From Leptospirales bacterium (lineage in GTDB: Bacteria > Spirochaetota > Leptospiria > Leptospirales > Leptonemataceae): 64,000 bases of DNA. Both the position numbers and the translations under genes were made by a program. This document shows, in pieces, positions 1 through 64,000 of this stretch; the stretch's first letter is position 1; each line of letters starts with the position of its first letter. The notes beneath the pieces are model-generated. The model ran no database searches, had not been told where the DNA came from, and saw only the letters and a list, made by a program, of their open reading frames with translations. The stretch spans positions 62,001 to 126,000 of the forward strand of contig JAIBBN010000004.1 of assembly GCA_019694655.1 (NCBI GenBank). The letters are read 5' to 3'.

Positions 1-95
1 CGGCCGGCGGCGGCCGCGGCGAGGAATTTGCGTCGCCCGAGTTTTCCGAACCGGCCTTTGGCGCCGGTATGGACGACGATGACATTCCCTTTTGA
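1..95 (+). CDS. ssb: Single-stranded DNA-binding protein, C-terminal end (partial)
   Basis: Only the last 30 codons lie in the window, read in the frame starting at base 3. They encode a Gly-rich linker and finish with the acidic tip DDDDIPF, the hallmark SSB tail that binds RecQ, RecO, PriA and other partners. The OB-fold is upstream of the window. The next gene is rplI, which matches the common bacterial rpsF-ssb-(rpsR)-rplI arrangement. There is no room for rpsR between ssb and rplI here. Confidence 0.9.
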   Translation, partial: AGGGRGEEFASPEFSEPAFGAGMDDDDIPF

Positions 96-177
96 TCTGA
101 GGGCCGTGGGTTCGTAGTATTTCAAATAAGGAATCATGACGCCGGCCTGGCCGGGCGTCGAGAATGGGAAGCCAATC

Positions 178-711
178 ATGAAAGTAATTCTACAAAGAGA
201 TGTAGCCAATCTGGGCGACGCCGGCGATGTGAAGGAAGTCTCGCGGGGCTTTGCACGCAACTATCTGCTGCCGCGTAAGCTGGTAGTGCTGGCCCAGGCC
301 GGCAGCCAGCGCGCTCTGGACCATCAGAAGAAACTGATACAGCAAAAAAATGCCAAGCGTCACACCGAGATGCAGAAGGTGGCTCAGGAACTGCAGGGCG
401 TAAAGTCCATTGAGGTCAGCGTTCGCGTAGGAGCGCGCAACAAGATGTTTGGTTCGGTGACGACCCAGCAAATCGCGGCAGCCCTCGCAGAGAAGGGCTT
501 TGCGGTGGATCGTCGCAAGGTCGAATTGAGCGACAAGATTCGCAACCTCGGCGCATACACAATCCGTATCCGTCTGGCAGAAAAGGTCATCGTGCCGCTG
601 CAATTGCAGGTTGTGGCTGACGCCAATTCGCCCATCGAAGAGGAATACGTACCGCCTTCGGCGCCGGTCGCCGCCGAAGAAGAAGCCGCCGAAGAAAAAT
701 CGGAAGCCTGA
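178..711 (+). CDS. rplI: 50S ribosomal protein L9
   Basis: L9 binds 23S rRNA near the L1 stalk. The protein opens with MKVILQRDVANLGDAGD and continues through the GFARNYLLPRKL segment typical of the N-terminal domain, followed by the long connecting helix and the C-terminal domain. I chose ATG 178, preceded by GGGAAG, over an in-frame ATG at 136, because L9 proteins start exactly at MKVIL. At 177 residues it is longer than the usual ~150; the extra part is a Pro/Ala/Glu-rich acidic tail from about residue 150. It sits between ssb and dnaB, as in many bacteria. Confidence 0.97.
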   Translation: MKVILQRDVANLGDAGDVKEVSRGFARNYLLPRKLVVLAQAGSQRALDHQKKLIQQKNAKRHTEMQKVAQELQGVKSIEVSVRVGARNKMFGSVTTQQIAAALAEKGFAVDRRKVELSDKIRNLGAYTIRIRLAEKVIVPLQLQVVADANSPIEEEYVPPSAPVAAEEEAAEEKSEA

Positions 712-721
712 GTCTTTCGAC

Positions 722-2089
722 ATGGCCGACGTCCTCCCGAGCGATCTGGAGGCCGAGCGCCAGACGCTTGGCGCGCTTTTGCTACGACCGGATTTGGTCG
801 TGCAGCTGCGCGGTCAGCTGAAACGCGAAGATTTTTACTCCGAAGCCCATCGCTTGATCTGGGACGCGGTCGTCGCGCTCTACGATCAGGGTCGCACCGA
901 CATCGATGCGATGCAGGCCATCCATTACCTTGAAGATCGGAAGATCGCCGCACAGGCCGGCGGCGGGCCCTATTTGCTCAAGCTGGTCCAGGATAGTCTG
1001 GCGCCTTCCAACGCTCCAATCTATGCCCAGCGACTTCGCGCCCTGGCTTTGCGACGTGCGTTGAAATTGGCCGGCGAGGAAATTGCCCGGCGCGCTGCCG
1101 AGCCCAACGAAGACGAAAACGAATTTCTTCGGTCCATTGAAGATCAAATTCTTCAGTTAACCAACAGCAGCTTCCAGCAAGGCATCGTTTCCGTAGCCGA
1201 ACTCCGCGCCGATTTCGTCGCTCACCTGACGGCCCTGGTGGAACGCAAGGGCGAACTTTCCGGGGTGCGGACGCACTTCACTGAGTTCGACCAGCTGACC
1301 TCTGGCTTGAAGGGCGGCGAGCTGATCATTCTGGCTGCGCGACCGGGCGTCGGCAAGACGACCTTTGCGCTCAATCTGGCCGCAAACATTGCGCTGAAGA
1401 ATGCGCAAAACACCCTTGTATTTTCCCTGGAGATGAGTCGGCTGGAACTGATGATGCGCCTGGTTTGTTCCGAGGCGCTCTACAGCCACAGCGAGCTGAA
1501 GCGCGGCAATCCTGGCGGAAGGCAGCGCGATTTGCTGCAGGCCATTGAACGCATCTGCGCAGCGCCGATTCATATTGATGATTCCGGCGATCTGACCGTC
1601 TGGGAATGCTTCGCCCGGGCGCGAAAATTCAAGGTGGCTCAAGACAAGGTCGGCCAGAAGCTGGGACTGATCGTCGTTGACTATCTGCAACTGCTCAATG
1701 ATCCGGAAGCGCGCAAGATGGGCCGCCAGCATGAGGTTGCGGAGATTTCGCGACGTCTGAAAGCGATGGCGCGTACTCTGGATGCGCCGGTGCTGGCGCT
1801 ATCGCAAATGAATCGCAGCGTGGAGCAGCGCCGGGGCGAATCGGCGCGTCCTCAGCTATCCGACCTCCGCGAATCTGGGGCCATCGAGCAAGATGCGGAC
1901 ATTGTAATGTTCATTCACAAGAGCCAGGAGGGCGAGGCGGAAAGCGTAGAGGATCTGGAGAACCGCGGGACAGTGGAAATGATTCTGGCCAAGCACCGCA
2001 ACGGCCCGACAGGCGCCTTTCGACTTACCTTTCGTCCGGAACTCAATCGTTTCGACAACCGTTTGCCGCCGGAAAGCGGCGCCTACTGA
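722..2089 (+). CDS. dnaB: Replicative DNA helicase DnaB
   Basis: This is the hexameric 5'-3' helicase of the replication fork. The 455-residue protein has the N-terminal DnaB domain (about 5-105), a linker helix, and a RecA-like C-terminal domain with Walker A ARPGVGKTT at 206-214. Further on it has the LIVVDYLQLL Walker B segment, ALSQMNRSVEQR, and the arginine-finger region KHRNGPTG. ATG 722 is chosen because MADVLPSDLEAERQTLGALL matches the start of DnaB proteins; the reading frame is open further upstream only through rplI. It begins 10 bases after the rplI stop and is probably co-transcribed with it. No intein is present. Confidence 0.97.
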   Translation: MADVLPSDLEAERQTLGALLLRPDLVVQLRGQLKREDFYSEAHRLIWDAVVALYDQGRTDIDAMQAIHYLEDRKIAAQAGGGPYLLKLVQDSLAPSNAPIYAQRLRALALRRALKLAGEEIARRAAEPNEDENEFLRSIEDQILQLTNSSFQQGIVSVAELRADFVAHLTALVERKGELSGVRTHFTEFDQLTSGLKGGELIILAARPGVGKTTFALNLAANIALKNAQNTLVFSLEMSRLELMMRLVCSEALYSHSELKRGNPGGRQRDLLQAIERICAAPIHIDDSGDLTVWECFARARKFKVAQDKVGQKLGLIVVDYLQLLNDPEARKMGRQHEVAEISRRLKAMARTLDAPVLALSQMNRSVEQRRGESARPQLSDLRESGAIEQDADIVMFIHKSQEGEAESVEDLENRGTVEMILAKHRNGPTGAFRLTFRPELNRFDNRLPPESGAY

Positions 2090-2137
2090 GCGCGACACGA
2101 TCCTGCACTGCGGCCAGCGCTGAATCGTGGTCGGCCA

Positions 2138-2590
2138 TCAGGAGCGCGATTCGATTACCACCTCGCAGTTTACCGAGTTGGCAATCATACAAAACTTATG
2201 AGCCTTCTCGTGCAGTTCCTGCAGTTTGCCGGCGTCCGGCTGGTTTTCTCCAGAGAAACGCACCAGCGGCCTGAGGACGACCCGCGTTACAGCCACCAGG
2301 CCCTTCTGGTTCTTTTCAAGGGTTGCCGTGGCCTGATCTTCGTACTCGTCGATGACGAATCGCGCTTTGGCGGCGACAGCCAGAAAGGTGAGCATGTGGC
2401 AGCTGGAGAGAGAGGCGGCCAGTAGTTCTTCCGGATTGGAAGCGCTGGGGTCGCCCTTGTAATCTGGCGCTGCAGAATTCAGGAGACGCTGCCCGCCCTC
2501 AAATTCGAGTTCGTGGTTGCGATCGTATTTCTCAATATCAAATTCCTGGCCGCCGCGGCGCCAGCGCAACTGGATGTTGTGCAGGGACAT
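2138..2590 (-). CDS. OsmC family peroxiredoxin-like protein
   Basis: OsmC/Ohr-family proteins reduce organic hydroperoxides using two cysteines. This 150-residue protein has the expected layout: N-terminal beta sheet, the NPEELLAASLSSCHMLTFL helix with the first Cys at 64, and the second in AHKFCMIANSV at 134. An extra Cys lies at 142. Both redox cysteines are therefore present. It is transcribed towards dnaB and away from radA, with 129 bases between its start and that of radA. No good ribosome binding site precedes ATG 2590. Whether it is Ohr, OsmC or the YhfA-like subgroup cannot be settled by eye; the length and SNPEELLAA favour the OsmC/YhfA side. Confidence 0.88.
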   Translation of the reverse strand: MSLHNIQLRWRRGGQEFDIEKYDRNHELEFEGGQRLLNSAAPDYKGDPSASNPEELLAASLSSCHMLTFLAVAAKARFVIDEYEDQATATLEKNQKGLVAVTRVVLRPLVRFSGENQPDAGKLQELHEKAHKFCMIANSVNCEVVIESRS

Positions 2591-2719
2591 ACTACATGAA
2601 GCGCCCGGGCGGCCTGGGCGTCAAGCGACGCGGTTTGCTCTGCGTCCCAGTCGCAAATGCAAAAAGAAAGGCGCTGTCGCAGGCCTGGCGCAATATTGAC
2701 CCTCAGTCTGGCTGCGACC

Positions 2720-4075
2720 ATGGCCCGCAAGAAATCCATCAGCTCTTTCGTCTGCCGCAATTGCGGCGAAAGCCACAGCCGCTGGGCGGGAAAATGCGCC
2801 GCCTGCGGCAGCTGGAATTCATTGGAAGAGAACGAAGCTCAATTTGCGTCGGCGCCGCGTTCCGGCCAGAATCGTCAATTGCAACTGGCGACGCTGGACG
2901 CACTGCATATGCAACCCTCAGCAGCGCGTCTTTGTACGGGTCTTGCTGAATTCGACCGAATCCTTGGCGGGGGTTTGCCTCCGGGCGCCTTTGTCCTGCT
3001 GGCCGGCGAGCCCGGCGCCGGGAAGTCAACCTTGCTGTTAGAACTGATTCGCAAGTTTCAGCATACGGCTATTTATTTCACCGGAGAGGAGTCCGCGCAG
3101 CAAATTGCGCTACGCGCCGCACGCCTGGGCATTGAGACTTCGGCGCTGCGCATTGCCCATGAGACTGAGCTGGATCTGATCGCGGCATGCATCGAGACCG
3201 AACGTCCGGCGCTGGCGTTGATCGATTCCATTCAGACGCTGAGCCTCGGCGCTCGAGAAGGCGCTCCGGGCGCGGCGGCGGCGCTGCGCAGCGCTGCGCT
3301 GCGCTTGATGGAGGCCGCAAAAATCTCGACAACGGCGATTGTGGCCAGCGGTCACGTCACCAAGGATGGGGCGATTGCCGGACCGCGGCTGCTGGAGCAC
3401 ATGGTGGATGCGTCGCTCTTTTTCGAAAGCGATCGCAGCAATCACTACCGGATTCTGCGCGCTTTGAAAAATCGCTTCGGCGCCGTCGGCGAGAGCGCCT
3501 TCTTTGAAATGGGGCAGCGCGGACTTCGCCCCCTGGAACGACTGGGAGAGCTCAGCACCGTCTCCGGCGGACCAGGTCGAGTCCATTCAGCATTGCTGGA
3601 AGGCAGCCGAGCTCTGGCAGTTGAAGTGCAGGCCCTGGTGACGCGCTGTTACTACGGGCCGGCGCGGCGTACGGCGGATGGCCTGGATTCCCGCCGGCTC
3701 AGCCTGCTGGCGGCGGTGCTGGAAAAAACACTGCGGGTGCGGCTGGCTGAATGCGATATTTTTGCAAACCTGGCCGGCGGTCTGGACTCTAACGATCCGG
3801 CCCTTGATCTGGCGCTGTGCGCAGCAGTCCTCAGCTCGCAGGCCGAAATCGCCGTCCCACCGGGCTTTGCCTGCTTTGGCGAGGTCGGGCTTTCCGGGGA
3901 GGTTCGCAGCGGCCCGCGCAGTCGGGACCGCATTGGCGAGCTTGTGCGGCAGGGCTTTGTGCGCATTGCCCTTCCCGACGGAGAGCTGATTGATCCTTTG
4001 CCAGAAGGTGTCGATCTTCATAGAATCGGGCAAATTGCCGACCTGGCCGCTCTACTTGGCGCAGCGCCGCATTGA
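2720..4075 (+). CDS. radA: DNA repair protein RadA (Sms)
   Basis: RadA is a DnaB-like helicase that helps branch migration in recombination. This 451-residue protein has the N-terminal C4 zinc finger (Cys 12, 15, 26, 29), Walker A GEPGAGKST at 96-104, the RadA-specific KNRFG motif near residue 250, and a C-terminal Lon-protease-like domain ending in ...LHRIGQIADLAALL. ATG 2720 gives MARKKSISSFVCRNCG, the family start. The frame stays open upstream without conserved sequence. It heads the long plus-strand run that reaches pssA. Confidence 0.96.
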   Translation: MARKKSISSFVCRNCGESHSRWAGKCAACGSWNSLEENEAQFASAPRSGQNRQLQLATLDALHMQPSAARLCTGLAEFDRILGGGLPPGAFVLLAGEPGAGKSTLLLELIRKFQHTAIYFTGEESAQQIALRAARLGIETSALRIAHETELDLIAACIETERPALALIDSIQTLSLGAREGAPGAAAALRSAALRLMEAAKISTTAIVASGHVTKDGAIAGPRLLEHMVDASLFFESDRSNHYRILRALKNRFGAVGESAFFEMGQRGLRPLERLGELSTVSGGPGRVHSALLEGSRALAVEVQALVTRCYYGPARRTADGLDSRRLSLLAAVLEKTLRVRLAECDIFANLAGGLDSNDPALDLALCAAVLSSQAEIAVPPGFACFGEVGLSGEVRSGPRSRDRIGELVRQGFVRIALPDGELIDPLPEGVDLHRIGQIADLAALLGAAPH

Positions 4076-4135
4076 TTGCGTCGAAGGCGTCAGGGCCCAG
4101 ACTGGCGGTCGCGGCGTACTGAACGAGGTAGAAGA

Positions 4136-4444
4136 GTGCGATTTCTAACAATTCTAATAGTCCTGCTGCTGGCGGCTGCCTGCGCAGCGAAGCCGCAGCC
4201 GGAGGATCTGCAACGGGTCAAGAAGACCTTTCTGGTAATGCGCTTCAACGCGGCCTTCGACGTTCGACTCAAGGGCCTCAGCGATCGGACCCTGTTTGAA
4301 GAGAGCTGCCGGCAGAACGCCGTCCGAGTTGAAGAAACGCTGCAGCTGCTCAAGGAAAATGACCCAGCGTTCTATTCACAATTGATGGCAACGTCGCCCG
4401 AAGAGGGACCGGAGCGCGCCGTGCGGCAGAATCCGTCGCTTTGA
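4136..4444 (+). CDS. Small lipoprotein of unknown function
   Basis: The 102-residue product starts at GTG 4136, 4 bases after a GAGGTAGAA ribosome-binding region. It has a short hydrophobic signal MRFLTILIVLLLAAAC with the acylated Cys expected at 16. The mature part is helical and charged (FLVMRFNAAFDVRLKGLSDR, then a Glu-rich region) with one further Cys. I do not recognise the family. The frame runs upstream to the radA stop, but the lipoprotein signal and ribosome binding site favour the internal GTG. Its stop is 18 bases before the processing-protease start, so the two are probably translated from one message. Confidence 0.75.
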   Translation: MRFLTILIVLLLAAACAAKPQPEDLQRVKKTFLVMRFNAAFDVRLKGLSDRTLFEESCRQNAVRVEETLQLLKENDPAFYSQLMATSPEEGPERAVRQNPSL

Positions 4445-4461
4445 GTAAGAGGAGCAGGCGG

Positions 4462-5877
4462 ATGATGCAAGCGCTCAAGAAATATCGGATTGGCAGATGG
4501 CTGCGCGCCGCTCGGCGCCGCGAACGACTGCTGGCGGCGGCGCTCGCTGGCAGTCTGCTTTTGAATCTGGCCCTGGCCGCCAGACCGGCCCTCGCCGATG
4601 GCGACCGCAGTCAGCTCTACCAACAGACCCTGGAGTACGTGCGCTACTATATGCGCACGCTCTACGTTGACCCGATCGCCGATGAGGATCTGATGCGCGG
4701 CGCAGTTCGGGGCGTGCTGGCCTCCTCGCAGGATCCCTACACGCGCTTTCTCGACGCCGAGGAATTGCGAGAATTCAGCAGTATGGAGGAGGGCCGTCGC
4801 GTTGGCATTGGCGTCGAAGTCACTCTCCAAGATGGAATTCCGGTAGTGATTGCGCCCATTGGCGGCGGTCCAGCGGAGCAAGCCGGGGTGCAAGCTGGCG
4901 ATCGCATTGTCGCCATCGATGGCGTTAAGACCGAAGACCAGAGCTTTGCTCAAATCCTGCAGCGCATCGGCGGAGAGAGCGGAAGCAGACTGGAACTTAA
5001 AATTGAACGCGAGGGTTCTCCGGCGCCAATTATCCTCCAGGTTACGCGCGGCGCATTCCAAATTGACTACGTACGAAGTCAGTACTTTGAAAACGAAAAA
5101 GTTGGCTACCTTCGGTTGCTCCATTTCTTTGGAGAGGAGAACGGGGCCGTTGAAGAGTTCCGCACTGCGCTCGAGGATTTCAAGCGCCGCGGGGCTGGCG
5201 GCATTATTGTCGATCTGCGAAACAATCCCGGCGGGCGGCTGGACATGGCGGCCACGCTGGCCGGATATTTTCTGAAGACCGGCGAACTGGTTGTCACAGC
5301 CCGCGGGCGTACCGCAGAATTGAGCCGCGAATACCGCGTCGAGGGCGCCGCCAACCTCATTGACGAAAACTACAAAGTGATTGTACTGATCAACGAGGGA
5401 TCAGCCTCGGCTTCGGAGATTTTTGCCGGCGCTCTACAAGACCACCATCGGGCGAAGTTGCTCGGCGCGCGCAGCTTCGGCAAAGCCAGCGTTCAGCGCG
5501 TATTTCGACCGCTGCCCGGCGACACGGCGGCGCTGATTACCGTGCAACGCTACTTCACCCCTGCCAATCGCGGCATCCACGGCCTTGGTCTGACGCCGGA
5601 TATCGTTGTAGAATCAGCGCGGCTCGGTCCGGGGGAAATACTCTATCTGCAACGTCTGGATGAGCGCAAATACTTTGAAGAGTTGCGCGCACAGCATCCA
5701 AATTACAGCGAGGAACTTGTTGCTACACTGCAAAGCGAGTTCCGGCAGCAGCAGCTCTCGCTCTCTGCGGAACTGGCGCGTTTGATCCTGCGCGATCGAT
5801 ACCATGTGCGCGAGGGGCAAGCGGCAAATCCCGATCTCGATTTGCAGCTGGCCCGCGCCTTGCAGGAGCTGCATTGA
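4462..5877 (+). CDS. C-terminal processing peptidase, S41 family (CtpA/Prc type)
   Basis: S41 peptidases cut envelope proteins near their C-terminus using a Ser-Lys dyad. The 471-residue protein has a basic N-terminus and one membrane/signal segment (about 24-47), an S41 N-terminal region, a PDZ domain (about 110-195) and the protease core. The catalytic serine is the middle one in GSASASEIF, and the lysine of SFGKASVQ lies 25 residues later, the same spacing as in Prc. ATG 4462 is preceded by AAGAGGAG. Its stop overlaps the start of the MORN gene (TGATG), so translation is coupled. Substrates are unknown. Confidence 0.93.
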   Translation: MMQALKKYRIGRWLRAARRRERLLAAALAGSLLLNLALAARPALADGDRSQLYQQTLEYVRYYMRTLYVDPIADEDLMRGAVRGVLASSQDPYTRFLDAEELREFSSMEEGRRVGIGVEVTLQDGIPVVIAPIGGGPAEQAGVQAGDRIVAIDGVKTEDQSFAQILQRIGGESGSRLELKIEREGSPAPIILQVTRGAFQIDYVRSQYFENEKVGYLRLLHFFGEENGAVEEFRTALEDFKRRGAGGIIVDLRNNPGGRLDMAATLAGYFLKTGELVVTARGRTAELSREYRVEGAANLIDENYKVIVLINEGSASASEIFAGALQDHHRAKLLGARSFGKASVQRVFRPLPGDTAALITVQRYFTPANRGIHGLGLTPDIVVESARLGPGEILYLQRLDERKYFEELRAQHPNYSEELVATLQSEFRQQQLSLSAELARLILRDRYHVREGQAANPDLDLQLARALQELH

Positions 5878-6845
5878 TGCACGCTCTGCGCTGGACAGCG
5901 CTGTTACTATCGCTCTATGGCGCGGCGCTGTCGGCGCAAAGTCGCGGCGCATGCCAATCCGGCGATTGCGTCAATGGTCGCGGCGAATACCGCTGGGAAT
6001 CGGGGGCTTCCTTTGACGGAGGTTTTAGCGAAGGAAAACCGCAAGGGCGCGGCGTGTACACCAGCAGCAATGGCGTTCGCTATTCCGGGGTATGGCAATC
6101 GGGGTCTATGAACGGCGATGGCGTCGCCCAGCGCAATGCAATGCGCCTCGAATTTCGAGTACAGAGCCGAGAGATCAGCGTAGATCTGCTGCGTTATCCT
6201 GGCGGCGCGGAATACAAGGGGGAATTCAGAAATGGGGTTCCTGTCGGTCAAGGCGAGCTTCGCTACGCTGGCGGGGCCGTCTATCGTGGAGAATTCCGGG
6301 AAGGCCTGCCCTGGGGCCAGGGCGAGCTGCAGCTGCCCGGCGGACTCAGCTACCGCGGGCGCTTTGCCCGCGGCGTCGCCGAAGGCGAGGGGCAGCTGAA
6401 TTCATCCAGCTTTGAATACAAGGGCGAGTTTCGCGGCGGTCGCTTCCATGGTCACGGCGAACTAAGAGTAAGCCAGGGCCTCAGCTATATCGGCGAGTTT
6501 CATGAAGGCAGGATGCAGGGCGAAGGCGCGCTGACGCTGCCTGGCGGCCTTCAGTATGAGGGCGAATTTCGCGCCGGCCGGGCAATCGGGCAAGGGACCT
6601 TGCGCTATCCGGGAGGAGCAGAATACCGCGGCGCCGTCCGCGATGGCCAGCCGGAAGGCCGCGGCGTGCTGCGCTCCAGCGACGGATCTGTCTATGAGGG
6701 TGAATTCCACGATGGCCACAGAGAGGGGGCCGGAAAGCTGACGCTGCCCAGCGGCAGCGTCCGCGAAGGGATCTTTCAGCGCGATCGCTACATTGGCCGC
6801 ACCCCGCGCCAACCCGACAATAATGGGGAAGGGCCTCAACCATGA
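5877..6845 (+). CDS. Exported MORN-repeat protein
   Basis: The 322-residue protein has a signal peptide (MHALRWTALLLSLYGAALSAQS) and then about eleven tandem MORN repeats of roughly 23 residues, with the recurring pattern G-x-x-Y-x-G-E-F-x-x-G-x-x-x-G-x-G. Clear copies include YKGEFRNGVPVGQGEL and YEGEFRAGRAIGQGTL. MORN repeats form an elongated beta structure and often bind lipids or proteins. There is no second domain. The start overlaps the protease stop by one base, and its own stop overlaps the start of the SpoIIE phosphatase, so this protein sits in the middle of a tightly coupled envelope operon. It could scaffold or be a substrate for the protease, which is only an inference. Confidence 0.85.
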   Translation: MHALRWTALLLSLYGAALSAQSRGACQSGDCVNGRGEYRWESGASFDGGFSEGKPQGRGVYTSSNGVRYSGVWQSGSMNGDGVAQRNAMRLEFRVQSREISVDLLRYPGGAEYKGEFRNGVPVGQGELRYAGGAVYRGEFREGLPWGQGELQLPGGLSYRGRFARGVAEGEGQLNSSSFEYKGEFRGGRFHGHGELRVSQGLSYIGEFHEGRMQGEGALTLPGGLQYEGEFRAGRAIGQGTLRYPGGAEYRGAVRDGQPEGRGVLRSSDGSVYEGEFHDGHREGAGKLTLPSGSVREGIFQRDRYIGRTPRQPDNNGEGPQP

Positions 6846-8350
6846 CGGAAAAGCCGCCCAGGCGAACATCGCTCCGGATTATCATCGGGGCTCTCTATGG
6901 CCTGCTGGCCTTGCTGAACATTATTATCAGCTCCGTCATGATCGTGGAGAACCAGATCGACCTGATCCTGAGCAATATCAACCTGCAGCAAAACGAATTG
7001 GGGCGCGTTGTTTCCGACGAATTGCAATCGGTGGAAATCGCGCCCGATTCCGCCGAGAATCTGGCGCAACTGGACAGCCAGTTGCGCAGCCGCGATGTGG
7101 AGCGCTATCAGGTCTTCGATGATCGCGGACAGATCTGGAAACAGTACTTTCGCGAGGGGGCGTCGCAGCAAACTGAGGTCAGTCCGGAAATTCTGAAAAA
7201 GACCGAAGAATTGACATCGGAAAATACGCTGTTCCGTCAGCGCTTCATCCCTGAGCTCAATGAAGCGGACTTTTCGATAGATCTGCTCATCCCGCTGCGC
7301 ACCCGCGCCGCCAAACATGCATTCATTTTTGCGCGTCTCTCGCTGGTCGAGGCGCGTAAGCGAATTGAATCGCTCTACGTCCAGGTGGGCGTGGCGGTAA
7401 TCCTTGGAATCGTCGTCCACCTGATTTTTGCCATCTTTGTCTTTCGACTGATCTTCCGTCGCGTCAGCCTGCTGACGGAAGCCAGCAACAAGATGGCCGG
7501 CGGCGATCTGGCGACGCGCGCGTCCTGGCGACGCAAACGACAGGATGAGCTGGACGACCTGGGCGACGCCTTCAACTCAATGGCTGCCAACATTCAGCAG
7601 AACGTAGCAACGATTACCGAACTGAATTCGCAAATCGAACTGGAACTGACTATCGGCAAGGAAGTGCAGGAGCTGTTCCTGGGCAATCTCAGCGTCGTCG
7701 AGCAATATAAGCCAGCGCTCTTCTATCGTCCTATGCGCCAGGTAAGCGGCGACGTATATAAATTCTACAAACTCCGCGACGGTCACACCGGCGTGTTCTT
7801 TGCCGACGCCGCCGGTCACGGGGTGTCCGCCGCACTGATTACGACGATCACAATTCTCAGCCTGGATGAGGCCTTGCAACACCAGCTGAATCCGGCTCAG
7901 GTGATGACCTCGCTCAACGCACACCTCGCCGAACGACTGGACACGTCCTACTATGCAACCGGCGTATTCATGCTGATCGGACCCGGCGGAAAGACTTATA
8001 TTACGAATGGCGGCCACAACAATGTGATCTTTCTGCCCGGAAGGTCGGAGGATGAGACGGTCGAAATCAAATCACATGGACCGCCGCTGGGCTTGATGGA
8101 TGGCGTACGCTACAAAGCGAACATGGTCAATACAAAATCCGGCGACCGGATCTTTGTCCATTCCGACGGATTGATAGAAACAGTCAATGACGACGGCGAA
8201 CAGTATGGGATCGAACGCGTGCTGGATCAGCTGCGCGCCGGTCGCGGTTTGGATACGACGACAGCGGCGCATAATTTGCAGACAGCCTTTACTTCGTTTG
8301 TAACAAAATACCACGATGATGTGAGCTTCCTGCTGTTGGAGATCCCGTGA
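6842..8350 (+). CDS. Membrane HAMP-SpoIIE (PP2C) serine phosphatase, RsbU-like
   Basis: The 502-residue protein has two transmembrane segments (about 11-34 and 181-203) flanking an extracytoplasmic sensor region, a HAMP domain ending near FNSMAANI, a short coiled linker, and a C-terminal SpoIIE phosphatase domain. Metal-binding motifs of PP2C are intact: VSGDVYKFY, FFADAAGHG, NGGHNNVIF, FVHSDGLIETVN and HDDVSFLLLE. Such enzymes usually dephosphorylate a STAS-domain anti-anti-sigma factor; a STAS gene lies 2.8 kb downstream on the same strand. ATG 6842 overlaps the MORN stop. Confidence 0.92.
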   Translation: MTEKPPRRTSLRIIIGALYGLLALLNIIISSVMIVENQIDLILSNINLQQNELGRVVSDELQSVEIAPDSAENLAQLDSQLRSRDVERYQVFDDRGQIWKQYFREGASQQTEVSPEILKKTEELTSENTLFRQRFIPELNEADFSIDLLIPLRTRAAKHAFIFARLSLVEARKRIESLYVQVGVAVILGIVVHLIFAIFVFRLIFRRVSLLTEASNKMAGGDLATRASWRRKRQDELDDLGDAFNSMAANIQQNVATITELNSQIELELTIGKEVQELFLGNLSVVEQYKPALFYRPMRQVSGDVYKFYKLRDGHTGVFFADAAGHGVSAALITTITILSLDEALQHQLNPAQVMTSLNAHLAERLDTSYYATGVFMLIGPGGKTYITNGGHNNVIFLPGRSEDETVEIKSHGPPLGLMDGVRYKANMVNTKSGDRIFVHSDGLIETVNDDGEQYGIERVLDQLRAGRGLDTTTAAHNLQTAFTSFVTKYHDDVSFLLLEIP

Positions 8351-9907
8351 ATGGCGCGCTGGTTGGCCATACCGCTGGCGCTGATGATGGCGGGATTCTT
8401 CGCCCTGATGAGCCAGGCGATCATTAGCATCAAGCTGGCTGATCTACGCATCCAGGTAGCGCGCGGCCGACTTTTCAACTACGAACTTTCTTCGGAGGTG
8501 CTCAAGGAGCGCTTCAAATCGCTTACCGCCGGCGAGTCGGATTTTCGCTCCGAACTGCAAAAGAACGTCATGGAGTCGGCGATTATGAACGCCGCCAATC
8601 CCGAGGAGCTATCGCTGACGCCGGTGCAGCTGGCCGGTCTCGCCGCGGTCAACGCAGTTCGCATGGCTTCGCTCAAACCATTCTTGCGTCTGAGTCAGGA
8701 CCAGGAGCAACTGGCTCTGGTAAAACTGGCATTTCTCTTTGAACGCAATCGACGCTTTGACGCGGCCGCCGAGAAGTACCAATCGGTGATTCCGGATCTG
8801 GCCGGATCGGCCCCGGACCTGCACGGTTTCTCGCTGCTTCACGTAGGCTACTGTCTGGCAGTATCGGGAAAGCGCGCCGAGGCGCGTACGGCGCTGGAAA
8901 GAGTGCGCCGCGATCATCCTGGGACACATTTTGCCGAAACCGCCGCTGTTTTGTTGCGCTTGCTCGAGGAGAATGAGCGACGCGCTTCGGAAATTGAAGG
9001 TCGGGAACTGTCTCCTTTGGAGAAAGCGCGCGCCTTTTTCGCCGCTCGCCTTTACGACCAGGCGGCTGGCGCCTTTGAAGCTCTGCGTCCGCTTTCGCCA
9101 ATGGATGAGTATCGTTTTCGTCGTTCGCAGGAAGAAACCGGGAAGGTGCAGCCGGCGATCCAGGGCTATCGCGCTATCATTCAGGAAAATCGCGATCCGC
9201 AGGCGGTGCGAGAGGCCAACCGTCGCTTGTTGCTGATTGGCCACTTTTATGGAGGCGACCGCGAAACTCGGCAATTCGCCGAGAATACTGCGCGCCAGAT
9301 TGGCGATACAGCCGTCGTCAGCGAAGTGCAGAGCGCGGCGGCGGAGCAACGCAGTGCGGTCGTGTTGCAAGAAATCTATCAATCAAACAACCCAGATCTG
9401 GGCGCGCTACGCAACGAAGCCGCCGAGCAAATTCAGGATGCTCGTGAGCAGGCGGCTGCCGCCGAGGTTCAAGAGCCATCGCCGCCAGATCTGAATGGCT
9501 ACCTGGCGCTGCGCGATCCGCCTAATCCGCCAGGCTTTGATCTTGATCTGACTGGCGGCCTGCAATCGATGGCCGCGATTCGCGAACCGCCGCCAGTATC
9601 CTTGACTCCGGCCATTGCGGTGCGCACGCGCGACGGCCGCCTGCTGCTTGGCGAAGCGATCCGCTTCGAAAATGGCCGTGCAGTCTTCCAGGCCGATTTT
9701 TCTACTCAGGCGCCCGCATCGGAGTTTTCCGTCGTCCAATGTAGCGACGAGCAGGGCGACCTCTCCGTGCTCTTGCAGGATGGCCGGCGCCTGAGAATCA
9801 AGCGGCTTGAATTTTCTACTGCTGGCGTACGCTTGATGGGCGGCGCGACGGAGGATGAATTGCTGGAGCTTTCCGCTTTGCGCGAGGTGCGAGCTTCTCT
9901 GCCGTAG
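8351..9907 (+). CDS. Membrane-anchored TPR-like protein with C-terminal small beta domains
   Basis: The 518-residue product starts directly after the phosphatase stop. An N-terminal membrane segment (about 5-26) is followed by a long helical region with tetratricopeptide-like pairs, such as LALVKLAFLFERNRRFDAAA and FSLLHVGYCLAVSGKRAEAR. After a Pro-rich linker, the last ~97 residues look like two copies of a short beta domain (about 422-465 and 471-513) with the pattern (R/L)-D-G-R-x-x-x-x-x-x. The same kind of domain occurs in the next gene and in both FecR proteins downstream. No enzymatic motif is visible. A structural or scaffold role in the envelope is likely but not shown. Confidence 0.7.
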   Translation: MARWLAIPLALMMAGFFALMSQAIISIKLADLRIQVARGRLFNYELSSEVLKERFKSLTAGESDFRSELQKNVMESAIMNAANPEELSLTPVQLAGLAAVNAVRMASLKPFLRLSQDQEQLALVKLAFLFERNRRFDAAAEKYQSVIPDLAGSAPDLHGFSLLHVGYCLAVSGKRAEARTALERVRRDHPGTHFAETAAVLLRLLEENERRASEIEGRELSPLEKARAFFAARLYDQAAGAFEALRPLSPMDEYRFRRSQEETGKVQPAIQGYRAIIQENRDPQAVREANRRLLLIGHFYGGDRETRQFAENTARQIGDTAVVSEVQSAAAEQRSAVVLQEIYQSNNPDLGALRNEAAEQIQDAREQAAAAEVQEPSPPDLNGYLALRDPPNPPGFDLDLTGGLQSMAAIREPPPVSLTPAIAVRTRDGRLLLGEAIRFENGRAVFQADFSTQAPASEFSVVQCSDEQGDLSVLLQDGRRLRIKRLEFSTAGVRLMGGATEDELLELSALREVRASLP

Positions 9908-9916
9908 GTTGCATTC

Positions 9917-11026
9917 ATGCGGCGCCGCGAACATAGATGGCAAGATGCCCGCGTTCTCGCTGCACTCTGCGGGCTGCTGCTGGCGGCGCTCTGGCCGGGC
10001 GCGCTGGCCGCAGATCTGTTGCGGCTGCGTTCCGGTCAATCGATCAGCGGCTTCTACGTCGAAGAAAAGGAAGAGGGAGTCGTCTTTGTAGATACCAGCG
10101 GCGCCGAGCGCCTGGTGCCTCGATCGGAAATCGAAAACCTGACGATGGGCTATAGCGGCGCGCCTGTTTGTTACCAGCTGCGCGATTCAGATCAGCGTCA
10201 TTGTGATGCAATCCTGCATGATGTTGACGAAAACAAATTGGTCATCGCCGAGGGCGACGGATACACCAATTTGCGCACCATCCCAATGGAACAACTGGCC
10301 AGTGCAGAGTTGACCAGGGCTCAAGAGTTCCAGCGATTCTCTTCAGTCCTGAGCCCAGGCGTTCGCGTTCGCTTGCAGAGCGGAAACACGCACATTGAGG
10401 GGGTCGTTACCGGAGTGCAGGCCGGTGCGGTGGTGGTCCAGGATTCGCGCGGAAATGAACAGACCCTGCCTGATGATGGAGTGGCCGCACTGGTGGTAGA
10501 GCCCCACCAGGAGCCGGGATTCGAGTTTCCGGACTTCTGGGCGCTGGCGCCCGGCGTGAATCAGCTCGGCGGCGGACGAAATTTGCAGGGCTACACGATG
10601 CTTGGCGGCTCCGCGCTGGCATGGAGTCTTTTTTTTATCGAGTACCGCGCCGCGGTTGCGGTCAGTCAGCGGGCCGCAAGCGATCCCACAGTAATCTTTT
10701 TTTACAATACAGCGTACCGCGGAGAATTCCAGCGTCACCAGAACAACCAGCGACTGCTTGGCGCTGCCGGCATTCTGCTCTATGCCTGGCACGTTGTGGA
10801 CCTCTGGCTGTGGCAGCCGTCGGCCAATGCCGATAACCTGCGCCCGTCGCCGTCGCTTGCAGCCCTTGATCCAATCGCGGCGGAGCTGCAGGGACGTGCG
10901 CCGGCAATGTTGCCTCTGCAGGCGAGAATGGAAGAGGGAAGGGGCCTGTGGGAGGGCGGCAGCGGCGCAATCAGCCGCACGCGAGAGAATTACGTTCTGG
11001 AGTGGAGCTGGAACGCAAATTTTTGA
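9917..11026 (+). CDS. Exported protein with three small beta domains and a C-terminal membrane region
   Basis: The 369-residue protein has a signal peptide (cleavage near GALA-ADLL, residue 31-32) and three tandem copies of a ~46-residue beta domain (about 33-79, 86-132 and 149-195). The copies share the pattern L-x-(S/D)-G-x-x-I-x-G-x-V-x-x-x-x-x-x-x-V-V-x-x. The C-terminal half has the segment FWALAPGVNQL...GYTMLGGSALAWSLFF and LLGAAGILLYAWHVVDLWLW, reminiscent of DUF5683-type envelope proteins. It starts 9 bases after the previous stop. I do not recognise a named gene; the domain logic links it to its upstream neighbour and to the FecR proteins 5 kb downstream. Confidence 0.72.
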   Translation: MRRREHRWQDARVLAALCGLLLAALWPGALAADLLRLRSGQSISGFYVEEKEEGVVFVDTSGAERLVPRSEIENLTMGYSGAPVCYQLRDSDQRHCDAILHDVDENKLVIAEGDGYTNLRTIPMEQLASAELTRAQEFQRFSSVLSPGVRVRLQSGNTHIEGVVTGVQAGAVVVQDSRGNEQTLPDDGVAALVVEPHQEPGFEFPDFWALAPGVNQLGGGRNLQGYTMLGGSALAWSLFFIEYRAAVAVSQRAASDPTVIFFYNTAYRGEFQRHQNNQRLLGAAGILLYAWHVVDLWLWQPSANADNLRPSPSLAALDPIAAELQGRAPAMLPLQARMEEGRGLWEGGSGAISRTRENYVLEWSWNANF

Positions 11027-11144
11027 GCGCCAGCGTCATCGGCATATTGCATGGCTGATTCCAGGCCAAGATTGTGTTGCGTCAGAATGGGGAAAAGACT
11101 TGCTTTGCTGGCAAGGGAGCCCGATTCTCCCGAAACAGGACAAA

Positions 11145-11477
11145 ATGGAAGTTTCAGTCAAGACCAATGGTCGTCACACGATCGCCGCACTCAATGGCCA
11201 GCTTGATCTTTACAGCGTCGGGGAGCTCAAACGGAAGATGCAGGAGTACCTTGGAAGTGCAAGCGTACTCTCCCTGGCAGTCGATCTGACCCAGCTCAAG
11301 TATATGGATTCATCCGGAATTGCTTTGATGGCGCACCTCCGTAAGAAGATGCTGGAAAAGTCCGGGGGAGAATTCTTCATGGTGGGCGCGGGTCCGGAGA
11401 TCCTGAACGTATTGCGTCTTGCTGCACTCGACCAATTTTTTACATTCGTCGATAGCGAAGCAAAATTGCCATCCTGA
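11145..11477 (+). CDS. STAS-domain anti-sigma factor antagonist
   Basis: The 110-residue protein is a single STAS domain of the SpoIIAA/RsbV type, with the conserved YMDSSGIALMAHL loop that carries the phosphorylatable serine, and a C-terminal NVLRLAALDQFFTF helix. When unphosphorylated, such proteins bind an anti-sigma kinase and free a sigma factor or another partner. ATG 11145 is chosen because AGGA lies 5 bases upstream and the STAS fold starts there; the longer open frame overlaps the previous gene. SpoIIE phosphatases encoded at 6842 and 25231 are candidate activators. No HATPase-type anti-sigma kinase is encoded in the window. Confidence 0.9.
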   Translation: MEVSVKTNGRHTIAALNGQLDLYSVGELKRKMQEYLGSASVLSLAVDLTQLKYMDSSGIALMAHLRKKMLEKSGGEFFMVGAGPEILNVLRLAALDQFFTFVDSEAKLPS

Positions 11478-11508
11478 CTGCTGAGAGGGCAGCGCTCCGG
11501 CAGCGGCA

Positions 11509-12564
11509 ATGGACGAGATCGGTCTTGGTATCGAAAGCTCGTGCGACGAAAGTTCGGCGGCGGTACTGCGCGGCAACCGCGTTCTCTCCAACATCATTCA
11601 CAGTCAGATTGAGGATCATCGACCTTTTCGCGGCGTTGTTCCCGAAATCGCCAGCCGCGCCCATCTGGAAAAGATCAACGACTGCATAGAGCAGGCGCTG
11701 CAGCAGGCGGCAGTATCTTTTGATGACCTTGACTTTGTGGCCGTTACAGTCCAGCCGGGACTGGTTGGCTCGTTGATGGTTGGCGCTCAGGCGGCCAAGG
11801 CAATTGCCCTGGCTACCGGCGCAGAACTGAGGCCAGTCGATCATCTGGAGGCGCATATCTTCTCTCCGGTGCTGGAAGGATGGGCGCCCCGCTTTCCTTT
11901 TCTGGCCCTGTTGCTCTCCGGCGGAAACTCAGCAATCTTCGTCGTTCATGGAGTGGGAAAGCTTGAGCTGATTGCGGATACCCTGGATGACGCTTGTGGC
12001 GAGGCCTTCGACAAAATCGCAGCAATTGTAAATTTGCCCTATCCAGGCGGCCCGGCGATCGAGCGGGCCGCCGCCGACTATGATCGCTTCGCCGGCGCCT
12101 GGAGGGTTGAAAACTCGCTCTTTAGCCGATTGCTGCGCAACCAGCCGGCCAGCGAGATTCAGTTTTCCTTTTCAGGCATTAAGACGGCGGCGATGCGCGC
12201 TATGGCGCAGGGCGAGGTTCCGGGCCGTATCTGTCGCGATTTCCAGGAGACGGCCTTCCATCTGGTCAGGCGCAACCTGCAGCGCGCAGTCAGGAAAACC
12301 GGTCTCTCCGTCATTGCGGCCTCGGGCGGCGTGCTGGCCAATGGCCGCTTGCGCCAGTCGCTGGACGAGATGGGCCGCGCCGATGGATTGGAAATCGTCT
12401 ATCCCACGGCGCGATACTTATGCACTGACAATGCCGCCATGGTCGCCCTGCTGGGGGGCATGTATGGCCAGATCGGGCTGCGCTCTGCCGGCTTCGATTT
12501 CAGCGTATCGAGCAAAAGAGATTTGATTCCTGGCTGCTATCTCGGAAAAGTCCCCGCAGGCTGA
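11509..12564 (+). CDS. tsaD: tRNA N6-adenosine threonylcarbamoyltransferase TsaD
   Basis: TsaD transfers the threonylcarbamoyl group to A37 of ANN-decoding tRNAs, working with TsaB and TsaE. The 351-residue protein starts with GLGIESSCDESSAAV, has the GVVPEIASRAHLEKI segment, and keeps the metal-binding HLEAH motif in PVDHLEAHIFSP. The nucleotide-binding signatures LLLSGGNSAIF and DDACGEAFDKIA and the C-terminal CTDNAAMVALLG segment are intact. It begins 31 bases after the STAS gene and is followed 12 bases later by pssA. Neither tsaB nor tsaE is in the window. Confidence 0.97.
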   Translation: MDEIGLGIESSCDESSAAVLRGNRVLSNIIHSQIEDHRPFRGVVPEIASRAHLEKINDCIEQALQQAAVSFDDLDFVAVTVQPGLVGSLMVGAQAAKAIALATGAELRPVDHLEAHIFSPVLEGWAPRFPFLALLLSGGNSAIFVVHGVGKLELIADTLDDACGEAFDKIAAIVNLPYPGGPAIERAAADYDRFAGAWRVENSLFSRLLRNQPASEIQFSFSGIKTAAMRAMAQGEVPGRICRDFQETAFHLVRRNLQRAVRKTGLSVIAASGGVLANGRLRQSLDEMGRADGLEIVYPTARYLCTDNAAMVALLGGMYGQIGLRSAGFDFSVSSKRDLIPGCYLGKVPAG

Positions 12565-12576
12565 GTTGAGAGTGTC

Positions 12577-13341
12577 ATGGCGCGCATGCGAATCAAACTG
12601 AACTGGGTTCCTAACCTCTTTACCCTTGCCAATTTGAGCCTGGGTTTCTTTGCAATCCTCCTTTCCGCTTCTTCTCATGGCAATCGGGGCGTGATCACTG
12701 TGGCCGCTGGCTTCATCCTGCTGGCGATGCTTTGTGATGGCCTCGATGGCTTTGCCGCGCGATTGCTGAATGCCAGTTCGCCGCTGGGCGCACAGCTCGA
12801 TAGCCTGGCCGATCTCAGTGCATTCGGCATCGCCCCGGCTTCGGTCATGTACGCCTTTGTCTTGCACCGGCTGAACTACGAAATCTCACCTACCCTGGTT
12901 ATACCGACGGGGATGTTTCTTTCGGCAATCTATCCGGCCTGTGCAGCCTATCGCCTGGCGCGCTTCAACGTGAGCCATCGCTCCGACAGCTTCTCCGGAT
13001 TGCCTTCTCCGGTGGCAGGCGCCATCGTCGCATTGATGCCCATCGCCTTCGGGGAACTGATTCCGGCGCCGGAGGCTGTGCTTACTCTGATCTTTGTAGC
13101 CATGGCCTTCCTGATGGTCAGTACGATCCGCTACTCCAAGCCACAGAGCAGCTGGCTGCGCCGATTTTCCCCGGCCCGTCTGGCAATTGTGCTGCTGTTT
13201 CTTGCCGCTGTGTTGATCTTTGTTGGCTTTCGTTATGGCAGCGACTACTCCGCCGCCGGGCTATTCACGATCGTTGTTATTTACGTAGTAACGGGAATAG
13301 TCTCGCTGATCATCCACGCCATTCAGGTCTACCGCGTCTGA
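12577..13341 (+). CDS. pssA: CDP-diacylglycerol-serine O-phosphatidyltransferase
   Basis: PssA makes phosphatidylserine, the precursor of phosphatidylethanolamine. The 254-residue membrane protein carries the CDP-alcohol phosphotransferase motif D-G-x2-D/A-R-x8-G-x3-D-x3-D as DGLDGFAARLLNASSPLGAQ followed by LDSLADLS. About seven to eight hydrophobic segments follow. The start NLFTLANLSLGFFAI is typical of the PssA (type II) subfamily rather than PgsA. The ORF starts at ATG 12577; an ATG at 12586 is also possible. It converges on the next gene with only 15 bases between stops. Confidence 0.93.
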   Translation: MARMRIKLNWVPNLFTLANLSLGFFAILLSASSHGNRGVITVAAGFILLAMLCDGLDGFAARLLNASSPLGAQLDSLADLSAFGIAPASVMYAFVLHRLNYEISPTLVIPTGMFLSAIYPACAAYRLARFNVSHRSDSFSGLPSPVAGAIVALMPIAFGELIPAPEAVLTLIFVAMAFLMVSTIRYSKPQSSWLRRFSPARLAIVLLFLAAVLIFVGFRYGSDYSAAGLFTIVVIYVVTGIVSLIIHAIQVYRV

Positions 13342-13356
13342 TCCGGCGGTTCTAGA

Positions 13357-14670
13357 TCAGAATTGCAGTTCTGTGGCCAGGCGCGCCTCGTAGCTGCGAC
13401 GGTCGTTCTGTTCCTGGGCGTTCCATTCCATCGCCCAGCCGTCCATGCCAGCCTCGATACTTAAGACGGCGCGAGCTTGCGGGTAATAGGCAATGCTGCT
13501 GAAGGCGCCCGATCCCTTCTGGAGGATCAGGAAATCCATTGGCGCAGCGGATGCCGAGGCCAGCGCCAGGCGCGCCCGGATATGCCAGTTGCGGCGGCGC
13601 CAGGCGATTTCCAGTTCGCCGCGCGCCTGACGCTGCCGTGCGGCTTCAATTCCCAGCTGCAGCTGCAGCGCTCCGTTGCGCCAGTGCAACAAGGGGCCGC
13701 CGCTGGCCGACCGACCCGACCAGCTTTCAGGCGCATCAAGATCGCGCCAGCGCAAGGCCCCCACGCGCAGCCCGATCGACCAACCGTCCTCGGCCAGCGA
13801 GTGAAGCCAGAATTGACTGCGCAGGATGCGCATTTGTAGAGCGCTGCGATCGATCCCGGCCGCCAGTAGCTGCCAGCGCTCGCCGCAGTCCAGCGCGGCC
13901 ACGCCGCCGCCGGACTTGCCCGGCCGCAATTGATTCTCAGCATTGCGGTCCCAGCTATTACGTCGTTCCGCTTCCAGCTGCCAGCGCCAGTGCACGGGCG
14001 CCGTTTCATCATTGCTGCGCTGCGGACTACGATCGGCGCTGCCGATGCGCGCGTATCCTTGCCAGTATCCGTCCTCCAGGGACGCATCGAGGAGAAAGCC
14101 AGGAAGGGCCGGTCGATTTTGATAGTAGAGGGCGGCCAACTTTTCGCCCGGGAGCCACAGGGCAAACAGGTCGGCCCCGCTGCCGCCCAGATAGATTCCG
14201 GCTGAACTCCGGCTGCCGACGACGCCGCCAAGTCCGCTGCGACCCAGAAAGGCCAGCGGGAGGCGACGTTCTAGCGGCGGGCCAGCAAGCTGCGGGCGTA
14301 AGCTTGCGCCATCAGCAAAGGCCGTCGATCGATCCTCTGCAAAAGACCGCCATCCAATCAGAAGCTCCAGAATCCGACCGTGCAGCAGCATCGTCCCCAG
14401 CGCCGGGCGATCGCTGTGGGACCCTTTTTTGATTGCTTCCCTGGATTCTGCCAGAAATTGATACCGAAGCAATCCATCAGGCGTGTCGATTTCGCCTGCG
14501 GTGCGAAGCCAGGTAACACTGCTGCTGCCTCGTCCGTCCTGCAGAGCCAGCCTGGCTCCGGCAGCTGGCGCCGGAGTTGCAACAATCCCTGTCCACGACC
14601 CGCTGGCTACGATCGCTGCGGAAGCGCACCACGCGAAGCAGCCTGATTGTGGAATCCGGATACGCCGCAT
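13357..14670 (-). CDS. Exported, probable outer-membrane protein of unknown function
   Basis: The 437-residue protein has an Arg-containing N-terminus and a hydrophobic Ala-rich signal region ending near APAAGA. The rest is rich in Trp, Arg and alternating hydrophobic residues, consistent with beta strands (for example LHWRNGALQLQLGIEAARQR and WHIRARLALAS). The protein ends in Phe after EARLATELQ, as many barrel proteins do. No family is recognised. It is divergent from the ECF sigma factor gene with about 50 bases between starts, so the two may share a control region. The start ATG 14670 is the only good one near the signal. Confidence 0.6.
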   Translation of the reverse strand: MRRIRIPQSGCFAWCASAAIVASGSWTGIVATPAPAAGARLALQDGRGSSSVTWLRTAGEIDTPDGLLRYQFLAESREAIKKGSHSDRPALGTMLLHGRILELLIGWRSFAEDRSTAFADGASLRPQLAGPPLERRLPLAFLGRSGLGGVVGSRSSAGIYLGGSGADLFALWLPGEKLAALYYQNRPALPGFLLDASLEDGYWQGYARIGSADRSPQRSNDETAPVHWRWQLEAERRNSWDRNAENQLRPGKSGGGVAALDCGERWQLLAAGIDRSALQMRILRSQFWLHSLAEDGWSIGLRVGALRWRDLDAPESWSGRSASGGPLLHWRNGALQLQLGIEAARQRQARGELEIAWRRRNWHIRARLALASASAAPMDFLILQKGSGAFSSIAYYPQARAVLSIEAGMDGWAMEWNAQEQNDRRSYEARLATELQF

Positions 14671-14723
14671 GCAGGCCTTCGTTCGCCTGGCGTAGCTTGT
14701 TCCGCTGGATGCGCAGCAGACGC

Positions 14724-15281
14724 ATGTCGGACTTACAAGAGAGCTTCGCCCGCATCTACAGCGCGTGCCAGCGGGATCTCTATGTGTATGTGTATCGATC
14801 GCTGCGCGACGAGGGCGCCGCTCAGGACTTGATCCAGGATGCCTTTGTTAATTTTGTCCGCATCTATCAGACCCGGCCACTGCCGGAGGACGAGCAATGC
14901 CGGATGTACCTGTTCCGCATTGCCCGGAATATGCTTATCAATCACAGTCGCCGTTTCTACAATCGCCAGGTGGACCTGGTGGAGGGCTACGAAAGCGGCC
15001 CTGCGTCGGCAAAGGCGCGCACTGCGGATGTCGCGGACGGAGTTCTCAATCGAATCCAGAACCAGCTCGACGACCGCCTCTTACAGGAGCTGCTGGAAGG
15101 CCTTGCTGAGGACCAGCGGACTGTGCTAATCCTGCGCTTTCAACTGGATATGCGCCTCGAAGACATAGCTGGAGTCATGGATGTATCTGTTTCTACGGCT
15201 TCCCGTCTGGTGCAGAAGGCGCAGCAGAGCCTGATCCAGGCCGGTCGCAAACGAGGCCTTCGTCCGGAGTCAGGGAGCTGA
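14724..15281 (+). CDS. ECF-type RNA polymerase sigma factor
   Basis: The 185-residue protein has sigma region 2 (FARIYSACQRDLYVYVYRSL, then DLIQDAFVNFVRIY and the RMYLFRIARNMLINHSRR segment) and region 4 with a helix-turn-helix (LAEDQRTVLILRFQLDMRLE, DIAGVMDVSVSTASRLVQKA). It lacks regions 1 and 3, so it belongs to the extracytoplasmic-function group. The start could also be ATG 14709; neither has a clear ribosome binding site. A membrane FecR-domain protein follows 103 bases later and is the likely anti-sigma factor or sigma regulator. Confidence 0.9.
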   Translation: MSDLQESFARIYSACQRDLYVYVYRSLRDEGAAQDLIQDAFVNFVRIYQTRPLPEDEQCRMYLFRIARNMLINHSRRFYNRQVDLVEGYESGPASAKARTADVADGVLNRIQNQLDDRLLQELLEGLAEDQRTVLILRFQLDMRLEDIAGVMDVSVSTASRLVQKAQQSLIQAGRKRGLRPESGS

Positions 15282-15384
15282 TTGAAATGGGACAAAACAA
15301 GGCCTTTGCAGTCCCGGAAATGTTGCAAAACATTCGATCCTCCGCCGTTAACTCTTTCAGAGATTGGCGCAAAGGGCCTGCCAG

Positions 15385-16488
15385 ATGAGCACGCAAGATA
15401 AAGAGTTCCAGCCCTACGAGCGCCTGCTGCGCAGGACGCCCTCGATTCCGCGTATGCCGGAATTCCAGGCTGAATGGCTGCAGGCTGCGCCGCAGGTTCC
15501 GCTTTCGGAAGTGGAGATTCGTCGTATCCTGCGTGCTTCCTCTACGAACCGTAGCTTCAGACCCTGGCTGGCTGTCGCTGCGGCTCTGGTTGTCTGCAGC
15601 GGCATTGGGCTCGCCGTCTGGAACTTCTCTTTGAAACAGGGCGTCCCGGAAAATGGCAACCAGGCGATTGTTCTTGGCGTTCGCGGACAGGCCATTGGCC
15701 TTCAGGGACCCGCTGCTCAGCCGCTGGCCGAACGTGGCGCAGCTGAGGCTGAATGGCTGCAAGGCGGACAGCCGCTGGCGCAGGGCGCGAGGCTGCGGGC
15801 CGGAGACTGGATCGTCACCGGCCCGGAATCGGCGGCTGACCTTGGACTTCCAGGCGGAACCGTAATTCGCCTGAGCGCCAATTCGCGCTTGTCCATGGAT
15901 GCCCTGGCCAGAGAGTCAAGCAGGGGCAAAGTAGATGAACTGATGCTGCATCGCGGGCGTCTGCTGAACGTCGTGGAAAGGCTGAACCAGGGCGATGAGT
16001 TCAATGTCCGCACGCCTACGGCCATCGCTGGAGTGCGCGGCACCAGCTTCCGTGTGTCCACAGATGGGAGGGCTACAGAAATCTATGTCGTGCGCGGCGC
16101 CGTTGAGGTGCGTCCCTCCCTCGCGCCGACACAGGCTGTGAGCCTGGGTCAAAATGAGGTTGCCGAGGTTGCATCGGCCAGCAGTGCGCCGGCCGTCGGC
16201 CAGAGTGAAGATCCCGAATTCGTGGATGAGCGCGAGCTGGATGATCTGGCCCGCCGCCTGGAGGGCGATGGACCAGCGCTGGTTGCAACCGGCGCCTCTG
16301 TGGACAGTGTCCTGCGTCAGGCGCGCGAACAGCGTCAGCGGGAGTACAATAGAATCATCCTGAACAATGGACAGGAAATTCGCGGCCTGATTGTGTCTCA
16401 AGTCGGTCGCAGGATGTTTATCGAGACAGAAGGTCGAAGCTTTGTCCTTTCAGCGGACGAGGTGAAAGAGGTCCTCCTCGCCGAGTGA
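15385..16488 (+). CDS. Membrane FecR-domain protein, likely anti-sigma regulator
   Basis: The 367-residue protein has a cytoplasmic N-terminus (1-60, with SEVEIRRILRAS), one transmembrane helix (about 61-79), then a periplasmic FecR domain with VRTPTAIAGVRGTSFRVS and YVVRGAVEVRPS. A ~46-residue beta domain ends the protein (322-367, ILNNGQEIRGLIVSQVG...). The ECF sigma gene directly upstream suggests a sigma/anti-sigma pair like FecI/FecR, but no TonB-dependent receptor is nearby. ATG 15385 follows AAAGGG; an in-frame TTG at 15364 adds only seven residues. Confidence 0.85.
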   Translation: MSTQDKEFQPYERLLRRTPSIPRMPEFQAEWLQAAPQVPLSEVEIRRILRASSTNRSFRPWLAVAAALVVCSGIGLAVWNFSLKQGVPENGNQAIVLGVRGQAIGLQGPAAQPLAERGAAEAEWLQGGQPLAQGARLRAGDWIVTGPESAADLGLPGGTVIRLSANSRLSMDALARESSRGKVDELMLHRGRLLNVVERLNQGDEFNVRTPTAIAGVRGTSFRVSTDGRATEIYVVRGAVEVRPSLAPTQAVSLGQNEVAEVASASSAPAVGQSEDPEFVDERELDDLARRLEGDGPALVATGASVDSVLRQAREQRQREYNRIILNNGQEIRGLIVSQVGRRMFIETEGRSFVLSADEVKEVLLAE

Positions 16489-16556
16489 GGGGCCTCTCAG
16501 ACAATGAGGAGTGAAAGATGAATGGACTTCTAGTTGAAGTTAAGGAGAGAAAACCG

Positions 16557-17687
16557 ATGAGAATGCGACTGAAATCAGTAGCCTTCGCCGGCCTGATTCT
16601 CTCCCTGGCCGTGGGCGCGGCGGCGTTGAATTGCGGTAAGAACGATTCGCAGACTGCCGAGCGCTCCATGATTATTGTTTTCGCCAGCGGCGAAGCGGTA
16701 GTTGTCAGGGGACAGAATGAGATGCAGGCGAAAGTTGGCATGGTGGTGAATGAAAATGACACCATCAAAACGACCAACGGCACCGTAGACCTGCAGACCC
16801 GGAGCGGAAGTGCAGTTCGAATCAAGAACTTCACCACTGTGACGATTGCGAAGCTCTACGGCGAAGGAAGCGCCGACACTCGCCTGAGCATGCAGCATGG
16901 CAGCCTGATGGCCTCCGTGAAACGCACCTCCGGCAGCGAGAACTTCAGCGTTACTACGCCGACGGCAATCGCCGGTGTGCGCGGAACAACCTTCACCGTT
17001 GATGCGGTAGAGGGCGAGTCGCCGCGCGTGCGCGTTCTTGATGGCCGTGTGGCAGTATCCCCGCGCATTGCTGCGCTGGAAAATCTGTCACAGGACCAGA
17101 TCAATGGCGACCAGAACCTGCGCAATATGCAACAGATTGCACAGCAGCATGAGGTTGTCGTAGAGGACAACAGCGAAGCGACGCTGGACCCGCGCGTCAA
17201 TCAAGGCGTCCTGGCTGCGAACGAGCGTCTGGAAAGCGCGGAAGCCGGTCAGTTGAATACTGCCGCGCCGGCCGCTAACCAGCAATTGCAGGCAGCCCTG
17301 CAAGTTCAGGCTGCGGTGCATGTTGAGCAGGCGCCGGTTAGCGCTGATGAGATGGCCGAGCGCGCAACGCTGATCACGGTGGATTCTGAAATCGTAGGCC
17401 GACTGGCCTCCGGCGACCAATCCGCTGTGGAAGATCTGCGTCGCGACCGTGACGAGAAGCAAGAAGTCGTGCTCAATCAGATTGAGCAGCAAGCTTCTCA
17501 GACGCAGCTGAACAATGAGCAGGAAATCCGTCAGCACTACAACCGACTGGAGACCCTGAACCTCAAAGACGGAACCCAGCTGACCGGAGCGGTCATTGCT
17601 CAGACCGGCGCGGTTCTCGTAGTGCATACGCCCAATGGCGTAAAGCGCGTGAACACCTCGCAAGTTGAGTCGATTACCTATCCGTGA
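16557..17687 (+). CDS. FecR-domain lipoprotein
   Basis: The 376-residue protein starts with a signal peptide and a probable lipidation site at Cys 26 (GAAALNC). It contains a FecR domain (VTTPTAIAGVRGTTFTVDA then VRVLDGRVAVSP), a long Gln/Asn/Glu-rich helical stretch (about 180-320), and the same C-terminal beta domain as its neighbour (331-376, LKDGTQLTGAVIAQTG...). ATG 16557 lies 7 bases after AAGGAGAG. A second in-frame ATG at 16518 also follows a GAGGAG motif and would add 13 charged residues before the signal, which is less likely. A strong terminator follows 23 bases after the stop. Confidence 0.85.
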   Translation: MRMRLKSVAFAGLILSLAVGAAALNCGKNDSQTAERSMIIVFASGEAVVVRGQNEMQAKVGMVVNENDTIKTTNGTVDLQTRSGSAVRIKNFTTVTIAKLYGEGSADTRLSMQHGSLMASVKRTSGSENFSVTTPTAIAGVRGTTFTVDAVEGESPRVRVLDGRVAVSPRIAALENLSQDQINGDQNLRNMQQIAQQHEVVVEDNSEATLDPRVNQGVLAANERLESAEAGQLNTAAPAANQQLQAALQVQAAVHVEQAPVSADEMAERATLITVDSEIVGRLASGDQSAVEDLRRDRDEKQEVVLNQIEQQASQTQLNNEQEIRQHYNRLETLNLKDGTQLTGAVIAQTGAVLVVHTPNGVKRVNTSQVESITYP

Positions 17688-17710
17688 TCGACTGAGTGCT
17701 TCGAAAGCAG

Positions 17711-17742
17711 AAACCCCGGCGTTTTTCGCCGGGGTTTTTTTT
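17711..17742 (+). terminator. Rho-independent terminator after the FecR operon
   Basis: An 8-bp GC stem (CCCCGGCG / CGCCGGGG) with a TTTTT loop is extended by A-T pairs and followed by eight T. It is the cleanest intrinsic terminator in the window and closes the sigma/FecR transcription unit. Confidence 0.95.
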
Positions 17743-17842
17743 GTCTTCGAGCTCCGGGCGGCCGTCTGAATTGCAGTCAGCGGGGGGATCTGCCTGCGGA
17801 AACGATTGCTAAGCGCTGGCCTGGCGGCTATTCTGGGATTGC

Positions 17843-18043
17843 ATGGATCAGGCCGCACTCAATGCCTTGCTACGCCCGCGAATGGTCTGCATCTGCCGGC
17901 GTGTATCCGAAGAACGGATTCGCCAGGTGGTCGAAGCGGGCGCCTCGACCTTTGAACGCGTTCAGGAATTGACCGATTGCTCCACGAATTGCGGGACCTG
18001 TGAGCTCCGTGTTCGGGAGCTGATTGAGAAATTTCGCGGCTGA
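17843..18043 (+). CDS. bfd: Bacterioferritin-associated ferredoxin-like [2Fe-2S] protein
   Basis: The 66-residue protein matches the BFD-like [2Fe-2S] family. The four ligands are in the expected C-x-C...C-x2-C pattern: Cys 16 and 18 in MVCICRRVSEERI and Cys 50 and 53 in TNCGTC. An extra Cys lies at 46. Bfd reduces the haem of bacterioferritin to release stored iron. No bacterioferritin gene lies in the window; the next genes are exbB and exbD, which also suits an iron theme. BFD-like domains also occur in other redox enzymes, so the iron-release role is inferred. Confidence 0.85.
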   Translation: MDQAALNALLRPRMVCICRRVSEERIRQVVEAGASTFERVQELTDCSTNCGTCELRVRELIEKFRG

Positions 18044-18084
18044 AATCGGTTGCGAGCAACGCCCTGGCTGGCGCTCTAGCCGCG

Positions 18085-18738
18085 ATGGCCGAATTTTTTT
18101 CCTGGTCGGGGCTGATCTCTGCGGGCGGCCCGGCCCTTATCGTCTTACTTCTGTGCTCTCTGGTATCGCTGATCGTCATTGTGGAGCGAGCCGTCTATTT
18201 TAATGCTCGGAAGGCGGATCCGGCGGAGGTAGCGCGCGAAGCCCTGCATCGGCTGGATAGCGGGGTCAGTGCGGCATCGCTTTCCGAGGATCCAGCGCTG
18301 CGTCGTCATCCTCTTGGTTATGTGCTGGCCGAGTGTCTGGCCGCGCCCCATCCGGCAACCGATCCTGGCGGCTACGAAGAAGTGCGCAGTCGTGCGATTG
18401 CGGAGCGATTACCGGAGATGGAGCGTTACCTGGGCATCGAAGCAACCCTGGGCACCGTCAGCCCCTATATTGGACTGCTTGGCACCGTGCTTGGAATCAT
18501 CCGCGCATTCTTGAGTCTGGGCGCCGGCGCTGGCGGCGAAACCGCAGGAATGAATCAGCTCAACGCGGGCATCGCCGAGGCCTTGATTGCCACAGCAGCC
18601 GGCCTCTTTGTTGCAATACCGGCAACCATCGCTTACAACTACTTTCGCAAGCGCGTAAGTGATATGGTTCTGCAGATGGAAATTGCGGCCAGTCGATTGA
18701 AAAGCGGACTTGCTTCACGCGCTGCGGCGCGTTCCTGA
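18085..18738 (+). CDS. exbB: MotA/TolQ/ExbB proton-channel family protein
   Basis: The 217-residue protein has three transmembrane helices: one near the N-terminus (about 16-36) and a pair in the C-terminal half (GTVSPYIGLLGTVLGIIRAF and GIAEALIATAAGLFVAIPAT), the signature of ExbB/TolQ proteins. With its ExbD partner, encoded 15 bases downstream, it would form a proton-driven motor in the inner membrane. Whether it powers a TonB system (ExbB) or a Tol-type system (TolQ) cannot be told from sequence; no tonB, tolA or tolB gene is in the window. Confidence 0.92.
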   Translation: MAEFFSWSGLISAGGPALIVLLLCSLVSLIVIVERAVYFNARKADPAEVAREALHRLDSGVSAASLSEDPALRRHPLGYVLAECLAAPHPATDPGGYEEVRSRAIAERLPEMERYLGIEATLGTVSPYIGLLGTVLGIIRAFLSLGAGAGGETAGMNQLNAGIAEALIATAAGLFVAIPATIAYNYFRKRVSDMVLQMEIAASRLKSGLASRAAARS

Positions 18739-18753
18739 GGATTGCAAAGGGCT

Positions 18754-19164
18754 ATGGTACGTTATCGCGAGAGATTGCAGGGCGATGCTCTCTTCAGTGG
18801 GATCAATATCGTTCCATTTACTGATGTTGTGTTGGTGTTGCTGATCATCTTCATGATTGCGGCGCCGGGATTGGTTTCCTCGGGACTGAATATCAATTTG
18901 CCAGGCGCTTCACAAACGGACCCGCGGCCAGCGCAACGAATCACAATTGGCGTGGACCGTGGCGGCGCCCTCTACCTGGAGGGCAAGGCGCTGTCGCTGG
19001 AAGCATTGCGTAAGACGGTTCGCGAACGGATTGCTGCGGCGCCGGAAACTGCCGTTGCCTTGCATGCTGACCGCGACGCCGACTATGGAAAGGTTGTCGA
19101 ACTGCTGGACCTGGCGCGCGCCGCAGGCGCTCGAAAGATCTATGTCGGCGCTGTCCGGCAGTAG
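18754..19164 (+). CDS. exbD: ExbD/TolR family biopolymer transport protein
   Basis: The 136-residue protein has the short cytoplasmic N-terminus, a single transmembrane helix containing the conserved Asp in NIVPFTDVVLVLLIIFMI, and a periplasmic C-terminal domain (ALHADRDADYGKVVELLD). The Asp is the proton-carrying residue in the family. ATG 18754 follows AAAGGG; an upstream TTG at 18742 is less likely. The 3' end overlaps the next open frame by 23 bases. Confidence 0.92.
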   Translation: MVRYRERLQGDALFSGINIVPFTDVVLVLLIIFMIAAPGLVSSGLNINLPGASQTDPRPAQRITIGVDRGGALYLEGKALSLEALRKTVRERIAAAPETAVALHADRDADYGKVVELLDLARAAGARKIYVGAVRQ

Positions 19165-20539
19165 GCGGCCCGCGGCCGCTGGCTGGCGCCAGAGCGCAGC
19201 CGACTGGCGATTGCAGCTCAGTCTGACTATTCTGCTGACGCCCTTACTCTCTGGATTCTTATTGTACGTGCTGGCAGGCGGCAGCGGCGCCTTTTCCTGG
19301 AAGGTGCTGGCCCTGGGCGGCTTGATCGAGTTTTTGCTGGACCTGTTGCTATCGCGCTGGCGCCGACCGGGCGTCGTAGGCCGGGCGCAATGGCGCTACG
19401 CCTTGCGTATTGTCGTTGGCTTGCCGCTGACGATCTACCTCGTTGCCGCCTATCGCTATCCAGCCCTGGCCTTGCTGCGTTTTGCGCCGGCTCTTGCCCT
19501 GGTAATGGACCTCTCTGCTGTCTCGCGCTGCCTCTGGTATGCGACCCTATTCTCGCTGGGGCTTGTCGCATATCGTCTGCTGGAATCGCAAACATTGCCC
19601 GGTGAACGGGATATTGTCACGTTGCTTGGGTTTTGTGCTATTGCAATTCTTGCCCTGGGCGCCCGTCTGCGCATCGCTCAGCTGGTCGGGCGATGGAGCG
19701 CCGCACGGCTGGTCGGCGCTCGCACGCAGCTGCGCCATGATCAGCTGAAGCAACGATTGCGTTTGTACCTGCGCACTGAATTTCCGGCGGCGACGGCGGA
19801 ACGCTTGCTGGAGCGACCGACGGCAACAGCGGAACAGGGGCGATACATCTGTCTGGCATTCTACTGTGCCGGAATTCAGGAGAGCTTATCTGCTCTGCCG
19901 GAGGGCGAGCTGAGCGATCTCGATCGCGAATACCGGCAGTTCTGTCAACAAGTGCGCGAATGGCTGCAGGCCGGCGGTTTTTCCTATCAACTTCGCGGCG
20001 TTCGCGGCTATGCGTGGCGTTTGCTTGATGGCGAAGCGGCCGAAGTTTCGTGGGGAATGGTCGAGCGACGAGCGCTGCTGGAATTGCTATTTATTGCGAT
20101 GCGCACCCGCGACTTTGCAACTCGCTGCCGCCTGGCGCGAGAGAGCAAAGGCGTGCGCGGGTGGTATCTTCGCCTGGCGCTGGCTGCAGGTCCGGGCGTC
20201 CAATTGCATCCCCTGGCCGACGGAATTGCTGTACAATTGCTGAGCCCTGCAATCGGCGAACTTGATCTACGATTGCAACAGGAAGGAGCCTTTCGTGCGG
20301 CGAACTATTGGAGAGATGAACGTAAAGAAAGCATGTTCGATGTACTCCTGGTCCACCCTGAGCTTGCGGCGATCTGCGCGCCCTATTTTCTGGAATCTAG
20401 TTCTCGCTATGAGCAGGGCTGGTTTGTTCCGGGAACTATCAAATCCAGCTATGGAAATGCGGAGCGACCCTCCGAACCCGCCGATGATTTTTTTGAGCGT
20501 CCGGACTGGCTGCCATCGCCGGCTGACGGGCGCAGCTAA
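19142..20539 (+). CDS. Membrane protein of unknown function
   Basis: The 465-residue protein starts inside the exbD 3' end. About five or six transmembrane segments fill residues 20-195 (for example LTILLTPLLSGFLLYVL and DIVTLLGFCAIAILALGA). A soluble C-terminal half follows, with LRHDQLKQRLRLYLRTEFPA and YICLAFYCAGIQESLSALP. The order (membrane sensor, helical linker, then a strand-like ICLAF segment) recalls class III nucleotide cyclases, but the metal-binding Asp residues are absent, so at best it would be a degenerate relative. I cannot assign a function. It ends in a possible terminator before metX. Confidence 0.65.
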   Translation: MSALSGSRRPAAAGWRQSAADWRLQLSLTILLTPLLSGFLLYVLAGGSGAFSWKVLALGGLIEFLLDLLLSRWRRPGVVGRAQWRYALRIVVGLPLTIYLVAAYRYPALALLRFAPALALVMDLSAVSRCLWYATLFSLGLVAYRLLESQTLPGERDIVTLLGFCAIAILALGARLRIAQLVGRWSAARLVGARTQLRHDQLKQRLRLYLRTEFPAATAERLLERPTATAEQGRYICLAFYCAGIQESLSALPEGELSDLDREYRQFCQQVREWLQAGGFSYQLRGVRGYAWRLLDGEAAEVSWGMVERRALLELLFIAMRTRDFATRCRLARESKGVRGWYLRLALAAGPGVQLHPLADGIAVQLLSPAIGELDLRLQQEGAFRAANYWRDERKESMFDVLLVHPELAAICAPYFLESSSRYEQGWFVPGTIKSSYGNAERPSEPADDFFERPDWLPSPADGRS

Positions 20540-20554
20540 GCGGCCGGCTTTTTT
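20518..20554 (+). terminator. Possible Rho-independent terminator upstream of metX
   Basis: Two GCCGGC copies, which can pair with each other, flank a 19-base loop that includes the upstream stop codon, and are followed by TTTTTT. A shorter AAGC/GCTT hairpin is also possible. The T-tract supports termination but the stem is only 6 bp and the loop is long. Confidence 0.4.
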
Positions 20555-20616
20555 GGCTTGTATCTTGCGGCGCATATCGCGCATTGCTCGGTGCGTGGAG
20601 TCAGGCGTCGCCCGCG

Positions 20617-21801
20617 ATGCAGAGTCAGTCTGAAAGTATCGAAAGCAGGGATCTTCAGGATCAGAGCATCGCCGGCTATTCTTCGTCGCTGGGCTTTACC
20701 GAAATCCAGACCGCGCGCATTGTCAACTTTCGCACCTCCAGCGGATTTGAGTTTCCCGAAATCGAAATTGCTTACATGACGCTGGGCCAGCTGTCGCCGG
20801 CCCGCGACAACGTTGTCCTGATCTGTCACGCCCTCTCTGGCAGCGCACACGTGGCCGGCATGGATCGCGAAAGCGGTCGTCCCGGTTGGTGGGATTATCA
20901 TGTCGGACCAGGAAAAACCATAGATACAGATCGATTCTATGTGATCGCCACCAACGTTCTGGGCGGATGCAGCGGCAGTACCGGTCCAGCCTCCATTGAT
21001 CCGCGCACCGGCCAACGCTATGCGATGCGCTTTCCGCCGGTGACGATTCGCGATATGGTGCGCGCTCAAGCAGCCCTGATGGATCAACTGGGCATTGAAC
21101 GCGTGTTTGCCGCAATCGGCGGGTCGATGGGCGGTATGCAGGCTATGACCTGGACGGTGGACTATCCGGAGCGCATTGGCCATGCTGTGGTGATAGCTTC
21201 TTGCATGGCGCATTCGGCGATGCAGATTGCCTTTAACGAAGTCGGTCGGCAGGCGATTTTTACTGATCCGGATTGGCAGGGCGGCGCCTACTATGACGCC
21301 GCTCGTCCAGAGCATGGCCTTGCAGTGGCGCGGATGGTCGGCCACGTAACTTACCTTTCCGAATACTCCATGCACACCAAATTCGGACGCCGCTTGCAGC
21401 GTCCGGCTACGCCTGAAGATCTCTTCCCGGCCTTTTTTTCCGTGGAAAGTTACCTGCACCACCAGGGAGAAAGCTTTGTGCGCCGTTTTGATCCAAACAG
21501 CTACCTCTACATCACCAAGGCCCTGGATATGTTCGATATCCTGGAGGGTCAGGCGCCGGCGGCTGTATTTACCGGGGGCGCAGCCGAATTCCTTGTTGTT
21601 TCCTTTGAATCGGATTGGCTCTATCCCCCTTCGCAATCGCGTGAAATGGTGCGCGCACTAAAACGTTCCAATCGTTCCGCCAGCTACGTCAATTTGAGCA
21701 CGCCCTATGGCCACGATTCCTTTCTAATTGAGAATCCGGCCTTCAACCGGATTGTGTCGAACTATCTGCAACAAAATTACTCCAGGCAACCCGGTCGCTG
21801 A
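20617..21801 (+). CDS. metX: Homoserine O-acetyltransferase MetX
   Basis: MetX acylates homoserine in methionine synthesis. The 394-residue alpha/beta-hydrolase protein has the nucleophile elbow GGSMGGMQA, the LICHALSGSAHVAG oxyanion region, the catalytic Asp in SFESDWLYP and the His in YGHDSFL. The GWWDYHVGPGKTIDTDRF stretch is typical of MetX. ATG 20617 is chosen; the upstream TTG at 20584 would add poorly conserved residues. metW follows 11 bases after its stop, the usual metXW pair. Acetyl versus succinyl specificity cannot be read with certainty. The sulfhydrylase gene (metY/metZ) is not nearby. Confidence 0.95.
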   Translation: MQSQSESIESRDLQDQSIAGYSSSLGFTEIQTARIVNFRTSSGFEFPEIEIAYMTLGQLSPARDNVVLICHALSGSAHVAGMDRESGRPGWWDYHVGPGKTIDTDRFYVIATNVLGGCSGSTGPASIDPRTGQRYAMRFPPVTIRDMVRAQAALMDQLGIERVFAAIGGSMGGMQAMTWTVDYPERIGHAVVIASCMAHSAMQIAFNEVGRQAIFTDPDWQGGAYYDAARPEHGLAVARMVGHVTYLSEYSMHTKFGRRLQRPATPEDLFPAFFSVESYLHHQGESFVRRFDPNSYLYITKALDMFDILEGQAPAAVFTGGAAEFLVVSFESDWLYPPSQSREMVRALKRSNRSASYVNLSTPYGHDSFLIENPAFNRIVSNYLQQNYSRQPGR

Positions 21802-21812
21802 CGTCTGCAACG

Positions 21813-22418
21813 ATGAATCAGCATCTGTACAACATGGTGGTTGATTGGATTCCGCGACATTCGCGAGTTCTCGACCTGGGTACCGGCGACGGCGAATTTC
21901 TGGAACGGCTCAATCGCGAAAAACAAACGCGCGGCGAAGGCGTGGAGAAGGATCCGGAAATGGCTGCGCGCTGCGTAGAGCGCGGATTGATAGTCCACCA
22001 TGGCGATATTCTCGACGGGCTGGATCAATACCCGGATGATGCCTTCGACTGCATTTGCATTCTTGGAACCTTCCAGGAACTGCTCTCGCCGCAGCAAGTC
22101 CTGGCCGAAAGTTTTCGGGTGAGCGCAAATGTGGTAGTTGGCTATCACAATTGCGCATTCTGGCAGGCGAGGCTGCAGCTGGGTCTCAATGGTCGCAGCC
22201 CGCGTCTGGGAAGAGCCGCAGAGCCGTGGTACCAGAGTCCGAACGTGCAATTTTTTTCCGTCGAAGACTTTGAGGACTTTGCGGAGACTTCAGGAATGAG
22301 ACTGATCCAGAGCGGCTACTTCAATGCGCGCGGTTCGCTTCGCTGGCGGCCCAATCTTCGGGCCAGCGAGGCCCTGGCCTGGATCCAACGCGCCGGGCAG
22401 GGAGGAAACGGGAAATGA
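21813..22418 (+). CDS. metW: Methionine biosynthesis protein MetW
   Basis: The 201-residue methyltransferase-like protein has motif I as RVLDLGTGDGEFLERL and the MetW-typical QEL(L)SPQQVLAESFRV and YHNCAFWQARLQLGLNGRSP segments. MetW stimulates the acyltransferase MetX in several bacteria, in line with its place directly after metX. Its stop overlaps the start of the next gene (ATGA). Confidence 0.93.
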   Translation: MNQHLYNMVVDWIPRHSRVLDLGTGDGEFLERLNREKQTRGEGVEKDPEMAARCVERGLIVHHGDILDGLDQYPDDAFDCICILGTFQELLSPQQVLAESFRVSANVVVGYHNCAFWQARLQLGLNGRSPRLGRAAEPWYQSPNVQFFSVEDFEDFAETSGMRLIQSGYFNARGSLRWRPNLRASEALAWIQRAGQGGNGK

Positions 22419-23317
22419 GCGCAGGTATGTCGATCAAGGCTCGTGTAGCGGCGGCTGATGGATTCTTCTACGTCTTCGGATTGCTCTTGCATCCGGGCGG
22501 CAAGGCGATCACCGAAGTCTGCGCTGTGGCCGGCGACGCCAGCGATTTCGCTGCTGTTGATCTCAATCTGGGATTTCGTGAGATGACGGCCTGGACCAAG
22601 ACGATGGTCTTCGGCGGCCAGGCGGACGCTCAGCGAACCCAGGACATCCAGCGCTACGTAGGGGTTCATTTCAAGAACATCGAGTGGGTGGAGCGATTGG
22701 TTCAACGCCTGCAAAATGGCGACCTGGGCGGATTGCAGTATGAGCTGGGCGCCGAACTGGAAGTGGCGCTGGGGCAACACAACGTGGTCATTCAGATCGC
22801 CGCGTCAGAGGAAAACGACGAAAAGGCTGCGGCGCCTGCCGAGGCCAAAACGAAATCCGCCGGGCCGAGCGGACCTGTTGAGGACCTCAGCGGTCATATG
22901 CGCGGACTCTTTGTAATCTCTCCCTTCATGGGCCAGCCTGTGCAGCGCCTGGGCATCGGCGATCGCGTGCGGCTGCGTTTTGCGGAGATGAAACATCCGC
23001 AAGTAGTCTCTTATGTTCAGATGCAAGGACTCGACAAGTTGGAGGGCCCGCCGGAGATTACAGCTTCCGTGCGAACAATTTCCACCGTGCGCGGCAGCGG
23101 CGAGATGCTGGTCACCTTCGATTTGCCGGGCGGTCACAAAGCCTACGTGCGGGAAGAAAACCTCAATTTGAAGGTCAAACTAGCGGAGGGAGCAAAGTCG
23201 CAAGGTCGCTCCGCTTCGATGATCGATCGTTCTATTTTTGGCTGGCCCCTGTTTGTGATGCTGGCGATTGTCGGCATCGCAGGCATTGCCGGCATTTTGT
23301 ATCTATTCCTGTTCTGA
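22415..23317 (+). CDS. Tail-anchored protein of unknown function
   Basis: The 300-residue protein is coupled to metW by an ATGA overlap. The N-terminal domain (1-130) looks mixed alpha/beta and is followed by a Glu/Ala-rich linker (130-150). A second domain (about 155-265) contains RLGIGDRVRLRFAEM and VTFDLPGGHKAYV. A hydrophobic helix near the C-terminus (about 277-300, WPLFVMLAIVGIAGIAGILY) would anchor it in the membrane with the bulk in the cytoplasm. No signal peptide, no known motif. The link to methionine metabolism is only positional. Confidence 0.72.
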   Translation: MSAGMSIKARVAAADGFFYVFGLLLHPGGKAITEVCAVAGDASDFAAVDLNLGFREMTAWTKTMVFGGQADAQRTQDIQRYVGVHFKNIEWVERLVQRLQNGDLGGLQYELGAELEVALGQHNVVIQIAASEENDEKAAAPAEAKTKSAGPSGPVEDLSGHMRGLFVISPFMGQPVQRLGIGDRVRLRFAEMKHPQVVSYVQMQGLDKLEGPPEITASVRTISTVRGSGEMLVTFDLPGGHKAYVREENLNLKVKLAEGAKSQGRSASMIDRSIFGWPLFVMLAIVGIAGIAGILYLFLF

Positions 23318-23344
23318 CAGTCGCTGCAGGCGAGGCGGCCCGGG

Positions 23345-23382
23345 GACTACCGCGCTATCGGCCGCGGCGGCGAGCGGTCGTC
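23345..23382. other. Inverted repeat between convergent genes
   Basis: GACTACCGC pairs with GCGGTCGTC (one T-C mismatch in the stem) around a GC-rich 20-base loop. It lies between the stop of the tail-anchored protein gene and that of the facing methyltransferase gene. There is no T-tract, so a terminator role in either direction is only possible. Confidence 0.3.
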
Positions 23383-23386
23383 GCCA

Positions 23387-24193
23387 TCAGCGCAGGGCGA
23401 CAATATATGCGATCCAGCACTCCGCTGATTCGCCGGCGGAAGTTTCGCGGAATACGCCGTTGCCTTCGCCGGTCTTGTGGTCAGTCCCCTCAAAATAGTG
23501 CCGCACTTCCTTGAAGCCGGCTTCCAGCAGCAATTCGGTAATCTCCGCCGGCGACCAGAGTCGCCAGCTGTACTTGAAGGCATTGCGCATCATCGTTCCG
23601 TCGCGAAATTTGAAATGAATGCGGCATTCCATATCGTGCGTAACCGGCGAAAAGTGGGCATGTTCCCAAACGTAGGTGAATCCGCTACAGCGTCGCGGCT
23701 CCTCCTGTTCCGTGTGGGCGCGGGCGCCGCCAAAGGCGTCGAGGACGAGGATGCCGTCGCGCTTCAGCGATTTCAGACAATTCACATAGTAGGCGCTCAA
23801 TTCGGCCCGCGTCTTAAAGATCCAGTAAGAAAAGTTAAACGCGCCAACAATATCAACTTGCGGTTGCCTGACATCAAGAACGTTGGCCTTCACGATCTGC
23901 AGACGCTCTTGCTGGCTGGCGTTCAGCGCGGACAGGTTGTGTTTGCGGCCCCACTGCAAAACGCTGCCATCAAGGTCCACGCCGACCGCCGAACGCATTT
24001 TGCCGCGACGAATCCATTCGCAGGCCAGGGCAAATGTACCGCAAAAGTCCTCTTTCAAAGACTGCGCATCTTTTCCGCGCAACTTGCGATAGATACGGGC
24101 GATCATTCCGGCTTCGAATTCGACGTTCTGCACGGCCTCCTGGTAGAGCATGTGCCGATCGGCATTTCGAGCAGTGATCTTGCTTACAGTCAT
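23387..24193 (-). CDS. Class I SAM-dependent methyltransferase
   Basis: The 268-residue protein has motif I as DFCGTFALACEWIRR followed by AVGVDLDGSVLQWG, motif post-I/II VDIVGAFNFSYWIFKT, and GILVLDAFGGARA, all parts of the Rossmann-type methyltransferase fold. The substrate is unknown. I prefer ATG 24193, which follows CCAGGAAT and starts MTVSKITARNADRHMLYQEA; an ATG at 24271 would add 26 residues that look unlike a methyltransferase N-terminus. It is divergent from the patatin-like gene with about 150 bases between starts. Confidence 0.88.
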   Translation of the reverse strand: MTVSKITARNADRHMLYQEAVQNVEFEAGMIARIYRKLRGKDAQSLKEDFCGTFALACEWIRRGKMRSAVGVDLDGSVLQWGRKHNLSALNASQQERLQIVKANVLDVRQPQVDIVGAFNFSYWIFKTRAELSAYYVNCLKSLKRDGILVLDAFGGARAHTEQEEPRRCSGFTYVWEHAHFSPVTHDMECRIHFKFRDGTMMRNAFKYSWRLWSPAEITELLLEAGFKEVRHYFEGTDHKTGEGNGVFRETSAGESAECWIAYIVALR

Positions 24194-24341
24194 ATTCCTG
24201 GCCTGAGCTTCCGTTTGCCATTCTAGCTTGACTCCGGTCAAAAAAATGAAGGGCGGCTGGCAGACAACCAAAAGGCTCTAAAATGCAGCGCTCAGACGAT
24301 GTGCTTGTCAGCGACGCCGATGATCGGAGCGCTAGACCGTG

Positions 24342-25172
24342 ATGAGCGTAGCTCGACCGCGACTTGCCCTGTGCATGAATTCTTCATTCTTTGGATTTTA
24401 CGCGCACGCCGGATTTTTGCAGGGGCTGGTAGAGCGAGGCATTCGTCCAGCAGCCGTATCTGGCGCTTCGGCTGGCGCGCTGGTAGCGGCAGTCTATGCC
24501 AGCGGCGGCGATCTGCAGCAGGCCTTCAGCGGACCCGGACAGAACCTGGTGCGCAATTCCTTTCTGGAAGCGGGCGCTGGCTGGCGGGCGCTGCGCGCGC
24601 TTTATGGCGCCCACGAAACGGGATTGATCGCAGGTCATCGCGCCCTCGACGCACTGCACCGCATTCTGGGCCGCGGACGAATTGAAGATTGTAAGATCCC
24701 GCTGGCCATTGCCGTGGCCAATCTGAGCGAGTGTCGATCGGAGTGTGTGCGCAGCGGTCCGCTGGCGGAATTTACGCTGGCCAGCTGCGCAGTTCCGGGT
24801 TTGTTTCGGGCGCGTCGCGTGCAGGGCATGGATTTCTGGGATGGCGGCATCGCTGACCCGGCGCCGCTGGATGCGTGGATCGATGAACCTGATATTGATC
24901 TGATTGTAGTGCATCTGGTGGTCAATTCTGATGACCTTCGGGTGCGGCGTGGTCCGCTGCGCCTCTGGAATGGCCTGGCGCGAGCCCTGCAAACGCAAAG
25001 TGATGAGATCTTTCGGCTGAAACTGGAACTGGCGGAGCGCGCAGGGAAGAGGGTGCTTGTGACGCGAACGCTGGCGCCAAGGCCAGGCCCCTTCAATGCG
25101 CCAGCCGGGGACCTTGCCCGTCGCGCCGGTCAGCAAACTGCCGCCAATTTGCAGCTTCCATTTCCAGTCTGA
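24342..25172 (+). CDS. Patatin-like phospholipase
   Basis: The 276-residue protein has the Ser nucleophile in VSGASAGAL and the Asp of the catalytic dyad in FWDGGIADPAPL. It therefore keeps both active-site residues of bacterial patatin-like lipid hydrolases. The oxyanion-hole region is unusual: instead of the common GGGxRG it reads CMNSSFFGFYAHAGFL. No signal peptide is present, so it should act in the cytoplasm or at the inner membrane face. A GTG at 24339 directly precedes the ATG. Confidence 0.85.
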   Translation: MSVARPRLALCMNSSFFGFYAHAGFLQGLVERGIRPAAVSGASAGALVAAVYASGGDLQQAFSGPGQNLVRNSFLEAGAGWRALRALYGAHETGLIAGHRALDALHRILGRGRIEDCKIPLAIAVANLSECRSECVRSGPLAEFTLASCAVPGLFRARRVQGMDFWDGGIADPAPLDAWIDEPDIDLIVVHLVVNSDDLRVRRGPLRLWNGLARALQTQSDEIFRLKLELAERAGKRVLVTRTLAPRPGPFNAPAGDLARRAGQQTAANLQLPFPV

Positions 25173-25230
25173 TTCGACCAAAAACTGAGTTGCCGATGTC
25201 GATGCGCGGCATGGGATTCTGTCTGTGTCG

Positions 25231-27963
25231 ATGCTTTACTTCAACGCCTGGGCCATTGGTACTTTGGTCTGCTGTATTTTCACCATTCTGCTATTTACCT
25301 ATCTTGCCTTTTTGAAAAACAAGACTGCCGCCACCACGGCTCTGGCCATCCTCTATCTGGGCGCCTTTGTGCTGGACCTCGGCTTCTTCCTTTCCGCCGT
25401 ACTACCCGCTCCAATCGCCTCCTTCCATCGATTCCTTACCATTCCGGGCGCCTTTACCCCGCTGGTATCCATGGTGCAGCTTGGCTATTCCTACCCGCGC
25501 AACATCCATCGCAAAGAATCCAGAATCGTTCTGGGAATCTTGATTGCCGCGTCCGTATTGCTAACCGTCGACTTCGCATTTCGCGCCTTACAGATTGCGC
25601 CGCAATTTGACTTCAAGGGCCAGATCTTCAACTATCCGCATGAGTATGGCGCCCGGGTTGCAGCTGCAATCATGGGCATCGTGCTCTGGTTCGTCGTTGT
25701 CACCATTCGCAAGGCGCTGCAATTCAAAGGCGAGGAGCGGCGAGCGCTCATCCAGATGAGCGTAGCACTACTCATTCCCACCTTCATCCCCGGCCTGGCC
25801 AATGCGCTTTTTCAAAACGGTCGGGTAAGCTACCTCTGGTTTCAATGGATCTTTGTAGCGTCGACCCTGCTTGGATACTTCGCCATAACGATCGTGTTTA
25901 TCAACAATGCCGTTGAGCGAACGTCCTTTATGACTAAGATTGTTGGTATTTCACTGGTAACCATCCTGCTGGTGGTGCAGTTGCTGGCCACTGTAGTTGG
26001 CATCCAGAGCGACGAAAACTATGATCAAATGCACATTCAGGAGGCGCGCAACTATCGCTTTGCTACGCCCGACGAGAACAGTCGAGCCGCCTACATCCTG
26101 GAAATGCCGATGCGCGCGACCTTAAGCAGCGCGCCGCGCACCCTCTTCCGGCGCGAAGGTTTTGACCTGGATCTGCAGGCAGCGCGCAGGTCGATGTTCC
26201 AGTCGCTCTCCGAACGCAGTTTTGAACGGCGATTGCCGCGCTGGCTGGACCTTCATGGGACGCAGCTTTACTATGCTTTTCACATCGAAGACAGCGCCCA
26301 CGGCAGAATACTGGAAGTTGGCTTCCCTTACCTGGACTACCGTAGCTTCCAAGACAAGTCGGCGCGTTTGATATCTTTTATTACTCTGGCACTGGCGGTG
26401 ATGATCATTGGCCTGTATCCAGTGTTCTTTTCGCGCAACCTGGTCCGTCCGCTGAACACGCTGCTGGAAGGAGTGGGCGAAGTAAATACCGGCAACCTGA
26501 CGGTCAGCATTCCGGTACTGGTGCAGGATGAAATAGGCTACCTTTCGGAATCCTTTAACAAGATGGTTCGCAGCATCCTGGAGGGGAAGCAGCAGCTGCA
26601 ACTCTACGCCGAAACGCTGGAGGAAAAGGTCAAAGAACGGACGCTGGAGCTTTCCAACTCCTTGCAACAGGTACAACAATTGAAGGGGCAGCAGGACGGC
26701 GACTACTTCCTCACTTCTTTGATCCTGCGACCGCTGATGACCAACTGGAACAAGAGTCAGTTGGTACAAACTGAAATGTTTCTGGAGCAGAAAAAGCACT
26801 TCAGCTTCCGCGAGCGACACTCCGAATTGGGCGGGGACATTTGCGTTACGGGTAATTTGCGTTTTGGCGATCCGGAGCGTCCCGACCGCTATATCATGTT
26901 CTGCAATGCGGACGCCATGGGCAAGTCGATGCAAGGCGCCGGCGGGGCCATCGTGATGGGCACCGCACTCAACAATATCATGGCTCGTTCGGCCAGCAGC
27001 GACCGCGTGTTGGCCGTGCATCCGCGCTCCTGGCTGGAGGAAACATATCGCGAACTCAATAGCGTTTTTCGGACCTTCGATGGCAGCATGACCTGTTCCT
27101 GCGTACTGGGCCTCGTGCACGAGCAAAGCGGCCAGATGTATTACTTCAACGCCGAACACCCATGGACGGTTGTCTATCGTGCAGGCCGCGCCGAATTTCT
27201 GGAAGAAGAGCTGATGCTGCGAAAACTGGGGTCGCCTTCCGAGTTCCCGTTTCAGGTAATTGAGCGGCAGCTTTCCGAGGGCGATATTGTCCTCGTCGGC
27301 AGCGACGGGCGGGACGATGTCGAGATATCGGGGGGCAAGGCCGGCGGCGAAAGAGTAATCAATGAAGACCATGAGCTTTTTCGCCGCATAGTCGAACAGA
27401 GCGCTGGCGAATTGGAGGCCATAGTTCGTAGAGTCAAGGAGGCCGGTGAAATCACTGACGATTTCAGTTTGATTCGCATTGCATTTCACGAAAACGCGGG
27501 ACGACTCTCGACGGAGCGAGATATGCTGGAAGCCCGCAAGCTTCTGGATGCAGGCGAGTACGAGCCAGCGCGTGATTTGCTGTTGCAATCCATGCGCCGA
27601 CCGGAATCGGACATGTCCCCAGCTGAAATGCTGGCCGGGGCGGCTTACCAGCGCAAGGACTACGCTACGGCAACCGAAGCTCTGGAGCAATGTCTGGAAT
27701 TTGCGCCGGACAGCGCCGACTTTTGGTACCAACTATCTATGGCGCTCAAGCAAATGCGACAATTTGAACGAGCGCGCGACGCCGGCGAGCGCGTACTCGG
27801 GCTCCAGCCACTACGAATTGGAAATCTCGTCACTCTGGCGGATTGCTATCGTCTGCTGGGGCAGAGCGCACGAGCGCGTGAGCTCTTGCAACAGGCGCTG
27901 CAACAGGATCCACAACATCGTGCCGCTCGTCGGGTGCTAGAACTGCTGGGCGCTTCGACCTGA
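25231..27963 (+). CDS. 7TM-HAMP-SpoIIE phosphatase with C-terminal TPR
   Basis: The 910-residue protein begins with about seven membrane helices (5-235) and an extracytoplasmic region (about 250-385). Another helix (ISFITLALAVMIIGLYPVFF) and a HAMP domain (NLVRPLNTLLEGVGEVNTGN) follow, then a coiled coil (KVKERTLELSNSLQQVQQL) and a SpoIIE phosphatase domain with LGGDICVTG, NADAMGKSMQGAGG, NAEHPWTVVY and LVGSDGRDDVE, ending TDDFSLI. The last ~150 residues are tetratricopeptide repeats. It is a membrane receptor whose output is serine/threonine dephosphorylation. The start may be GTG 25225. It converges with the OmpA gene. Confidence 0.88.
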   Translation: MLYFNAWAIGTLVCCIFTILLFTYLAFLKNKTAATTALAILYLGAFVLDLGFFLSAVLPAPIASFHRFLTIPGAFTPLVSMVQLGYSYPRNIHRKESRIVLGILIAASVLLTVDFAFRALQIAPQFDFKGQIFNYPHEYGARVAAAIMGIVLWFVVVTIRKALQFKGEERRALIQMSVALLIPTFIPGLANALFQNGRVSYLWFQWIFVASTLLGYFAITIVFINNAVERTSFMTKIVGISLVTILLVVQLLATVVGIQSDENYDQMHIQEARNYRFATPDENSRAAYILEMPMRATLSSAPRTLFRREGFDLDLQAARRSMFQSLSERSFERRLPRWLDLHGTQLYYAFHIEDSAHGRILEVGFPYLDYRSFQDKSARLISFITLALAVMIIGLYPVFFSRNLVRPLNTLLEGVGEVNTGNLTVSIPVLVQDEIGYLSESFNKMVRSILEGKQQLQLYAETLEEKVKERTLELSNSLQQVQQLKGQQDGDYFLTSLILRPLMTNWNKSQLVQTEMFLEQKKHFSFRERHSELGGDICVTGNLRFGDPERPDRYIMFCNADAMGKSMQGAGGAIVMGTALNNIMARSASSDRVLAVHPRSWLEETYRELNSVFRTFDGSMTCSCVLGLVHEQSGQMYYFNAEHPWTVVYRAGRAEFLEEELMLRKLGSPSEFPFQVIERQLSEGDIVLVGSDGRDDVEISGGKAGGERVINEDHELFRRIVEQSAGELEAIVRRVKEAGEITDDFSLIRIAFHENAGRLSTERDMLEARKLLDAGEYEPARDLLLQSMRRPESDMSPAEMLAGAAYQRKDYATATEALEQCLEFAPDSADFWYQLSMALKQMRQFERARDAGERVLGLQPLRIGNLVTLADCYRLLGQSARARELLQQALQQDPQHRAARRVLELLGAST

Positions 27964-27968
27964 GCGGA

Positions 27969-29219
27969 TCAATCGGTTACGATCAGCACTTCGACCCGAC
28001 GGTTGCGCTGCCGACCTTCCGGCGTCGAATTGGAGGCCGCGGGCTGTGTTTCGCCATAGCCACGGTAGGAAAGTCGGCGCGGATCTACGTTGAATTCCTG
28101 CTGCAGTGCACGCACCACAGAGCGCGCCCTGCCTTCGGAGAGACGCAGATTGTAGTCGGCGTTGCCCGTCGAGTCAGTGTGGCCGCTGATTCGGACCTCG
28201 CGATCGCTGTAGCGTTGGAGGGCCTCAGCAATGCGCGCCAGACTTTGCCGCGCCTGCGGACTCAACTGCGCGCTGTTGTGATCAAATAGAATGTCGCTCA
28301 GCTCCAGAGTAACACCCTCGTCGCCGGCGCGCACTTGAATGTCTTCTCCGGCGCCCTGCAGTCCGGCGCGGATCTCATCGGCGATTCGGCTGCGCTCCTC
28401 GTTTGTGGCAGTGCGCGACTTTTTCCACCAACTATCAATGCTGAAATGGAACTCTTGAACGCTGCCATCGATCATATGAAAGCTATAAACCAATCGATTG
28501 GCGTCAAACACGGGGGTTCCGGCGGCTACATCAAACCAGAGCTGGCAGGCTGATACGCCAGTCACGCTGCGCACTCCCGGCAAATTGGATGGCGCACTGT
28601 AACTGTATTGGTAGGCAATGCGATCCAGCTGACGTACAGCGCCATCCGGCATGGTCAATGGGGCCTGGCCCAGATACTGGTATTCAGCCTCAACCGGGAC
28701 GCTCATGCGTCGCGAGCTGATATCCAGCACTTCCATCGCCGGCGCAGTCCAGCGTTCGCCCGGCTGCAAGGCGCGATCAGGAAAGCCGGGCAGGCTGCGC
28801 AAGTTTGGCATCGTATAGGCGTCGGCTACGCGATACTGCCCATTGACGCCAATGATGAATTTGCTATGAAAGTCGCGATCGCGACGAAACTCTCCGGTCT
28901 GCCGCGGTTCGCGACTGTAGGTGACGAAGTCGCCCTCCAGCGAGGCATCGCCGTTTTCGGCGCGCTCCAGAACGCGCAGAACGATGCGATTCTTCTCTTC
29001 TCTGGAGATCCAGTTGAAGCCATCAAATATGCGGATATACTGGTATTTGTCGACGCTCAACGTGTCGCCGGGATCAAGTTTGAATTGAAATAAGCGCGCC
29101 TCGCCATCCGGCGCAGACCCGTCGCCTGCGCTCTGGGCGCGAGCTGAACCGGAGGCCAGGCTGAGGAGGGCCAGGCACAGGCTGCTTTGCAGCAGGCGTC
29201 GGAGAATACGACGGTTCAT
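27969..29219 (-). CDS. Exported OmpA-domain protein
   Basis: The 416-residue protein has a signal peptide (MNRRILRRLLQSSLCLALLS, cleavage near ARA-QS), a large N-terminal domain with no named family (about 35-290), and a C-terminal OmpA/Pal peptidoglycan-binding domain. That domain carries DILFDHNSAQLSP, ISGHTDSTGNADYNLRLSEG, RARSVV and RLSYRGYGETQPAASN. The Asp and Arg that grip meso-diaminopimelate or its analogue are in place. ATG 29219 is preceded by AGTAGGAT; the frame upstream of it is not coding-like. The N-terminal part may lie in the periplasm or outer membrane. Confidence 0.88.
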   Translation of the reverse strand: MNRRILRRLLQSSLCLALLSLASGSARAQSAGDGSAPDGEARLFQFKLDPGDTLSVDKYQYIRIFDGFNWISREEKNRIVLRVLERAENGDASLEGDFVTYSREPRQTGEFRRDRDFHSKFIIGVNGQYRVADAYTMPNLRSLPGFPDRALQPGERWTAPAMEVLDISSRRMSVPVEAEYQYLGQAPLTMPDGAVRQLDRIAYQYSYSAPSNLPGVRSVTGVSACQLWFDVAAGTPVFDANRLVYSFHMIDGSVQEFHFSIDSWWKKSRTATNEERSRIADEIRAGLQGAGEDIQVRAGDEGVTLELSDILFDHNSAQLSPQARQSLARIAEALQRYSDREVRISGHTDSTGNADYNLRLSEGRARSVVRALQQEFNVDPRRLSYRGYGETQPAASNSTPEGRQRNRRVEVLIVTD

Positions 29220-29400
29220 GTATCCTACTTCGACGAAAAATCGCCGGGCTTGAGAGTCGGCCGGCGGCATCCTTGCCCGCCTGTAATGGCTCTGCTGTGC
29301 AGCGCTACATAAATCAGTTGCCCCTGGCGCCCAGGATGCCAAATCTGACCCTCCGTGCGGCGACCTGGCGTTGCTGCTGGAGCGCAAGGAAAGGACCGGT

Positions 29401-29766
29401 ATGATACTTCTCGAAGGACTGCACCACATCTCGCTTGGCAGTTCAGATCTTGATCGCGCAATTGCTTTCTACCAGGACGTGCTTGATTTCGACCTTGCGG
29501 AGCGCAGCGACAAATTTGCTCTGCTGCACCTGGACCCGTTTTACGTTCGACTGAACCTGATCAGCGGCTACCGCGCGGCAGTGAAGAATCCGGGCGAAAC
29601 CAGCCTGGCTTTCATTCTTGATGTGGATGATTTTACCAACGCCATCGCGGAGCTGGAAGAAAAAAGTATCGAGATTATCAAAGGACCGATTGCCATCGAC
29701 GGCGGAGAGTCGCTGCTGATTTCCGATCCGGACGGTCACCTGATCGAGCTTTTCTACAACGAGTAA
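29401..29766 (+). CDS. VOC-fold (glyoxalase-like) protein
   Basis: The 121-residue protein contains both babbab halves of the vicinal-oxygen-chelate fold. Candidate metal ligands are the His in EGLHHISLGSSDLDRAIAFY and the Glu in DGHLIELFYNE. Members include glyoxalase I, fosfomycin resistance proteins and extradiol dioxygenases; nothing here points to one. ATG 29401 follows AAGGAAAGGA. It stands alone and converges on the small protein gene at 29826. Confidence 0.85.
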   Translation: MILLEGLHHISLGSSDLDRAIAFYQDVLDFDLAERSDKFALLHLDPFYVRLNLISGYRAAVKNPGETSLAFILDVDDFTNAIAELEEKSIEIIKGPIAIDGGESLLISDPDGHLIELFYNE

Positions 29767-29772
29767 GGGGCA

Positions 29773-29814
29773 GGGGATGGGGCGGCGCCTCTGTTTCGCG
29801 CCGCGCCGATCCCC
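29773..29814. terminator. Strong hairpin between convergent genes
   Basis: GGGGAT...GCGGCGC pairs with GCGCCGC...ATCCCC around a CTCTGTTTC-type loop, with a small internal bulge. It lies between two facing stop codons and may end transcription both ways, although no T-tract follows. Confidence 0.45.
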
Positions 29815-29825
29815 GCTGTAGCGTC

Positions 29826-30041
29826 TCAGGCCTGCATGTTGATGGTGTTGCCCAGCAGCTGGTAGCGCTGCACGCCGTCGGTCGGTTTCAGCGCTTGTGA
29901 CTGTGATCTGGACTCCTCAGCCTGACGGTTTGTCTGGTCGGATCCCGGCAAGGCCGCCGGATTCTCCGTCAGCTTGACGCGCGGCGTTTCGTACGCCGCT
30001 GCTTTCTTCAGACCAACTTCCGCACCAATTCTCATCTCCAT
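29826..30041 (-). CDS. Small protein of unknown function
   Basis: The 71-residue product is read from ATG 30041, 6 bases after a near-perfect Shine-Dalgarno (CAGGAGG). This supports it as a real gene although it has no recognised family. The sequence is polar (Gln/Ser/Lys/Glu) with no membrane segment and no Cys. It lies 34 bases after the stop of the acyl-CoA dehydrogenase on the same strand and is likely its operon partner. Confidence 0.65.
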   Translation of the reverse strand: MEMRIGAEVGLKKAAAYETPRVKLTENPAALPGSDQTNRQAEESRSQSQALKPTDGVQRYQLLGNTINMQA

Positions 30042-30075
30042 TGGGTCCTCCTGTTTGGCCGCCTGCCTATCTATC

Positions 30076-31713
30076 TCAGCGCGCCACCGGCGCTGCCTGG
30101 TTCAAAAGATCTCGCGCGCATACGCGCAAAGCCATGACTTCCTCGGCGCCCTCGAAGATCGAGAAGACGCGCGCGTCCACGAAGTAGCGCGATACCGCAT
30201 ATTCTTCGGCATAGCCCATGCCGCCGTGGATCTGCATCGCTTCGCGTGCAACCCATTCGGAAATGCGCGAAGCGTAGAACTTGATCAGCGTCGCTTCCAT
30301 CTGACCCTTGTGATCGTCCATCAAGCGGGCGACATGCAGGCTGTACTGGCGCGAGCATTGCACGATCATTGCCATGCGCGCAATCTTCCATTTGGTCATC
30401 TGGTAGTGCATAATTTCGCGACCAAACACCTTGCGTTCGCTGGCGTAGCGGCAGGCAGCTTCCAGCGAAGCTTGCATGACGCCGTTGGCGCGCGCCGCAG
30501 TCTGAACGCGACCGCCGGCAAAACCCGCCATCTGCAAATAGAATCCCTGGCCTCGGCCCTTTTCGCCGCCGATCAGATTTTCGTCCGGTACAAAGTAGTT
30601 ATCAAAGTTCACTTCAAAGCTGTGCATTCCGCGGTAGCCAATGGTAGGAATGGCGCTGCCCTCGATCTTACCGCCCTTGTCCTGCTTGAACTCAAACTTG
30701 TGCCCCTTATCCCGCGGCTTTTCCGCCAGCAAAATGGACAGACCCTTGTGCTTCAGCCCCAGATCCTTTTCGGTCCGGGCCAGGACCAGCACCACATCGG
30801 AATAGCCGGCAAAGGTGCACCAGGTTTTGACGCCGTTGATCAACCAGCCGCCTTCCACTTTGTCAGCGGCCACTTTCATGCCAGCGACATCGGAGCCAAA
30901 ATTGGGCTCGGTTACGGCGATGGAGTTGATGCGCTCGCCTGCCGCCAGAGCGGGCAGCCACTTTTGCTTCTGTTCGTCCGTCCCGCCTTTCAGCAGCGCT
31001 TTGCTCAGGATTTCGGGCCGGGTGATCAGCGATCCGGCAATCGATAGTCCGCCGCGTGATAGCTCCTCGGTTACCAGCATCATACCGGTGTTGCCGTAGT
31101 CGTCCAGGAATCCGCCGTACTGACCTGGAATGGTGATGCCAAAGGCCCCCATTTCGACCAGACCGTTGAGAATCTCATCGGGAACGAAATCGTCGTGGCG
31201 GTGGACGTGCTCGGCGCGTGGCGCGACGACCTCGTCGGCAAATTGCCGGAAGGTATCGCGCAGCGTTGTCTGGTCTTCGTTCAGACCGCTGAGCCCAAAG
31301 TTTCCCTTCAGCGCTTCCTCGGCCAGTTGATTGTAGCGCTCCGCTTTTTGCGCTTCCTGGATCACTCGGTTGTTTTCGGCGCTGAAAAGATCATTGAGCT
31401 CGCCGTCGCTGATTCCATATTCCTGCTGCCGTCCGGCAAGCTCGCCGCGCAGGCGATTCAAGGCCTCGCCGGCAAAGATCAGCGCCATGTCCTGTTCTAC
31501 AGCGCCGCCCTGCGACCAGGCATAGTCGCCCATATAGTTGGCAATGTTGCTTTCCGCAGTGTGATAAGCGAGGTTATAGTGGATGACCTGATTCTCATCC
31601 ATTTTTGCAACGGAGATCTGACCGTTATCCAGCGATCGTTCGGCAAGATTGTTGGTAACTTGCTTGAGAGTTTGAGACAGCTTTTCATTCAGCCTGGAGA
31701 CAACATCTTTCAT
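30076..31713 (-). CDS. Acyl-CoA dehydrogenase with N-terminal extension
   Basis: The 545-residue flavoenzyme has a standard acyl-CoA dehydrogenase core from about residue 150. Hallmarks are GAFGITIPGQYGGFLDDYGN, ITRPEIL, SIAVTEPNFGSDVAGMK, KTWCTFAGYSDVVLV, and the C-terminal MQIHGGMGYAEEYAVSRYF and FSIFEGAEEVM. It keeps a Glu in the usual IFEG position. In front lies an extra ~150-residue helical domain not found in ordinary short-chain enzymes. The start is ATG 31713; ATG 31776 is possible but adds a poor N-terminus. The gene is divergent from hemH by about 116 bases. Confidence 0.93.
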   Translation of the reverse strand: MKDVVSRLNEKLSQTLKQVTNNLAERSLDNGQISVAKMDENQVIHYNLAYHTAESNIANYMGDYAWSQGGAVEQDMALIFAGEALNRLRGELAGRQQEYGISDGELNDLFSAENNRVIQEAQKAERYNQLAEEALKGNFGLSGLNEDQTTLRDTFRQFADEVVAPRAEHVHRHDDFVPDEILNGLVEMGAFGITIPGQYGGFLDDYGNTGMMLVTEELSRGGLSIAGSLITRPEILSKALLKGGTDEQKQKWLPALAAGERINSIAVTEPNFGSDVAGMKVAADKVEGGWLINGVKTWCTFAGYSDVVLVLARTEKDLGLKHKGLSILLAEKPRDKGHKFEFKQDKGGKIEGSAIPTIGYRGMHSFEVNFDNYFVPDENLIGGEKGRGQGFYLQMAGFAGGRVQTAARANGVMQASLEAACRYASERKVFGREIMHYQMTKWKIARMAMIVQCSRQYSLHVARLMDDHKGQMEATLIKFYASRISEWVAREAMQIHGGMGYAEEYAVSRYFVDARVFSIFEGAEEVMALRVCARDLLNQAAPVAR

Positions 31714-31829
31714 GACTGGAGCAGGCTGGCCGCAAACGGGCCTTGTGGCCAGCGAAAAACCGCCGCCCTTGCGCATCCCTGTCGCCTTTCCAGCACGACA
31801 GGGGCTGCTGCTTGCATTGCCCTGTCCGT

Positions 31830-32885
31830 ATGCAGAAAACCGGACTCCTGCTGGTTAATGTTGGTTCCCCGGCGCGACCGGAGAGCGGCGCCGTGCGGCG
31901 CTACCTGCGACAATTCCTGGGCGATCGCCGCGTGCTTGATTTGCCGACTGTGCTCCGCTGGTTGCTTCTGGAAGCAATCATACTGCCTTTTCGGCCGCGC
32001 CGTTCGGCCCGCGCCTACCGCGAGATCTGGATGCAGGAAGGCTCGCCATTGATTGAATACAGCCGGCGATTTGCTGAAGCCTTGCAGGAACGCCTGAAGG
32101 AGCAGGAACGACAGGATGTAGTCGTTGCTCTGGCCATGCGCTACGGCCGTCCCTCGATTGCAGAGGCCCTGGAAAAATTGCGCCAGGCAAAGGCGACGCA
32201 GCTGCTCGTCGCGCCCATGTATCCGCAATATGCCGCGGCCACAACCGCTTCGTCGCTTGACGAAGTGTTTCGCATATTGCAAAGCGAGTGGGATATTCCG
32301 ACGCTGCACACGCTGCCGCCATTTTTTGATGCGGAGCAGTTTATTGAACCCTATGCTCGACGCCTGCGGCTATTGCATCAAGAATTGCAGCAACGCGGGG
32401 CGCCGGCCGATCTTACGCTCTTTTCTTTTCATGGACTCCCCGAGCGCCAGATCAAGCGCTCTGATTATGCCGGCCAGTGTCGTTTTGATGAGAGCTGCTG
32501 CTCGCACAGCGGCGCACATAACGCGCGCTGCTATCGAGCGCAGTGCTTTGCGACGGCTCGCGCCATGGCACAGCAAGCGGGCATCGCCGCCGACAAATAC
32601 CGCGTATCGTTTCAGTCCCGGCTTGGGCGCACGCCCTGGATTGCCCCGTACACGGATGAGCTCATTGTGCAGCTGGCGCGCGAGGGCTGCCGCTCGCTGG
32701 CGGCAGTTTCGCCTTCGTTTACTGCCGATTGCCTGGAGACGCTGGAAGAGCTGGCGATGCGCGGCGCGGCCAGCTTTCGCCAGCACGGCGGGCGTGATTT
32801 TCATTATCTGGCCTGCCCCAATGATGATCCAAACTGGGTGAGCGGCTTTCTGGCGCTCTCGCTTGCCGCCAGCAACGTCGTCTGA
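31830..32885 (+). CDS. hemH: Ferrochelatase with cysteine-rich internal segment
   Basis: HemH inserts Fe2+ into porphyrin at the end of haem synthesis. The 351-residue protein keeps the catalytic His in LFSFHGLPERQ (residue 201), the SFQSRLGRTPWIAPYTDE segment and the Glu-rich SPSFTADCLETLEE. Between them is a cysteine cluster (Cys 217, 223, 224, 234, 239). This agrees with a known ferrochelatase subgroup in which an internal ~20-residue segment ligates a [2Fe-2S] cluster. ATG 31830 is chosen as the family start (MQKTGLLLVNVGSP). No other haem-biosynthesis gene is near. Confidence 0.94.
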   Translation: MQKTGLLLVNVGSPARPESGAVRRYLRQFLGDRRVLDLPTVLRWLLLEAIILPFRPRRSARAYREIWMQEGSPLIEYSRRFAEALQERLKEQERQDVVVALAMRYGRPSIAEALEKLRQAKATQLLVAPMYPQYAAATTASSLDEVFRILQSEWDIPTLHTLPPFFDAEQFIEPYARRLRLLHQELQQRGAPADLTLFSFHGLPERQIKRSDYAGQCRFDESCCSHSGAHNARCYRAQCFATARAMAQQAGIAADKYRVSFQSRLGRTPWIAPYTDELIVQLAREGCRSLAAVSPSFTADCLETLEELAMRGAASFRQHGGRDFHYLACPNDDPNWVSGFLALSLAASNVV

Positions 32886-33025
32886 TCCAGCAGCCGCAAA
32901 CTGCAGCAAGGCTCTTCCCGCCGCTGACGCACTCTGGCCGCTGGCGCCAGCGGTCCGGCCAAAAATGAAACTGATTCAGTGCGGCTCGCCGATAATATAG
33001 CGGGGCGAACCCGGAGTCATAGAAT

Positions 33026-34123
33026 ATGAAGATTGGCAAACAACTGCGATGTACTTTGACCGTAGCAGCCGCGCTCCTGGCAAGCGCCTGCAGCACGACA
33101 ACGATCCAGACCGGCGGCGCACAGTACGCTGGCCAGAGCTATGCCGATTCAGAGCGCAGTCCGGGCGATCCTGAGTCGCGATTTTTCAACGAACTCAGCG
33201 ATCAAGATGCGGCCTTTGCCGGCAACCCGCAGCTGGCCGCTGCAGATTGCAATTGCCAGCAGCGTGCGCCGGACGGCGCGGAGCGCAGCCTTGCGGAAAG
33301 GCCGGCAGATAATACGGATAGCTCGCGGAGCGCAGCGTCAGTCGAGCAGCATCCCGACACAACGGCAGCCAACAGCGAAGTTCAGGGCGGCCAGGATTCC
33401 TTCTTTTCTCAGACCACCGGCGCCGTTTCGGGGGGCGCGGGCGCGCTTCCTGCCGCTTCCGCTGGCGATGCGCCGCAGTATGGCGACTATTCGCAAACCG
33501 GAGTGGCTTCTTGGTACGGGCGCGACTTTGATGGAAAGCCAACTGCCAGCGGCGAACTCTTTGACAGTCGTAAACTAACCGCGGCGCATCGAAGCATACC
33601 CCTGGGCAGCATCGTACTGGTGCGCAACCTATCGAACAACAAGGAAGTCCTGGTGACGGTCAACGATCGCGGCCCCTTCGTCGAGGGGCGCGTTCTGGAT
33701 TTGAGCGAATACGGAGCGGAGCTGCTTGGCTACAAGGAGCAGGGTCTGGCGCGCGTTGGCATTCGTGTCGTCCGCGTCGGTCAGGGGCAAACACGCAGCG
33801 ACGGCGCGACCCACGCCTTTTTTGGCGCCGGACAGGAAGCGACGCCGCCTTCCGCCCAGGAACTGCATGCCGCCGAGGTGCGCGACGAAATGGCCATGGC
33901 GCGCTTCTATTCGGTTCAGGTAGGGCTATTTGCCGATCTGCGCAATGCCCGCAATATGGAGCGCTTTTTGCAGAGCTATGGGCAGCCGATTCAGGTGCTG
34001 CGTCGCGGCGAACAATATGTCGTAAAAGTGGGGCAGTTTCGCGAACGAGAGCAGGCTGAGCAGCTCAAGGGGCAGCTGGGCGCCGAGGGCTACAGCGCCT
34101 TTATCAGCGGGCCGATCCAGTAG
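33026..34123 (+). CDS. rlpA: RlpA-like septal-ring lipoprotein with SPOR domain
   Basis: The 365-residue lipoprotein (signal ending LLASAC, Cys 22) has a low-complexity Gln/Ser/Ala region, a double-psi beta-barrel (about 155-245) with GVASWYGRDFDGKPTASGE and VNDRGPFVEGRVLDLSEYGA, and a C-terminal SPOR domain (about 292-365). RlpA family members cut or bind peptidoglycan strands that lack stem peptides at the division site. The catalytic Asp of the DRGP motif and the expected His in AAHRSIPLG are present, so it may be active. It is followed by a terminator. Confidence 0.9.
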   Translation: MKIGKQLRCTLTVAAALLASACSTTTIQTGGAQYAGQSYADSERSPGDPESRFFNELSDQDAAFAGNPQLAAADCNCQQRAPDGAERSLAERPADNTDSSRSAASVEQHPDTTAANSEVQGGQDSFFSQTTGAVSGGAGALPAASAGDAPQYGDYSQTGVASWYGRDFDGKPTASGELFDSRKLTAAHRSIPLGSIVLVRNLSNNKEVLVTVNDRGPFVEGRVLDLSEYGAELLGYKEQGLARVGIRVVRVGQGQTRSDGATHAFFGAGQEATPPSAQELHAAEVRDEMAMARFYSVQVGLFADLRNARNMERFLQSYGQPIQVLRRGEQYVVKVGQFREREQAEQLKGQLGAEGYSAFISGPIQ

Positions 34124-34157
34124 TTCGCGGCTTCATCAGTTTGCCAGCCTTGCAAGC

Positions 34158-34195
34158 GGGCCGCATCCAATTGGGGACGCGGCCTTTTTCTTTTT
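34158..34195 (+). terminator. Rho-independent terminator after rlpA
   Basis: GGCCGC pairs with GCGGCC around a 14-base loop and is followed by TTTTTCTTTTT. It ends the rlpA unit 35 bases after the stop. Confidence 0.8.
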
Positions 34196-34361
34196 CGATG
34201 CGCGGTCAAATGGCGCATTCTTCCGTCTGATTCAAAAAAACAATTGCGTCGTCAGTTTGTAAGGCGGCAATCAAGCGCAGCGCGGCTGCGTAAGTTTCTG
34301 GAAGGATCAGGGAAGGGGGCCCCGATTTTCCAGTGCAAATCATTTGTACAAGGCAGAGTTC

Positions 34362-36236
34362 ATGCGCGTTCCATTTGCACTCAAAATTGGCGGGGCCATG
34401 TCGATTCTGGCCCTGTTCATCAGCGGCGCCAGCGTCTTCTTCATCTATACTCAGGCCCGCGAGCTGACGCTCACATTGATTGGTTCCCGGCTGAAGGACC
34501 TTGGCGGCGCCGGCGTATATTTGTTCACGCCTGAAGATCGACGTCAGCTGAAGCTGCTGCGCGATGAGATCTATGCCCAGGGGCGCTATGCCGAGCTGGG
34601 TCAGCAGATCGAGAAGTTGGGCGAAGAGGACAAACTGCCAGTACTGGACCAGGCGCGGCAGGATAGTCTGATGGCCAGTGCAGGTTTTCAGCACATTGTT
34701 CAGCTGCTGCGCCAGGTACGTCAGGGATCAGATCGTCACCTTCGACCCTACGGCGAGCTGCCCATCCGCGAGGAAATCCTGGCCCAGGCTGGCCGCAGCA
34801 ATCGCAAGGCGCCCTCTGTCGCCTACGCCTACATCTACGTGCCGGCGCCAGGCGAACTTGGCAAAAAGTACATCATCTATGTTGCAGACGGAGACTATCT
34901 GCCCTATGACGCCAACCACGACGGCGATTTTGAAGATGAAGCCGACTACGAAGGCAATCCGACCGGCAATCTGGTCCTGCGCCCAACGGCGGAGATGCAG
35001 CAGGCCTACGACAATCGGCAACCGGTAGCCGGCCGCGAGTGGGACACGGACGCATGGGGTACATGGCTATCCGGCTACGTCCCGATTCTTGATGAAGATG
35101 GCTCAGTCATCGCCGTGCTGGGCATGGACTACGATGTGCGCAGCGAGGCCAATAAGGTCGCCTTTATCCGTAATATGAGCATCGGCGTCGTTGTCGTCGC
35201 CCTGCTGCTGGCAGTGGCTCTTTCCATGCTTCTGGCCCGCTGGATCACCCGTCCGGTCAACGCGCTGGCCTCGGGCGCCGAACGCGTAGCGCAACGCGAT
35301 TTTTCGACGCAAGTCGTTGTCTCCTCGAGCGATGAACTTGGCGTGCTGGCGGGCGCCTTTAACAATATGGTCGGCGAGATTCGTGAGTATTCGCAAAACA
35401 TGGAGGCCTTGAATAGCGCCTTTGAACGCTTTGTGCCCAAGGAATTCCTGCAGCAGATTGGACAGGAAAACGTAGTGGGCGTGCGCCTGGGCGATCAGGT
35501 GCAGCGCGAGATGACGATTCTCTTTTCCGATATCCGCAGCTTTACTACTCTGTCAGAGGCAATGACGCCGAAAGAGAACTTTGATTTTCTCAATGGATAC
35601 CTTGGCCGTGTAAGCCCGCTGATTCGCAGCAATCATGGTTTTATTGATAAGTATATCGGCGACGCAATTATGGCGCTCTTTCCGCGCCGCGTCGATGATG
35701 CTGTTGAAAATGCCATCCAGATGCTGGCACAGGTAGCGGACTACAATGCCAGGCGAGCAGAGCAGGGACAGGCGGCTATCCGCATTGGCGTCGGCCTACA
35801 TACCGGGAACCTGATGCTGGGTACGATTGGCGAAGAGCGCCGCATGGAGGGTACTGTCATTTCCGACGCTGTCAATCTGGCCTCGCGCCTGGAAGGGCTG
35901 ACCAAGAATTTTGGGGCCAGCATATTGATTTCGGAAAGCAGTTTGCAGAAGCTCAACAATCCGGCCGGCGTACTTTCGCGCTGCCTGGGCAAGGTGCGAG
36001 TCAAAGGCAAAACCGAGCCAGTGCTGGTCTATGAGATTTACAATGGCGACAGCGCCGAGCAAATTGATCTCAAAAATGCGGCGCTGGGTCCATTTTCCGA
36101 GGCGCTGGCCTTGTTTCAGCGTGGAAAGCTGGGCGACGCCGGACTGGTCTTCCAGGAAATACTGGGCAAGAATCCCGCCGACCGGGCGGCGGCCGCTTAC
36201 CTGCAACGCTGCCAGCGGCGCGCTGTACTTTCCTGA
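34362..36236 (+). CDS. Membrane adenylate cyclase with sensor and HAMP domains
   Basis: The 624-residue protein has an N-terminal membrane helix (about 8-28), an extracytoplasmic Cache-like sensor domain, a second helix (about 273-293) and a HAMP domain, then a class III cyclase domain. Metal-binding Asp are at 390 (FSDIRSF) and 434 (YIGDAI). The purine-selecting pair Lys 430 and Asp 502 fit ATP as substrate, and Asn 505 and Arg 509 in DAVNLASRL fit catalysis. The sensor carries an EF-hand-like DANHDGD loop (183-189). The C-terminal ~50 residues resemble a TPR unit. ATG 34362 follows AAGG. The amine dehydrogenase cluster starts 73 bases downstream. Confidence 0.93.
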   Translation: MRVPFALKIGGAMSILALFISGASVFFIYTQARELTLTLIGSRLKDLGGAGVYLFTPEDRRQLKLLRDEIYAQGRYAELGQQIEKLGEEDKLPVLDQARQDSLMASAGFQHIVQLLRQVRQGSDRHLRPYGELPIREEILAQAGRSNRKAPSVAYAYIYVPAPGELGKKYIIYVADGDYLPYDANHDGDFEDEADYEGNPTGNLVLRPTAEMQQAYDNRQPVAGREWDTDAWGTWLSGYVPILDEDGSVIAVLGMDYDVRSEANKVAFIRNMSIGVVVVALLLAVALSMLLARWITRPVNALASGAERVAQRDFSTQVVVSSSDELGVLAGAFNNMVGEIREYSQNMEALNSAFERFVPKEFLQQIGQENVVGVRLGDQVQREMTILFSDIRSFTTLSEAMTPKENFDFLNGYLGRVSPLIRSNHGFIDKYIGDAIMALFPRRVDDAVENAIQMLAQVADYNARRAEQGQAAIRIGVGLHTGNLMLGTIGEERRMEGTVISDAVNLASRLEGLTKNFGASILISESSLQKLNNPAGVLSRCLGKVRVKGKTEPVLVYEIYNGDSAEQIDLKNAALGPFSEALALFQRGKLGDAGLVFQEILGKNPADRAAAAYLQRCQRRAVLS

Positions 36237-36309
36237 AGCCCGACGGCGGACTGCAGGGCCGTCGCCAATTGATGGTTGACGCCGGGAGCGCGGCGATGCC
36301 AATTCTGGC

Positions 36310-37458
36310 ATGAATTGTAAGCGCGGCCGCGCGCCTTTTCTTACGCTATTTTTGCTTGCTGCGGCCTGCAGCGGAGAGCCTGCAGCGCCCGCCTTTGCTG
36401 AGGATTCGGTGCGTGTGATCGATGTGGCTGCTGAAAATCGCGCCTACGTCACCGACCCGCTCTGGATTGCGCCAGCCGGTCAAATTTTTGCCGTGGACAT
36501 TGCGCAGCAAAACTTCCTTGGCATGATCGACACCGGTTACATGCCCGCCTTTGCTATTGCACCGGATCATTCGTCGCTCTATGTTGCGGAGACTTTCTTT
36601 TCCCGCGGTTCGCGCGGCGAACAGACGGATGTACTGACGGTTTACGATGCTCGAACGCTGCTTCCGGGCGACGAGATCAAATTGCCTCCGGGGCGCTTTC
36701 TTACCGCCGGCAAGAAGGAGCGCCTGACGATCACGCCGGACGGCCGGACCTTGCTTTTGTTCCATTTGACCACAGATCAGTCGGTGACGGCAATCGATGT
36801 ACGCGGGCGTCGAGTATCCGGACAGACAGATACGCATGGCTGCACCCTGACCTATCCGGGAAAGAACAATCATTTCGCTATGATCTGCACCGATGGCAGC
36901 ATGCTTTCAGTGCATGTGAATGACGGCGATTTTGAACGCGTCCATACGCGCAAGTTCTTCGATCCAGATCGCGATCCGTTGATGGACCAGGCAGCTTTTG
37001 ATCGCGCGGCTTCCACTGTTTATTTTGTTTCTTACGATGGCGTGATCTACGCCGCCACAATTGGCGACGAGAGCATTGATTTCCCTGCGCAGTGGACGGC
37101 TATCAGTGCTGCAGATCGCGCCCAGGGTTGGCGAGCGGGAGGCGCTCAGATGCTGGCCGTTTCCGGCGCAATCAATCGGCTCTACCTGCTGGTGCACCGC
37201 GGCGGTCGATTCACACACAAGGAGGCAGGGACCGAAGTCTGGATCTACGACCTTGCACAACGCAAGCGATTGCAGCGACTGACCTTGCCGCAGCCAGTAG
37301 ACAGTATCGCTATTTCGGCCGGCGCCGCTCCGCGATTGCTGGCGCTGAGTTCCGACGAAGCCGCGCTTCATATCTATGACGCCCGTACATTGCGTCCGCT
37401 GGGCGCCATGGAGGAAATGGGCTACGGTCCATCCTTGATTATGGTGCACGGAGACTGA
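36310..37458 (+). CDS. mauB: TTQ-dependent amine dehydrogenase heavy (beta-propeller) chain, MauB/AauB
   Basis: The 382-residue protein is the seven-bladed propeller subunit of methylamine or aromatic amine dehydrogenase. Typical segments are NFLGMIDTGYMP, AETFFSRGSRGEQTDVLTVY, LTITPDGRTLLLF, HGCTLTYPG, CTDGSML, AQGWRAGGAQMLAVS, RLYLLVHRGGRFTHKEAGTE and GYGPSLIM. Uniquely for the family as I know it, the N-terminus reads as a lipoprotein signal (LTLFLLAAACSGEP, Cys 20) rather than a cleavable Sec signal. Family knowledge: the heavy chain holds the TTQ-bearing light chain in an alpha2beta2 complex in the periplasm. It is the first gene of the B-E-D-A set. Confidence 0.93.
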   Translation: MNCKRGRAPFLTLFLLAAACSGEPAAPAFAEDSVRVIDVAAENRAYVTDPLWIAPAGQIFAVDIAQQNFLGMIDTGYMPAFAIAPDHSSLYVAETFFSRGSRGEQTDVLTVYDARTLLPGDEIKLPPGRFLTAGKKERLTITPDGRTLLLFHLTTDQSVTAIDVRGRRVSGQTDTHGCTLTYPGKNNHFAMICTDGSMLSVHVNDGDFERVHTRKFFDPDRDPLMDQAAFDRAASTVYFVSYDGVIYAATIGDESIDFPAQWTAISAADRAQGWRAGGAQMLAVSGAINRLYLLVHRGGRFTHKEAGTEVWIYDLAQRKRLQRLTLPQPVDSIAISAGAAPRLLALSSDEAALHIYDARTLRPLGAMEEMGYGPSLIMVHGD

Positions 37459-37462
37459 TTCT

Positions 37463-38026
37463 ATGCCGGCATCCATTGCAGCCTTCGCCATCTGCTTGCA
37501 TGCGGCGGTTTTTTGGGCCAGCGCGTGGAGCAAGGTCCGCCGTCCGCGCGAATTCCGCCTGGCCGTGGAGGCTTATGGCTTGCTGCCGCCAGCGCTGGCG
37601 CCTGCGCTTTCGGTGCTGGTCATTGGCGGCGAGATTGTTGCCGCTGGCAATTTGACGCTTTCAGCAATGCTGGCGCTCAGCGCCGCGCCGCCCGAGGGGA
37701 TGCTGCCCCTTTTGTACTATCTGGGCGCAGCGACCGGCGGCCTGCTGCTATTGATTTTCACTCTGTCCATTGGCTTCAACCTCTGGCGCGGCAGAAACTT
37801 TATCGATTGCGGCTGCTATCCCGGGGCGCAACGCGATCCCATTGGCGCCTTTCACATTGTCCGCAATTGCCTGCTGCTTATGTTGCTGGCGCCCGTCGCC
37901 CTCGCGCCCATCTCGCTTTCGATTCTGGATCTGGTGCAGGGACTGGCCGGGGCGCTGGTCAGCATACTATTGTATCTGGCAGCGATGCAACTGCGGCGCA
38001 ACTGGCGCGCACTGGAGCTTGCATGA
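37463..38026 (+). CDS. mauE: Amine dehydrogenase maturation protein MauE
   Basis: The 187-residue membrane protein has about four to five helices and the MauE signature DCGC in RNFIDCGCYPGAQRDP, plus the early FWASAWSKVRRPREF segment. MauE and MauD are needed to fold the disulfide-rich light chain. It starts 4 bases after the mauB stop, and its stop overlaps the mauD start (ATGA). A second open frame covering the same DNA in another phase is a shadow of this gene and mauD. Confidence 0.93.
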   Translation: MPASIAAFAICLHAAVFWASAWSKVRRPREFRLAVEAYGLLPPALAPALSVLVIGGEIVAAGNLTLSAMLALSAAPPEGMLPLLYYLGAATGGLLLLIFTLSIGFNLWRGRNFIDCGCYPGAQRDPIGAFHIVRNCLLLMLLAPVALAPISLSILDLVQGLAGALVSILLYLAAMQLRRNWRALELA

Positions 38027-38652
38027 TCATTGCCCTTTTGATTTCGCAGGCGCTGCTCTGGATTTTGCTTGGCGTCCTTGCCTTTACGGCGCTGGCGCTG
38101 GCCCGTCAGATTGGCGTACTTCACGAGCGAATTGCTCCCGCTGGCGCTCTATCAACGCGGGGCGGCCCGCAAGGCGGTCAGCCAGCGCCGGCTATCAGCG
38201 GGCAGCATCCTGACGGCGCGGCAGTAGAGTGGCAGTGGCCTCTACGCGCCGGTCAGAGTGAGCTCTTGCTCTTTGTCTCGCCGGAGTGTCCGCTGTGCAA
38301 GGAGATCCTTCCGGTAGCCAAACGGCTGGCCGCTCAGGAGCGCAATCTGCGCCTCCTGCTGGTTGGCGAAGGGCGCCTTGAAGAATACCGAGATCTGGCC
38401 CGACTGTTCAAGATCGATGAGGCTTCCGTCTGTCTGTCGAACATGGCGGCGACGCAATACCAGGTTGGCAAGCTGCCGCATGCCGTGTTGATCGACGGCG
38501 AGGGGCGCTTCGTTGCCGGCGGTCTGAGTAATACGCGCGAACACCTCGATAGCCTGCTGAATGCGCGCGACCATGGTTCGCCGTCGATTCAGGAGTATTT
38601 GCAGAAGCATAACGGCCAGCGCGAACTGAGCGCAGGGGGATTGGATCGATGA
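38023..38652 (+). CDS. mauD: Amine dehydrogenase accessory thioredoxin-like protein MauD
   Basis: The 209-residue protein has an N-terminal membrane anchor (about 3-27) and a periplasmic thioredoxin fold with the CPLC active site in FVSPECPLCKEILPV and the cis-Pro segment KLPHAVLIDGEG. MauD proteins use a C-P-x-C site to form or shuffle the six disulfides of the light chain. It overlaps mauE and mauA by ATGA at both ends, so the four genes are translationally coupled. The true start is ATG 38023; the longer frame upstream lies in mauE. Confidence 0.93.
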   Translation: MIIALLISQALLWILLGVLAFTALALARQIGVLHERIAPAGALSTRGGPQGGQPAPAISGQHPDGAAVEWQWPLRAGQSELLLFVSPECPLCKEILPVAKRLAAQERNLRLLLVGEGRLEEYRDLARLFKIDEASVCLSNMAATQYQVGKLPHAVLIDGEGRFVAGGLSNTREHLDSLLNARDHGSPSIQEYLQKHNGQRELSAGGLDR

Positions 38653-39167
38653 GCTCCACAGCACTGGATCGACTTCTGGAGAAGCTGACGCGACAGAGCG
38701 CTCGACGCAGCTCCCGTCGCAGTTTTCTGGGCGGATTGGGCGCCTGGCTTACCGGTGCGGCTGTTCTGCCCTTGCTACCTTTTGATCGGCGCGGCTATAC
38801 TGAGGCGCGGGCGGAGGGAGGCGCGGCGCAGGATGACAGCGATTGCTCCTACTGGCGCTACTGCTCCATCGACGGCAATCTCTGCACCTGCTGCGGCGGA
38901 GGGACCGGCGATTGTCCGCCAGGCACAAGCAAGTCTCCCACGGCATGGATTGGCAGCTGCTTGAATCCGCAAGACCAGCAACTCTATTTGATTCATTATC
39001 ATGACTGCTGTGGACGAAGCAACTGTGACCGTTGTTTCTGTCACAAGACCGAGGGCGAGATGCCGATCTACCGTCAAGGATTGAACAGCGAAATCATCTG
39101 GTGCTTTGGCGCTCGGAACATGGTCTACAACTGTACAGGGGCCGTAGTGCTTGGCAAGGCTGGCTGA
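38649..39167 (+). CDS. mauA: TTQ amine dehydrogenase light (catalytic) chain, MauA/AauA
   Basis: The 172-residue protein is the quinone-bearing subunit that oxidises primary amines in the periplasm. A twin-arginine signal (SSRRSFLGG, with a hydrophobic stretch to about residue 44) precedes a cysteine-rich core: CSYWRYCSIDGNLCTCCGGG, CPPGT, DCCGRSNCDRCFC and the final YNCTG. The two tryptophans that cross-link to form TTQ align with W100 (SPTAWIGSC) and W151 (IIWCFG), and the catalytic Asp with D119 (HYHDCC). The Tat signal agrees with export of a folded precursor. Substrate (methylamine or an aromatic amine) cannot be read from sequence. Confidence 0.95.
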   Translation: MSSTALDRLLEKLTRQSARRSSRRSFLGGLGAWLTGAAVLPLLPFDRRGYTEARAEGGAAQDDSDCSYWRYCSIDGNLCTCCGGGTGDCPPGTSKSPTAWIGSCLNPQDQQLYLIHYHDCCGRSNCDRCFCHKTEGEMPIYRQGLNSEIIWCFGARNMVYNCTGAVVLGKAG

Positions 39168-39717
39168 ACACCGGGGGCAGGTCATAAGCCGGGCTGTCCT
39201 TGCCGCAGCCTTTCGCTGGACGCTCAGGCGAAGGCTGCAGCTCCTCTTGCCTGCCCTCTGCCTCTTGCACTGCAGCCCCGACCCGGCGGATCGCTTGCTG
39301 GCCGTCTGCCATGATTGCAGCAAGATTGAAGCAGAATCCTTTGAAGCCTTGAGCCCGGCTGCGGCCGACTATTCGCGTCAGTGTCGAGGCTGCCATCGTT
39401 CCGATGGATTTGGCGCGCCTCCATTTTCGCCGCCGCTCACCGGCGCGATGGGACTCTTCCTGCATGTGCCCGGCGGGCGCGAATATCTTGTTCAGGTACC
39501 GGGCGTTGCTCATGCGCCAGTAGACAGTAAACGACTGGCGGCCCTCTTGAACTATGCTCTGGAGCGTTACAGCAGGCGCGAGATTCCTCCGGATTTTAAG
39601 CCCTATGAGGCGGAGGAGGTGGCCCGGCTGCGGGCCAGTCCGCTGCAGGATGTCAGGCCAGTCCGTCGACAGTTGATTGTAGCCATGGAACGGCGTGGAT
39701 TGCTTGAAGCGCGCTGA
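39151..39717 (+). CDS. Mono-haem cytochrome c, exported, linked to the amine dehydrogenase
   Basis: The 188-residue product is read from TTG 39151, inside the light-chain 3' end, 10 bases after AGGGG. No ATG or GTG precedes the signal region. It has a positively charged, hydrophobic export signal ending near LLHC (Cys 41, perhaps lipidated). A CHDC pair lacking the His follows, then one haem-binding CRGCH at 78-82. The downstream GAMGLFLHVPGG segment may supply the Met axial ligand. The segment REYLVQVPGVAHAPVD...LAALLNYAL resembles small cytochromes found beside amine dehydrogenases. It could accept electrons from TTQ or take part in its making. A single haem site rules out a MauG-type di-haem enzyme. 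Confidence 0.8.
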   Translation: MARLAEHRGQVISRAVLAAAFRWTLRRRLQLLLPALCLLHCSPDPADRLLAVCHDCSKIEAESFEALSPAAADYSRQCRGCHRSDGFGAPPFSPPLTGAMGLFLHVPGGREYLVQVPGVAHAPVDSKRLAALLNYALERYSRREIPPDFKPYEAEEVARLRASPLQDVRPVRRQLIVAMERRGLLEAR

Positions 39718-39792
39718 TTGAGGCGCGAGGCGGAGCGCTCGAAACCGCCAAAATCACCTTGACCCTGCGGCCTGGCGCCCTCAGTACCCGCT

Positions 39793-40428
39793 ATGCTCGC
39801 TGCTGAACGCGCCGCCTGGGAATTGCACAACGAGAAGAACAAGGCAAATGTCCGCTGGCTTCTGTTGCTTTTGATTGGCGGGTATTTGCTGTATCTCCTG
39901 CGCACCAATCAGGCCGAGGAGGTCGGCGCCAATCGCCTCTTCAACGGATACTTCATCGCCGAACTGATTGGCGGAATGAGCCTGGTAAACGCGCTGGTCG
40001 GAATCTTACTGACCCGTGTGCGCCGCGGCCGCATGGCAATGCCCGCCTGGTTGAAGTACTTCACGATGATCGTCGATCTTAGCGCCGTCAGCATTGTTCT
40101 GGCGCCTACCGGCGGAAGCAACAGCATGTTCTTCGTCGTCTACTTTGTGATTCTGGTTTCCAATAGCTTGCGCTATGGTATGCGTTTGGCGCTGCTCGGT
40201 CTGTTTGTCTTCAACGCCATGTACTTTGGGATACTGCTCTACCAGTACTATCCGGAATTGCACCCGCCGCGCTTCCACGCCGAGCTGCTCAAGATTTCCG
40301 GCGTCTGGATCGTCGGCCTATATACGGGCTACGTAGCCCGTCGCTTCTCGATACTTCAGGGCGAAGTGCACCGCTACGAACAACTGACTGCACGCTTGAT
40401 GGTGCCGCGCCGCGGCGATGAGGGCTGA
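39793..40428 (+). CDS. Membrane protein of unknown function, six-helix sensor-like
   Basis: The 211-residue protein has about six transmembrane helices (for example VRWLLLLLIGGYLLYLL, FIAELIGGMSLVNALVGILL and SLRYGMRLALLGLFVFNAMY) and a short cytoplasmic tail. The layout resembles the membrane module of some histidine kinases and diguanylate cyclases, but no output domain follows; the gene stops after LMVPRRGDEG. It could be a split or lost-output sensor, or an independent membrane protein. It lies 75 bases after the cytochrome gene on the same strand. Confidence 0.65.
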   Translation: MLAAERAAWELHNEKNKANVRWLLLLLIGGYLLYLLRTNQAEEVGANRLFNGYFIAELIGGMSLVNALVGILLTRVRRGRMAMPAWLKYFTMIVDLSAVSIVLAPTGGSNSMFFVVYFVILVSNSLRYGMRLALLGLFVFNAMYFGILLYQYYPELHPPRFHAELLKISGVWIVGLYTGYVARRFSILQGEVHRYEQLTARLMVPRRGDEG

Positions 40429-40449
40429 GCTTCGCGCAAGGCTTCTCAA

Positions 40450-41007
40450 TCAGGGCGCCGCTGTGTTCGCCGTATCGGGAGCGGCGCCGCTGCCTGGTCG
40501 GAAACTGTCGACAATAGCCCGCAAATCGGCCTCGTAGCGACTTCGGTTCTCTTTCAGCGTCCAGCAGGCTAGAAATACATAGCGCTGCGGCAATTCGTAG
40601 GCTGTAAACAATTGCCAGACTTCGGCGTTGTTGCGTCGCAGGCTCCCGTAGGACTCGCGTTGTAGAGTCTTGATTCCGCTGCGCAATGCCGGCCGATCAT
40701 CGCTGCTGGTCCGCGTAATCAGGTGCTCTTCGTAGGGGCTGGCTTGCTGATCGAGAAATGCATCCAGTTTGCGCGGCGTATCGGCCGTCTGTCGATCCAC
40801 ATCAAGTGCAATGACATACACTTCACGACGCGCGTTTTCATATTGCAACGGCGCCCGGGAGTGCAGGTCCGCGACCGCATCCAGATAGCCGGGAACGGAG
40901 AAGGCATAGAGGTTGGAAACTGGCGCATTCTGGAGCGGCGTATCGCAGGCCGTCGAAAAAAAACAGAACAGGGCTAGCGGCAGGGTGAACAGGGCCGTTC
41001 GGGACAT
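40450..41007 (-). CDS. Lipoprotein of unknown function
   Basis: The 185-residue product has the signal LFCFFSTAC with Cys 21 as the lipidation site. The mature part (ENARREVYVIALDVD, LQRESYGSLRRNNAEVWQLF, ACWTLKENRSRYEADLRAIV, DSFRPG) has the look of small PsbP/LpqN-like alpha/beta domains, in which a final W-x-L-K/x-N-...-I-x-x-S-F motif is common. I do not assign a family firmly. It is last in a minus-strand run behind the histidine phosphatase. Confidence 0.7.
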   Translation of the reverse strand: MSRTALFTLPLALFCFFSTACDTPLQNAPVSNLYAFSVPGYLDAVADLHSRAPLQYENARREVYVIALDVDRQTADTPRKLDAFLDQQASPYEEHLITRTSSDDRPALRSGIKTLQRESYGSLRRNNAEVWQLFTAYELPQRYVFLACWTLKENRSRYEADLRAIVDSFRPGSGAAPDTANTAAP

Positions 41008-41077
41008 GGAAGTTCAAGGTGTCGTCGGGGGCCTGGGCGTCGATCGTGTTCATGTTCCGGCGAAAAAAAAAGCTGCA

Positions 41078-41791
41078 TCACAGTTGGGACAGCAGACCTT
41101 CTTCGCTCAGAAAGCTGCTCACATTCCAGCTTTGTACGGTCCATCGCTCGCCGTTGGCTTCAAAGATACTCAGACAGGCATTGGATAGCTGGGCCATGAT
41201 TGCCAGGCTTTGCTCAATATCGAGCGCTGTGGCCTTGCCAATCAACAAGGCGATAGGCACGCCGCTGCTAATGGCCAGGACATTCCTCGCAGGCAGCGCC
41301 GCGATACGGGCTGGCGCTTGCAACACCCGATTGTGAAATTCAGCAAAGCTTTCGATGGGCGCCTCCTGCAGGCGTCCAGCGATCCAGCCGCGGAGCGTAG
41401 TCTCCAGAACCGGTAGATAGGCTTGCCTGGCCTGCGAATCTTCCTTGCGCAGGTTGCTCAGCCACCGGTCAAACTGATCGCGAAATTGAGCATCCTCACG
41501 ACGCAGGATTTCACCCGCCGCCAACCAGACGCGAGGGGAGACCTCATCCAGCTCTGGCAGTTCCTGTCGCAGAGCAGGAGACTGGCGCAGCTCTTCCAGC
41601 GCCAGTTGCAGCGTTTGCTGCTGTCGCGGCAAAGTGCCACAGACGGCTGCGTCAAAGACCAAACCCTGTCGGCTCAGGTGGCGCCCAAGCGCCCTTGCCT
41701 GAAGGCGGCCGCGCTCCGTCAGCGTATTGTATTTTACGCCGCCAGCCTGGCCATGGCGCGCCAGGTAAATGGTCTGGCCGCCGCTGTTCAT
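41078..41791 (-). CDS. Histidine phosphatase family protein
   Basis: The 237-residue protein has the catalytic RHG box (YLARHGQAGG), the second Arg in CGTLPRQQQTL, the Glu region SPRVWLAAGE and the late His-like position NVLAISSGVPIALL. In typical members this last motif is SHGG; here it reads SSGV, so the second catalytic His may be missing or displaced. It overlaps the DUF6285 gene by ATGA and appears to be a regular part of this acyl-CoA dehydrogenase operon, as in other bacteria with phosphotransferase/DUF6285 pairs. Confidence 0.85.
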   Translation of the reverse strand: MNSGGQTIYLARHGQAGGVKYNTLTERGRLQARALGRHLSRQGLVFDAAVCGTLPRQQQTLQLALEELRQSPALRQELPELDEVSPRVWLAAGEILRREDAQFRDQFDRWLSNLRKEDSQARQAYLPVLETTLRGWIAGRLQEAPIESFAEFHNRVLQAPARIAALPARNVLAISSGVPIALLIGKATALDIEQSLAIMAQLSNACLSIFEANGERWTVQSWNVSSFLSEEGLLSQL

Positions 41792-42186
41792 GACTCTTGC
41801 GAGAATCGCGGATTGGAAATACTCAGTTTTTCGGAAACGGTGCGACGAACGTGGTCGGCTACGGCGCGATTCTCAAATCCAATTTTTTCCGTGCGAATTT
41901 TCTGGGCCAGCTGACGATTGAGGCGGCGTAGCAGGCTCATCTTTTCCATTCCGGTCTCTGGCCGCTGAAGACCATCCGCGCCAAGCAAAGCGATCAGTCG
42001 TCCCAGCTCGCTATTCAGCGAATCCTCGCCGCTTCGAGCTTCGCGAGCAAGAACGCCCAGCATGTTCCAGCTGACCAGGGTCTTGAAGGAAAGCAACTCC
42101 TGATCCTTGACGCGCGGCATGATATCCTTCATCAAGAATTCCTGAATTGCCTCCAGCAATTCGGCCGCATCAGGACGATTCTGCAT
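41788..42186 (-). CDS. DUF6285 family protein
   Basis: The 132-residue helical protein matches the DUF6285 pattern: MQNRPDAAELLEAIQEFL..., LVSWNMLGVLAREAR and the end RRLNRQLAQKIRTEKIGFEN. Genes of this family usually follow an APH-family phosphotransferase and an acyl-CoA dehydrogenase, exactly as here. Its role is unknown. ATG 42186 is favoured over 42192 because it gives the family start, and it overlaps the preceding kinase gene by 17 bases. Confidence 0.85.
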   Translation of the reverse strand: MQNRPDAAELLEAIQEFLMKDIMPRVKDQELLSFKTLVSWNMLGVLAREARSGEDSLNSELGRLIALLGADGLQRPETGMEKMSLLRRLNRQLAQKIRTEKIGFENRAVADHVRRTVSEKLSISNPRFSQES

Positions 42187-43219
42187 TTTCAATCAACCTC
42201 AGTATTTCGTATTCCATTTCACCGGTGCGGCGACCAATTGCAGCCAGCTCAATGCCGCGATCCTTTCCGCTCAAGTGGCGTTCAGCCTGCTGCGCGGAGC
42301 CTACCGCCCAGCGCAGATTGCCCATGATCTCCCAGAACCGTACTCGCTCCGGATCCACGGCAATGCCCGATGATTGCTGGTAGGCGCGATAAAATTCATC
42401 GCGGTCGGCAAAGCCGCCTACCTCTTTGTTGTTCTTTCCAAAGCGCCAGTCGCGCAGGCAGAGCCAGCTGATATCCTCGTGGCGATCGCCCCAGTGTGCG
42501 AACTCCCAGTCGACGATGCCCTGCAATCCATCGGGACTGATCATGAAATTGCCAGTGCGAAAATCGCCATGCACCAAAGCCGGCTGCTCGGTACCGGGCG
42601 CGCGCGATTCCATCCAGTTCAGGGCCAGCTCCAGAGAGGGATAAGCGTCCGGCAGCCCGTCCAGCGATTGGCGCATGATCGAGCAGGCATCCAGGGCAAT
42701 GCTATTTCCGCGTGGCGCTGGACCTTCTCCCAAACTTTGCTTCAAATTAGCGCTGGCATTTTGGGGCGTAATGCTATGCAGGCGCGCCAGATTGGCGGCA
42801 AGATCGGCAGCCAGTTGCGGTCGCACCTTTGCCAGCTCCCGATCTTTGACCACATAACGACCTGTTGCCCGCCCCCCAATGCGTTGCATAAAGTAAAAGG
42901 GACGTCCTATTGCCTCCCGCGTTGTTTCCAGCCAGTAAGGACGCGGCGTCTTGACCCCGGCGTCAAAGGCTGCCTCTGCGACACGGTACTCATCCGCACG
43001 GCTGAGGCTGGCCAGAAGCGCAGCGCCCTTGTCCGTCCGTAACACCAGCCGATGACTGCCCGCCTCGGGACCGCCCTGGATATCGACATCGATCAAGTAG
43101 TTGTCCTGGCAGGCGCCGCCCGAAAGCGAACGCAAATTCTGGACGGTAGCCGGCGACTGCAGACGTTCAGAGAGATAGCGTTCCAGTTGGCTTTGTAATT
43201 CGACAAGCGCAGCATCCAT
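42170..43219 (-). CDS. APH-family phosphotransferase (acyl-CoA dehydrogenase operon type)
   Basis: The 349-residue protein has the kinase-like fold of aminoglycoside phosphotransferases. The Brenner motif is LVHGDFRTGNFMI and the metal-binding Asp is in GIVDWEFAHWGDRHEDISWL. The adjoining genes argue against antibiotic resistance: relatives next to acyl-CoA dehydrogenases (ACAD10/11 type) are thought to phosphorylate 4-hydroxy acyl-CoA so the dehydrogenase can process it. That link is inference here. It lies 25 bases after the dehydrogenase stop. Confidence 0.9.
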   Translation of the reverse strand: MDAALVELQSQLERYLSERLQSPATVQNLRSLSGGACQDNYLIDVDIQGGPEAGSHRLVLRTDKGAALLASLSRADEYRVAEAAFDAGVKTPRPYWLETTREAIGRPFYFMQRIGGRATGRYVVKDRELAKVRPQLAADLAANLARLHSITPQNASANLKQSLGEGPAPRGNSIALDACSIMRQSLDGLPDAYPSLELALNWMESRAPGTEQPALVHGDFRTGNFMISPDGLQGIVDWEFAHWGDRHEDISWLCLRDWRFGKNNKEVGGFADRDEFYRAYQQSSGIAVDPERVRFWEIMGNLRWAVGSAQQAERHLSGKDRGIELAAIGRRTGEMEYEILRLIENAESS

Positions 43220-43244
43220 AGTACGAGCCTTCCTGCTCCCTGAC

Positions 43245-44420
43245 CTAAAAGGCGAATTTACCGCTTACCAGGTTTCGGCCAATGACCATTTTGTGAACTT
43301 CCGAGGGCCCATCGGCCAGGCGCGCAGCGCGTCCGTCGCGATAGAAAAGCTCCAGCGGCAGATCGCGGCTGTATCCGCGGCCGCCGCAAATCTGAATCGC
43401 CGTATCGACGCAACGACAGAGCGTTTCACTTACATGCCACTTGGCCATACTGATTTCCTGCCGGGCGTCCATTCCGTTCTGAATCAACCACGCCGACTTC
43501 AGAGTCAACAGCCAGCCAGTTTCAATTTCCAGGGCGCACTGCGCAAACATCCACTGGATCCCCTGGTGTTCGCTGAGTTTCAGATTGAAGGCGCTGCGAT
43601 CACGAGCATATTCGCGGGCAATTTCCATGGACCTTCGCGACAATCCGATCCAGCGCATGCAATGCGTCAAACGCGCCGGTCCCAGACGCTCCTGGCTGAG
43701 TCGGAATCCCTCGCCAATCTTGCCCAGCATCATTGTTTCTGGGACGATCACGTTTTCAAACTTCAGTTCGCAGTGGCCGCCCGGGCCATGCGAGCCCATC
43801 ACATCTATTTCGCGAACCATCGTATACCCGGGCGCATCAGTTGGCACCAGAAAGAGCGATGATTTGCGGAAGCTCTGATTGACCCGCGAAAAAACAATGA
43901 GAAAGGCCGCGCCATTGGCGCCAGTGCAGTACCACTTTTGCCCATTCAACACGAAATGATCGCCCTGTTTTTCGGCATTGGTTTGCAGTAACTGCGGGTC
44001 CGAACCGGCGCCCGGCGCAGGTTCAGTCATCGCAAAGCCGCTGCGAATCTCGCCGCGTACCAGCGGCTCCAGAAATCGGCTGCGTTGCTCGGCGCTGGCC
44101 GCGAGGTGCAGGAGATGCATGTTGCCTTCGTCCGGGGCGTCGCAATTGCACATGAAGGGCGCAATAGGCGACCGACCAAGCTCGCTAAAGAGAACAGAAG
44201 TGCCGATTAGATCCAGACCCAGGCCGCCCTGGTCCCGCGGCAAATGCGGCGTCCACAATCCGCGCTTGCGGGCTTCATTGCGTAGCTGTCCGCTGACGGT
44301 CGCCGGCATCCGACCGTCGGCGTAGCTGTAGTGTTTTTCTGCAGGGATACAGACCTCATCTACAAAGGAGCGCGCTTTTGCGCGCAGGTCTTCGACCTCG
44401 GGGCTCAAAGTAAAATCCAT
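43245..44420 (-). CDS. Acyl-CoA dehydrogenase
   Basis: The 391-residue flavoenzyme has the full family layout: [79 protein letters not shown], and [20 protein letters not shown] ending with [17 protein letters not shown]. The order of neighbours (SDR-like protein before it, APH kinase and DUF6285 after it) fits the ACAD10/11-type group. The catalytic Glu of the medium-chain type is not at the usual place (the sequence reads LADGPSEV), which agrees with that group. Confidence 0.93.
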
Positions 44421-44450
44421 GTTGTTCCTGCCTGGCTACCGTTGAAGTTT

Positions 44451-45284
44451 CTAGACTTGTAGAGAGAGTTCATCCCGGGCCGCGAACTGCGGACCCAGGT
44501 CTGGCGCCCGGTTTTCTTCCCACTGCCAGTCGCCTATGACCGAAACAATCGGGCCCTTCATTGTTCCGGTGAGGATAGCCAGCAGCGCGCGCTCCAGATC
44601 GGCCGCATCGGTCGGACGATGAGGCGTTGCAAAGCGATCGCCATAGGCTCGCTTTTCCGCCTCAAAAGCAAAATCGAAGAAGAACTCGCTGAATTTCTTC
44701 CCCGATGCAGATTGCTCCTCGCCCAATGCGCGCAACTCGGCATGAGGCGTATCGCGCAGCCGACGCTGGATCAGAAGGCTGATGCCGCGGGTAGCAGGGC
44801 TGCGGAAGGTGCCGGCGCGAATGCAGGCGTATTGTTCGGGATGACGCTCGCAAGCCAGCTCCAGCGCAAGCTTGGCGTATGCCATGCCGCCGTAGGCCGC
44901 CTGAGAATGGGGCAGCCAGAAAAATGCTGAGTAGCCAATGGTCTTACGCGGCCGCAGCGATTCAGTCAACAATTTCATTGGATCAAAGGAGAATGCCAGA
45001 GCAGCGCGCGCATCGGCGACGGTCGCTGTGCGGATGGGAAAGCCAACCGGGCCAAAGGCCGGGGTGAAGATCAACTGGTCGATCTGGCGACCGCCCACTG
45101 CATCCATCACGCGCTGTGGCGCGTCGGCCTGATTCAGGTCGATGCCGGCAAGGACGCTGGCGCCTTCGATGGCCTCGGAGCGCGAAGTTGTGGTCAGGAT
45201 TTCGGCATCCGCATTCAGCGTTCGGAGGGCGCGGATCGCACTCTGCCCGGCTTCGCTACGGCCGCCAACAACCAGATGAACCAT
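44451..45284 (-). CDS. SDR-like oxidoreductase-fold protein
   Basis: The 277-residue protein starts at ATG 45284 with a Rossmann segment (VHLVVGGRSEAGQSAIRALR), continues with a GIDLNQAD stretch, and has the Y-x3-K pair in YGGMAYAKLALELA, so a short-chain dehydrogenase/reductase relation is likely. The glycine motif is altered from the classical TGxxxGxG, and cofactor use is uncertain. ATG 45326 would add 14 residues; neither start has a good ribosome binding site. It is the first gene of the acyl-CoA dehydrogenase operon. Confidence 0.75.
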   Translation of the reverse strand: MVHLVVGGRSEAGQSAIRALRTLNADAEILTTTSRSEAIEGASVLAGIDLNQADAPQRVMDAVGGRQIDQLIFTPAFGPVGFPIRTATVADARAALAFSFDPMKLLTESLRPRKTIGYSAFFWLPHSQAAYGGMAYAKLALELACERHPEQYACIRAGTFRSPATRGISLLIQRRLRDTPHAELRALGEEQSASGKKFSEFFFDFAFEAEKRAYGDRFATPHRPTDAADLERALLAILTGTMKGPIVSVIGDWQWEENRAPDLGPQFAARDELSLQV

Positions 45285-45390
45285 TCGACCAGCGGACGAA
45301 ACAAGCGGCCCTACTGTAAAGCGCATTCAGCGGAATTGCGATTGCGCCTTCCGCAGTCCCGGTCGTAGCCTGACAACGAGGCACGAATTC

Positions 45391-45780
45391 TTGAATCCAT
45401 CGGCAACGCCGCCAGAATCGGAATCGCCAGAAGAGGCGCAATTGCGCCGCGATTTTCGACGCGGTAATATCAACTTCGACTTTCTGCAGCCGGAGGGCGA
45501 AGCGCAGGCAGTTGCTTCGCAAGCGGAGCCCTTTGTGGAGCGCCGTGGCGCTCAACGGGAAGGGAAGCGCGGCTTGTTCAATCGCGGCCGTTCGCCGCGC
45601 CCGATTACACGCTGGCACTTCTTTGGTTGGGGCGCAAGTCTGGCGCTCTCCATCGGGCTTGGACTGTGGATTGTCATCTGGCGTCCGTCGCTCCTCTGGT
45701 ATTTGCTATTGCCGATGGTTATGGCCGGCGGATTCTGGAGTCTGATTATGCTGGCGCTCTTCAAGGCCCGTCCGCGCTAA
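45391..45780 (+). CDS. Small membrane protein of unknown function
   Basis: The 129-residue product is read from TTG 45391 with GAGG upstream. A polar, charged N-terminal half is followed by two transmembrane helices (about 75-95 and 98-122, WHFFGWGASLALSIGLGLWI and WYLLLPMVMAGGFWSLIMLA). No family is recognised. It is divergent from the SDR-like gene and converges on the next one. Confidence 0.65.
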   Translation: MNPSATPPESESPEEAQLRRDFRRGNINFDFLQPEGEAQAVASQAEPFVERRGAQREGKRGLFNRGRSPRPITRWHFFGWGASLALSIGLGLWIVIWRPSLLWYLLLPMVMAGGFWSLIMLALFKARPR

Positions 45781-45812
45781 GCCTTGATGGATCCAAAGCG
45801 CCCCCGGTCTGA

Positions 45813-46622
45813 CTACTGCGGCGCCGTCTGACCTTGAGCGACGCTGCTGGCCAGCCGACCGTTGGAATCGGCAATCTCTACGGCGAAACGACGTTCGAGT
45901 TCCTCGCGTTTAGCCGGAGCATCTTGTAAAGCAAGCAAGGCATGGATGGCAAATAGCCTGCCCAGGCGCAAGTGATCCAGTGCGATATCATAGTTGCTGT
46001 CGCGTTCCAGGGACTCCGCAGCGTTCAATTCGCCGTAGGCGTTTTGAAGGTGATGACGGGCGCGACTGATTTCGTTGGAGTTGGGGAAGTCCTGGCCAGC
46101 TTGCGGCGGACTGCTGGCCTGCGCCAGCAGATGACGCTCGCCGCTGGCTATGGCCAGCGCTGCTTCGTTCAAGATATCATCGCTCTGCTTGCGAAAGAGC
46201 TCCGTTGATTTCTTGTAGAGTGCGAGCGATTCCTTGCGCGCCTCGTCGAGCTTTTGCAACGCTTCTATGTAGCGACGGCGGTAGTGCAGGGCCATACCCT
46301 CGGTATGCAGCGTCTGGATCTTTTCCAGCGATTGCCGCCCTCCCTCCAGACGCGCGCCAAAGTTGTGCACCAGAACGTCCAGGCGCGCAGTATCATGGCT
46401 TAGAATTGCATTGAGCCGCTGATTGCGTTCTGAGGCAATGTGCAGGTCCAGATAGCTTGGGCTTTCCTGCTCCTCCGAGCCGGCGGGCTTCTCCTGTTGT
46501 GCGGCGGGAGAGGAGGGAGCGGGCGCTCCGGAGGTTTCATCAGGGGCCTGGCTGCTTTGCGAAAACAAAGCGGTCCAGCCAAAGGCCAAGACTGCTCCGG
46601 CGATGCTGTTCCGTAGCTTCAT
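45813..46622 (-). CDS. Exported helical (coiled-coil/TPR-like) protein
   Basis: The 269-residue protein starts at ATG 46622, 8 bases after GAGGAG, with a signal peptide (MKLRNSIAGAVLAFGWTALF, cleavage near SQSSQA). A Pro/Ala/Glu linker follows, and then a helical mature domain (HYRRRYIEALQKLDEARKES and HHLQNAYGELNAAESLERDS). The repeated 'size, load, row' helix pairs suggest TPR-like packing. It has no recognised catalytic motif. The longer frame reaching 46991 is rejected because the signal and ribosome binding site sit at 46622. Confidence 0.72.
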   Translation of the reverse strand: MKLRNSIAGAVLAFGWTALFSQSSQAPDETSGAPAPSSPAAQQEKPAGSEEQESPSYLDLHIASERNQRLNAILSHDTARLDVLVHNFGARLEGGRQSLEKIQTLHTEGMALHYRRRYIEALQKLDEARKESLALYKKSTELFRKQSDDILNEAALAIASGERHLLAQASSPPQAGQDFPNSNEISRARHHLQNAYGELNAAESLERDSNYDIALDHLRLGRLFAIHALLALQDAPAKREELERRFAVEIADSNGRLASSVAQGQTAPQ

Positions 46623-46808
46623 TGATCCGCTCCTCGCCGACCGGCAGTCGACGCCTGGTGACTCAGTTTCTACACTTCGGTTCTGACGCTCAACGAACTT
46701 TAGCGGATCGAAAAAAAAAGGGGAACTGGCGACGACGCGGCCATCGATTGGCGGGCGCCCTGGCATTTTCTTTTTGACCGGAAAGGCGGCCTGAGTCTTG
46801 ATCTGGAC

Positions 46809-48071
46809 GTGTCCGAGCCGCGCGCCTTCATTCCGCCCGAATTTCACCTCCCCACCGCCTGGGCTCTGGATGCAGCCCTGCCGGCAATCATGAAGGCGGC
46901 CCTGAATCTTGATGCCATCGACATCAGCAGAGAAGACCGACGGCTGTTGCGCACCTTGCGCCATGGTCGGCTGCTGTATATGAGCAACCATCCTTCAACC
47001 GTCGAACCGCCGGTGGCCTATGCCGTTGCCAATGCCATGGGTTCGCGTTTCCACTACATGGCTTCCAGAGTGGTTTTCAACTGGTATGGCGGCATCCTGG
47101 GCGAAATCATCCGACGACTGGGCGCCTTCTCGGTGCTGGCCGGGGCCGGCGACCGTGAATCAATTCGAACAGCGCGTCGTATCCTGGCTGCGCCCGATGG
47201 CAAATTGGTCATATATCCAGAAGGCATGATGAGCGGAGAGAATGACAATCTGCTGACCTTCATGCCCGGGGCGATGCAACTTGCCTTCTGGGGCCTCGAG
47301 GATGCGCGCAAGACTTCGCCGGCGGCTGACATCCCCGTGCTTTGCGCGTTTGTGAAGTACTTGATGAGCGCTTCGCCGCGTCAGCAGCTTCAGGAAATTG
47401 AAGAATCGCTGCGACGCCTGGAATTCCGGCTGGGGATCGATCCCGGCGGCAAAGGATTGCTGCGCAGATTTCTCACCATCGGCCGCGTTTTGCTGGAACA
47501 ATCCGAACGCGAATACCATATACCGATGGCATCGGAAACGGACTACGAGTATCGCGTCGGTCGCGCACGCCACGCGGCATTGAATGCAGCCGCCGAGACC
47601 CTGGGCATCGAACTGGATGTGCGCGAGGACGCCCTGGGAAAAATGCGCGCGCTATTTGCTGCAGTCGAATCGATGGAGGCCGGTTTCCCGGGGGCCCTGA
47701 AACACCGCCCGGATTCGGCGCGACTGGAGGAAGCGCGGCGACATATGGAGCGCGCCTACACCTTTCTGGTTGTGCGGCGCGAATACCTGCTTTCGCGACC
47801 GACGGCGGAGCGCTGCTACGAATGGCTGACGCGCTTTGAAACAGTCGTCCACGGCGAAAGTAAGCCGCGTCCTAGACGGGCTCGCCTGCTGCTGGCTCGC
47901 CCTTTCTACATAGGCGACTACTACGAAGCCTACAAGGAAAACAGGCGCCACGGAATGGCGCTGGCCATGGAGCGCGTGCGCAGGGAGCTGGAAAACCTGA
48001 TGGCCCGCGGCGCGCTGCTCAGCGAGCCAATTGTTCCGGCTTACCAGATCGAGGCCGAGTTCCGTCAGTAA
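46809..48071 (+). CDS. PlsC-like glycerolipid acyltransferase
   Basis: The 420-residue protein has an acyltransferase core with the catalytic motif as NHPSTVEPP, a second block FHYMASRVVFNWYGGI and the acceptor motif VIYPEGMMSGENDNL. The catalytic box reads H-x4-E rather than the usual H-x4-D. The last ~200 residues (helical, with ARPFYIGDYYEAYKE) are an extension beyond the normal ~250-residue enzyme. It starts at GTG 46809 and may esterify glycerol-3-phosphate or a related lipid. The gene faces another LPLAT-superfamily gene. Confidence 0.85.
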   Translation: MSEPRAFIPPEFHLPTAWALDAALPAIMKAALNLDAIDISREDRRLLRTLRHGRLLYMSNHPSTVEPPVAYAVANAMGSRFHYMASRVVFNWYGGILGEIIRRLGAFSVLAGAGDRESIRTARRILAAPDGKLVIYPEGMMSGENDNLLTFMPGAMQLAFWGLEDARKTSPAADIPVLCAFVKYLMSASPRQQLQEIEESLRRLEFRLGIDPGGKGLLRRFLTIGRVLLEQSEREYHIPMASETDYEYRVGRARHAALNAAAETLGIELDVREDALGKMRALFAAVESMEAGFPGALKHRPDSARLEEARRHMERAYTFLVVRREYLLSRPTAERCYEWLTRFETVVHGESKPRPRRARLLLARPFYIGDYYEAYKENRRHGMALAMERVRRELENLMARGALLSEPIVPAYQIEAEFRQ

Positions 48072-48107
48072 TCGCCACGACAACCTCAAAGGAATCTTCT
48101 ATACAGT

Positions 48108-48875
48108 TCAACTGTTTCCGGCCATGGCGGCGCCACGATTGGGTCCCAGTCGACGCTCGCTGCGATGGCCCATAGCCAGATCGGTAGCCCGAAAACAAAG
48201 GGCGTCCAGTCGATCTTCCATCAGTCTGGTTTGCCTGGCCTGTGCATCATCGCTGGTATCGCTCTCCGGATAGATGGGTTCGCCAACGGTCATGGCGACG
48301 CGCGAAAAAGGCAAAGGCAGGGCAAAGTCATCCCAGTTGGGTCCTACCACCCGCCGGGAGAAGCCGAAACCTACGGGTACTACCGCGGCGTCGGCCTTGC
48401 GGGCCATGTAGATGACGCCTGGTTTGGCTTCATAGATCGGGCCGTGCGGTCCGTCCGGGGCGACCATAGCTGGCGCGCCATCGCGAATGGCCTTGATGAA
48501 ATTGATCACACCTTGCGATTGTTTGCCCAGCGAGGCATCCAGAACATCGAAGCCAAAGCTGCGCAACACTTTCAGTCCGATCTCCCGCGTATAGTGGGTG
48601 AAGCTGCGCTCGTATTCAGCAGTGCGGGGATGGTCTGAATATATGAATATATTGCGATGATGCAGGGCAAAGATTGCCGCATCCACGAAAGTATGCCAGA
48701 CAGCAAATATATGATTCTTGCGCCGGGCGCGCAGCAAACGCAGATGATCGTCGCCCTCCACAACGAAATCGAGAGTTGATTGATAGACGCTCAACAGGAA
48801 GCTGGAAAAAGCGGCCAACAAATTCGTGGAATGGATATAGCCGAAGCGCTTGATTCTGTTTCTGGGCAAACCCAC
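48108..48875 (-). CDS. Lysophospholipid acyltransferase family protein (DUF374)
   Basis: The 255-residue protein matches the DUF374 type of the LPLAT superfamily: FAVWHTFVDAAIFALHHRNI with the H-x4-D catalytic box, the SQGVINFIKAIRDG stretch and the signature PDGPHGPIYEAKPGVIYMAR. Relatives are linked with acylation of lipid A precursors or lysophospholipids. No signal peptide is seen. It converges with the preceding acyltransferase with 36 bases between the stops. Confidence 0.88.
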   Translation of the reverse strand: MGLPRNRIKRFGYIHSTNLLAAFSSFLLSVYQSTLDFVVEGDDHLRLLRARRKNHIFAVWHTFVDAAIFALHHRNIFIYSDHPRTAEYERSFTHYTREIGLKVLRSFGFDVLDASLGKQSQGVINFIKAIRDGAPAMVAPDGPHGPIYEAKPGVIYMARKADAAVVPVGFGFSRRVVGPNWDDFALPLPFSRVAMTVGEPIYPESDTSDDAQARQTRLMEDRLDALCFRATDLAMGHRSERRLGPNRGAAMAGNS

Positions 48876-49048
48876 CGCTGCTTCTCCCTGCCCGAATTCG
48901 GGCTGTAGCGAATTTGCCTAACGTCGCATTCGCCCGCTGCGGAAGGCAAGAGTTTTCCAGCAAACAACCCGCACCGGGCTGCGCTTCAATTTTCCATTTC
49001 CCCTGCAGCCTGACCCTGGTAGGCTGACCGAAGAAGAGGGTCCGGCCA

Positions 49049-50884
49049 ATGGCCAACGAGAAAAAGTCAAAAGGGGACGCGAAGAAGTTTCCCATTTCAA
49101 CCATGCGGCATAGCGCCGCCCACGTGATGGCTCAGGCCATCGCTGAGAAATACCCTGACGCTCAATTTGCTATCGGACCGGAGGTTGACAACGGCTTCTA
49201 CTACGACGTCATCACCGAACCGGCTATCGCGGCCGAAGACCTTGCCGATATCGAAAAGCGGATGCGTCGTATCGTAAAGGCGCGTCAGCCCTTTGAGCGC
49301 TTCCATTTGCCTTACGATGAAGCGCTGCAATATCTGCGAGCTTGCGGGCAGACCTTCAAAGAAGAAATGGCCCGTGATTTTCACGAAAAGGCAGGCCTGC
49401 AGGAACTATCCTTCTACAAGAACATCCAGGCGCGCAAGGCGGATGGCGAAGAGTCGGCCTTTGTCGACATGTGCGATGGACCGCATGTAGACCATACCGG
49501 GCAGATTGGCGCTTTCAAGCTTTCCAGCGTCGCCGGCGCCTACTGGCGCGGCGATAGCAATCGGGCGATGCTGACGCGCATCTACGGCTGGCTCTTTGAG
49601 ACGGAGGAGGAACTCAAAGCCTACGGGAAAATGATCGAGGAGGCGCGTAAACGCGACCATCGTCGTCTGGGCCAGGATCTGGAATTGTTTACCACTTCTG
49701 AGAAAATCGGTCCGGGAATGATTCTATGGCTGCCGCGCGGCAACATTGTGAAGGAAGAACTGGAACGCTGGGCCAAGGATACGGAGGAGGCCAGCGGCTA
49801 TCAGCGGGTTACCACGCCAGTGCTCACCAAAGAAGAGCTCTTCTACACCAGCGAACATCTGCCGCACTACAAGGAGCACATGTTCCCGGCCATGGAGCTG
49901 GACAATACGCGCTACTATATCAAGCCGATGAATTGTCCGTTCCACCACACGATCTTCGCCGATCGCCCGCGCAGTTATCGTGAACTGCCGCTGCGCCTGG
50001 CCGAGTACGGATTGTGCCACCGCTACGAAGATTCGGGATCGCTCTTTGGTACGATGCGCGTGCGCGCCATGTGGATGAACGACGCCCACATCTATTGCAC
50101 TGAAGATCAGGCTGTGGCCGAATTCAAGAAGGTCATCGAACTGCACGAGCATTTCTACAAGCAGCTGGGCATCCATGAGTACTATATGGTTCTCTCGCTG
50201 CGCAATCCAGCGAACAACAAGTACCACGGCGAAGAGCAAATGTGGGCCAAAGCCGAGGCCCTGACGCGTCAGGCAATGGAAGAGTCTGGCGTCAAATTCA
50301 CTGTGGAGCAGGATGGGGCGGCCTTTTACGGCCCCAAGATGGATTTTCAGATCAAGAGTTCCATTGGCCGGGAATTTACCGCCTCCACCTGCCAGCTGGA
50401 CCTTTTCATGCCGATGAAGTTCGAGCTAAGGTACGTGGATCGCGATGGACAGCTGAAGCAGCCGGTCTGCATCCACCGCAGCCCGCTGGGTACGCATGAG
50501 CGCTTTATCGGCTTCTTGATTGAGCATTTTGCCGGCGCCTTTCCGCTATGGCTGGCGCCGGAACAGGTGCGCATCCTGCCGGTGGGCGAGAATTACTCGG
50601 AATATGCACACACTCTGGCCGACGCGTTGCGCAAGAATCGCATCCGCGTGCAGGTCGATGATTCCGGGGAAACGCTGGGCAAGCGGATTCGCAATGCCGA
50701 AAAAATGAAAATCAACTACATGCTGGTGGCGGGCGAAAAGGAGCAAAGCGCCGGTGTGCTCAATGCGCGTAACTACTTCAGCGGCCAGCAGCAGGAATAC
50801 GATCTGGACGCCTTCATTCGCTTGCTACGCGCCGAAATCGACGGGAAGGAAATCCAGCGGCGCACCAAGGACAAACAGGACTGA
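49049..50884 (+). CDS. thrS: Threonyl-tRNA synthetase without TGS domain
   Basis: The 611-residue class II synthetase begins at ATG 49049, after AAGAGGG, directly at the N2 editing domain (RHSAAHVMAQAIAEKYPDAQ). Editing-site residues are intact: H-x3-H and C-x3-H in DMCDGPHVDH. The catalytic core keeps the zinc ligands in KPMNCPFHH, QDGAAFYGPKMDFQI and CIHRSPLGTHERF, and the C-terminal anticodon-binding domain is complete. The ~60-residue TGS (N1) domain of most bacterial ThrRS is missing and no open frame upstream could encode it. Confidence 0.96.
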   Translation: MANEKKSKGDAKKFPISTMRHSAAHVMAQAIAEKYPDAQFAIGPEVDNGFYYDVITEPAIAAEDLADIEKRMRRIVKARQPFERFHLPYDEALQYLRACGQTFKEEMARDFHEKAGLQELSFYKNIQARKADGEESAFVDMCDGPHVDHTGQIGAFKLSSVAGAYWRGDSNRAMLTRIYGWLFETEEELKAYGKMIEEARKRDHRRLGQDLELFTTSEKIGPGMILWLPRGNIVKEELERWAKDTEEASGYQRVTTPVLTKEELFYTSEHLPHYKEHMFPAMELDNTRYYIKPMNCPFHHTIFADRPRSYRELPLRLAEYGLCHRYEDSGSLFGTMRVRAMWMNDAHIYCTEDQAVAEFKKVIELHEHFYKQLGIHEYYMVLSLRNPANNKYHGEEQMWAKAEALTRQAMEESGVKFTVEQDGAAFYGPKMDFQIKSSIGREFTASTCQLDLFMPMKFELRYVDRDGQLKQPVCIHRSPLGTHERFIGFLIEHFAGAFPLWLAPEQVRILPVGENYSEYAHTLADALRKNRIRVQVDDSGETLGKRIRNAEKMKINYMLVAGEKEQSAGVLNARNYFSGQQQEYDLDAFIRLLRAEIDGKEIQRRTKDKQD

Positions 50885-50889
50885 GCCCG

Positions 50890-50909
50890 GCGCCGCGCTG
50901 CCGCGGCGC
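50890..50909. terminator. GC-rich hairpin between convergent thrS and nupC
   Basis: A perfect 8-bp stem (GCGCCGCG / CGCGGCGC) with a 4-base loop sits six bases after the thrS stop and thirteen before the nucleoside-transporter stop. No T-tract follows, so it would have to work by stem strength alone, in one or both directions. Confidence 0.45.
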
Positions 50910-50922
50910 TCGCTGGCCTGAC

Positions 50923-52197
50923 TCAAAAGGCGAGGATCAGTCCGGCCACAGCGCCGGTCATCATAGTGGAAAGCACGCCGGAAACAATGGAGCGCAATCC
51001 CATGCCCACGATCTCACTGCGCCGTTCAGGCGCCATGGCGCCCATGCCGCCAATCATGATGCCCAGCGATGCGAAATTTGCGAAGCCGCACAAGGCATAG
51101 GCCAGGATTACGCGGCTGCGTTCGCTGAGCGCTTCCGTCGGCGTTTGCCCCAGTTGAATGTAGGCCAGAAACTCATTGAGTACAACCTTAACGCCCATCA
51201 GTTCGCCGCCAATGCGCGCCTCCTGCCAGGGAACGCCCATCAGCCAGACCAGCGGCTGCATAATTGCGCCCAGACCGCCTTGCAGGGTCCAGGCGGCAAG
51301 CTCCGTTCCAAAGAGCCCGTTGATTACTCCGGACAGCGCGCCAAGCATCTGGTTGATCAGATGAACAAGCGCCACCAACACCACCAGCATGGCAATGATG
51401 TTCAACCACAGTTTCAAGCCATCGAGAGCGCCATGAGTAATCGCATCCATGGCGCCGGTAGCAGGGTGCTCTTCAATCAGATGACCGTGCGTGATTTCTC
51501 CGCTTTCCGGAACCATGATTCGCGCAATCACGATGCCCGCTGGCGCACTGATGATTGAAGCGACCAGCAAATGACCGAGCGCCGACGCGCCAAGCACCGG
51601 CGTCAATATGCTGGCGTAGAGCACCATAACCGTTCCGGCAATGGTTGCCATGCCGGCGGTCATCACGATAAAAAGCTCGGAACGCGTCATCTTGTTCAGA
51701 TAGGGCCGAATGAACAGGGGCGCCTCCACCATCCCGACAAAGATATTGGCTGCCGCGCTCACCCCGACCGCGCCGCCGACGCGCAAAGTCTTTTGCAGCG
51801 CCCAGCTGAAACCGCGAACTACGATCGGCAAGATCTTCCAGTAGAAAAGCAAAGAAGCAAGCGCGCTGATTACCATCACAATGGGCAGCGCTTGAAAGGC
51901 CAGAATGAAGGTTGAACCCGGCGGCGGTTCGGCAAAGGGTAGCGGCGCCCCGCCCAGGTAGCCAAAGACAAAGCTTGTGCCGGCGGCAGTTGCAGTGCTG
52001 AGCGCCTCCACTACATGGTTGAGCGAACGAAGCCCATTTCGAAATGCTTCGACCTTCAATAGAATTAGCGCGAGCAGCAGCTGGAGCGCCAGTCCAGGCA
52101 GGACAACGCGCCATTCAAATTTGCGGCGATTCTCGCTGAACAACCAGGCGATGGCGCAGAAGGCGGCCAATCCCAACAAGCTCTGTAGTGCATTCAT
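50923..52197 (-). CDS. nupC: Concentrative nucleoside transporter (NupC/CNT family)
   Basis: The 424-residue membrane protein has the CNT layout: about eight to ten helices with the re-entrant loop motif TMVLYASILTP, FVGMVEAPLFIRPYLNKMT, GLKLWLNIIAML and the C-terminal NFASLGIMIGGMGAMAP block. CNT proteins import nucleosides with Na+ or H+. It starts inside the stop of the DAHP synthase gene (ATGA). Confidence 0.93.
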   Translation of the reverse strand: MNALQSLLGLAAFCAIAWLFSENRRKFEWRVVLPGLALQLLLALILLKVEAFRNGLRSLNHVVEALSTATAAGTSFVFGYLGGAPLPFAEPPPGSTFILAFQALPIVMVISALASLLFYWKILPIVVRGFSWALQKTLRVGGAVGVSAAANIFVGMVEAPLFIRPYLNKMTRSELFIVMTAGMATIAGTVMVLYASILTPVLGASALGHLLVASIISAPAGIVIARIMVPESGEITHGHLIEEHPATGAMDAITHGALDGLKLWLNIIAMLVVLVALVHLINQMLGALSGVINGLFGTELAAWTLQGGLGAIMQPLVWLMGVPWQEARIGGELMGVKVVLNEFLAYIQLGQTPTEALSERSRVILAYALCGFANFASLGIMIGGMGAMAPERRSEIVGMGLRSIVSGVLSTMMTGAVAGLILAF

Positions 52198-53258
52198 ACG
52201 ACGGCCTCCTGCGGCAAATAGCTCTGGTATTTCCGGCGCAGTTCAAAAATCTGCTGCGCGTCGCGCACCAGAGAAGCCAGCGTTTGCGGCGTGATGGCTT
52301 GCTTCGGATCGTCGCCAATGCCCTTCAGCGGTTCAACGTGGCATTCGATGCACAAGCCATCGGCGCCATAGGCCATGGCCGCCAGCGCTGCCTGCGGCGC
52401 ATAAGCGGCTTTGCCCACGGAATGCGATGGATCGACCACGACCGGGGCCCAGGTCTTCTGTTTGAGCAGCGGGGTAATGCTTTCGTCAGGGAAGTTGCGG
52501 TAGCCGTCCACGGCCGGAACGGTGCCGCGCGGGCAGAGCAGAACATTGGCGTTGCCGCCGGCCACAATGTACTCAGCGGCGCAAATGAATTCGCTGATTG
52601 TTCCCATGTGCAGACTGCGCTTCAAGAGCACCAGCGTCCCGCGCGCTGCGGTAAGCTCGCCAACCTTGCGCAGCAGGCTGTAGTTCAAGGCATTGCGAGC
52701 TCCAATCTGCAACATGTCGGCGCCGGCATCGACGGCGATGCGCAGTTGCTCTTCGTCCATGACTTCGGTATTGACCGGCAGCCCGGTTTCTTCCCGGGCG
52801 CGCATCAGGATTTCAATGGTGCGGGCGTTGCCCTGGTAACTGTGCGGACTGGTGCGCGGCTTCCAAACGCCGCCGCGCAAAAAATGGGCGCCTGCTTCTT
52901 TGACAGCGTGTGCAGTTTCCAGAAAGTATTCGGGATGCCGGGGGTCGATTGTGCAGTGTCCGGCAACAACCAGCAGATCCTTGCCCAGCTGCCGCCCGTT
53001 GGCGACGATTCGGCGTTTGCCCAACTCCGTTTTGGAATCCATCAATTTGTAGGGCGATTGGATTGTGTCTACCCGCGAAACGTAGGGCAGGCCTTCAATT
53101 CTGTTGATCATCAATTCATGACGTTCATCGCCGCGAATCGCATAGATGGTGCGCGTGGCGCCAGGGATGGGCGTCAGGGTGCATTCAAAATCGGCAAGTA
53201 CGGCGGAAACTTCGCGCAATTGTTCTTCGTTGAATCGATCGGCCCTGGGAATGATCAT
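52194..53258 (-). CDS. aroF: 3-deoxy-7-phosphoheptulonate (DAHP) synthase, AroF-I beta type
   Basis: The enzyme joins phosphoenolpyruvate and erythrose 4-phosphate at the start of the shikimate pathway. The 354-residue protein has an N-terminal ferredoxin-like/ACT regulatory domain (about 1-75) and a TIM barrel with HFLRGGVWKPRTSPHSYQG, MLQIGARNALNYSLL, VLLKRSLHMGTISEF and VVVDPSHSVGKAAY, the signatures of the type I beta (Thermotoga/Bacillus-like) enzyme. The N-terminal domain suggests feedback control by Phe or Tyr in the family. It lies 69 bases downstream of the DUF115 gene. Confidence 0.95.
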   Translation of the reverse strand: MIIPRADRFNEEQLREVSAVLADFECTLTPIPGATRTIYAIRGDERHELMINRIEGLPYVSRVDTIQSPYKLMDSKTELGKRRIVANGRQLGKDLLVVAGHCTIDPRHPEYFLETAHAVKEAGAHFLRGGVWKPRTSPHSYQGNARTIEILMRAREETGLPVNTEVMDEEQLRIAVDAGADMLQIGARNALNYSLLRKVGELTAARGTLVLLKRSLHMGTISEFICAAEYIVAGGNANVLLCPRGTVPAVDGYRNFPDESITPLLKQKTWAPVVVDPSHSVGKAAYAPQAALAAMAYGADGLCIECHVEPLKGIGDDPKQAITPQTLASLVRDAQQIFELRRKYQSYLPQEAVV

Positions 53259-53327
53259 TTCGGTTTCTCTGGCAGAGGAGGCGACTTCAATGCACGCTTC
53301 GAACTGACAATGTAGAGCGCAGAGTAC

Positions 53328-54764
53328 TCAGCGGCCGCGACGGGAAAAGATTTTTTCATCCTTTGTCTCGAAATCATGCGCCCGGCGCAGCATCTGACGC
53401 CAGCGCGACAGGGCCGCCGGTGCAATGGCGTGCTCTCGTTGCAGCGAAGCGCTGAAGTCAGGCCAGTGCCGCAGCAGGAAGTCGGCGAACTCCTTGCGTG
53501 GGTAGCTTTGCACAGGCAGCGCAGTCGGCGCCGCAGCGAGACGTCCAATGCGTTCAGCGACTGCCGCGCCTGTCCAGATTTCAAGGCCGGCGCTCTGTGC
53601 CATGCTCTGCATCCCCTGAATCGCCAGTTGCGCCCGCCTGGAGTTTGACCGACGGTAGGCCTGAGGGCGATAGCCGGCGACGGGCTGCAGACGCGAGGCC
53701 CGCCAGCGAGCAAATTCGCTGTAACCGCTGCCAGGCGTATGGGAAAGTCCGCTGCGTTCCTCGAAGCTGGCGCCGGCCAAAGCAAGCGCAGCGCTCCCTG
53801 TTGCGCGGGCGGCCAGCAACGCCAGTCCCAGGGCATTGCGCGTTTCATTGCGAAATTCCTCAACGCTCTTGAGCGGTCCGGCGGCCAGCCATTGATCGAC
53901 AGGGAGGCTACTGCGATAAAAGATCAGCGATTCTGTACATGACTCAAGCGATGGCGAACCAGCCAACCAGCTCAAAGTGCGCGGAAGCGCAAGGGAGCGC
54001 TGCAGAGCTGCGCCGAGGTGATAGTTTGTCGCCGCGCCGCTGTCGATGGAGAGCGCCAGATCGGGGCGCAGACCGGCGGCCAGCAGCGGCGCAACGGCGG
54101 TGTCTACTGCTACCACATAGAAGCGGCGGCGCTCCTGGCGCAGCAGCGCCTGCAGCGGCGCCAGATCATCGAAAAGCGTCGGCGCGGCGCCGCAATAGAG
54201 CGTCAGCGGCGAAGGGCGTTGCAAAGGCGCCGACGCTTGCAAGAATTCAATGGCGCCTGGCTGACAGAGTCGTCGCAAGGCATGCCACAGCCATTGCTGG
54301 ATAAAGCGCCGTTTGGCTGATTCATCCACGTCTCCCTGAAGCGCCGATTGAAGTTCCAGAGCCAGCGCTGGCAGCATGCGACCGTAGGCCGGATGCACTT
54401 CAATTCGTACTTTGCCTGGGGGTAGCGCACTGCGCAGGCTGGCCGTATCAAAAAAAAGCGCCAGCTGCAGTTCCTGCAGCGTTTGCAGTCGATCGCTTGC
54501 TCGCCAGAATGCCAGGACCTCAGCAAGCGGTTCGAAAAAGTAAAGGTTCTTTCTGGCGAGGGGACTTAGCTCTGCGGCCGCCTCCAGCAGGTAACCCCAG
54601 CCAAGGCCGGCAACCAGCAGCGGACCTCTTTCCGGTTCGACCTGATTCAGAAAACGCAGCGCTTCTTGCTTCGGATTGCGCCGCGAATGCAGCGCACGCC
54701 CCTGCCACTCGATGTTTACGCCGCCGTCCGGATTTTTCGCCAGCCGTAGCGGCGCGGCGTCCAT
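53328..54764 (-). CDS. DUF115 (MptE-like) family protein
   Basis: The 478-residue protein has the DUF115 pattern: LLVAGLGWGYLLEAAAELSP (a glycine-rich nucleotide-like site), LYCGAAPTLFDDLAPLQ, YVVAVDTAVAPLLAAGLRPD, LALSIDSGAATNYHL and LALAGASFEERSG. In other bacteria such proteins are linked to flagellin or surface glycosylation (Maf type) or to pterin metabolism. Here it sits between rpoZ-like and aroF genes and its role is unknown. A GTG at 54767 precedes the ATG. Confidence 0.82.
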   Translation of the reverse strand: MDAAPLRLAKNPDGGVNIEWQGRALHSRRNPKQEALRFLNQVEPERGPLLVAGLGWGYLLEAAAELSPLARKNLYFFEPLAEVLAFWRASDRLQTLQELQLALFFDTASLRSALPPGKVRIEVHPAYGRMLPALALELQSALQGDVDESAKRRFIQQWLWHALRRLCQPGAIEFLQASAPLQRPSPLTLYCGAAPTLFDDLAPLQALLRQERRRFYVVAVDTAVAPLLAAGLRPDLALSIDSGAATNYHLGAALQRSLALPRTLSWLAGSPSLESCTESLIFYRSSLPVDQWLAAGPLKSVEEFRNETRNALGLALLAARATGSAALALAGASFEERSGLSHTPGSGYSEFARWRASRLQPVAGYRPQAYRRSNSRRAQLAIQGMQSMAQSAGLEIWTGAAVAERIGRLAAAPTALPVQSYPRKEFADFLLRHWPDFSASLQREHAIAPAALSRWRQMLRRAHDFETKDEKIFSRRGR

Positions 54765-54788
54765 CACTTCGCTGCGGCCAGGGCGGCC

Positions 54789-55349
54789 TCAGTCCTCGTC
54801 GCCTTCGAGCTCGCCCTCTTCGGGCTCTTCTTCATCATCGTCGCCAAGCAGCGGACCTTCATCCTCGTCTTCGTCGTCGTCGAAGTCGCTGGAGTCGGAA
54901 TCTTCTTCCTCCTCCTCTTCATCCTCGTCCTCGTCTTCATCTTCGCTATCGTCGTCGAAGTCAGAATCGGAGGATTCGTCCTCTTCTTCATCGCCGAATT
55001 CGTTCTCTTCTTCCTCTCCATCGAGAGGACGCAGCGGTCGATCGGGCGGCGGCGGCGGCGGCTCTTCGCCTGCGGGCCCAAAGATTCCATCGAGCTGGCT
55101 GCGCGGGGATGGGCCGAGTTCTTCTTCCAGCGCCAGGCGTTCTTCCTCGCTGATGAAATCCCATTGTACGAGCTGGTCGTGCAATGCGGTCAGGGCTTTT
55201 ACGGCCGGCTTCCTGTTTTGAACCTTTTTGGGTAGATCGATTTGCTCGATCATATCAATGACTTCAAAGGCGGCAACCGTCGTAGCGTACTTCTGGTCGC
55301 GCGAAAGTTCCAGTAAGCGTGAAATCTCGAATTCTTTGGAAGAGGACAT
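54789..55349 (-). CDS. rpoZ: RNA polymerase omega-like subunit with long acidic tail
   Basis: The 186-residue protein begins with an omega-like fold: EISRLLELSRDQKYATTVAA, EVIDMIEQIDLP, RKPAVKALTALHDQLVQW. In classical omega the corresponding KY/RFxLVxxAxxRA and KPxVxALxEI motifs bind the beta' C-terminus. A Pro-rich hinge (PPPPPP, 97-102) is followed by a ~75-residue run of Asp, Glu and Ser (111-186), with more than two thirds acidic residues. The tail recalls the delta subunit (RpoE) of Firmicutes, but in one protein with omega. ATG 55349 follows TAGGAA. It leads the rpoZ-DUF115-aroF-nupC operon. Confidence 0.65.
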   Translation of the reverse strand: MSSSKEFEISRLLELSRDQKYATTVAAFEVIDMIEQIDLPKKVQNRKPAVKALTALHDQLVQWDFISEEERLALEEELGPSPRSQLDGIFGPAGEEPPPPPPDRPLRPLDGEEEENEFGDEEEDESSDSDFDDDSEDEDEDEDEEEEEEDSDSSDFDDDEDEDEGPLLGDDDEEEPEEGELEGDED

Positions 55350-55444
55350 TCGTGTTCCTAGCCGGATAGGGCCATCGTGTTCTGCAAACCTGTCAGATTT
55401 GGTGGACGGAGCGCCTGGTCAATCGGTTTCTGACCAGCACCGCC

Positions 55445-56089
55445 ATGCAGCTAATGCTTCGGCCCGCAGGCCTGTTTTCTCTACTATTTCTGGCGCTGGC
55501 GGCCGCCCAGTGCCGCCCGGCAGCACACAGCGCCTTTGGCGTCGGCAGCTGGCAGGGGCGCAGCCCCGAGGGTCGGATTCTGCGCCTGGCGGAGCTGCAA
55601 ACGCCCGCCCTGATTCTCAATTTCTACAGCCCCACCTGCGCGCCCTGCATTGCTGAGCTGCCAGCGCTCAACGCGCTCTATCGGGAGGCCCGCTCCCGGG
55701 GAGCGAAGATGTTTCTGGCCGTAGAGCTGGACCCGGAAGAGTTCCAGATCGCTCTCGCGCCTGCAGCCAGCGAGGAGGAGCGCTTCCAGGCGGTTGTGGC
55801 CCGGCTGCGCCAGGACGTTGTCCGCTATCATATTGAGCCGCCGATTCTGATCATGGACCCCGATTTTCGTATCGATCCGTCTTCCGGCCTGATCACCGGG
55901 ACGCCGGAGACTCTTTTCTTTCGGACGGCGCCTCTACGGCTCGACTATAACTTTATCGGGCCGATTACTACCGCGCGCGATGGCGCGACCATTGCCGCCG
56001 ACACGCGCTACCAGTTTGCAGTGCGGGCGCTAACCCGCGTGCTCTCCGCGGCGTCGCCGTCCAGCGAAGCGTACTCTTCTGCAATGTAG
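55445..56089 (+). CDS. TlpA-like thioredoxin-fold lipoprotein
   Basis: The 214-residue product has a signal ending LALAAAQC (Cys 23 probably lipidated) and a thioredoxin-like domain with a CAPC active site in NFYSPTCAPCIAELPALNAL, followed by FLAVELDPEEFQ and GTPETLFF (cis-Pro region). Such proteins act in periplasmic thiol reduction, cytochrome c maturation or similar. It has no cytochrome maturation genes beside it. ATG 55445 is chosen; 55454 would also fit. Confidence 0.83.
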   Translation: MQLMLRPAGLFSLLFLALAAAQCRPAAHSAFGVGSWQGRSPEGRILRLAELQTPALILNFYSPTCAPCIAELPALNALYREARSRGAKMFLAVELDPEEFQIALAPAASEEERFQAVVARLRQDVVRYHIEPPILIMDPDFRIDPSSGLITGTPETLFFRTAPLRLDYNFIGPITTARDGATIAADTRYQFAVRALTRVLSAASPSSEAYSSAM

Positions 56090-56095
56090 GGCGCC

Positions 56096-57010
56096 ATGGT
56101 TGCCAGAGCAAGAAAGCAACTGGAGCGGAACCAAAGCGTGCTGCTTTCTGCAGCGATCATCACCTACAACGAAGAACGGCGATTGCGCGAGTGCCTGGAC
56201 TCCGTGCATGGCTTTTGCGACGAAGTGCTTGTGCTTGATAGCTTCTCGACCGACGCAACAGAGCGTATCGCTCGCGAGTATTCGCGGGTGCGTTTTTTGC
56301 GACACGCCTTCGATGGGCATGTGCAGCAAAAAAATCGGGCTATTGAGCTGTGCCGGGGTCGCTGGGTATTCAGCCTGGATGCCGATGAGCGAGTAACGCC
56401 GGAGCTGGCGCAGTCCATTTCCAAATTCATCCAGGCCCATCCCGAAGAGCGCGGCGCTCGAGTTCGGCGCTTGAATCTGCATATGGGCAGACGAATCAAG
56501 CACAGCGGCTGGTACGGCGCGCGCACCCGGTTGATTCGCAAAGGCCAGGGACAGTGGGGCGGTGAAAATCCGCATGACGCTTTGTATCTGGCCGGCGATC
56601 GGCCATCGCAAGCCAATCGCAGCGGGCCAATCCTTGCCGGCGATCTGGTTCACCTGAGCTTCCGCGATTTATCCGATCAGGTGGATACCATCAACAAATT
56701 CTCCAGCATCGTCGCTTTTACTCGCGCCAGCCGCGGCAAGAGCTACCGCCTGCTGGCCATGTTGCTCAAGCCGCCCATAAAATTTCTGGAAATCTATGTC
56801 TTCAAATTGGGTCTGTTGGACGGCATGCCCGGCTTTTCCATAGCTATGGCCAGCGCCTTTTCCACCTTTTTGAAGTGGGCCAAATTATGGGAGCTGCAAC
56901 GCAGCGGCCTGGAGCGTCCTTCCAATTTGCGCGCCGACTACCAGGCGCAGCAGAAACCTGGCGAGGCGAAAAATGTAGCGCCAGTTGGCCGGCGGCGACG
57001 GGCGCGTTGA
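56096..57010 (+). CDS. Glycosyltransferase family 2 protein (WaaE/KdtX-like)
   Basis: The 304-residue protein has the GT-A fold signatures SAAIITYNEERRLRECLDSV, DEVLVLDSFSTDATERIA, the DxD-type SLDADERV and the helical tail MLLKPPIKFLEIYVFKLGLL. The pattern and length match bacterial GT2 proteins such as WaaE/KdtX that add the first sugar of the LPS core. The C-terminus is Arg-rich (GRRRRAR). It is 6 bases after the TlpA-like gene and faces the hybrid kinase gene. Confidence 0.9.
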   Translation: MVARARKQLERNQSVLLSAAIITYNEERRLRECLDSVHGFCDEVLVLDSFSTDATERIAREYSRVRFLRHAFDGHVQQKNRAIELCRGRWVFSLDADERVTPELAQSISKFIQAHPEERGARVRRLNLHMGRRIKHSGWYGARTRLIRKGQGQWGGENPHDALYLAGDRPSQANRSGPILAGDLVHLSFRDLSDQVDTINKFSSIVAFTRASRGKSYRLLAMLLKPPIKFLEIYVFKLGLLDGMPGFSIAMASAFSTFLKWAKLWELQRSGLERPSNLRADYQAQQKPGEAKNVAPVGRRRRAR

Positions 57011-57030
57011 TCGGCCTCGCGGCTCAGTCC

Positions 57031-57066
57031 CGGCCCCAAAACCCCATCCGTGGAGTTTTGGGACCG
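57031..57066. terminator. Long inverted repeat between convergent genes
   Basis: CGG-C-CCCAAAAC pairs with GTTTTGGG-A-CCG, with an inner CCA/TGG pair and a 4-base loop, so an extended hairpin of about 14 pairs with two mismatches. It starts 20 bases after the glycosyltransferase stop and ends three bases before the kinase stop. There is no T-run, but the A/T-rich centre makes a two-way terminator possible. Confidence 0.5.
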
Positions 57067-57069
57067 GCT

Positions 57070-59802
57070 CTAATGCAAATTGGCTTCTCTTTCGGCGCTG
57101 AATTTGTGGAGGGCTTCGCTCAATTCGCGCGCGCGGAAAGGCTTGGTCAGTGCGGCATCAAAGCCGTAGCGCGCCGCATCGGCAATCACCGGATCATTGG
57201 AGTAGCCGCTGGAAACAACGAATCGCGCCCGCGAAGATATAGCCTGCATTCGCCGCGCCGCCTCAAGGCCGCCCATTCCGCCGGGTATAGTCAGATCCAG
57301 CAACACAACATCGAAGGCCTGACCCTTTTCAAAGGCCTGCTGGTAGCGGGCTACTGCGCCGGCGCCGTCGGCGGCATCCTCGACGCTGTAACCGAGGCGT
57401 TCCAGAATCGATCGAAGCGTCTCGCGAATTTCGGCTTCATCGTCCAGCAGTAGAATGCGGCCGCTTCCCTTGCGCAGCACGGCTTGTGGCGCGGCGGCGG
57501 CCGGAGCTGCGCCGGGCTGCGCCGGCAAATAGAGCAAGAATGTTGCGCCCTCGCCGCTGCGCGAAAGTACGCGGATATGCCCGTCATGCCGCTTGATGAT
57601 GGAATAGCAGCTGGCCAGTCCAAGACCGGTGCCGCCTTCCTTGGTTGTGAAGTAAGGATCGAAGATATGGTCCAGATGCTCGGGCGCAATCCCGGGTCCT
57701 TCGTCGCTCAATTCAATTACTACATAGTGATCGGCGGGTAGCAGCGGATCGCGCTGCGTCAGGGCGCGCTGATCCAGATTTCGCAGGCCGAGGCGCAGGC
57801 GGCCGCCGGAGGGCATTGCCTGCACAGCGTTGAGCGCAAGATTATTGATCACGTGGCTGATCTGTGATTCATCGACATCGGCCGGCCAGATATCGTCCGG
57901 CAGGTCATAGTGAGCGCTCACCCGGCTGCCGCGCAGCGTAAAGTCAACGGTATCATGCAGTACTTCAGCAAGCGACGTGATGCGTTTAACCGGGGCTCCG
58001 CCTTTGGCAAAAGTCAATAGCTGCTGCGTCAGGTCGCGTGCGCGCAGACAGGCCCGCTCGGCGTCTTCCAGGCGCTTCTGGATTGCTGGCGCTGCCGGCG
58101 CGTCCATCTGCGCCAGCGATAGATTGTTCTGGATGGCCGCCAGAATGTTGTTGAAATCGTGTGCGATGCCTCCGGCAAGAATGCCCAGGGCATCAAGCGA
58201 TTGAACGCGCCGCAGCTCGCGTTCGGTGCGAACCTCCTCGGTTACATCGCGCATTACCAGTACGGCGCCAATGATCTGACGAGCATCGTTGTGCAGCGGA
58301 TTGGCCCGACAGCTCACAAATAGTTCAGTTCGATCGGTATTGCTGCGCAAGCGTAAGAGACATCGATAGTACTCGAGCGGTTCGCCGCGCTTCAGCGTCT
58401 GGTGCAGCGGATCGGGCAGCAGCGCCTGGCTGCGCTCCTCCAGAAACTCGCAGAATTCGTTCAGTTCGTAGAGGCCGTTCAATCCCTGGCGTCCGATCCC
58501 CAGCAGCCGCCGAGCCACGACATTCAACGAAAAAATCATGCCGCTCTGGTCGCAGGTGATAACGCCATCGGAAATGCTGCCCAGCGTCACGGACTGCCAT
58601 TCCTTTTCCTGAATCAGCGCCAGCTCCGCCTGCTTGCGCCCGGTGATGTCGTTGGCCACGCCCAGAATTTGCTGGGGGATGCCCTCCGGCGTTACAGCAT
58701 AGACCAATTCACGTACAGCAAGCCAGCGTAAGTCGTGTTCCGGGCGTTCCAGACGCACTTCTGATTCGTGTATTTCGCCCAGAACGCCATGCTGCAGGAA
58801 TTCCAATCGTCGTTTATCCGGCGATTCCAGATCGAGGGCGCGTCGAAATTTGTGGCCATCAAGGGTCATCAACTCTGCGACGCTCTCGCCGATGATTTGC
58901 TCGGATTGTCGATTGATATAGTATGGCTTAGCTTCTTGCAAATGGTAGATGTAGAGAATGGCTGGCGCCGCTTCCATCAATCCATGTAGAAAGCGCCGAT
59001 TTTCCTGCATCGACTGGTCGGTCTGTTTGCGCGCCGTGATGTCGCCGAAACTGCCAGATACAATCCAGGTGCGGCCGCTGGAGTCGCGGGTCCCTGCGGC
59101 GGTGGTGTGCAGCCAGCGAACCTCGCCATCCAGGTGTACGGTGCGGTGGATGATGTCCAGCAGCGGCGACTCGCCATCGATCAGGGCCTGCACCTCCCTG
59201 GCGAAAGTGTCACGATCTTCAGGATGGATCAGGGCCCGAAACTGGGCCATGGTCGTTGGCAGCTGGTCGGCGCCCTGTCCAAAAACAGGGCCGGCGCGCG
59301 GCGAAAAGCTCAGGCGATCCGCATTGACGTCCCAATGCCAGAAGCCATCCATCAGGAGTCGGCCGGCTAGCGGCGCCCAATCCTCTGCTCGCACCAGCGC
59401 CTGCTCGCGCCGTTGGCGGAGCTGCGCCAGTTCGAGAGCCGTGTAAAGCTCCTGTTCGTTGATCGGTTTGGGAATGTAGCCGAAGGGATCGACGCTCTTG
59501 GCGCGCTGGAAGGTAGCGGGGTCGCTGTAACTGGCCAAAAAAATCAGCGGAGTCTTGCGACTCTGGCGAATTGCCGCTGCAGCCTGGATTCCGTCCATCG
59601 CGCCGGGCAGCGAGATATCCATCAAGATCAGGTCCGGCTGGTAGAGGGCGGCTTTTTCAATGGCCTCCTCGCCGCTGGAAGCCGCGGCAGCCACATGGTA
59701 GCCAAAGCTCTCCAGCAGATGCTTTAGATGGAAGAGAACAATGGACTCATCTTCGACGATGAGAACGGAGACGTGCGGCTTCGCCTGTGGATTTTCGGCC
59801 AT
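57070..59802 (-). CDS. Hybrid sensor histidine kinase, REC-PAS-PAS-PAS-HK-REC
   Basis: The 910-residue soluble protein has an N-terminal receiver (VSVLIVEDESIVLFHLKHLL, phospho-Asp in DLILMDISLPG), three PAS-type blocks and a HisKA domain (SLDALGILAGGIAHDFNNIL, His of HDFNN). The ATPase domain has NLALNAVQAMPSGG, LSDEGPGIAPEHL and GGTGLGLASCYSI. The C-terminal receiver has phospho-Asp in DVVLLDLTIPGGMGG. Two receivers flanking a kinase suggest a phosphorelay or input from another kinase. ATG 59802 is best; the frame stays open upstream in the glpD 3' end, which this gene overlaps by 56 bases. Confidence 0.92.
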   Translation of the reverse strand: MAENPQAKPHVSVLIVEDESIVLFHLKHLLESFGYHVAAAASSGEEAIEKAALYQPDLILMDISLPGAMDGIQAAAAIRQSRKTPLIFLASYSDPATFQRAKSVDPFGYIPKPINEQELYTALELAQLRQRREQALVRAEDWAPLAGRLLMDGFWHWDVNADRLSFSPRAGPVFGQGADQLPTTMAQFRALIHPEDRDTFAREVQALIDGESPLLDIIHRTVHLDGEVRWLHTTAAGTRDSSGRTWIVSGSFGDITARKQTDQSMQENRRFLHGLMEAAPAILYIYHLQEAKPYYINRQSEQIIGESVAELMTLDGHKFRRALDLESPDKRRLEFLQHGVLGEIHESEVRLERPEHDLRWLAVRELVYAVTPEGIPQQILGVANDITGRKQAELALIQEKEWQSVTLGSISDGVITCDQSGMIFSLNVVARRLLGIGRQGLNGLYELNEFCEFLEERSQALLPDPLHQTLKRGEPLEYYRCLLRLRSNTDRTELFVSCRANPLHNDARQIIGAVLVMRDVTEEVRTERELRRVQSLDALGILAGGIAHDFNNILAAIQNNLSLAQMDAPAAPAIQKRLEDAERACLRARDLTQQLLTFAKGGAPVKRITSLAEVLHDTVDFTLRGSRVSAHYDLPDDIWPADVDESQISHVINNLALNAVQAMPSGGRLRLGLRNLDQRALTQRDPLLPADHYVVIELSDEGPGIAPEHLDHIFDPYFTTKEGGTGLGLASCYSIIKRHDGHIRVLSRSGEGATFLLYLPAQPGAAPAAAAPQAVLRKGSGRILLLDDEAEIRETLRSILERLGYSVEDAADGAGAVARYQQAFEKGQAFDVVLLDLTIPGGMGGLEAARRMQAISSRARFVVSSGYSNDPVIADAARYGFDAALTKPFRARELSEALHKFSAEREANLH

Positions 59803-61507
59803 TGCTGCTGGGAAGGGCCGAAAGCGCGGCCATGCGATTCTTGTAGAATTCGCGAACAGCGCGCAATTCCTTTTGCTTGCGCGCCGATTTCCAGGATAGC
59901 AGTCGCGCCGCACGATCGGCAATGCGCCCCAGGGCGCGTTCCTCCGGCTGCCCGAAAGACCCCATCAGCAATCGCCGGCAAACGATATCTTTCAGTGTCA
60001 ATGCCGACTCGTTGAGCACGGCAAAGTCGATCTCAGCCATTACATCAAAGACGCCCGCACCCTGGCTGATGCGTTCGCCCAGCTTTGGATTTTCGCGAAT
60101 CAACTCCAGCAGGGCCTCATGACGGACGCCGTAAGTCGTAATCAAGTGCCGATGAACCTCGGGCGCCAGGCGCGGCGTTGAATGGCGGCGCAGCGCAGTT
60201 TCGATATATTCCTCGGCGGAGGCCCCAAACGCTGGCGCTGAAATGAGCGCTTTGTTGCGCGTATGTGCGCGAACGGAGCGTCGGCTGGCCAATTCGGGCC
60301 GCTGCAATAGATGATGCACCACGTCCTCGCCCAGTCGCCGCGAGGTGGTCCATTTTCCGCCGGCGACGGAAAGGAAGCCATCGAAACCGTGATCGGTGTG
60401 ATCGTATATTTCCGATTTGCGCGAGGCGCGATAGGTGCTCTTGCCAGAGAAAACCAGCGGGCGAATGCCGATTGGAATAAATCGAATATGCTTCTTTTCC
60501 AGCGGCGCCCCGCTCAGGGTTTCATTAACATCGCCAAACAGTTGTTGTACCTCTTCGGCGCGAGGCGCGACCCGATCCGGATGGTCCTGGTAAGACATGT
60601 CCGTCGGTCCGGTCAGCGCGAAGCGGTTCCACGGAACGGAAAAGAAATGTCGGCCGGAGGGAGTGCGGAATAGAATGCCATGGCCGCTTTTTAAGAAACT
60701 GTCGCTCAGGAAGTGAATTCCCGTGCTGCGCGATAGCGAGGTCTCCGGCGTTTCTTCCACCATGCCAAGCACCAGATCCATCCAGGGGCCGGTGGCATTT
60801 ACAAAGAGTTTGCCGCGTACTTTGTATTTCTTGTTGGTCAGTGTATCGCGAAATTCAACGGCCCGGAGTCGCTTACGATCCAGATTGCGGGCAACGTCGA
60901 ATGCAAAGACTTCAGCATGGTTGTAGAGCAGAGCGCCATCGCGCGCCGCTGTCATCGCCCAGTCCATAGCCAGTCGTTCCGGAAACAGGCTCTTGTAGTC
61001 ATGAAAGAGGAAGGCGCCGCGCAGTCCTTCCATTGGCACGGTTGGCTCCAGGCGAGCGACCTCATCTGCTGAAAGCCAGCGATGGCGCGGAATCCGCTTA
61101 TCTTTGGGCACGCCCCAGTTGCGATCGAAGGCCAGGGTGTCATAGAAATACATCCCCAGCTGGATCAGCAATCGGCCCGGTTTGCTGTCGGCGTACATCG
61201 GGAAGAGCAGCGGCAAGGGCATCACCAGGTGCGGCGCGGCGCAACCCAGAATGCGTCGCTCAGCCAGCGACTCCCGCACCAGGCCGAATTCATAGTTTTG
61301 AAGATAGCGAAAGCCGCCATGAATCAGCTTGGAGGTGCCAGCGCTGGTGGCATTGGCAAAATCGTTCTTTTCCAGGAGGCAGGTCTTCAGGCTGCGCACG
61401 GCGCACTCGCGGGCGATGGCAATGCCGGTGATGCCCCCGCCAACGATGACTACGTCGAACTCTTGATCGAGTCTGCCAAAATCGCGATCCAATCGGGTGA
61501 TGCTCAC
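59747..61507 (-). CDS. glpD: FAD-dependent glycerol-3-phosphate dehydrogenase
   Basis: GlpD oxidises glycerol 3-phosphate to dihydroxyacetone phosphate and feeds electrons to quinones at the inner membrane. The 586-residue protein has the FAD motif DVVIVGGGITGIAIARE, GTSKLIHGGFRYLQNYEFG, the GPWMD motif, RHFFSVPWNRFALTGPTD and the C-terminal helical domain with LITTYGVRHEALL. It starts at GTG 61507. The last ~20 codons overlap the kinase gene. No glpK or glpF is near. Confidence 0.94.
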   Translation of the reverse strand: MSITRLDRDFGRLDQEFDVVIVGGGITGIAIARECAVRSLKTCLLEKNDFANATSAGTSKLIHGGFRYLQNYEFGLVRESLAERRILGCAAPHLVMPLPLLFPMYADSKPGRLLIQLGMYFYDTLAFDRNWGVPKDKRIPRHRWLSADEVARLEPTVPMEGLRGAFLFHDYKSLFPERLAMDWAMTAARDGALLYNHAEVFAFDVARNLDRKRLRAVEFRDTLTNKKYKVRGKLFVNATGPWMDLVLGMVEETPETSLSRSTGIHFLSDSFLKSGHGILFRTPSGRHFFSVPWNRFALTGPTDMSYQDHPDRVAPRAEEVQQLFGDVNETLSGAPLEKKHIRFIPIGIRPLVFSGKSTYRASRKSEIYDHTDHGFDGFLSVAGGKWTTSRRLGEDVVHHLLQRPELASRRSVRAHTRNKALISAPAFGASAEEYIETALRRHSTPRLAPEVHRHLITTYGVRHEALLELIRENPKLGERISQGAGVFDVMAEIDFAVLNESALTLKDIVCRRLLMGSFGQPEERALGRIADRAARLLSWKSARKQKELRAVREFYKNRMAALSALPSSNGRKSTGEAARLRSHRRR

Positions 61508-61522
61508 AGTAGGCGAACCTCA

Positions 61523-61528
61523 ATTATA
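61523..61528 (-). promoter_or_regulatory. Possible -10 element upstream of glpD
   Basis: On the minus strand the A/T-rich run TATATATAAT contains a perfect TATAAT 15-20 bases before the GTG start. No convincing -35 hexamer lies at 16-18 bases; a TTGATC is found but at poor spacing. The surrounding gap to the upstream gene is only 29 bases. Confidence 0.3.
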
Positions 61529-61536
61529 TATACGGA

Positions 61537-62700
61537 TCAACTGCGCTTTTTGATCAAGACCCGGCGCTCAATTTCGAAGATCTTCTCTGGGATCTTTTCC
61601 TTGCCCATGTCTTTCTTGTCGTTTTCTTTGATGAACAGGTCTGCGCCAAAGCGCTGCAAAGCCTCAGGCGTTTTGATATTTTTGACGCCAATCAACTGCA
61701 TCTGTACCACGCCGGCGCCGGCAATCGGGCCCTCTTCGCAAGATAGGATCCGGGTGATGGCGCCGACGGTATCGCCGGAGATGGCCGGCTGCGTGTGGTA
61801 GCCTTCGTTATAGCCCAGATCCCACAGCATATTCTCGGTTACGTCGCGACTGGCTAGACCTGCCAGCCAGCCAAAGACCAATCCGCCGTAGACGATTGGT
61901 TCTCCGCTCATTGGACCGGAAAGTCCCTGGGAATAGAGGCGATCGTAATGCAGCGGATGCGTGTTGCCCATGCGGTAGGTCCAGGGTACATGCTCATCGG
62001 TGATGGTGCGCATATTCTTGTGAACGATGATCTGGCCCGGTTTGAAGTTCTCGAAGTAGGTTTGCGGCCAGGTATGCCACTGAAATTCCGCGGCGGGCGC
62101 GTGCAGCTCTGGCAGTTCAACGCGCGGCGCCGATATTTCCGGAAAGGGGGCGCCCGGATCGCCATGGCGCGGCTCGCCTGACTTACGCGGAGGGATCATG
62201 ATCTTGCGCTCATATTGCAGCACAACCTCCTGGCGTTGATTGATGCCCAGCGTGCGCACGTGAACGATTCCCGGCTTGCCTTCGCCGCGCTCCTTTCTGG
62301 ACAGGGCCTTTGACCGGGCTGTGATGGTATCGCCAGGATAGACGGGCCTTAAAAAAGCGACATTGTAATAGCCCAGATTGGCCATCGCCTTCTCGCTGTT
62401 GTTCTGTACGCCAAGCGAAAGCACAACGTTGAAGGTCTGCAGCGGATGGACCAGCATATCGCTGAAGCCATGAGCCTGCGCATATGGCGCCGAAAGAAAG
62501 AGCGGATTGGCCTCGTGGAAAACCGTTGAGAATTCCTGAGCGAAAGAGCGGTCGATGGTAAAGGCCCGGGGATGAATGAAGACATCGCCGGCGCGAAAAT
62601 CATCCAGATACCGTCCGTACTCTGGCGCACTGACCTGATCCAGGGCGGCCGCCTTGCCCGGCGCCAGTTCTTGCAGCGGTTTCCAGTCAAATTGGGCCAT
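61537..62700 (-). CDS. MaoC-type double hot-dog dehydratase/hydratase
   Basis: The 387-residue protein has two MaoC-like hot-dog domains. Segment 1 has [34 protein letters not shown] and [13 protein letters not shown]; segment 2 has [35 protein letters not shown] and [13 protein letters not shown]. The D/N-x4-H-like hydratase signatures fit (R)-enoyl-CoA hydratase or mesaconyl-CoA hydratase relatives, which are also two-domain proteins. The exact substrate is not known. Start ATG 62700 is chosen because the fold starts soon after; the open frame runs to 63120 but lacks family features. Confidence 0.85.
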
Positions 62701-62865
62701 AGAGCACGGTTTTTGCGGGCCGCCACAGCGTCGATCCTTATTGGACAGCTCTCCCGCCGCAGCTCGCCAGAACTTACGGATGCAATTTTTTTGCATCCGC
62801 CAGCGCTGCGGCGCGGTCTCAGTCTTCAGATGTCCCTGCACAGCGCCGTACTTTCGCCAGGTCCA

Positions 62866-63648
62866 ATGCGCAAACCAACGCGTCGATCGCGCCCTGCGCC
62901 GCCACGGGCGCGTACGCCGCGCCGCACCCTGCGCGCCGCCGAAGCAGAACTGGCCGACTTGCGCGCGCGCAGCAACCGTTTGCTGGAACGCGGCCGGCGT
63001 ATGACCATGCGCTGGCGCCGGCAGATTCGCGCCGAGGTTGCTAACAGCGTAACGCATGGCGTTGGCGCCGGCCTCGCGATCGCCGGGCTTTGTGTGCTGA
63101 CAGCGCTGGCTGCCCGTCACGGCGACGGCTGGAGGACAAGCGGCGTAATCATCTTTGGCGCGGCTCTTGTCGTTCTGTATCTGTCATCGACGCTCTACCA
63201 CAGCATTGCACACCAACGCGCCAAGCGCGTACTGCGCATCCTTGATCACTCGGCAATTTATCTAACCATCGCCGGAACCTATACGCCCTTTCTGCTGACC
63301 TATCTGCGCGGCGCATGGGGTTGGTCGCTGCTTGCTACTTTGTGGGGTCTGGCCGTTGTCGGCGTTGTCTTTAAGTCGTTCTTTGTTGGAAAATGGGACG
63401 GCATTTCCACTGCACTCTACGTCTTGATGGGCTGGATTGCCGTCATTGCATGGAAGCCCATGCTGGAGCTGATGCCAGGCGGAGCGCTCTTCTGGCTGCT
63501 TGGCGGCGGCCTGGCTTACACCGGCGGAGTGCTTTTCTATGCCTGGGAGCGATTGCCTTACAACCACGCCATCTGGCACGGCTTCGTCGTGACCGGAAGC
63601 GTGTGCCATTTCCTGGCGGTCTTGCTCTATGTTGCCGGTCCGTTCTGA
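62866..63648 (+). CDS. trhA: Hemolysin III / TrhA (PAQR) family membrane protein
   Basis: The protein has seven transmembrane helices and the conserved His set of the family: [43 protein letters not shown] and [20 protein letters not shown]. Members affect membrane energetics or fluidity; direct haemolytic activity is doubtful for most. ATG 62866 gives 260 residues with an Arg-rich helical N-terminus; ATG 63001, where most family members start, gives 215. The choice is uncertain. Divergent from the MaoC-type gene. Confidence 0.88.
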
Positions 63649-64000
63649 TTGATCGGCGCATCCGAGACGCTTTTGCGCTCTTGTAAATCCCCGAGGCTCT
63701 CAATATTGTCCAGCAGCGGAACCAGATCGGCGACGCTGAGCTTGCTGGCCTCAGCCGCCAGCAGTCGGCTCATGCGCGCATGCAAGGCGGCCAGACTCTG
63801 TCGAAGTCGCTGGTCCAGAGCGTAGTCCGGCAGTTGAAATACGTCGGCAAAGAGCGCCCGCTGCAGAAGAGCGATGGTGATTTCACCTGGCGGTCGAACC
63901 GGAAAGTATTCGCCGCTGGACGGTTCGTATGCAATCAAGCCAGCTTCGCGAATCCGTTCGCGAGCGTAATCCAATTGCAGGTGTTTCCGCTCGAAGAAAT
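63627..64000 (-). CDS. Unidentified protein, C-terminal part (runs off the window)
   Basis: The frame is open to the window edge and reads ...ERKHLQLDYARERIREAGL, then AYEPSSGEYFPVRPPGEITI and a helical C-terminus with LVPLLDNIESLGDL. The start must be beyond the window; an apparent TTG start at 63974 is not needed. No family is recognised. The last 22 bases overlap the trhA 3' end on the opposite strand. Confidence 0.6.
   Translation of the reverse strand, partial: FFERKHLQLDYARERIREAGLIAYEPSSGEYFPVRPPGEITIALLQRALFADVFQLPDYALDQRLRQSLAALHARMSRLLAAEASKLSVADLVPLLDNIESLGDLQERKSVSDAPINQNGPAT

Follow-up and report, generated by a model that had tools for sequence, protein, structure and literature searches.

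The window, that is, the whole stretch of 64,000 nucleotides that we analyzed, carries mauB, mauE, mauD and mauA followed by a gene for a c-type cytochrome, with all five reading frames open and undamaged (positions 36310–39717, Table 1). A cluster of heavy chain, MauE, MauD and light chain in the B-E-D-A order with a cytochrome had been predicted from the sequence alone, and the Pfam and TIGRFAM matches bear this out. The predicted ATGA overlaps are present at the E/D (38023–38026) and D/A (38649–38652) junctions, and the last 17 nt of mauA are shared with the cytochrome frame. Upstream of the cluster, a cyclase gene is separated from mauB by 73 nt. The heavy chain has a possible lipobox at Cys20. 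The original prediction called the cluster complete, which holds for a cluster of the MauG-less type but not for a methylamine dehydrogenase (MADH) cluster: mauF, mauC (amicyanin), mauJ, mauG, mauM and mauN all lack a counterpart within the cluster flanks.

Table 1. Positions in the window of the cluster genes, their key residues and the flanking genes
Feature	Position	Strand	Details
RlpA/MPL36-like lipoprotein, left backbone gene	33026..34123	+	NF047735 E 4e-73; syntenic in relatives G105 and G211
Adenylate/guanylate cyclase with HAMP, native-type flank	34344..36236	+	PF00211, PF00672
MauB, heavy chain, beta-propeller	36310..37458	+	382 aa; PF06433 E 6e-63
MauE, membrane protein, light-chain disulfide formation	37463..38026	+	PF07291 E 6e-17
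MauD, membrane-anchored, thioredoxin-like, CPLC motif	38023..38652	+	TIGR02661 E 1.4e-41
MauA, light chain	38649..39167	+	172 aa; PF02975 E 1.4e-46; 3c75, 2bbk, 2agl
Trp100 codon of MauA, TTQ partner 1 (Trp57 of MADH)	38946..38948	+	alignment
Trp151 codon of MauA, TTQ partner 2 (Trp108 of MADH)	39099..39101	+	alignment
Monohaem cytochrome c, c552-like, distal-Met loop deleted	39151..39717	+	start codon uncertain
CRGCH haem-binding motif of the operon cytochrome	39382..39396	+	sequence
Membrane protein, right backbone gene, adjoins rlpA in relatives	39793..40428	+	

The light chain belongs to the TTQ amine dehydrogenases, as it combines a PF02975 match with the two TTQ tryptophans. By alignment, W100, W151, D119, D75 and Y160 of MauA correspond to W57, W108, D76, D32 and Y119 in the light chain from Paracoccus, so the predicted tryptophan pair coincides with the TTQ positions of solved light chains. 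D119, likewise predicted to be retained, is the catalytic Asp (D76 in MADH, D128 in aromatic amine dehydrogenase, AADH), and it is invariant together with W100 and W151 in 93 of the 93 aligned light chains. We infer that W100 and W151 become TTQ in this light chain. The Tat signal is also present (motif SRRSFLGG). MauA has 14 cysteines and retains the conserved ones in the alignment. A search with its structural model (mean pLDDT 66) returned the AADH and MADH light chains as the sole significant fold matches; the model is poor, and the disulfide that we predict between C82 and C126 rests on covariation instead.

The operon cytochrome and clusters without MauG

MauG makes TTQ in MADH. Clusters without mauG are the majority of those we recovered, and the literature, as far as we searched it, offered no answer on how TTQ forms without MauG. 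We define here a class of clusters that have the B-E-D-A genes, no mauG and a cytochrome with 23–24 residues between a conserved Arg and a conserved Asn; the window cluster belongs to this class on both counts. Its operon cytochrome, which the original prediction named only briefly, is the most informative part of the cluster. Two blocks of this protein, the haem segment and the C-terminal segment, match Thermus thermophilus c552 in a profile comparison (E = 2e-23), whereas c552 residues 50–70 are absent. The distal haem ligand of c552, Met69, falls in the deleted segment, and the loop measures 23 residues against 41.

In counts drawn from the 80 best relatives, and therefore subject to sampling bias, the loop-less cytochrome is encoded directly after mauA in 78 out of 83 MauG-less clusters, and the five remaining genomes all encode one (5/5). 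It adjoins none of the 10 MauG-bearing clusters. This co-occurrence and the missing ligand loop suggest, tentatively, that the loop-less cytochrome may take part in TTQ maturation in place of MauG. With the same reserve, an open-haem, loop-less c552-like cytochrome could be what forms TTQ in every amine dehydrogenase of the MauG-less kind. The cytochrome might also be an obligate electron acceptor, a role whose probability comes fairly close to even, and we regard maturation and acceptance as about equal. Because an electron acceptor would co-occur with the enzyme too, co-occurrence does not discriminate between these roles.

The rival explanation that survives best is that the loop-less cytochrome only accepts electrons, replacing amicyanin or azurin, and that TTQ is made otherwise, in this genome perhaps by one of two MbnH-type di-haem enzymes in trans. 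We see this as a serious contender that falls a little short of an even chance. A search of the genome for cupredoxins (PF00127) found none, and the loop-less cytochrome is the sole cytochrome in 36 clusters, both of which are consistent with an acceptor role; however, 42 clusters additionally encode a c552-like cytochrome that keeps the Met loop and could accept electrons. As for an enzyme in trans, MbnH modifies a Trp of MbnP, and proteins of this family oxidise tryptophan elsewhere. The genome encodes two CCP_MauG-family proteins (G000:C1 and C8), both unlinked to the cluster. We considered these two matches as MauG and rejected them, since both are of the MbnH type and one adjoins MbnP. 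Against a role for such proteins, CCP_MauG homologues are common in relatives that lack the cluster, and a protein of this family is missing from 10 of the 25 genomes that carry MauG-less clusters, so that the MauG-less class as a whole is independent of one.

If the loop-less cytochrome does make TTQ throughout the MauG-less class, its route would be the ancestral and more widespread one, the textbook MauG route would have arisen later and be limited to the methylamine dehydrogenase clade, and the five genes of the spirochaete would form a minimal portable TTQ module. The cluster points to one small cytochrome as a candidate for making TTQ without MauG.

Relation to methylamine and aromatic amine dehydrogenases

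Judged by sequence, the enzyme differs both from canonical MADH and from AADH. The bit scores obtained with the NCBIfam equivalog profiles for the methylamine dehydrogenase system all lie under the cut-offs: 215 against 454 for MauB and 191 against 197 for MauA (TIGR02658 and TIGR02659), and 142 against 189 for MauD. In the tree, the window cluster falls into a 100/100 clade with MADH and the Ferruginivarius group. Because the window branch is long (1.1 changes per column), no exact sister group can be assigned within this clade. By tree path, the closest are uncharacterised MauG-less clusters from Ferruginivarius, HR40, Marinimicrococcus, Rhodocyclaceae and Modicisalibacter (Ferruginivarius-type clusters below). 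Most of them have the B-E-D-A genes and a loop-less cytochrome like the window cluster, but their hosts are Pseudomonadota and their MauA is about 50–59% identical to that of the window.

A methylamine dehydrogenase feeding C1 metabolism as in methylotrophs is an unlikely reading of the cluster. A sister position to MADH is allowed by the AU test (p = 0.54), and MauB matches MADH better than AADH, its best structures being 4y5r (E = 1.7e-57) and, for AADH, 2h3x (E = 3e-38). The window also shares with the mau clusters of Paracoccus denitrificans and Methylobacterium the B-E-D-A order, the TTQ residues, the catalytic Asp, Tat export of the light chain, and MauE and MauD. However, beyond the six missing mau genes and the low bit scores, MauB has Ile53 in the column of alpha-Phe55, a residue of the substrate channel that is Phe in all 10 MauG-bearing rows; the Ferruginivarius-type clusters mostly have Pro here. 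We fixed this column at 'NDPAHF', where the 1mg2 sequence departs from wild type, and for the same reason rejected the 'GGF' column as alpha-Phe55. The window cluster further differs from MADH in the 14 cysteines of its mature light chain (12 in that of MADH) and in having a c-type cytochrome after mauA.

That the enzyme is an aromatic amine dehydrogenase like that of Alcaligenes faecalis seems about as improbable. Plasmid aau clusters likewise have the B-E-D-A genes followed by one or more c-type cytochromes and no MauG, and the extra cysteine pair of the window MauA is shared with A. faecalis AADH (2agl). As kinship, however, this is rejected: MauB is only 25% identical to AADH, and the AU test on MauA plus MauB rules against grouping with the A. 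faecalis AADH clade (p = 0.000126). Most of the aau clusters seen also add a Met-loop cytochrome. The long branch could alternatively mark a decaying import that has lost its function, but this is highly improbable given the undamaged frames, the tight overlaps and the retained catalytic residues and conserved cysteines.

Host chromosome, origin and proposed pathway

A spirochaete of the Leptospirales type carries the cluster on its own chromosome. The window encodes relatives of two Leptospira lipoproteins, MPL36 and LipL45, the contig is 375 kb in size, and FlaA genes are present in the genome. In relative G105 the flanking order is the same and the cluster is absent: rlpA ends at 9128 and the membrane-protein gene starts at 9163 (L127), with nothing between them. 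About 100 bp separate the two genes in relative G211. The 5.67 kb that are extra with respect to G105 hold the cyclase as well as the cluster; the cyclase has matches in 22 out of 22 family genomes. The contig is thus not proteobacterial. Contamination of the metagenome bin by a proteobacterium can be dismissed almost entirely: the nearest relatives recovered for the proteins are from Pseudomonadota and the assembly contamination estimate is 2.9%, but the contig is long, carries Leptospira-type lipoproteins, keeps its flanking order in relatives and shows no deviant composition.

A TTQ enzyme is indeed unusual among spirochaetes, as predicted. Among 393 genomes from the phylum, a single one encodes the light chain (1 of 48 in the class), so the cluster is a horizontal gain, apparently from proteobacteria. 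At the cluster edges we noticed neither mobile-element genes nor strong flanking repeats. Single-sequence scans of genome and viral contigs gave no matches.

We hold with good confidence the joint reading that this chromosome gained, by horizontal transfer, a TTQ amine dehydrogenase cluster of the MauG-less type, which would work as follows. Tat would export MauA in the folded state, MauE and MauD would set its disulfides, and MauA would assemble with the propeller MauB, W100 and W151 being converted into the cofactor. The enzyme would oxidise a periplasmic primary amine to aldehyde and ammonia; methylamine is probably not the substrate. Cytochromes of the c type would hand the electrons on to a haem-copper oxidase, for which the genome has three subunit I genes, and the operon cytochrome would act either in making TTQ or as the obligate acceptor. 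Periplasmic amine oxidation would in this way join the repertoire of a Leptospira relative. With five genes, transfer across phyla and a host that has neither MauG nor detected cupredoxins, the spirochaete cluster comes close to a natural minimal set.

In the neighbourhoods of the related clusters, a conserved extra maturation gene was not found; most loci share no more than the families of MauA, MauB, MauE, MauD and the cytochrome. The next neighbourhood group joins TonB receptors with aldehyde dehydrogenases. Some other large neighbourhood groups resemble antisense frames.

Cluster genes and host chromosome

All five predicted reading frames of the TTQ amine dehydrogenase cluster were found uninterrupted, and the ATGA overlaps proposed for mauE/mauD and mauD/mauA are indeed there. 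The matches of MauA, MauB, MauE and MauD to their profiles (Pfam and TIGR02661) are well past chance level.

Features of the cluster and its surroundings, in window positions
Feature	Position	Match or remark
LipL45 relative (Leptospira lipoprotein)	16518-17687	E 2e-56
MPL36 relative (Leptospira lipoprotein)	33026-34123	E 4e-73
Cyclase with HAMP domain	34344-36236	73 nt upstream of mauB
MauB	36310-37458	PF06433, E 6e-63
MauE	37463-38026	PF07291, E 6e-17
MauD	38023-38652	TIGR02661, E 1.4e-41
MauA	38649-39167	PF02975, E 1.4e-46
Cytochrome	39151-39717	start codon uncertain

The window corresponds to positions 62001-126000 on a contig of 375 kb; the assembly comprises 3.9 Mb in 33 contigs. The original prediction placed the cluster in a spirochaete, where it would be atypical, and both points held up. 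Besides the MPL36 and LipL45 relatives, the genome has four matches to FlaA, and a related genome (G105) keeps the gene order of the window: metX, metW, glyoxalase, acyl-CoA dehydrogenase, hemH, rlpA and a membrane protein. There, 34 bp separate the end of rlpA from the membrane protein, with no cluster between; in a second relative (G211) this gap is about 100 bp. The same interval in the window holds 5.67 kb, made up of the cluster and the cyclase, which is of native type (56 cyclase-type matches occur in the genome, a pattern common to many genomes of the same family). Searches of 393 genomes of the phylum and of 48 of the class found the light chain here alone, one genome in each set, and the best 80 relatives from named genomes bear proteobacterial names, except two contigs labelled only Bacterium HR40. 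The Leptospira-type genes, the kept flanking order, the rarity of the light chain and its proteobacterial relatives together show that the cluster is a horizontal gain sitting on a spirochaete chromosome. The openly licensed papers, the sole literature searched, yielded no mention of methylamine dehydrogenase together with spirochaetes; for mauAB outside Proteobacteria there is a report on MAGs of Binatota (PMC8262859).

Among the relatives, mauB directly precedes mauA, without mauE and mauD, at six loci (L027, L079, L082, L083, L016 and L017), and a Sphaerotilus plasmid (L011) carries an apparent remnant with cytochromes and incomplete mauD and mauA frames and no mauB. One genome has two convergent TTQ clusters (L040), and in another (G423; L180, L181, L182) there are three cytochromes, every one of them adjoining a mauA and mauB of its own.

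Enzyme type, light chain and substrate

Among solved structures, MauB matches methylamine dehydrogenase (MADH, 2e-57) ahead of aromatic amine dehydrogenase (AADH, 3e-38); for MauA the values are 6e-49 (MADH light chains, 3c75) and 2e-35 (AADH, 2agl). We built an unrooted maximum-likelihood tree on MauA and MauB from a biased sample, the 80 relatives closest to the query together with plasmid records. The window shares a clade of 100/100 support with MADH proper, uncharacterised Ferruginivarius/HR40/Marinimicrococcus and other clusters, and clusters of acetic acid bacteria. A topology test does not reject the window as sister of MADH (p 0.54) or of the Ferruginivarius group (p 0.17) and rules out grouping with the AADH clade (p 0.0001).

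W100 and W151, predicted to be the TTQ pair, align with W57 and W108 of the Paracoccus light chain, confirming the assignment, and D119 and D75 align with D76 and D32. Both tryptophans and the predicted D119 are unvarying across 93 aligned light chains. MauA carries 14 cysteines, among them an extra pair, C82/C126, that is complete in 85 rows of this alignment, wholly missing in 8 and never single; this pattern fits a seventh disulfide. Given this perfect covariation, most TTQ light chains in the set probably have seven disulfides, whereas MADH has six. Cysteines for the same seventh disulfide are also there in A. faecalis AADH.

In MADH, alpha-Phe55 governs substrate fit; the PDB has a Phe55 mutant as entry 1mg3. 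Whereas Phe occupies this position in 10 of 10 rows bearing MauG, the window has Ile, making a longer-chain or arylalkyl amine a likelier predicted substrate than methylamine.

Possible TTQ formation without MauG

TTQ is finished in MADH by MauG. The window cluster contains no MauG, and none lies near 83 of the 93 clusters in the same biased sample of relatives. The genome's two CCP_MauG proteins are of the MbnH family (379 and 354 bits; cut-off 363), and CCP_MauG proteins are common also in relatives without the cluster. All four MADH genomes tested encode a CCP_MauG protein; of 25 genomes with MauG-less clusters, reached through loci and possibly incomplete, 10 have none anywhere. The family is thus not needed for TTQ in the MauG-less enzymes, if TTQ forms there. 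Because the tree root was not inferred, it is by parsimony alone that the MauG-less state would be ancestral.

One MbnH-type di-haem enzyme (L002, G000:C1 ~170000-173500) has the copper-binding protein MbnP as its neighbour (TIGR04052, E 9e-62); this hints at an MbnH/MbnP pair in a spirochaete, beyond the methanotrophs. The second (L003, G000:C8 ~17800-21300) adjoins a protein of the Leptospira family LIC_12337, possibly an unrecognised substrate partner.

The operon cytochrome

The cytochrome directly after mauA is monohaem and matches the Thermus c552 profile in two blocks (E 2e-23). Its haem domain fold is predicted with high confidence, with c552 as the best structural match. In the profile alignment it has no counterpart to c552 residues 50-70, which include the distal haem ligand Met69. 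From the conserved Arg to the conserved Asn, such loop-less cytochromes have 23-24 residues, compared with 41 in c552, with neither Met nor His conserved in place of the deleted loop.

Of 83 MauG-less clusters, 78 have a loop-less cytochrome that closely follows mauA, 42 with and 36 without a c552-like cytochrome that keeps the Met loop; the latter never occurs alone. The five exceptional genomes likewise encode the loop-less type, in every case with one or more copies near a mauA. It stands beside none of the 10 MauG-bearing clusters (Fisher p 4e-10, kinship between clusters ignored) and is absent from six of seven MauG-bearing genomes and from the four spirochaete relatives tested. The seventh, Chthonobacter rhizosphaerae (L179; genome of L059), has, apart from its MauG-type MADH cluster, a second one of aau type beside which the loop-less cytochrome lies, a good natural control.

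Co-occurrence cannot settle the role by itself, because an electron acceptor would accompany the enzyme too. That the cytochrome is purely such an acceptor is a serious possibility, short of an even chance; participation in TTQ maturation, tentatively proposed, is rated nearly as likely, and a dual or other function takes the remaining, smaller share of probability. The missing sixth-ligand loop may leave the haem site open, as is the case for MauG's high-spin haem, which leans to maturation. So do the cytochrome's retention even beside a normal c552-like acceptor and its exchange for MauG, although MADH also swapped the cytochrome for amicyanin, so that the acceptor reading accounts for the exchange too. 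No cupredoxin was found in the genome; its three haem-copper oxidases could take up the electrons.
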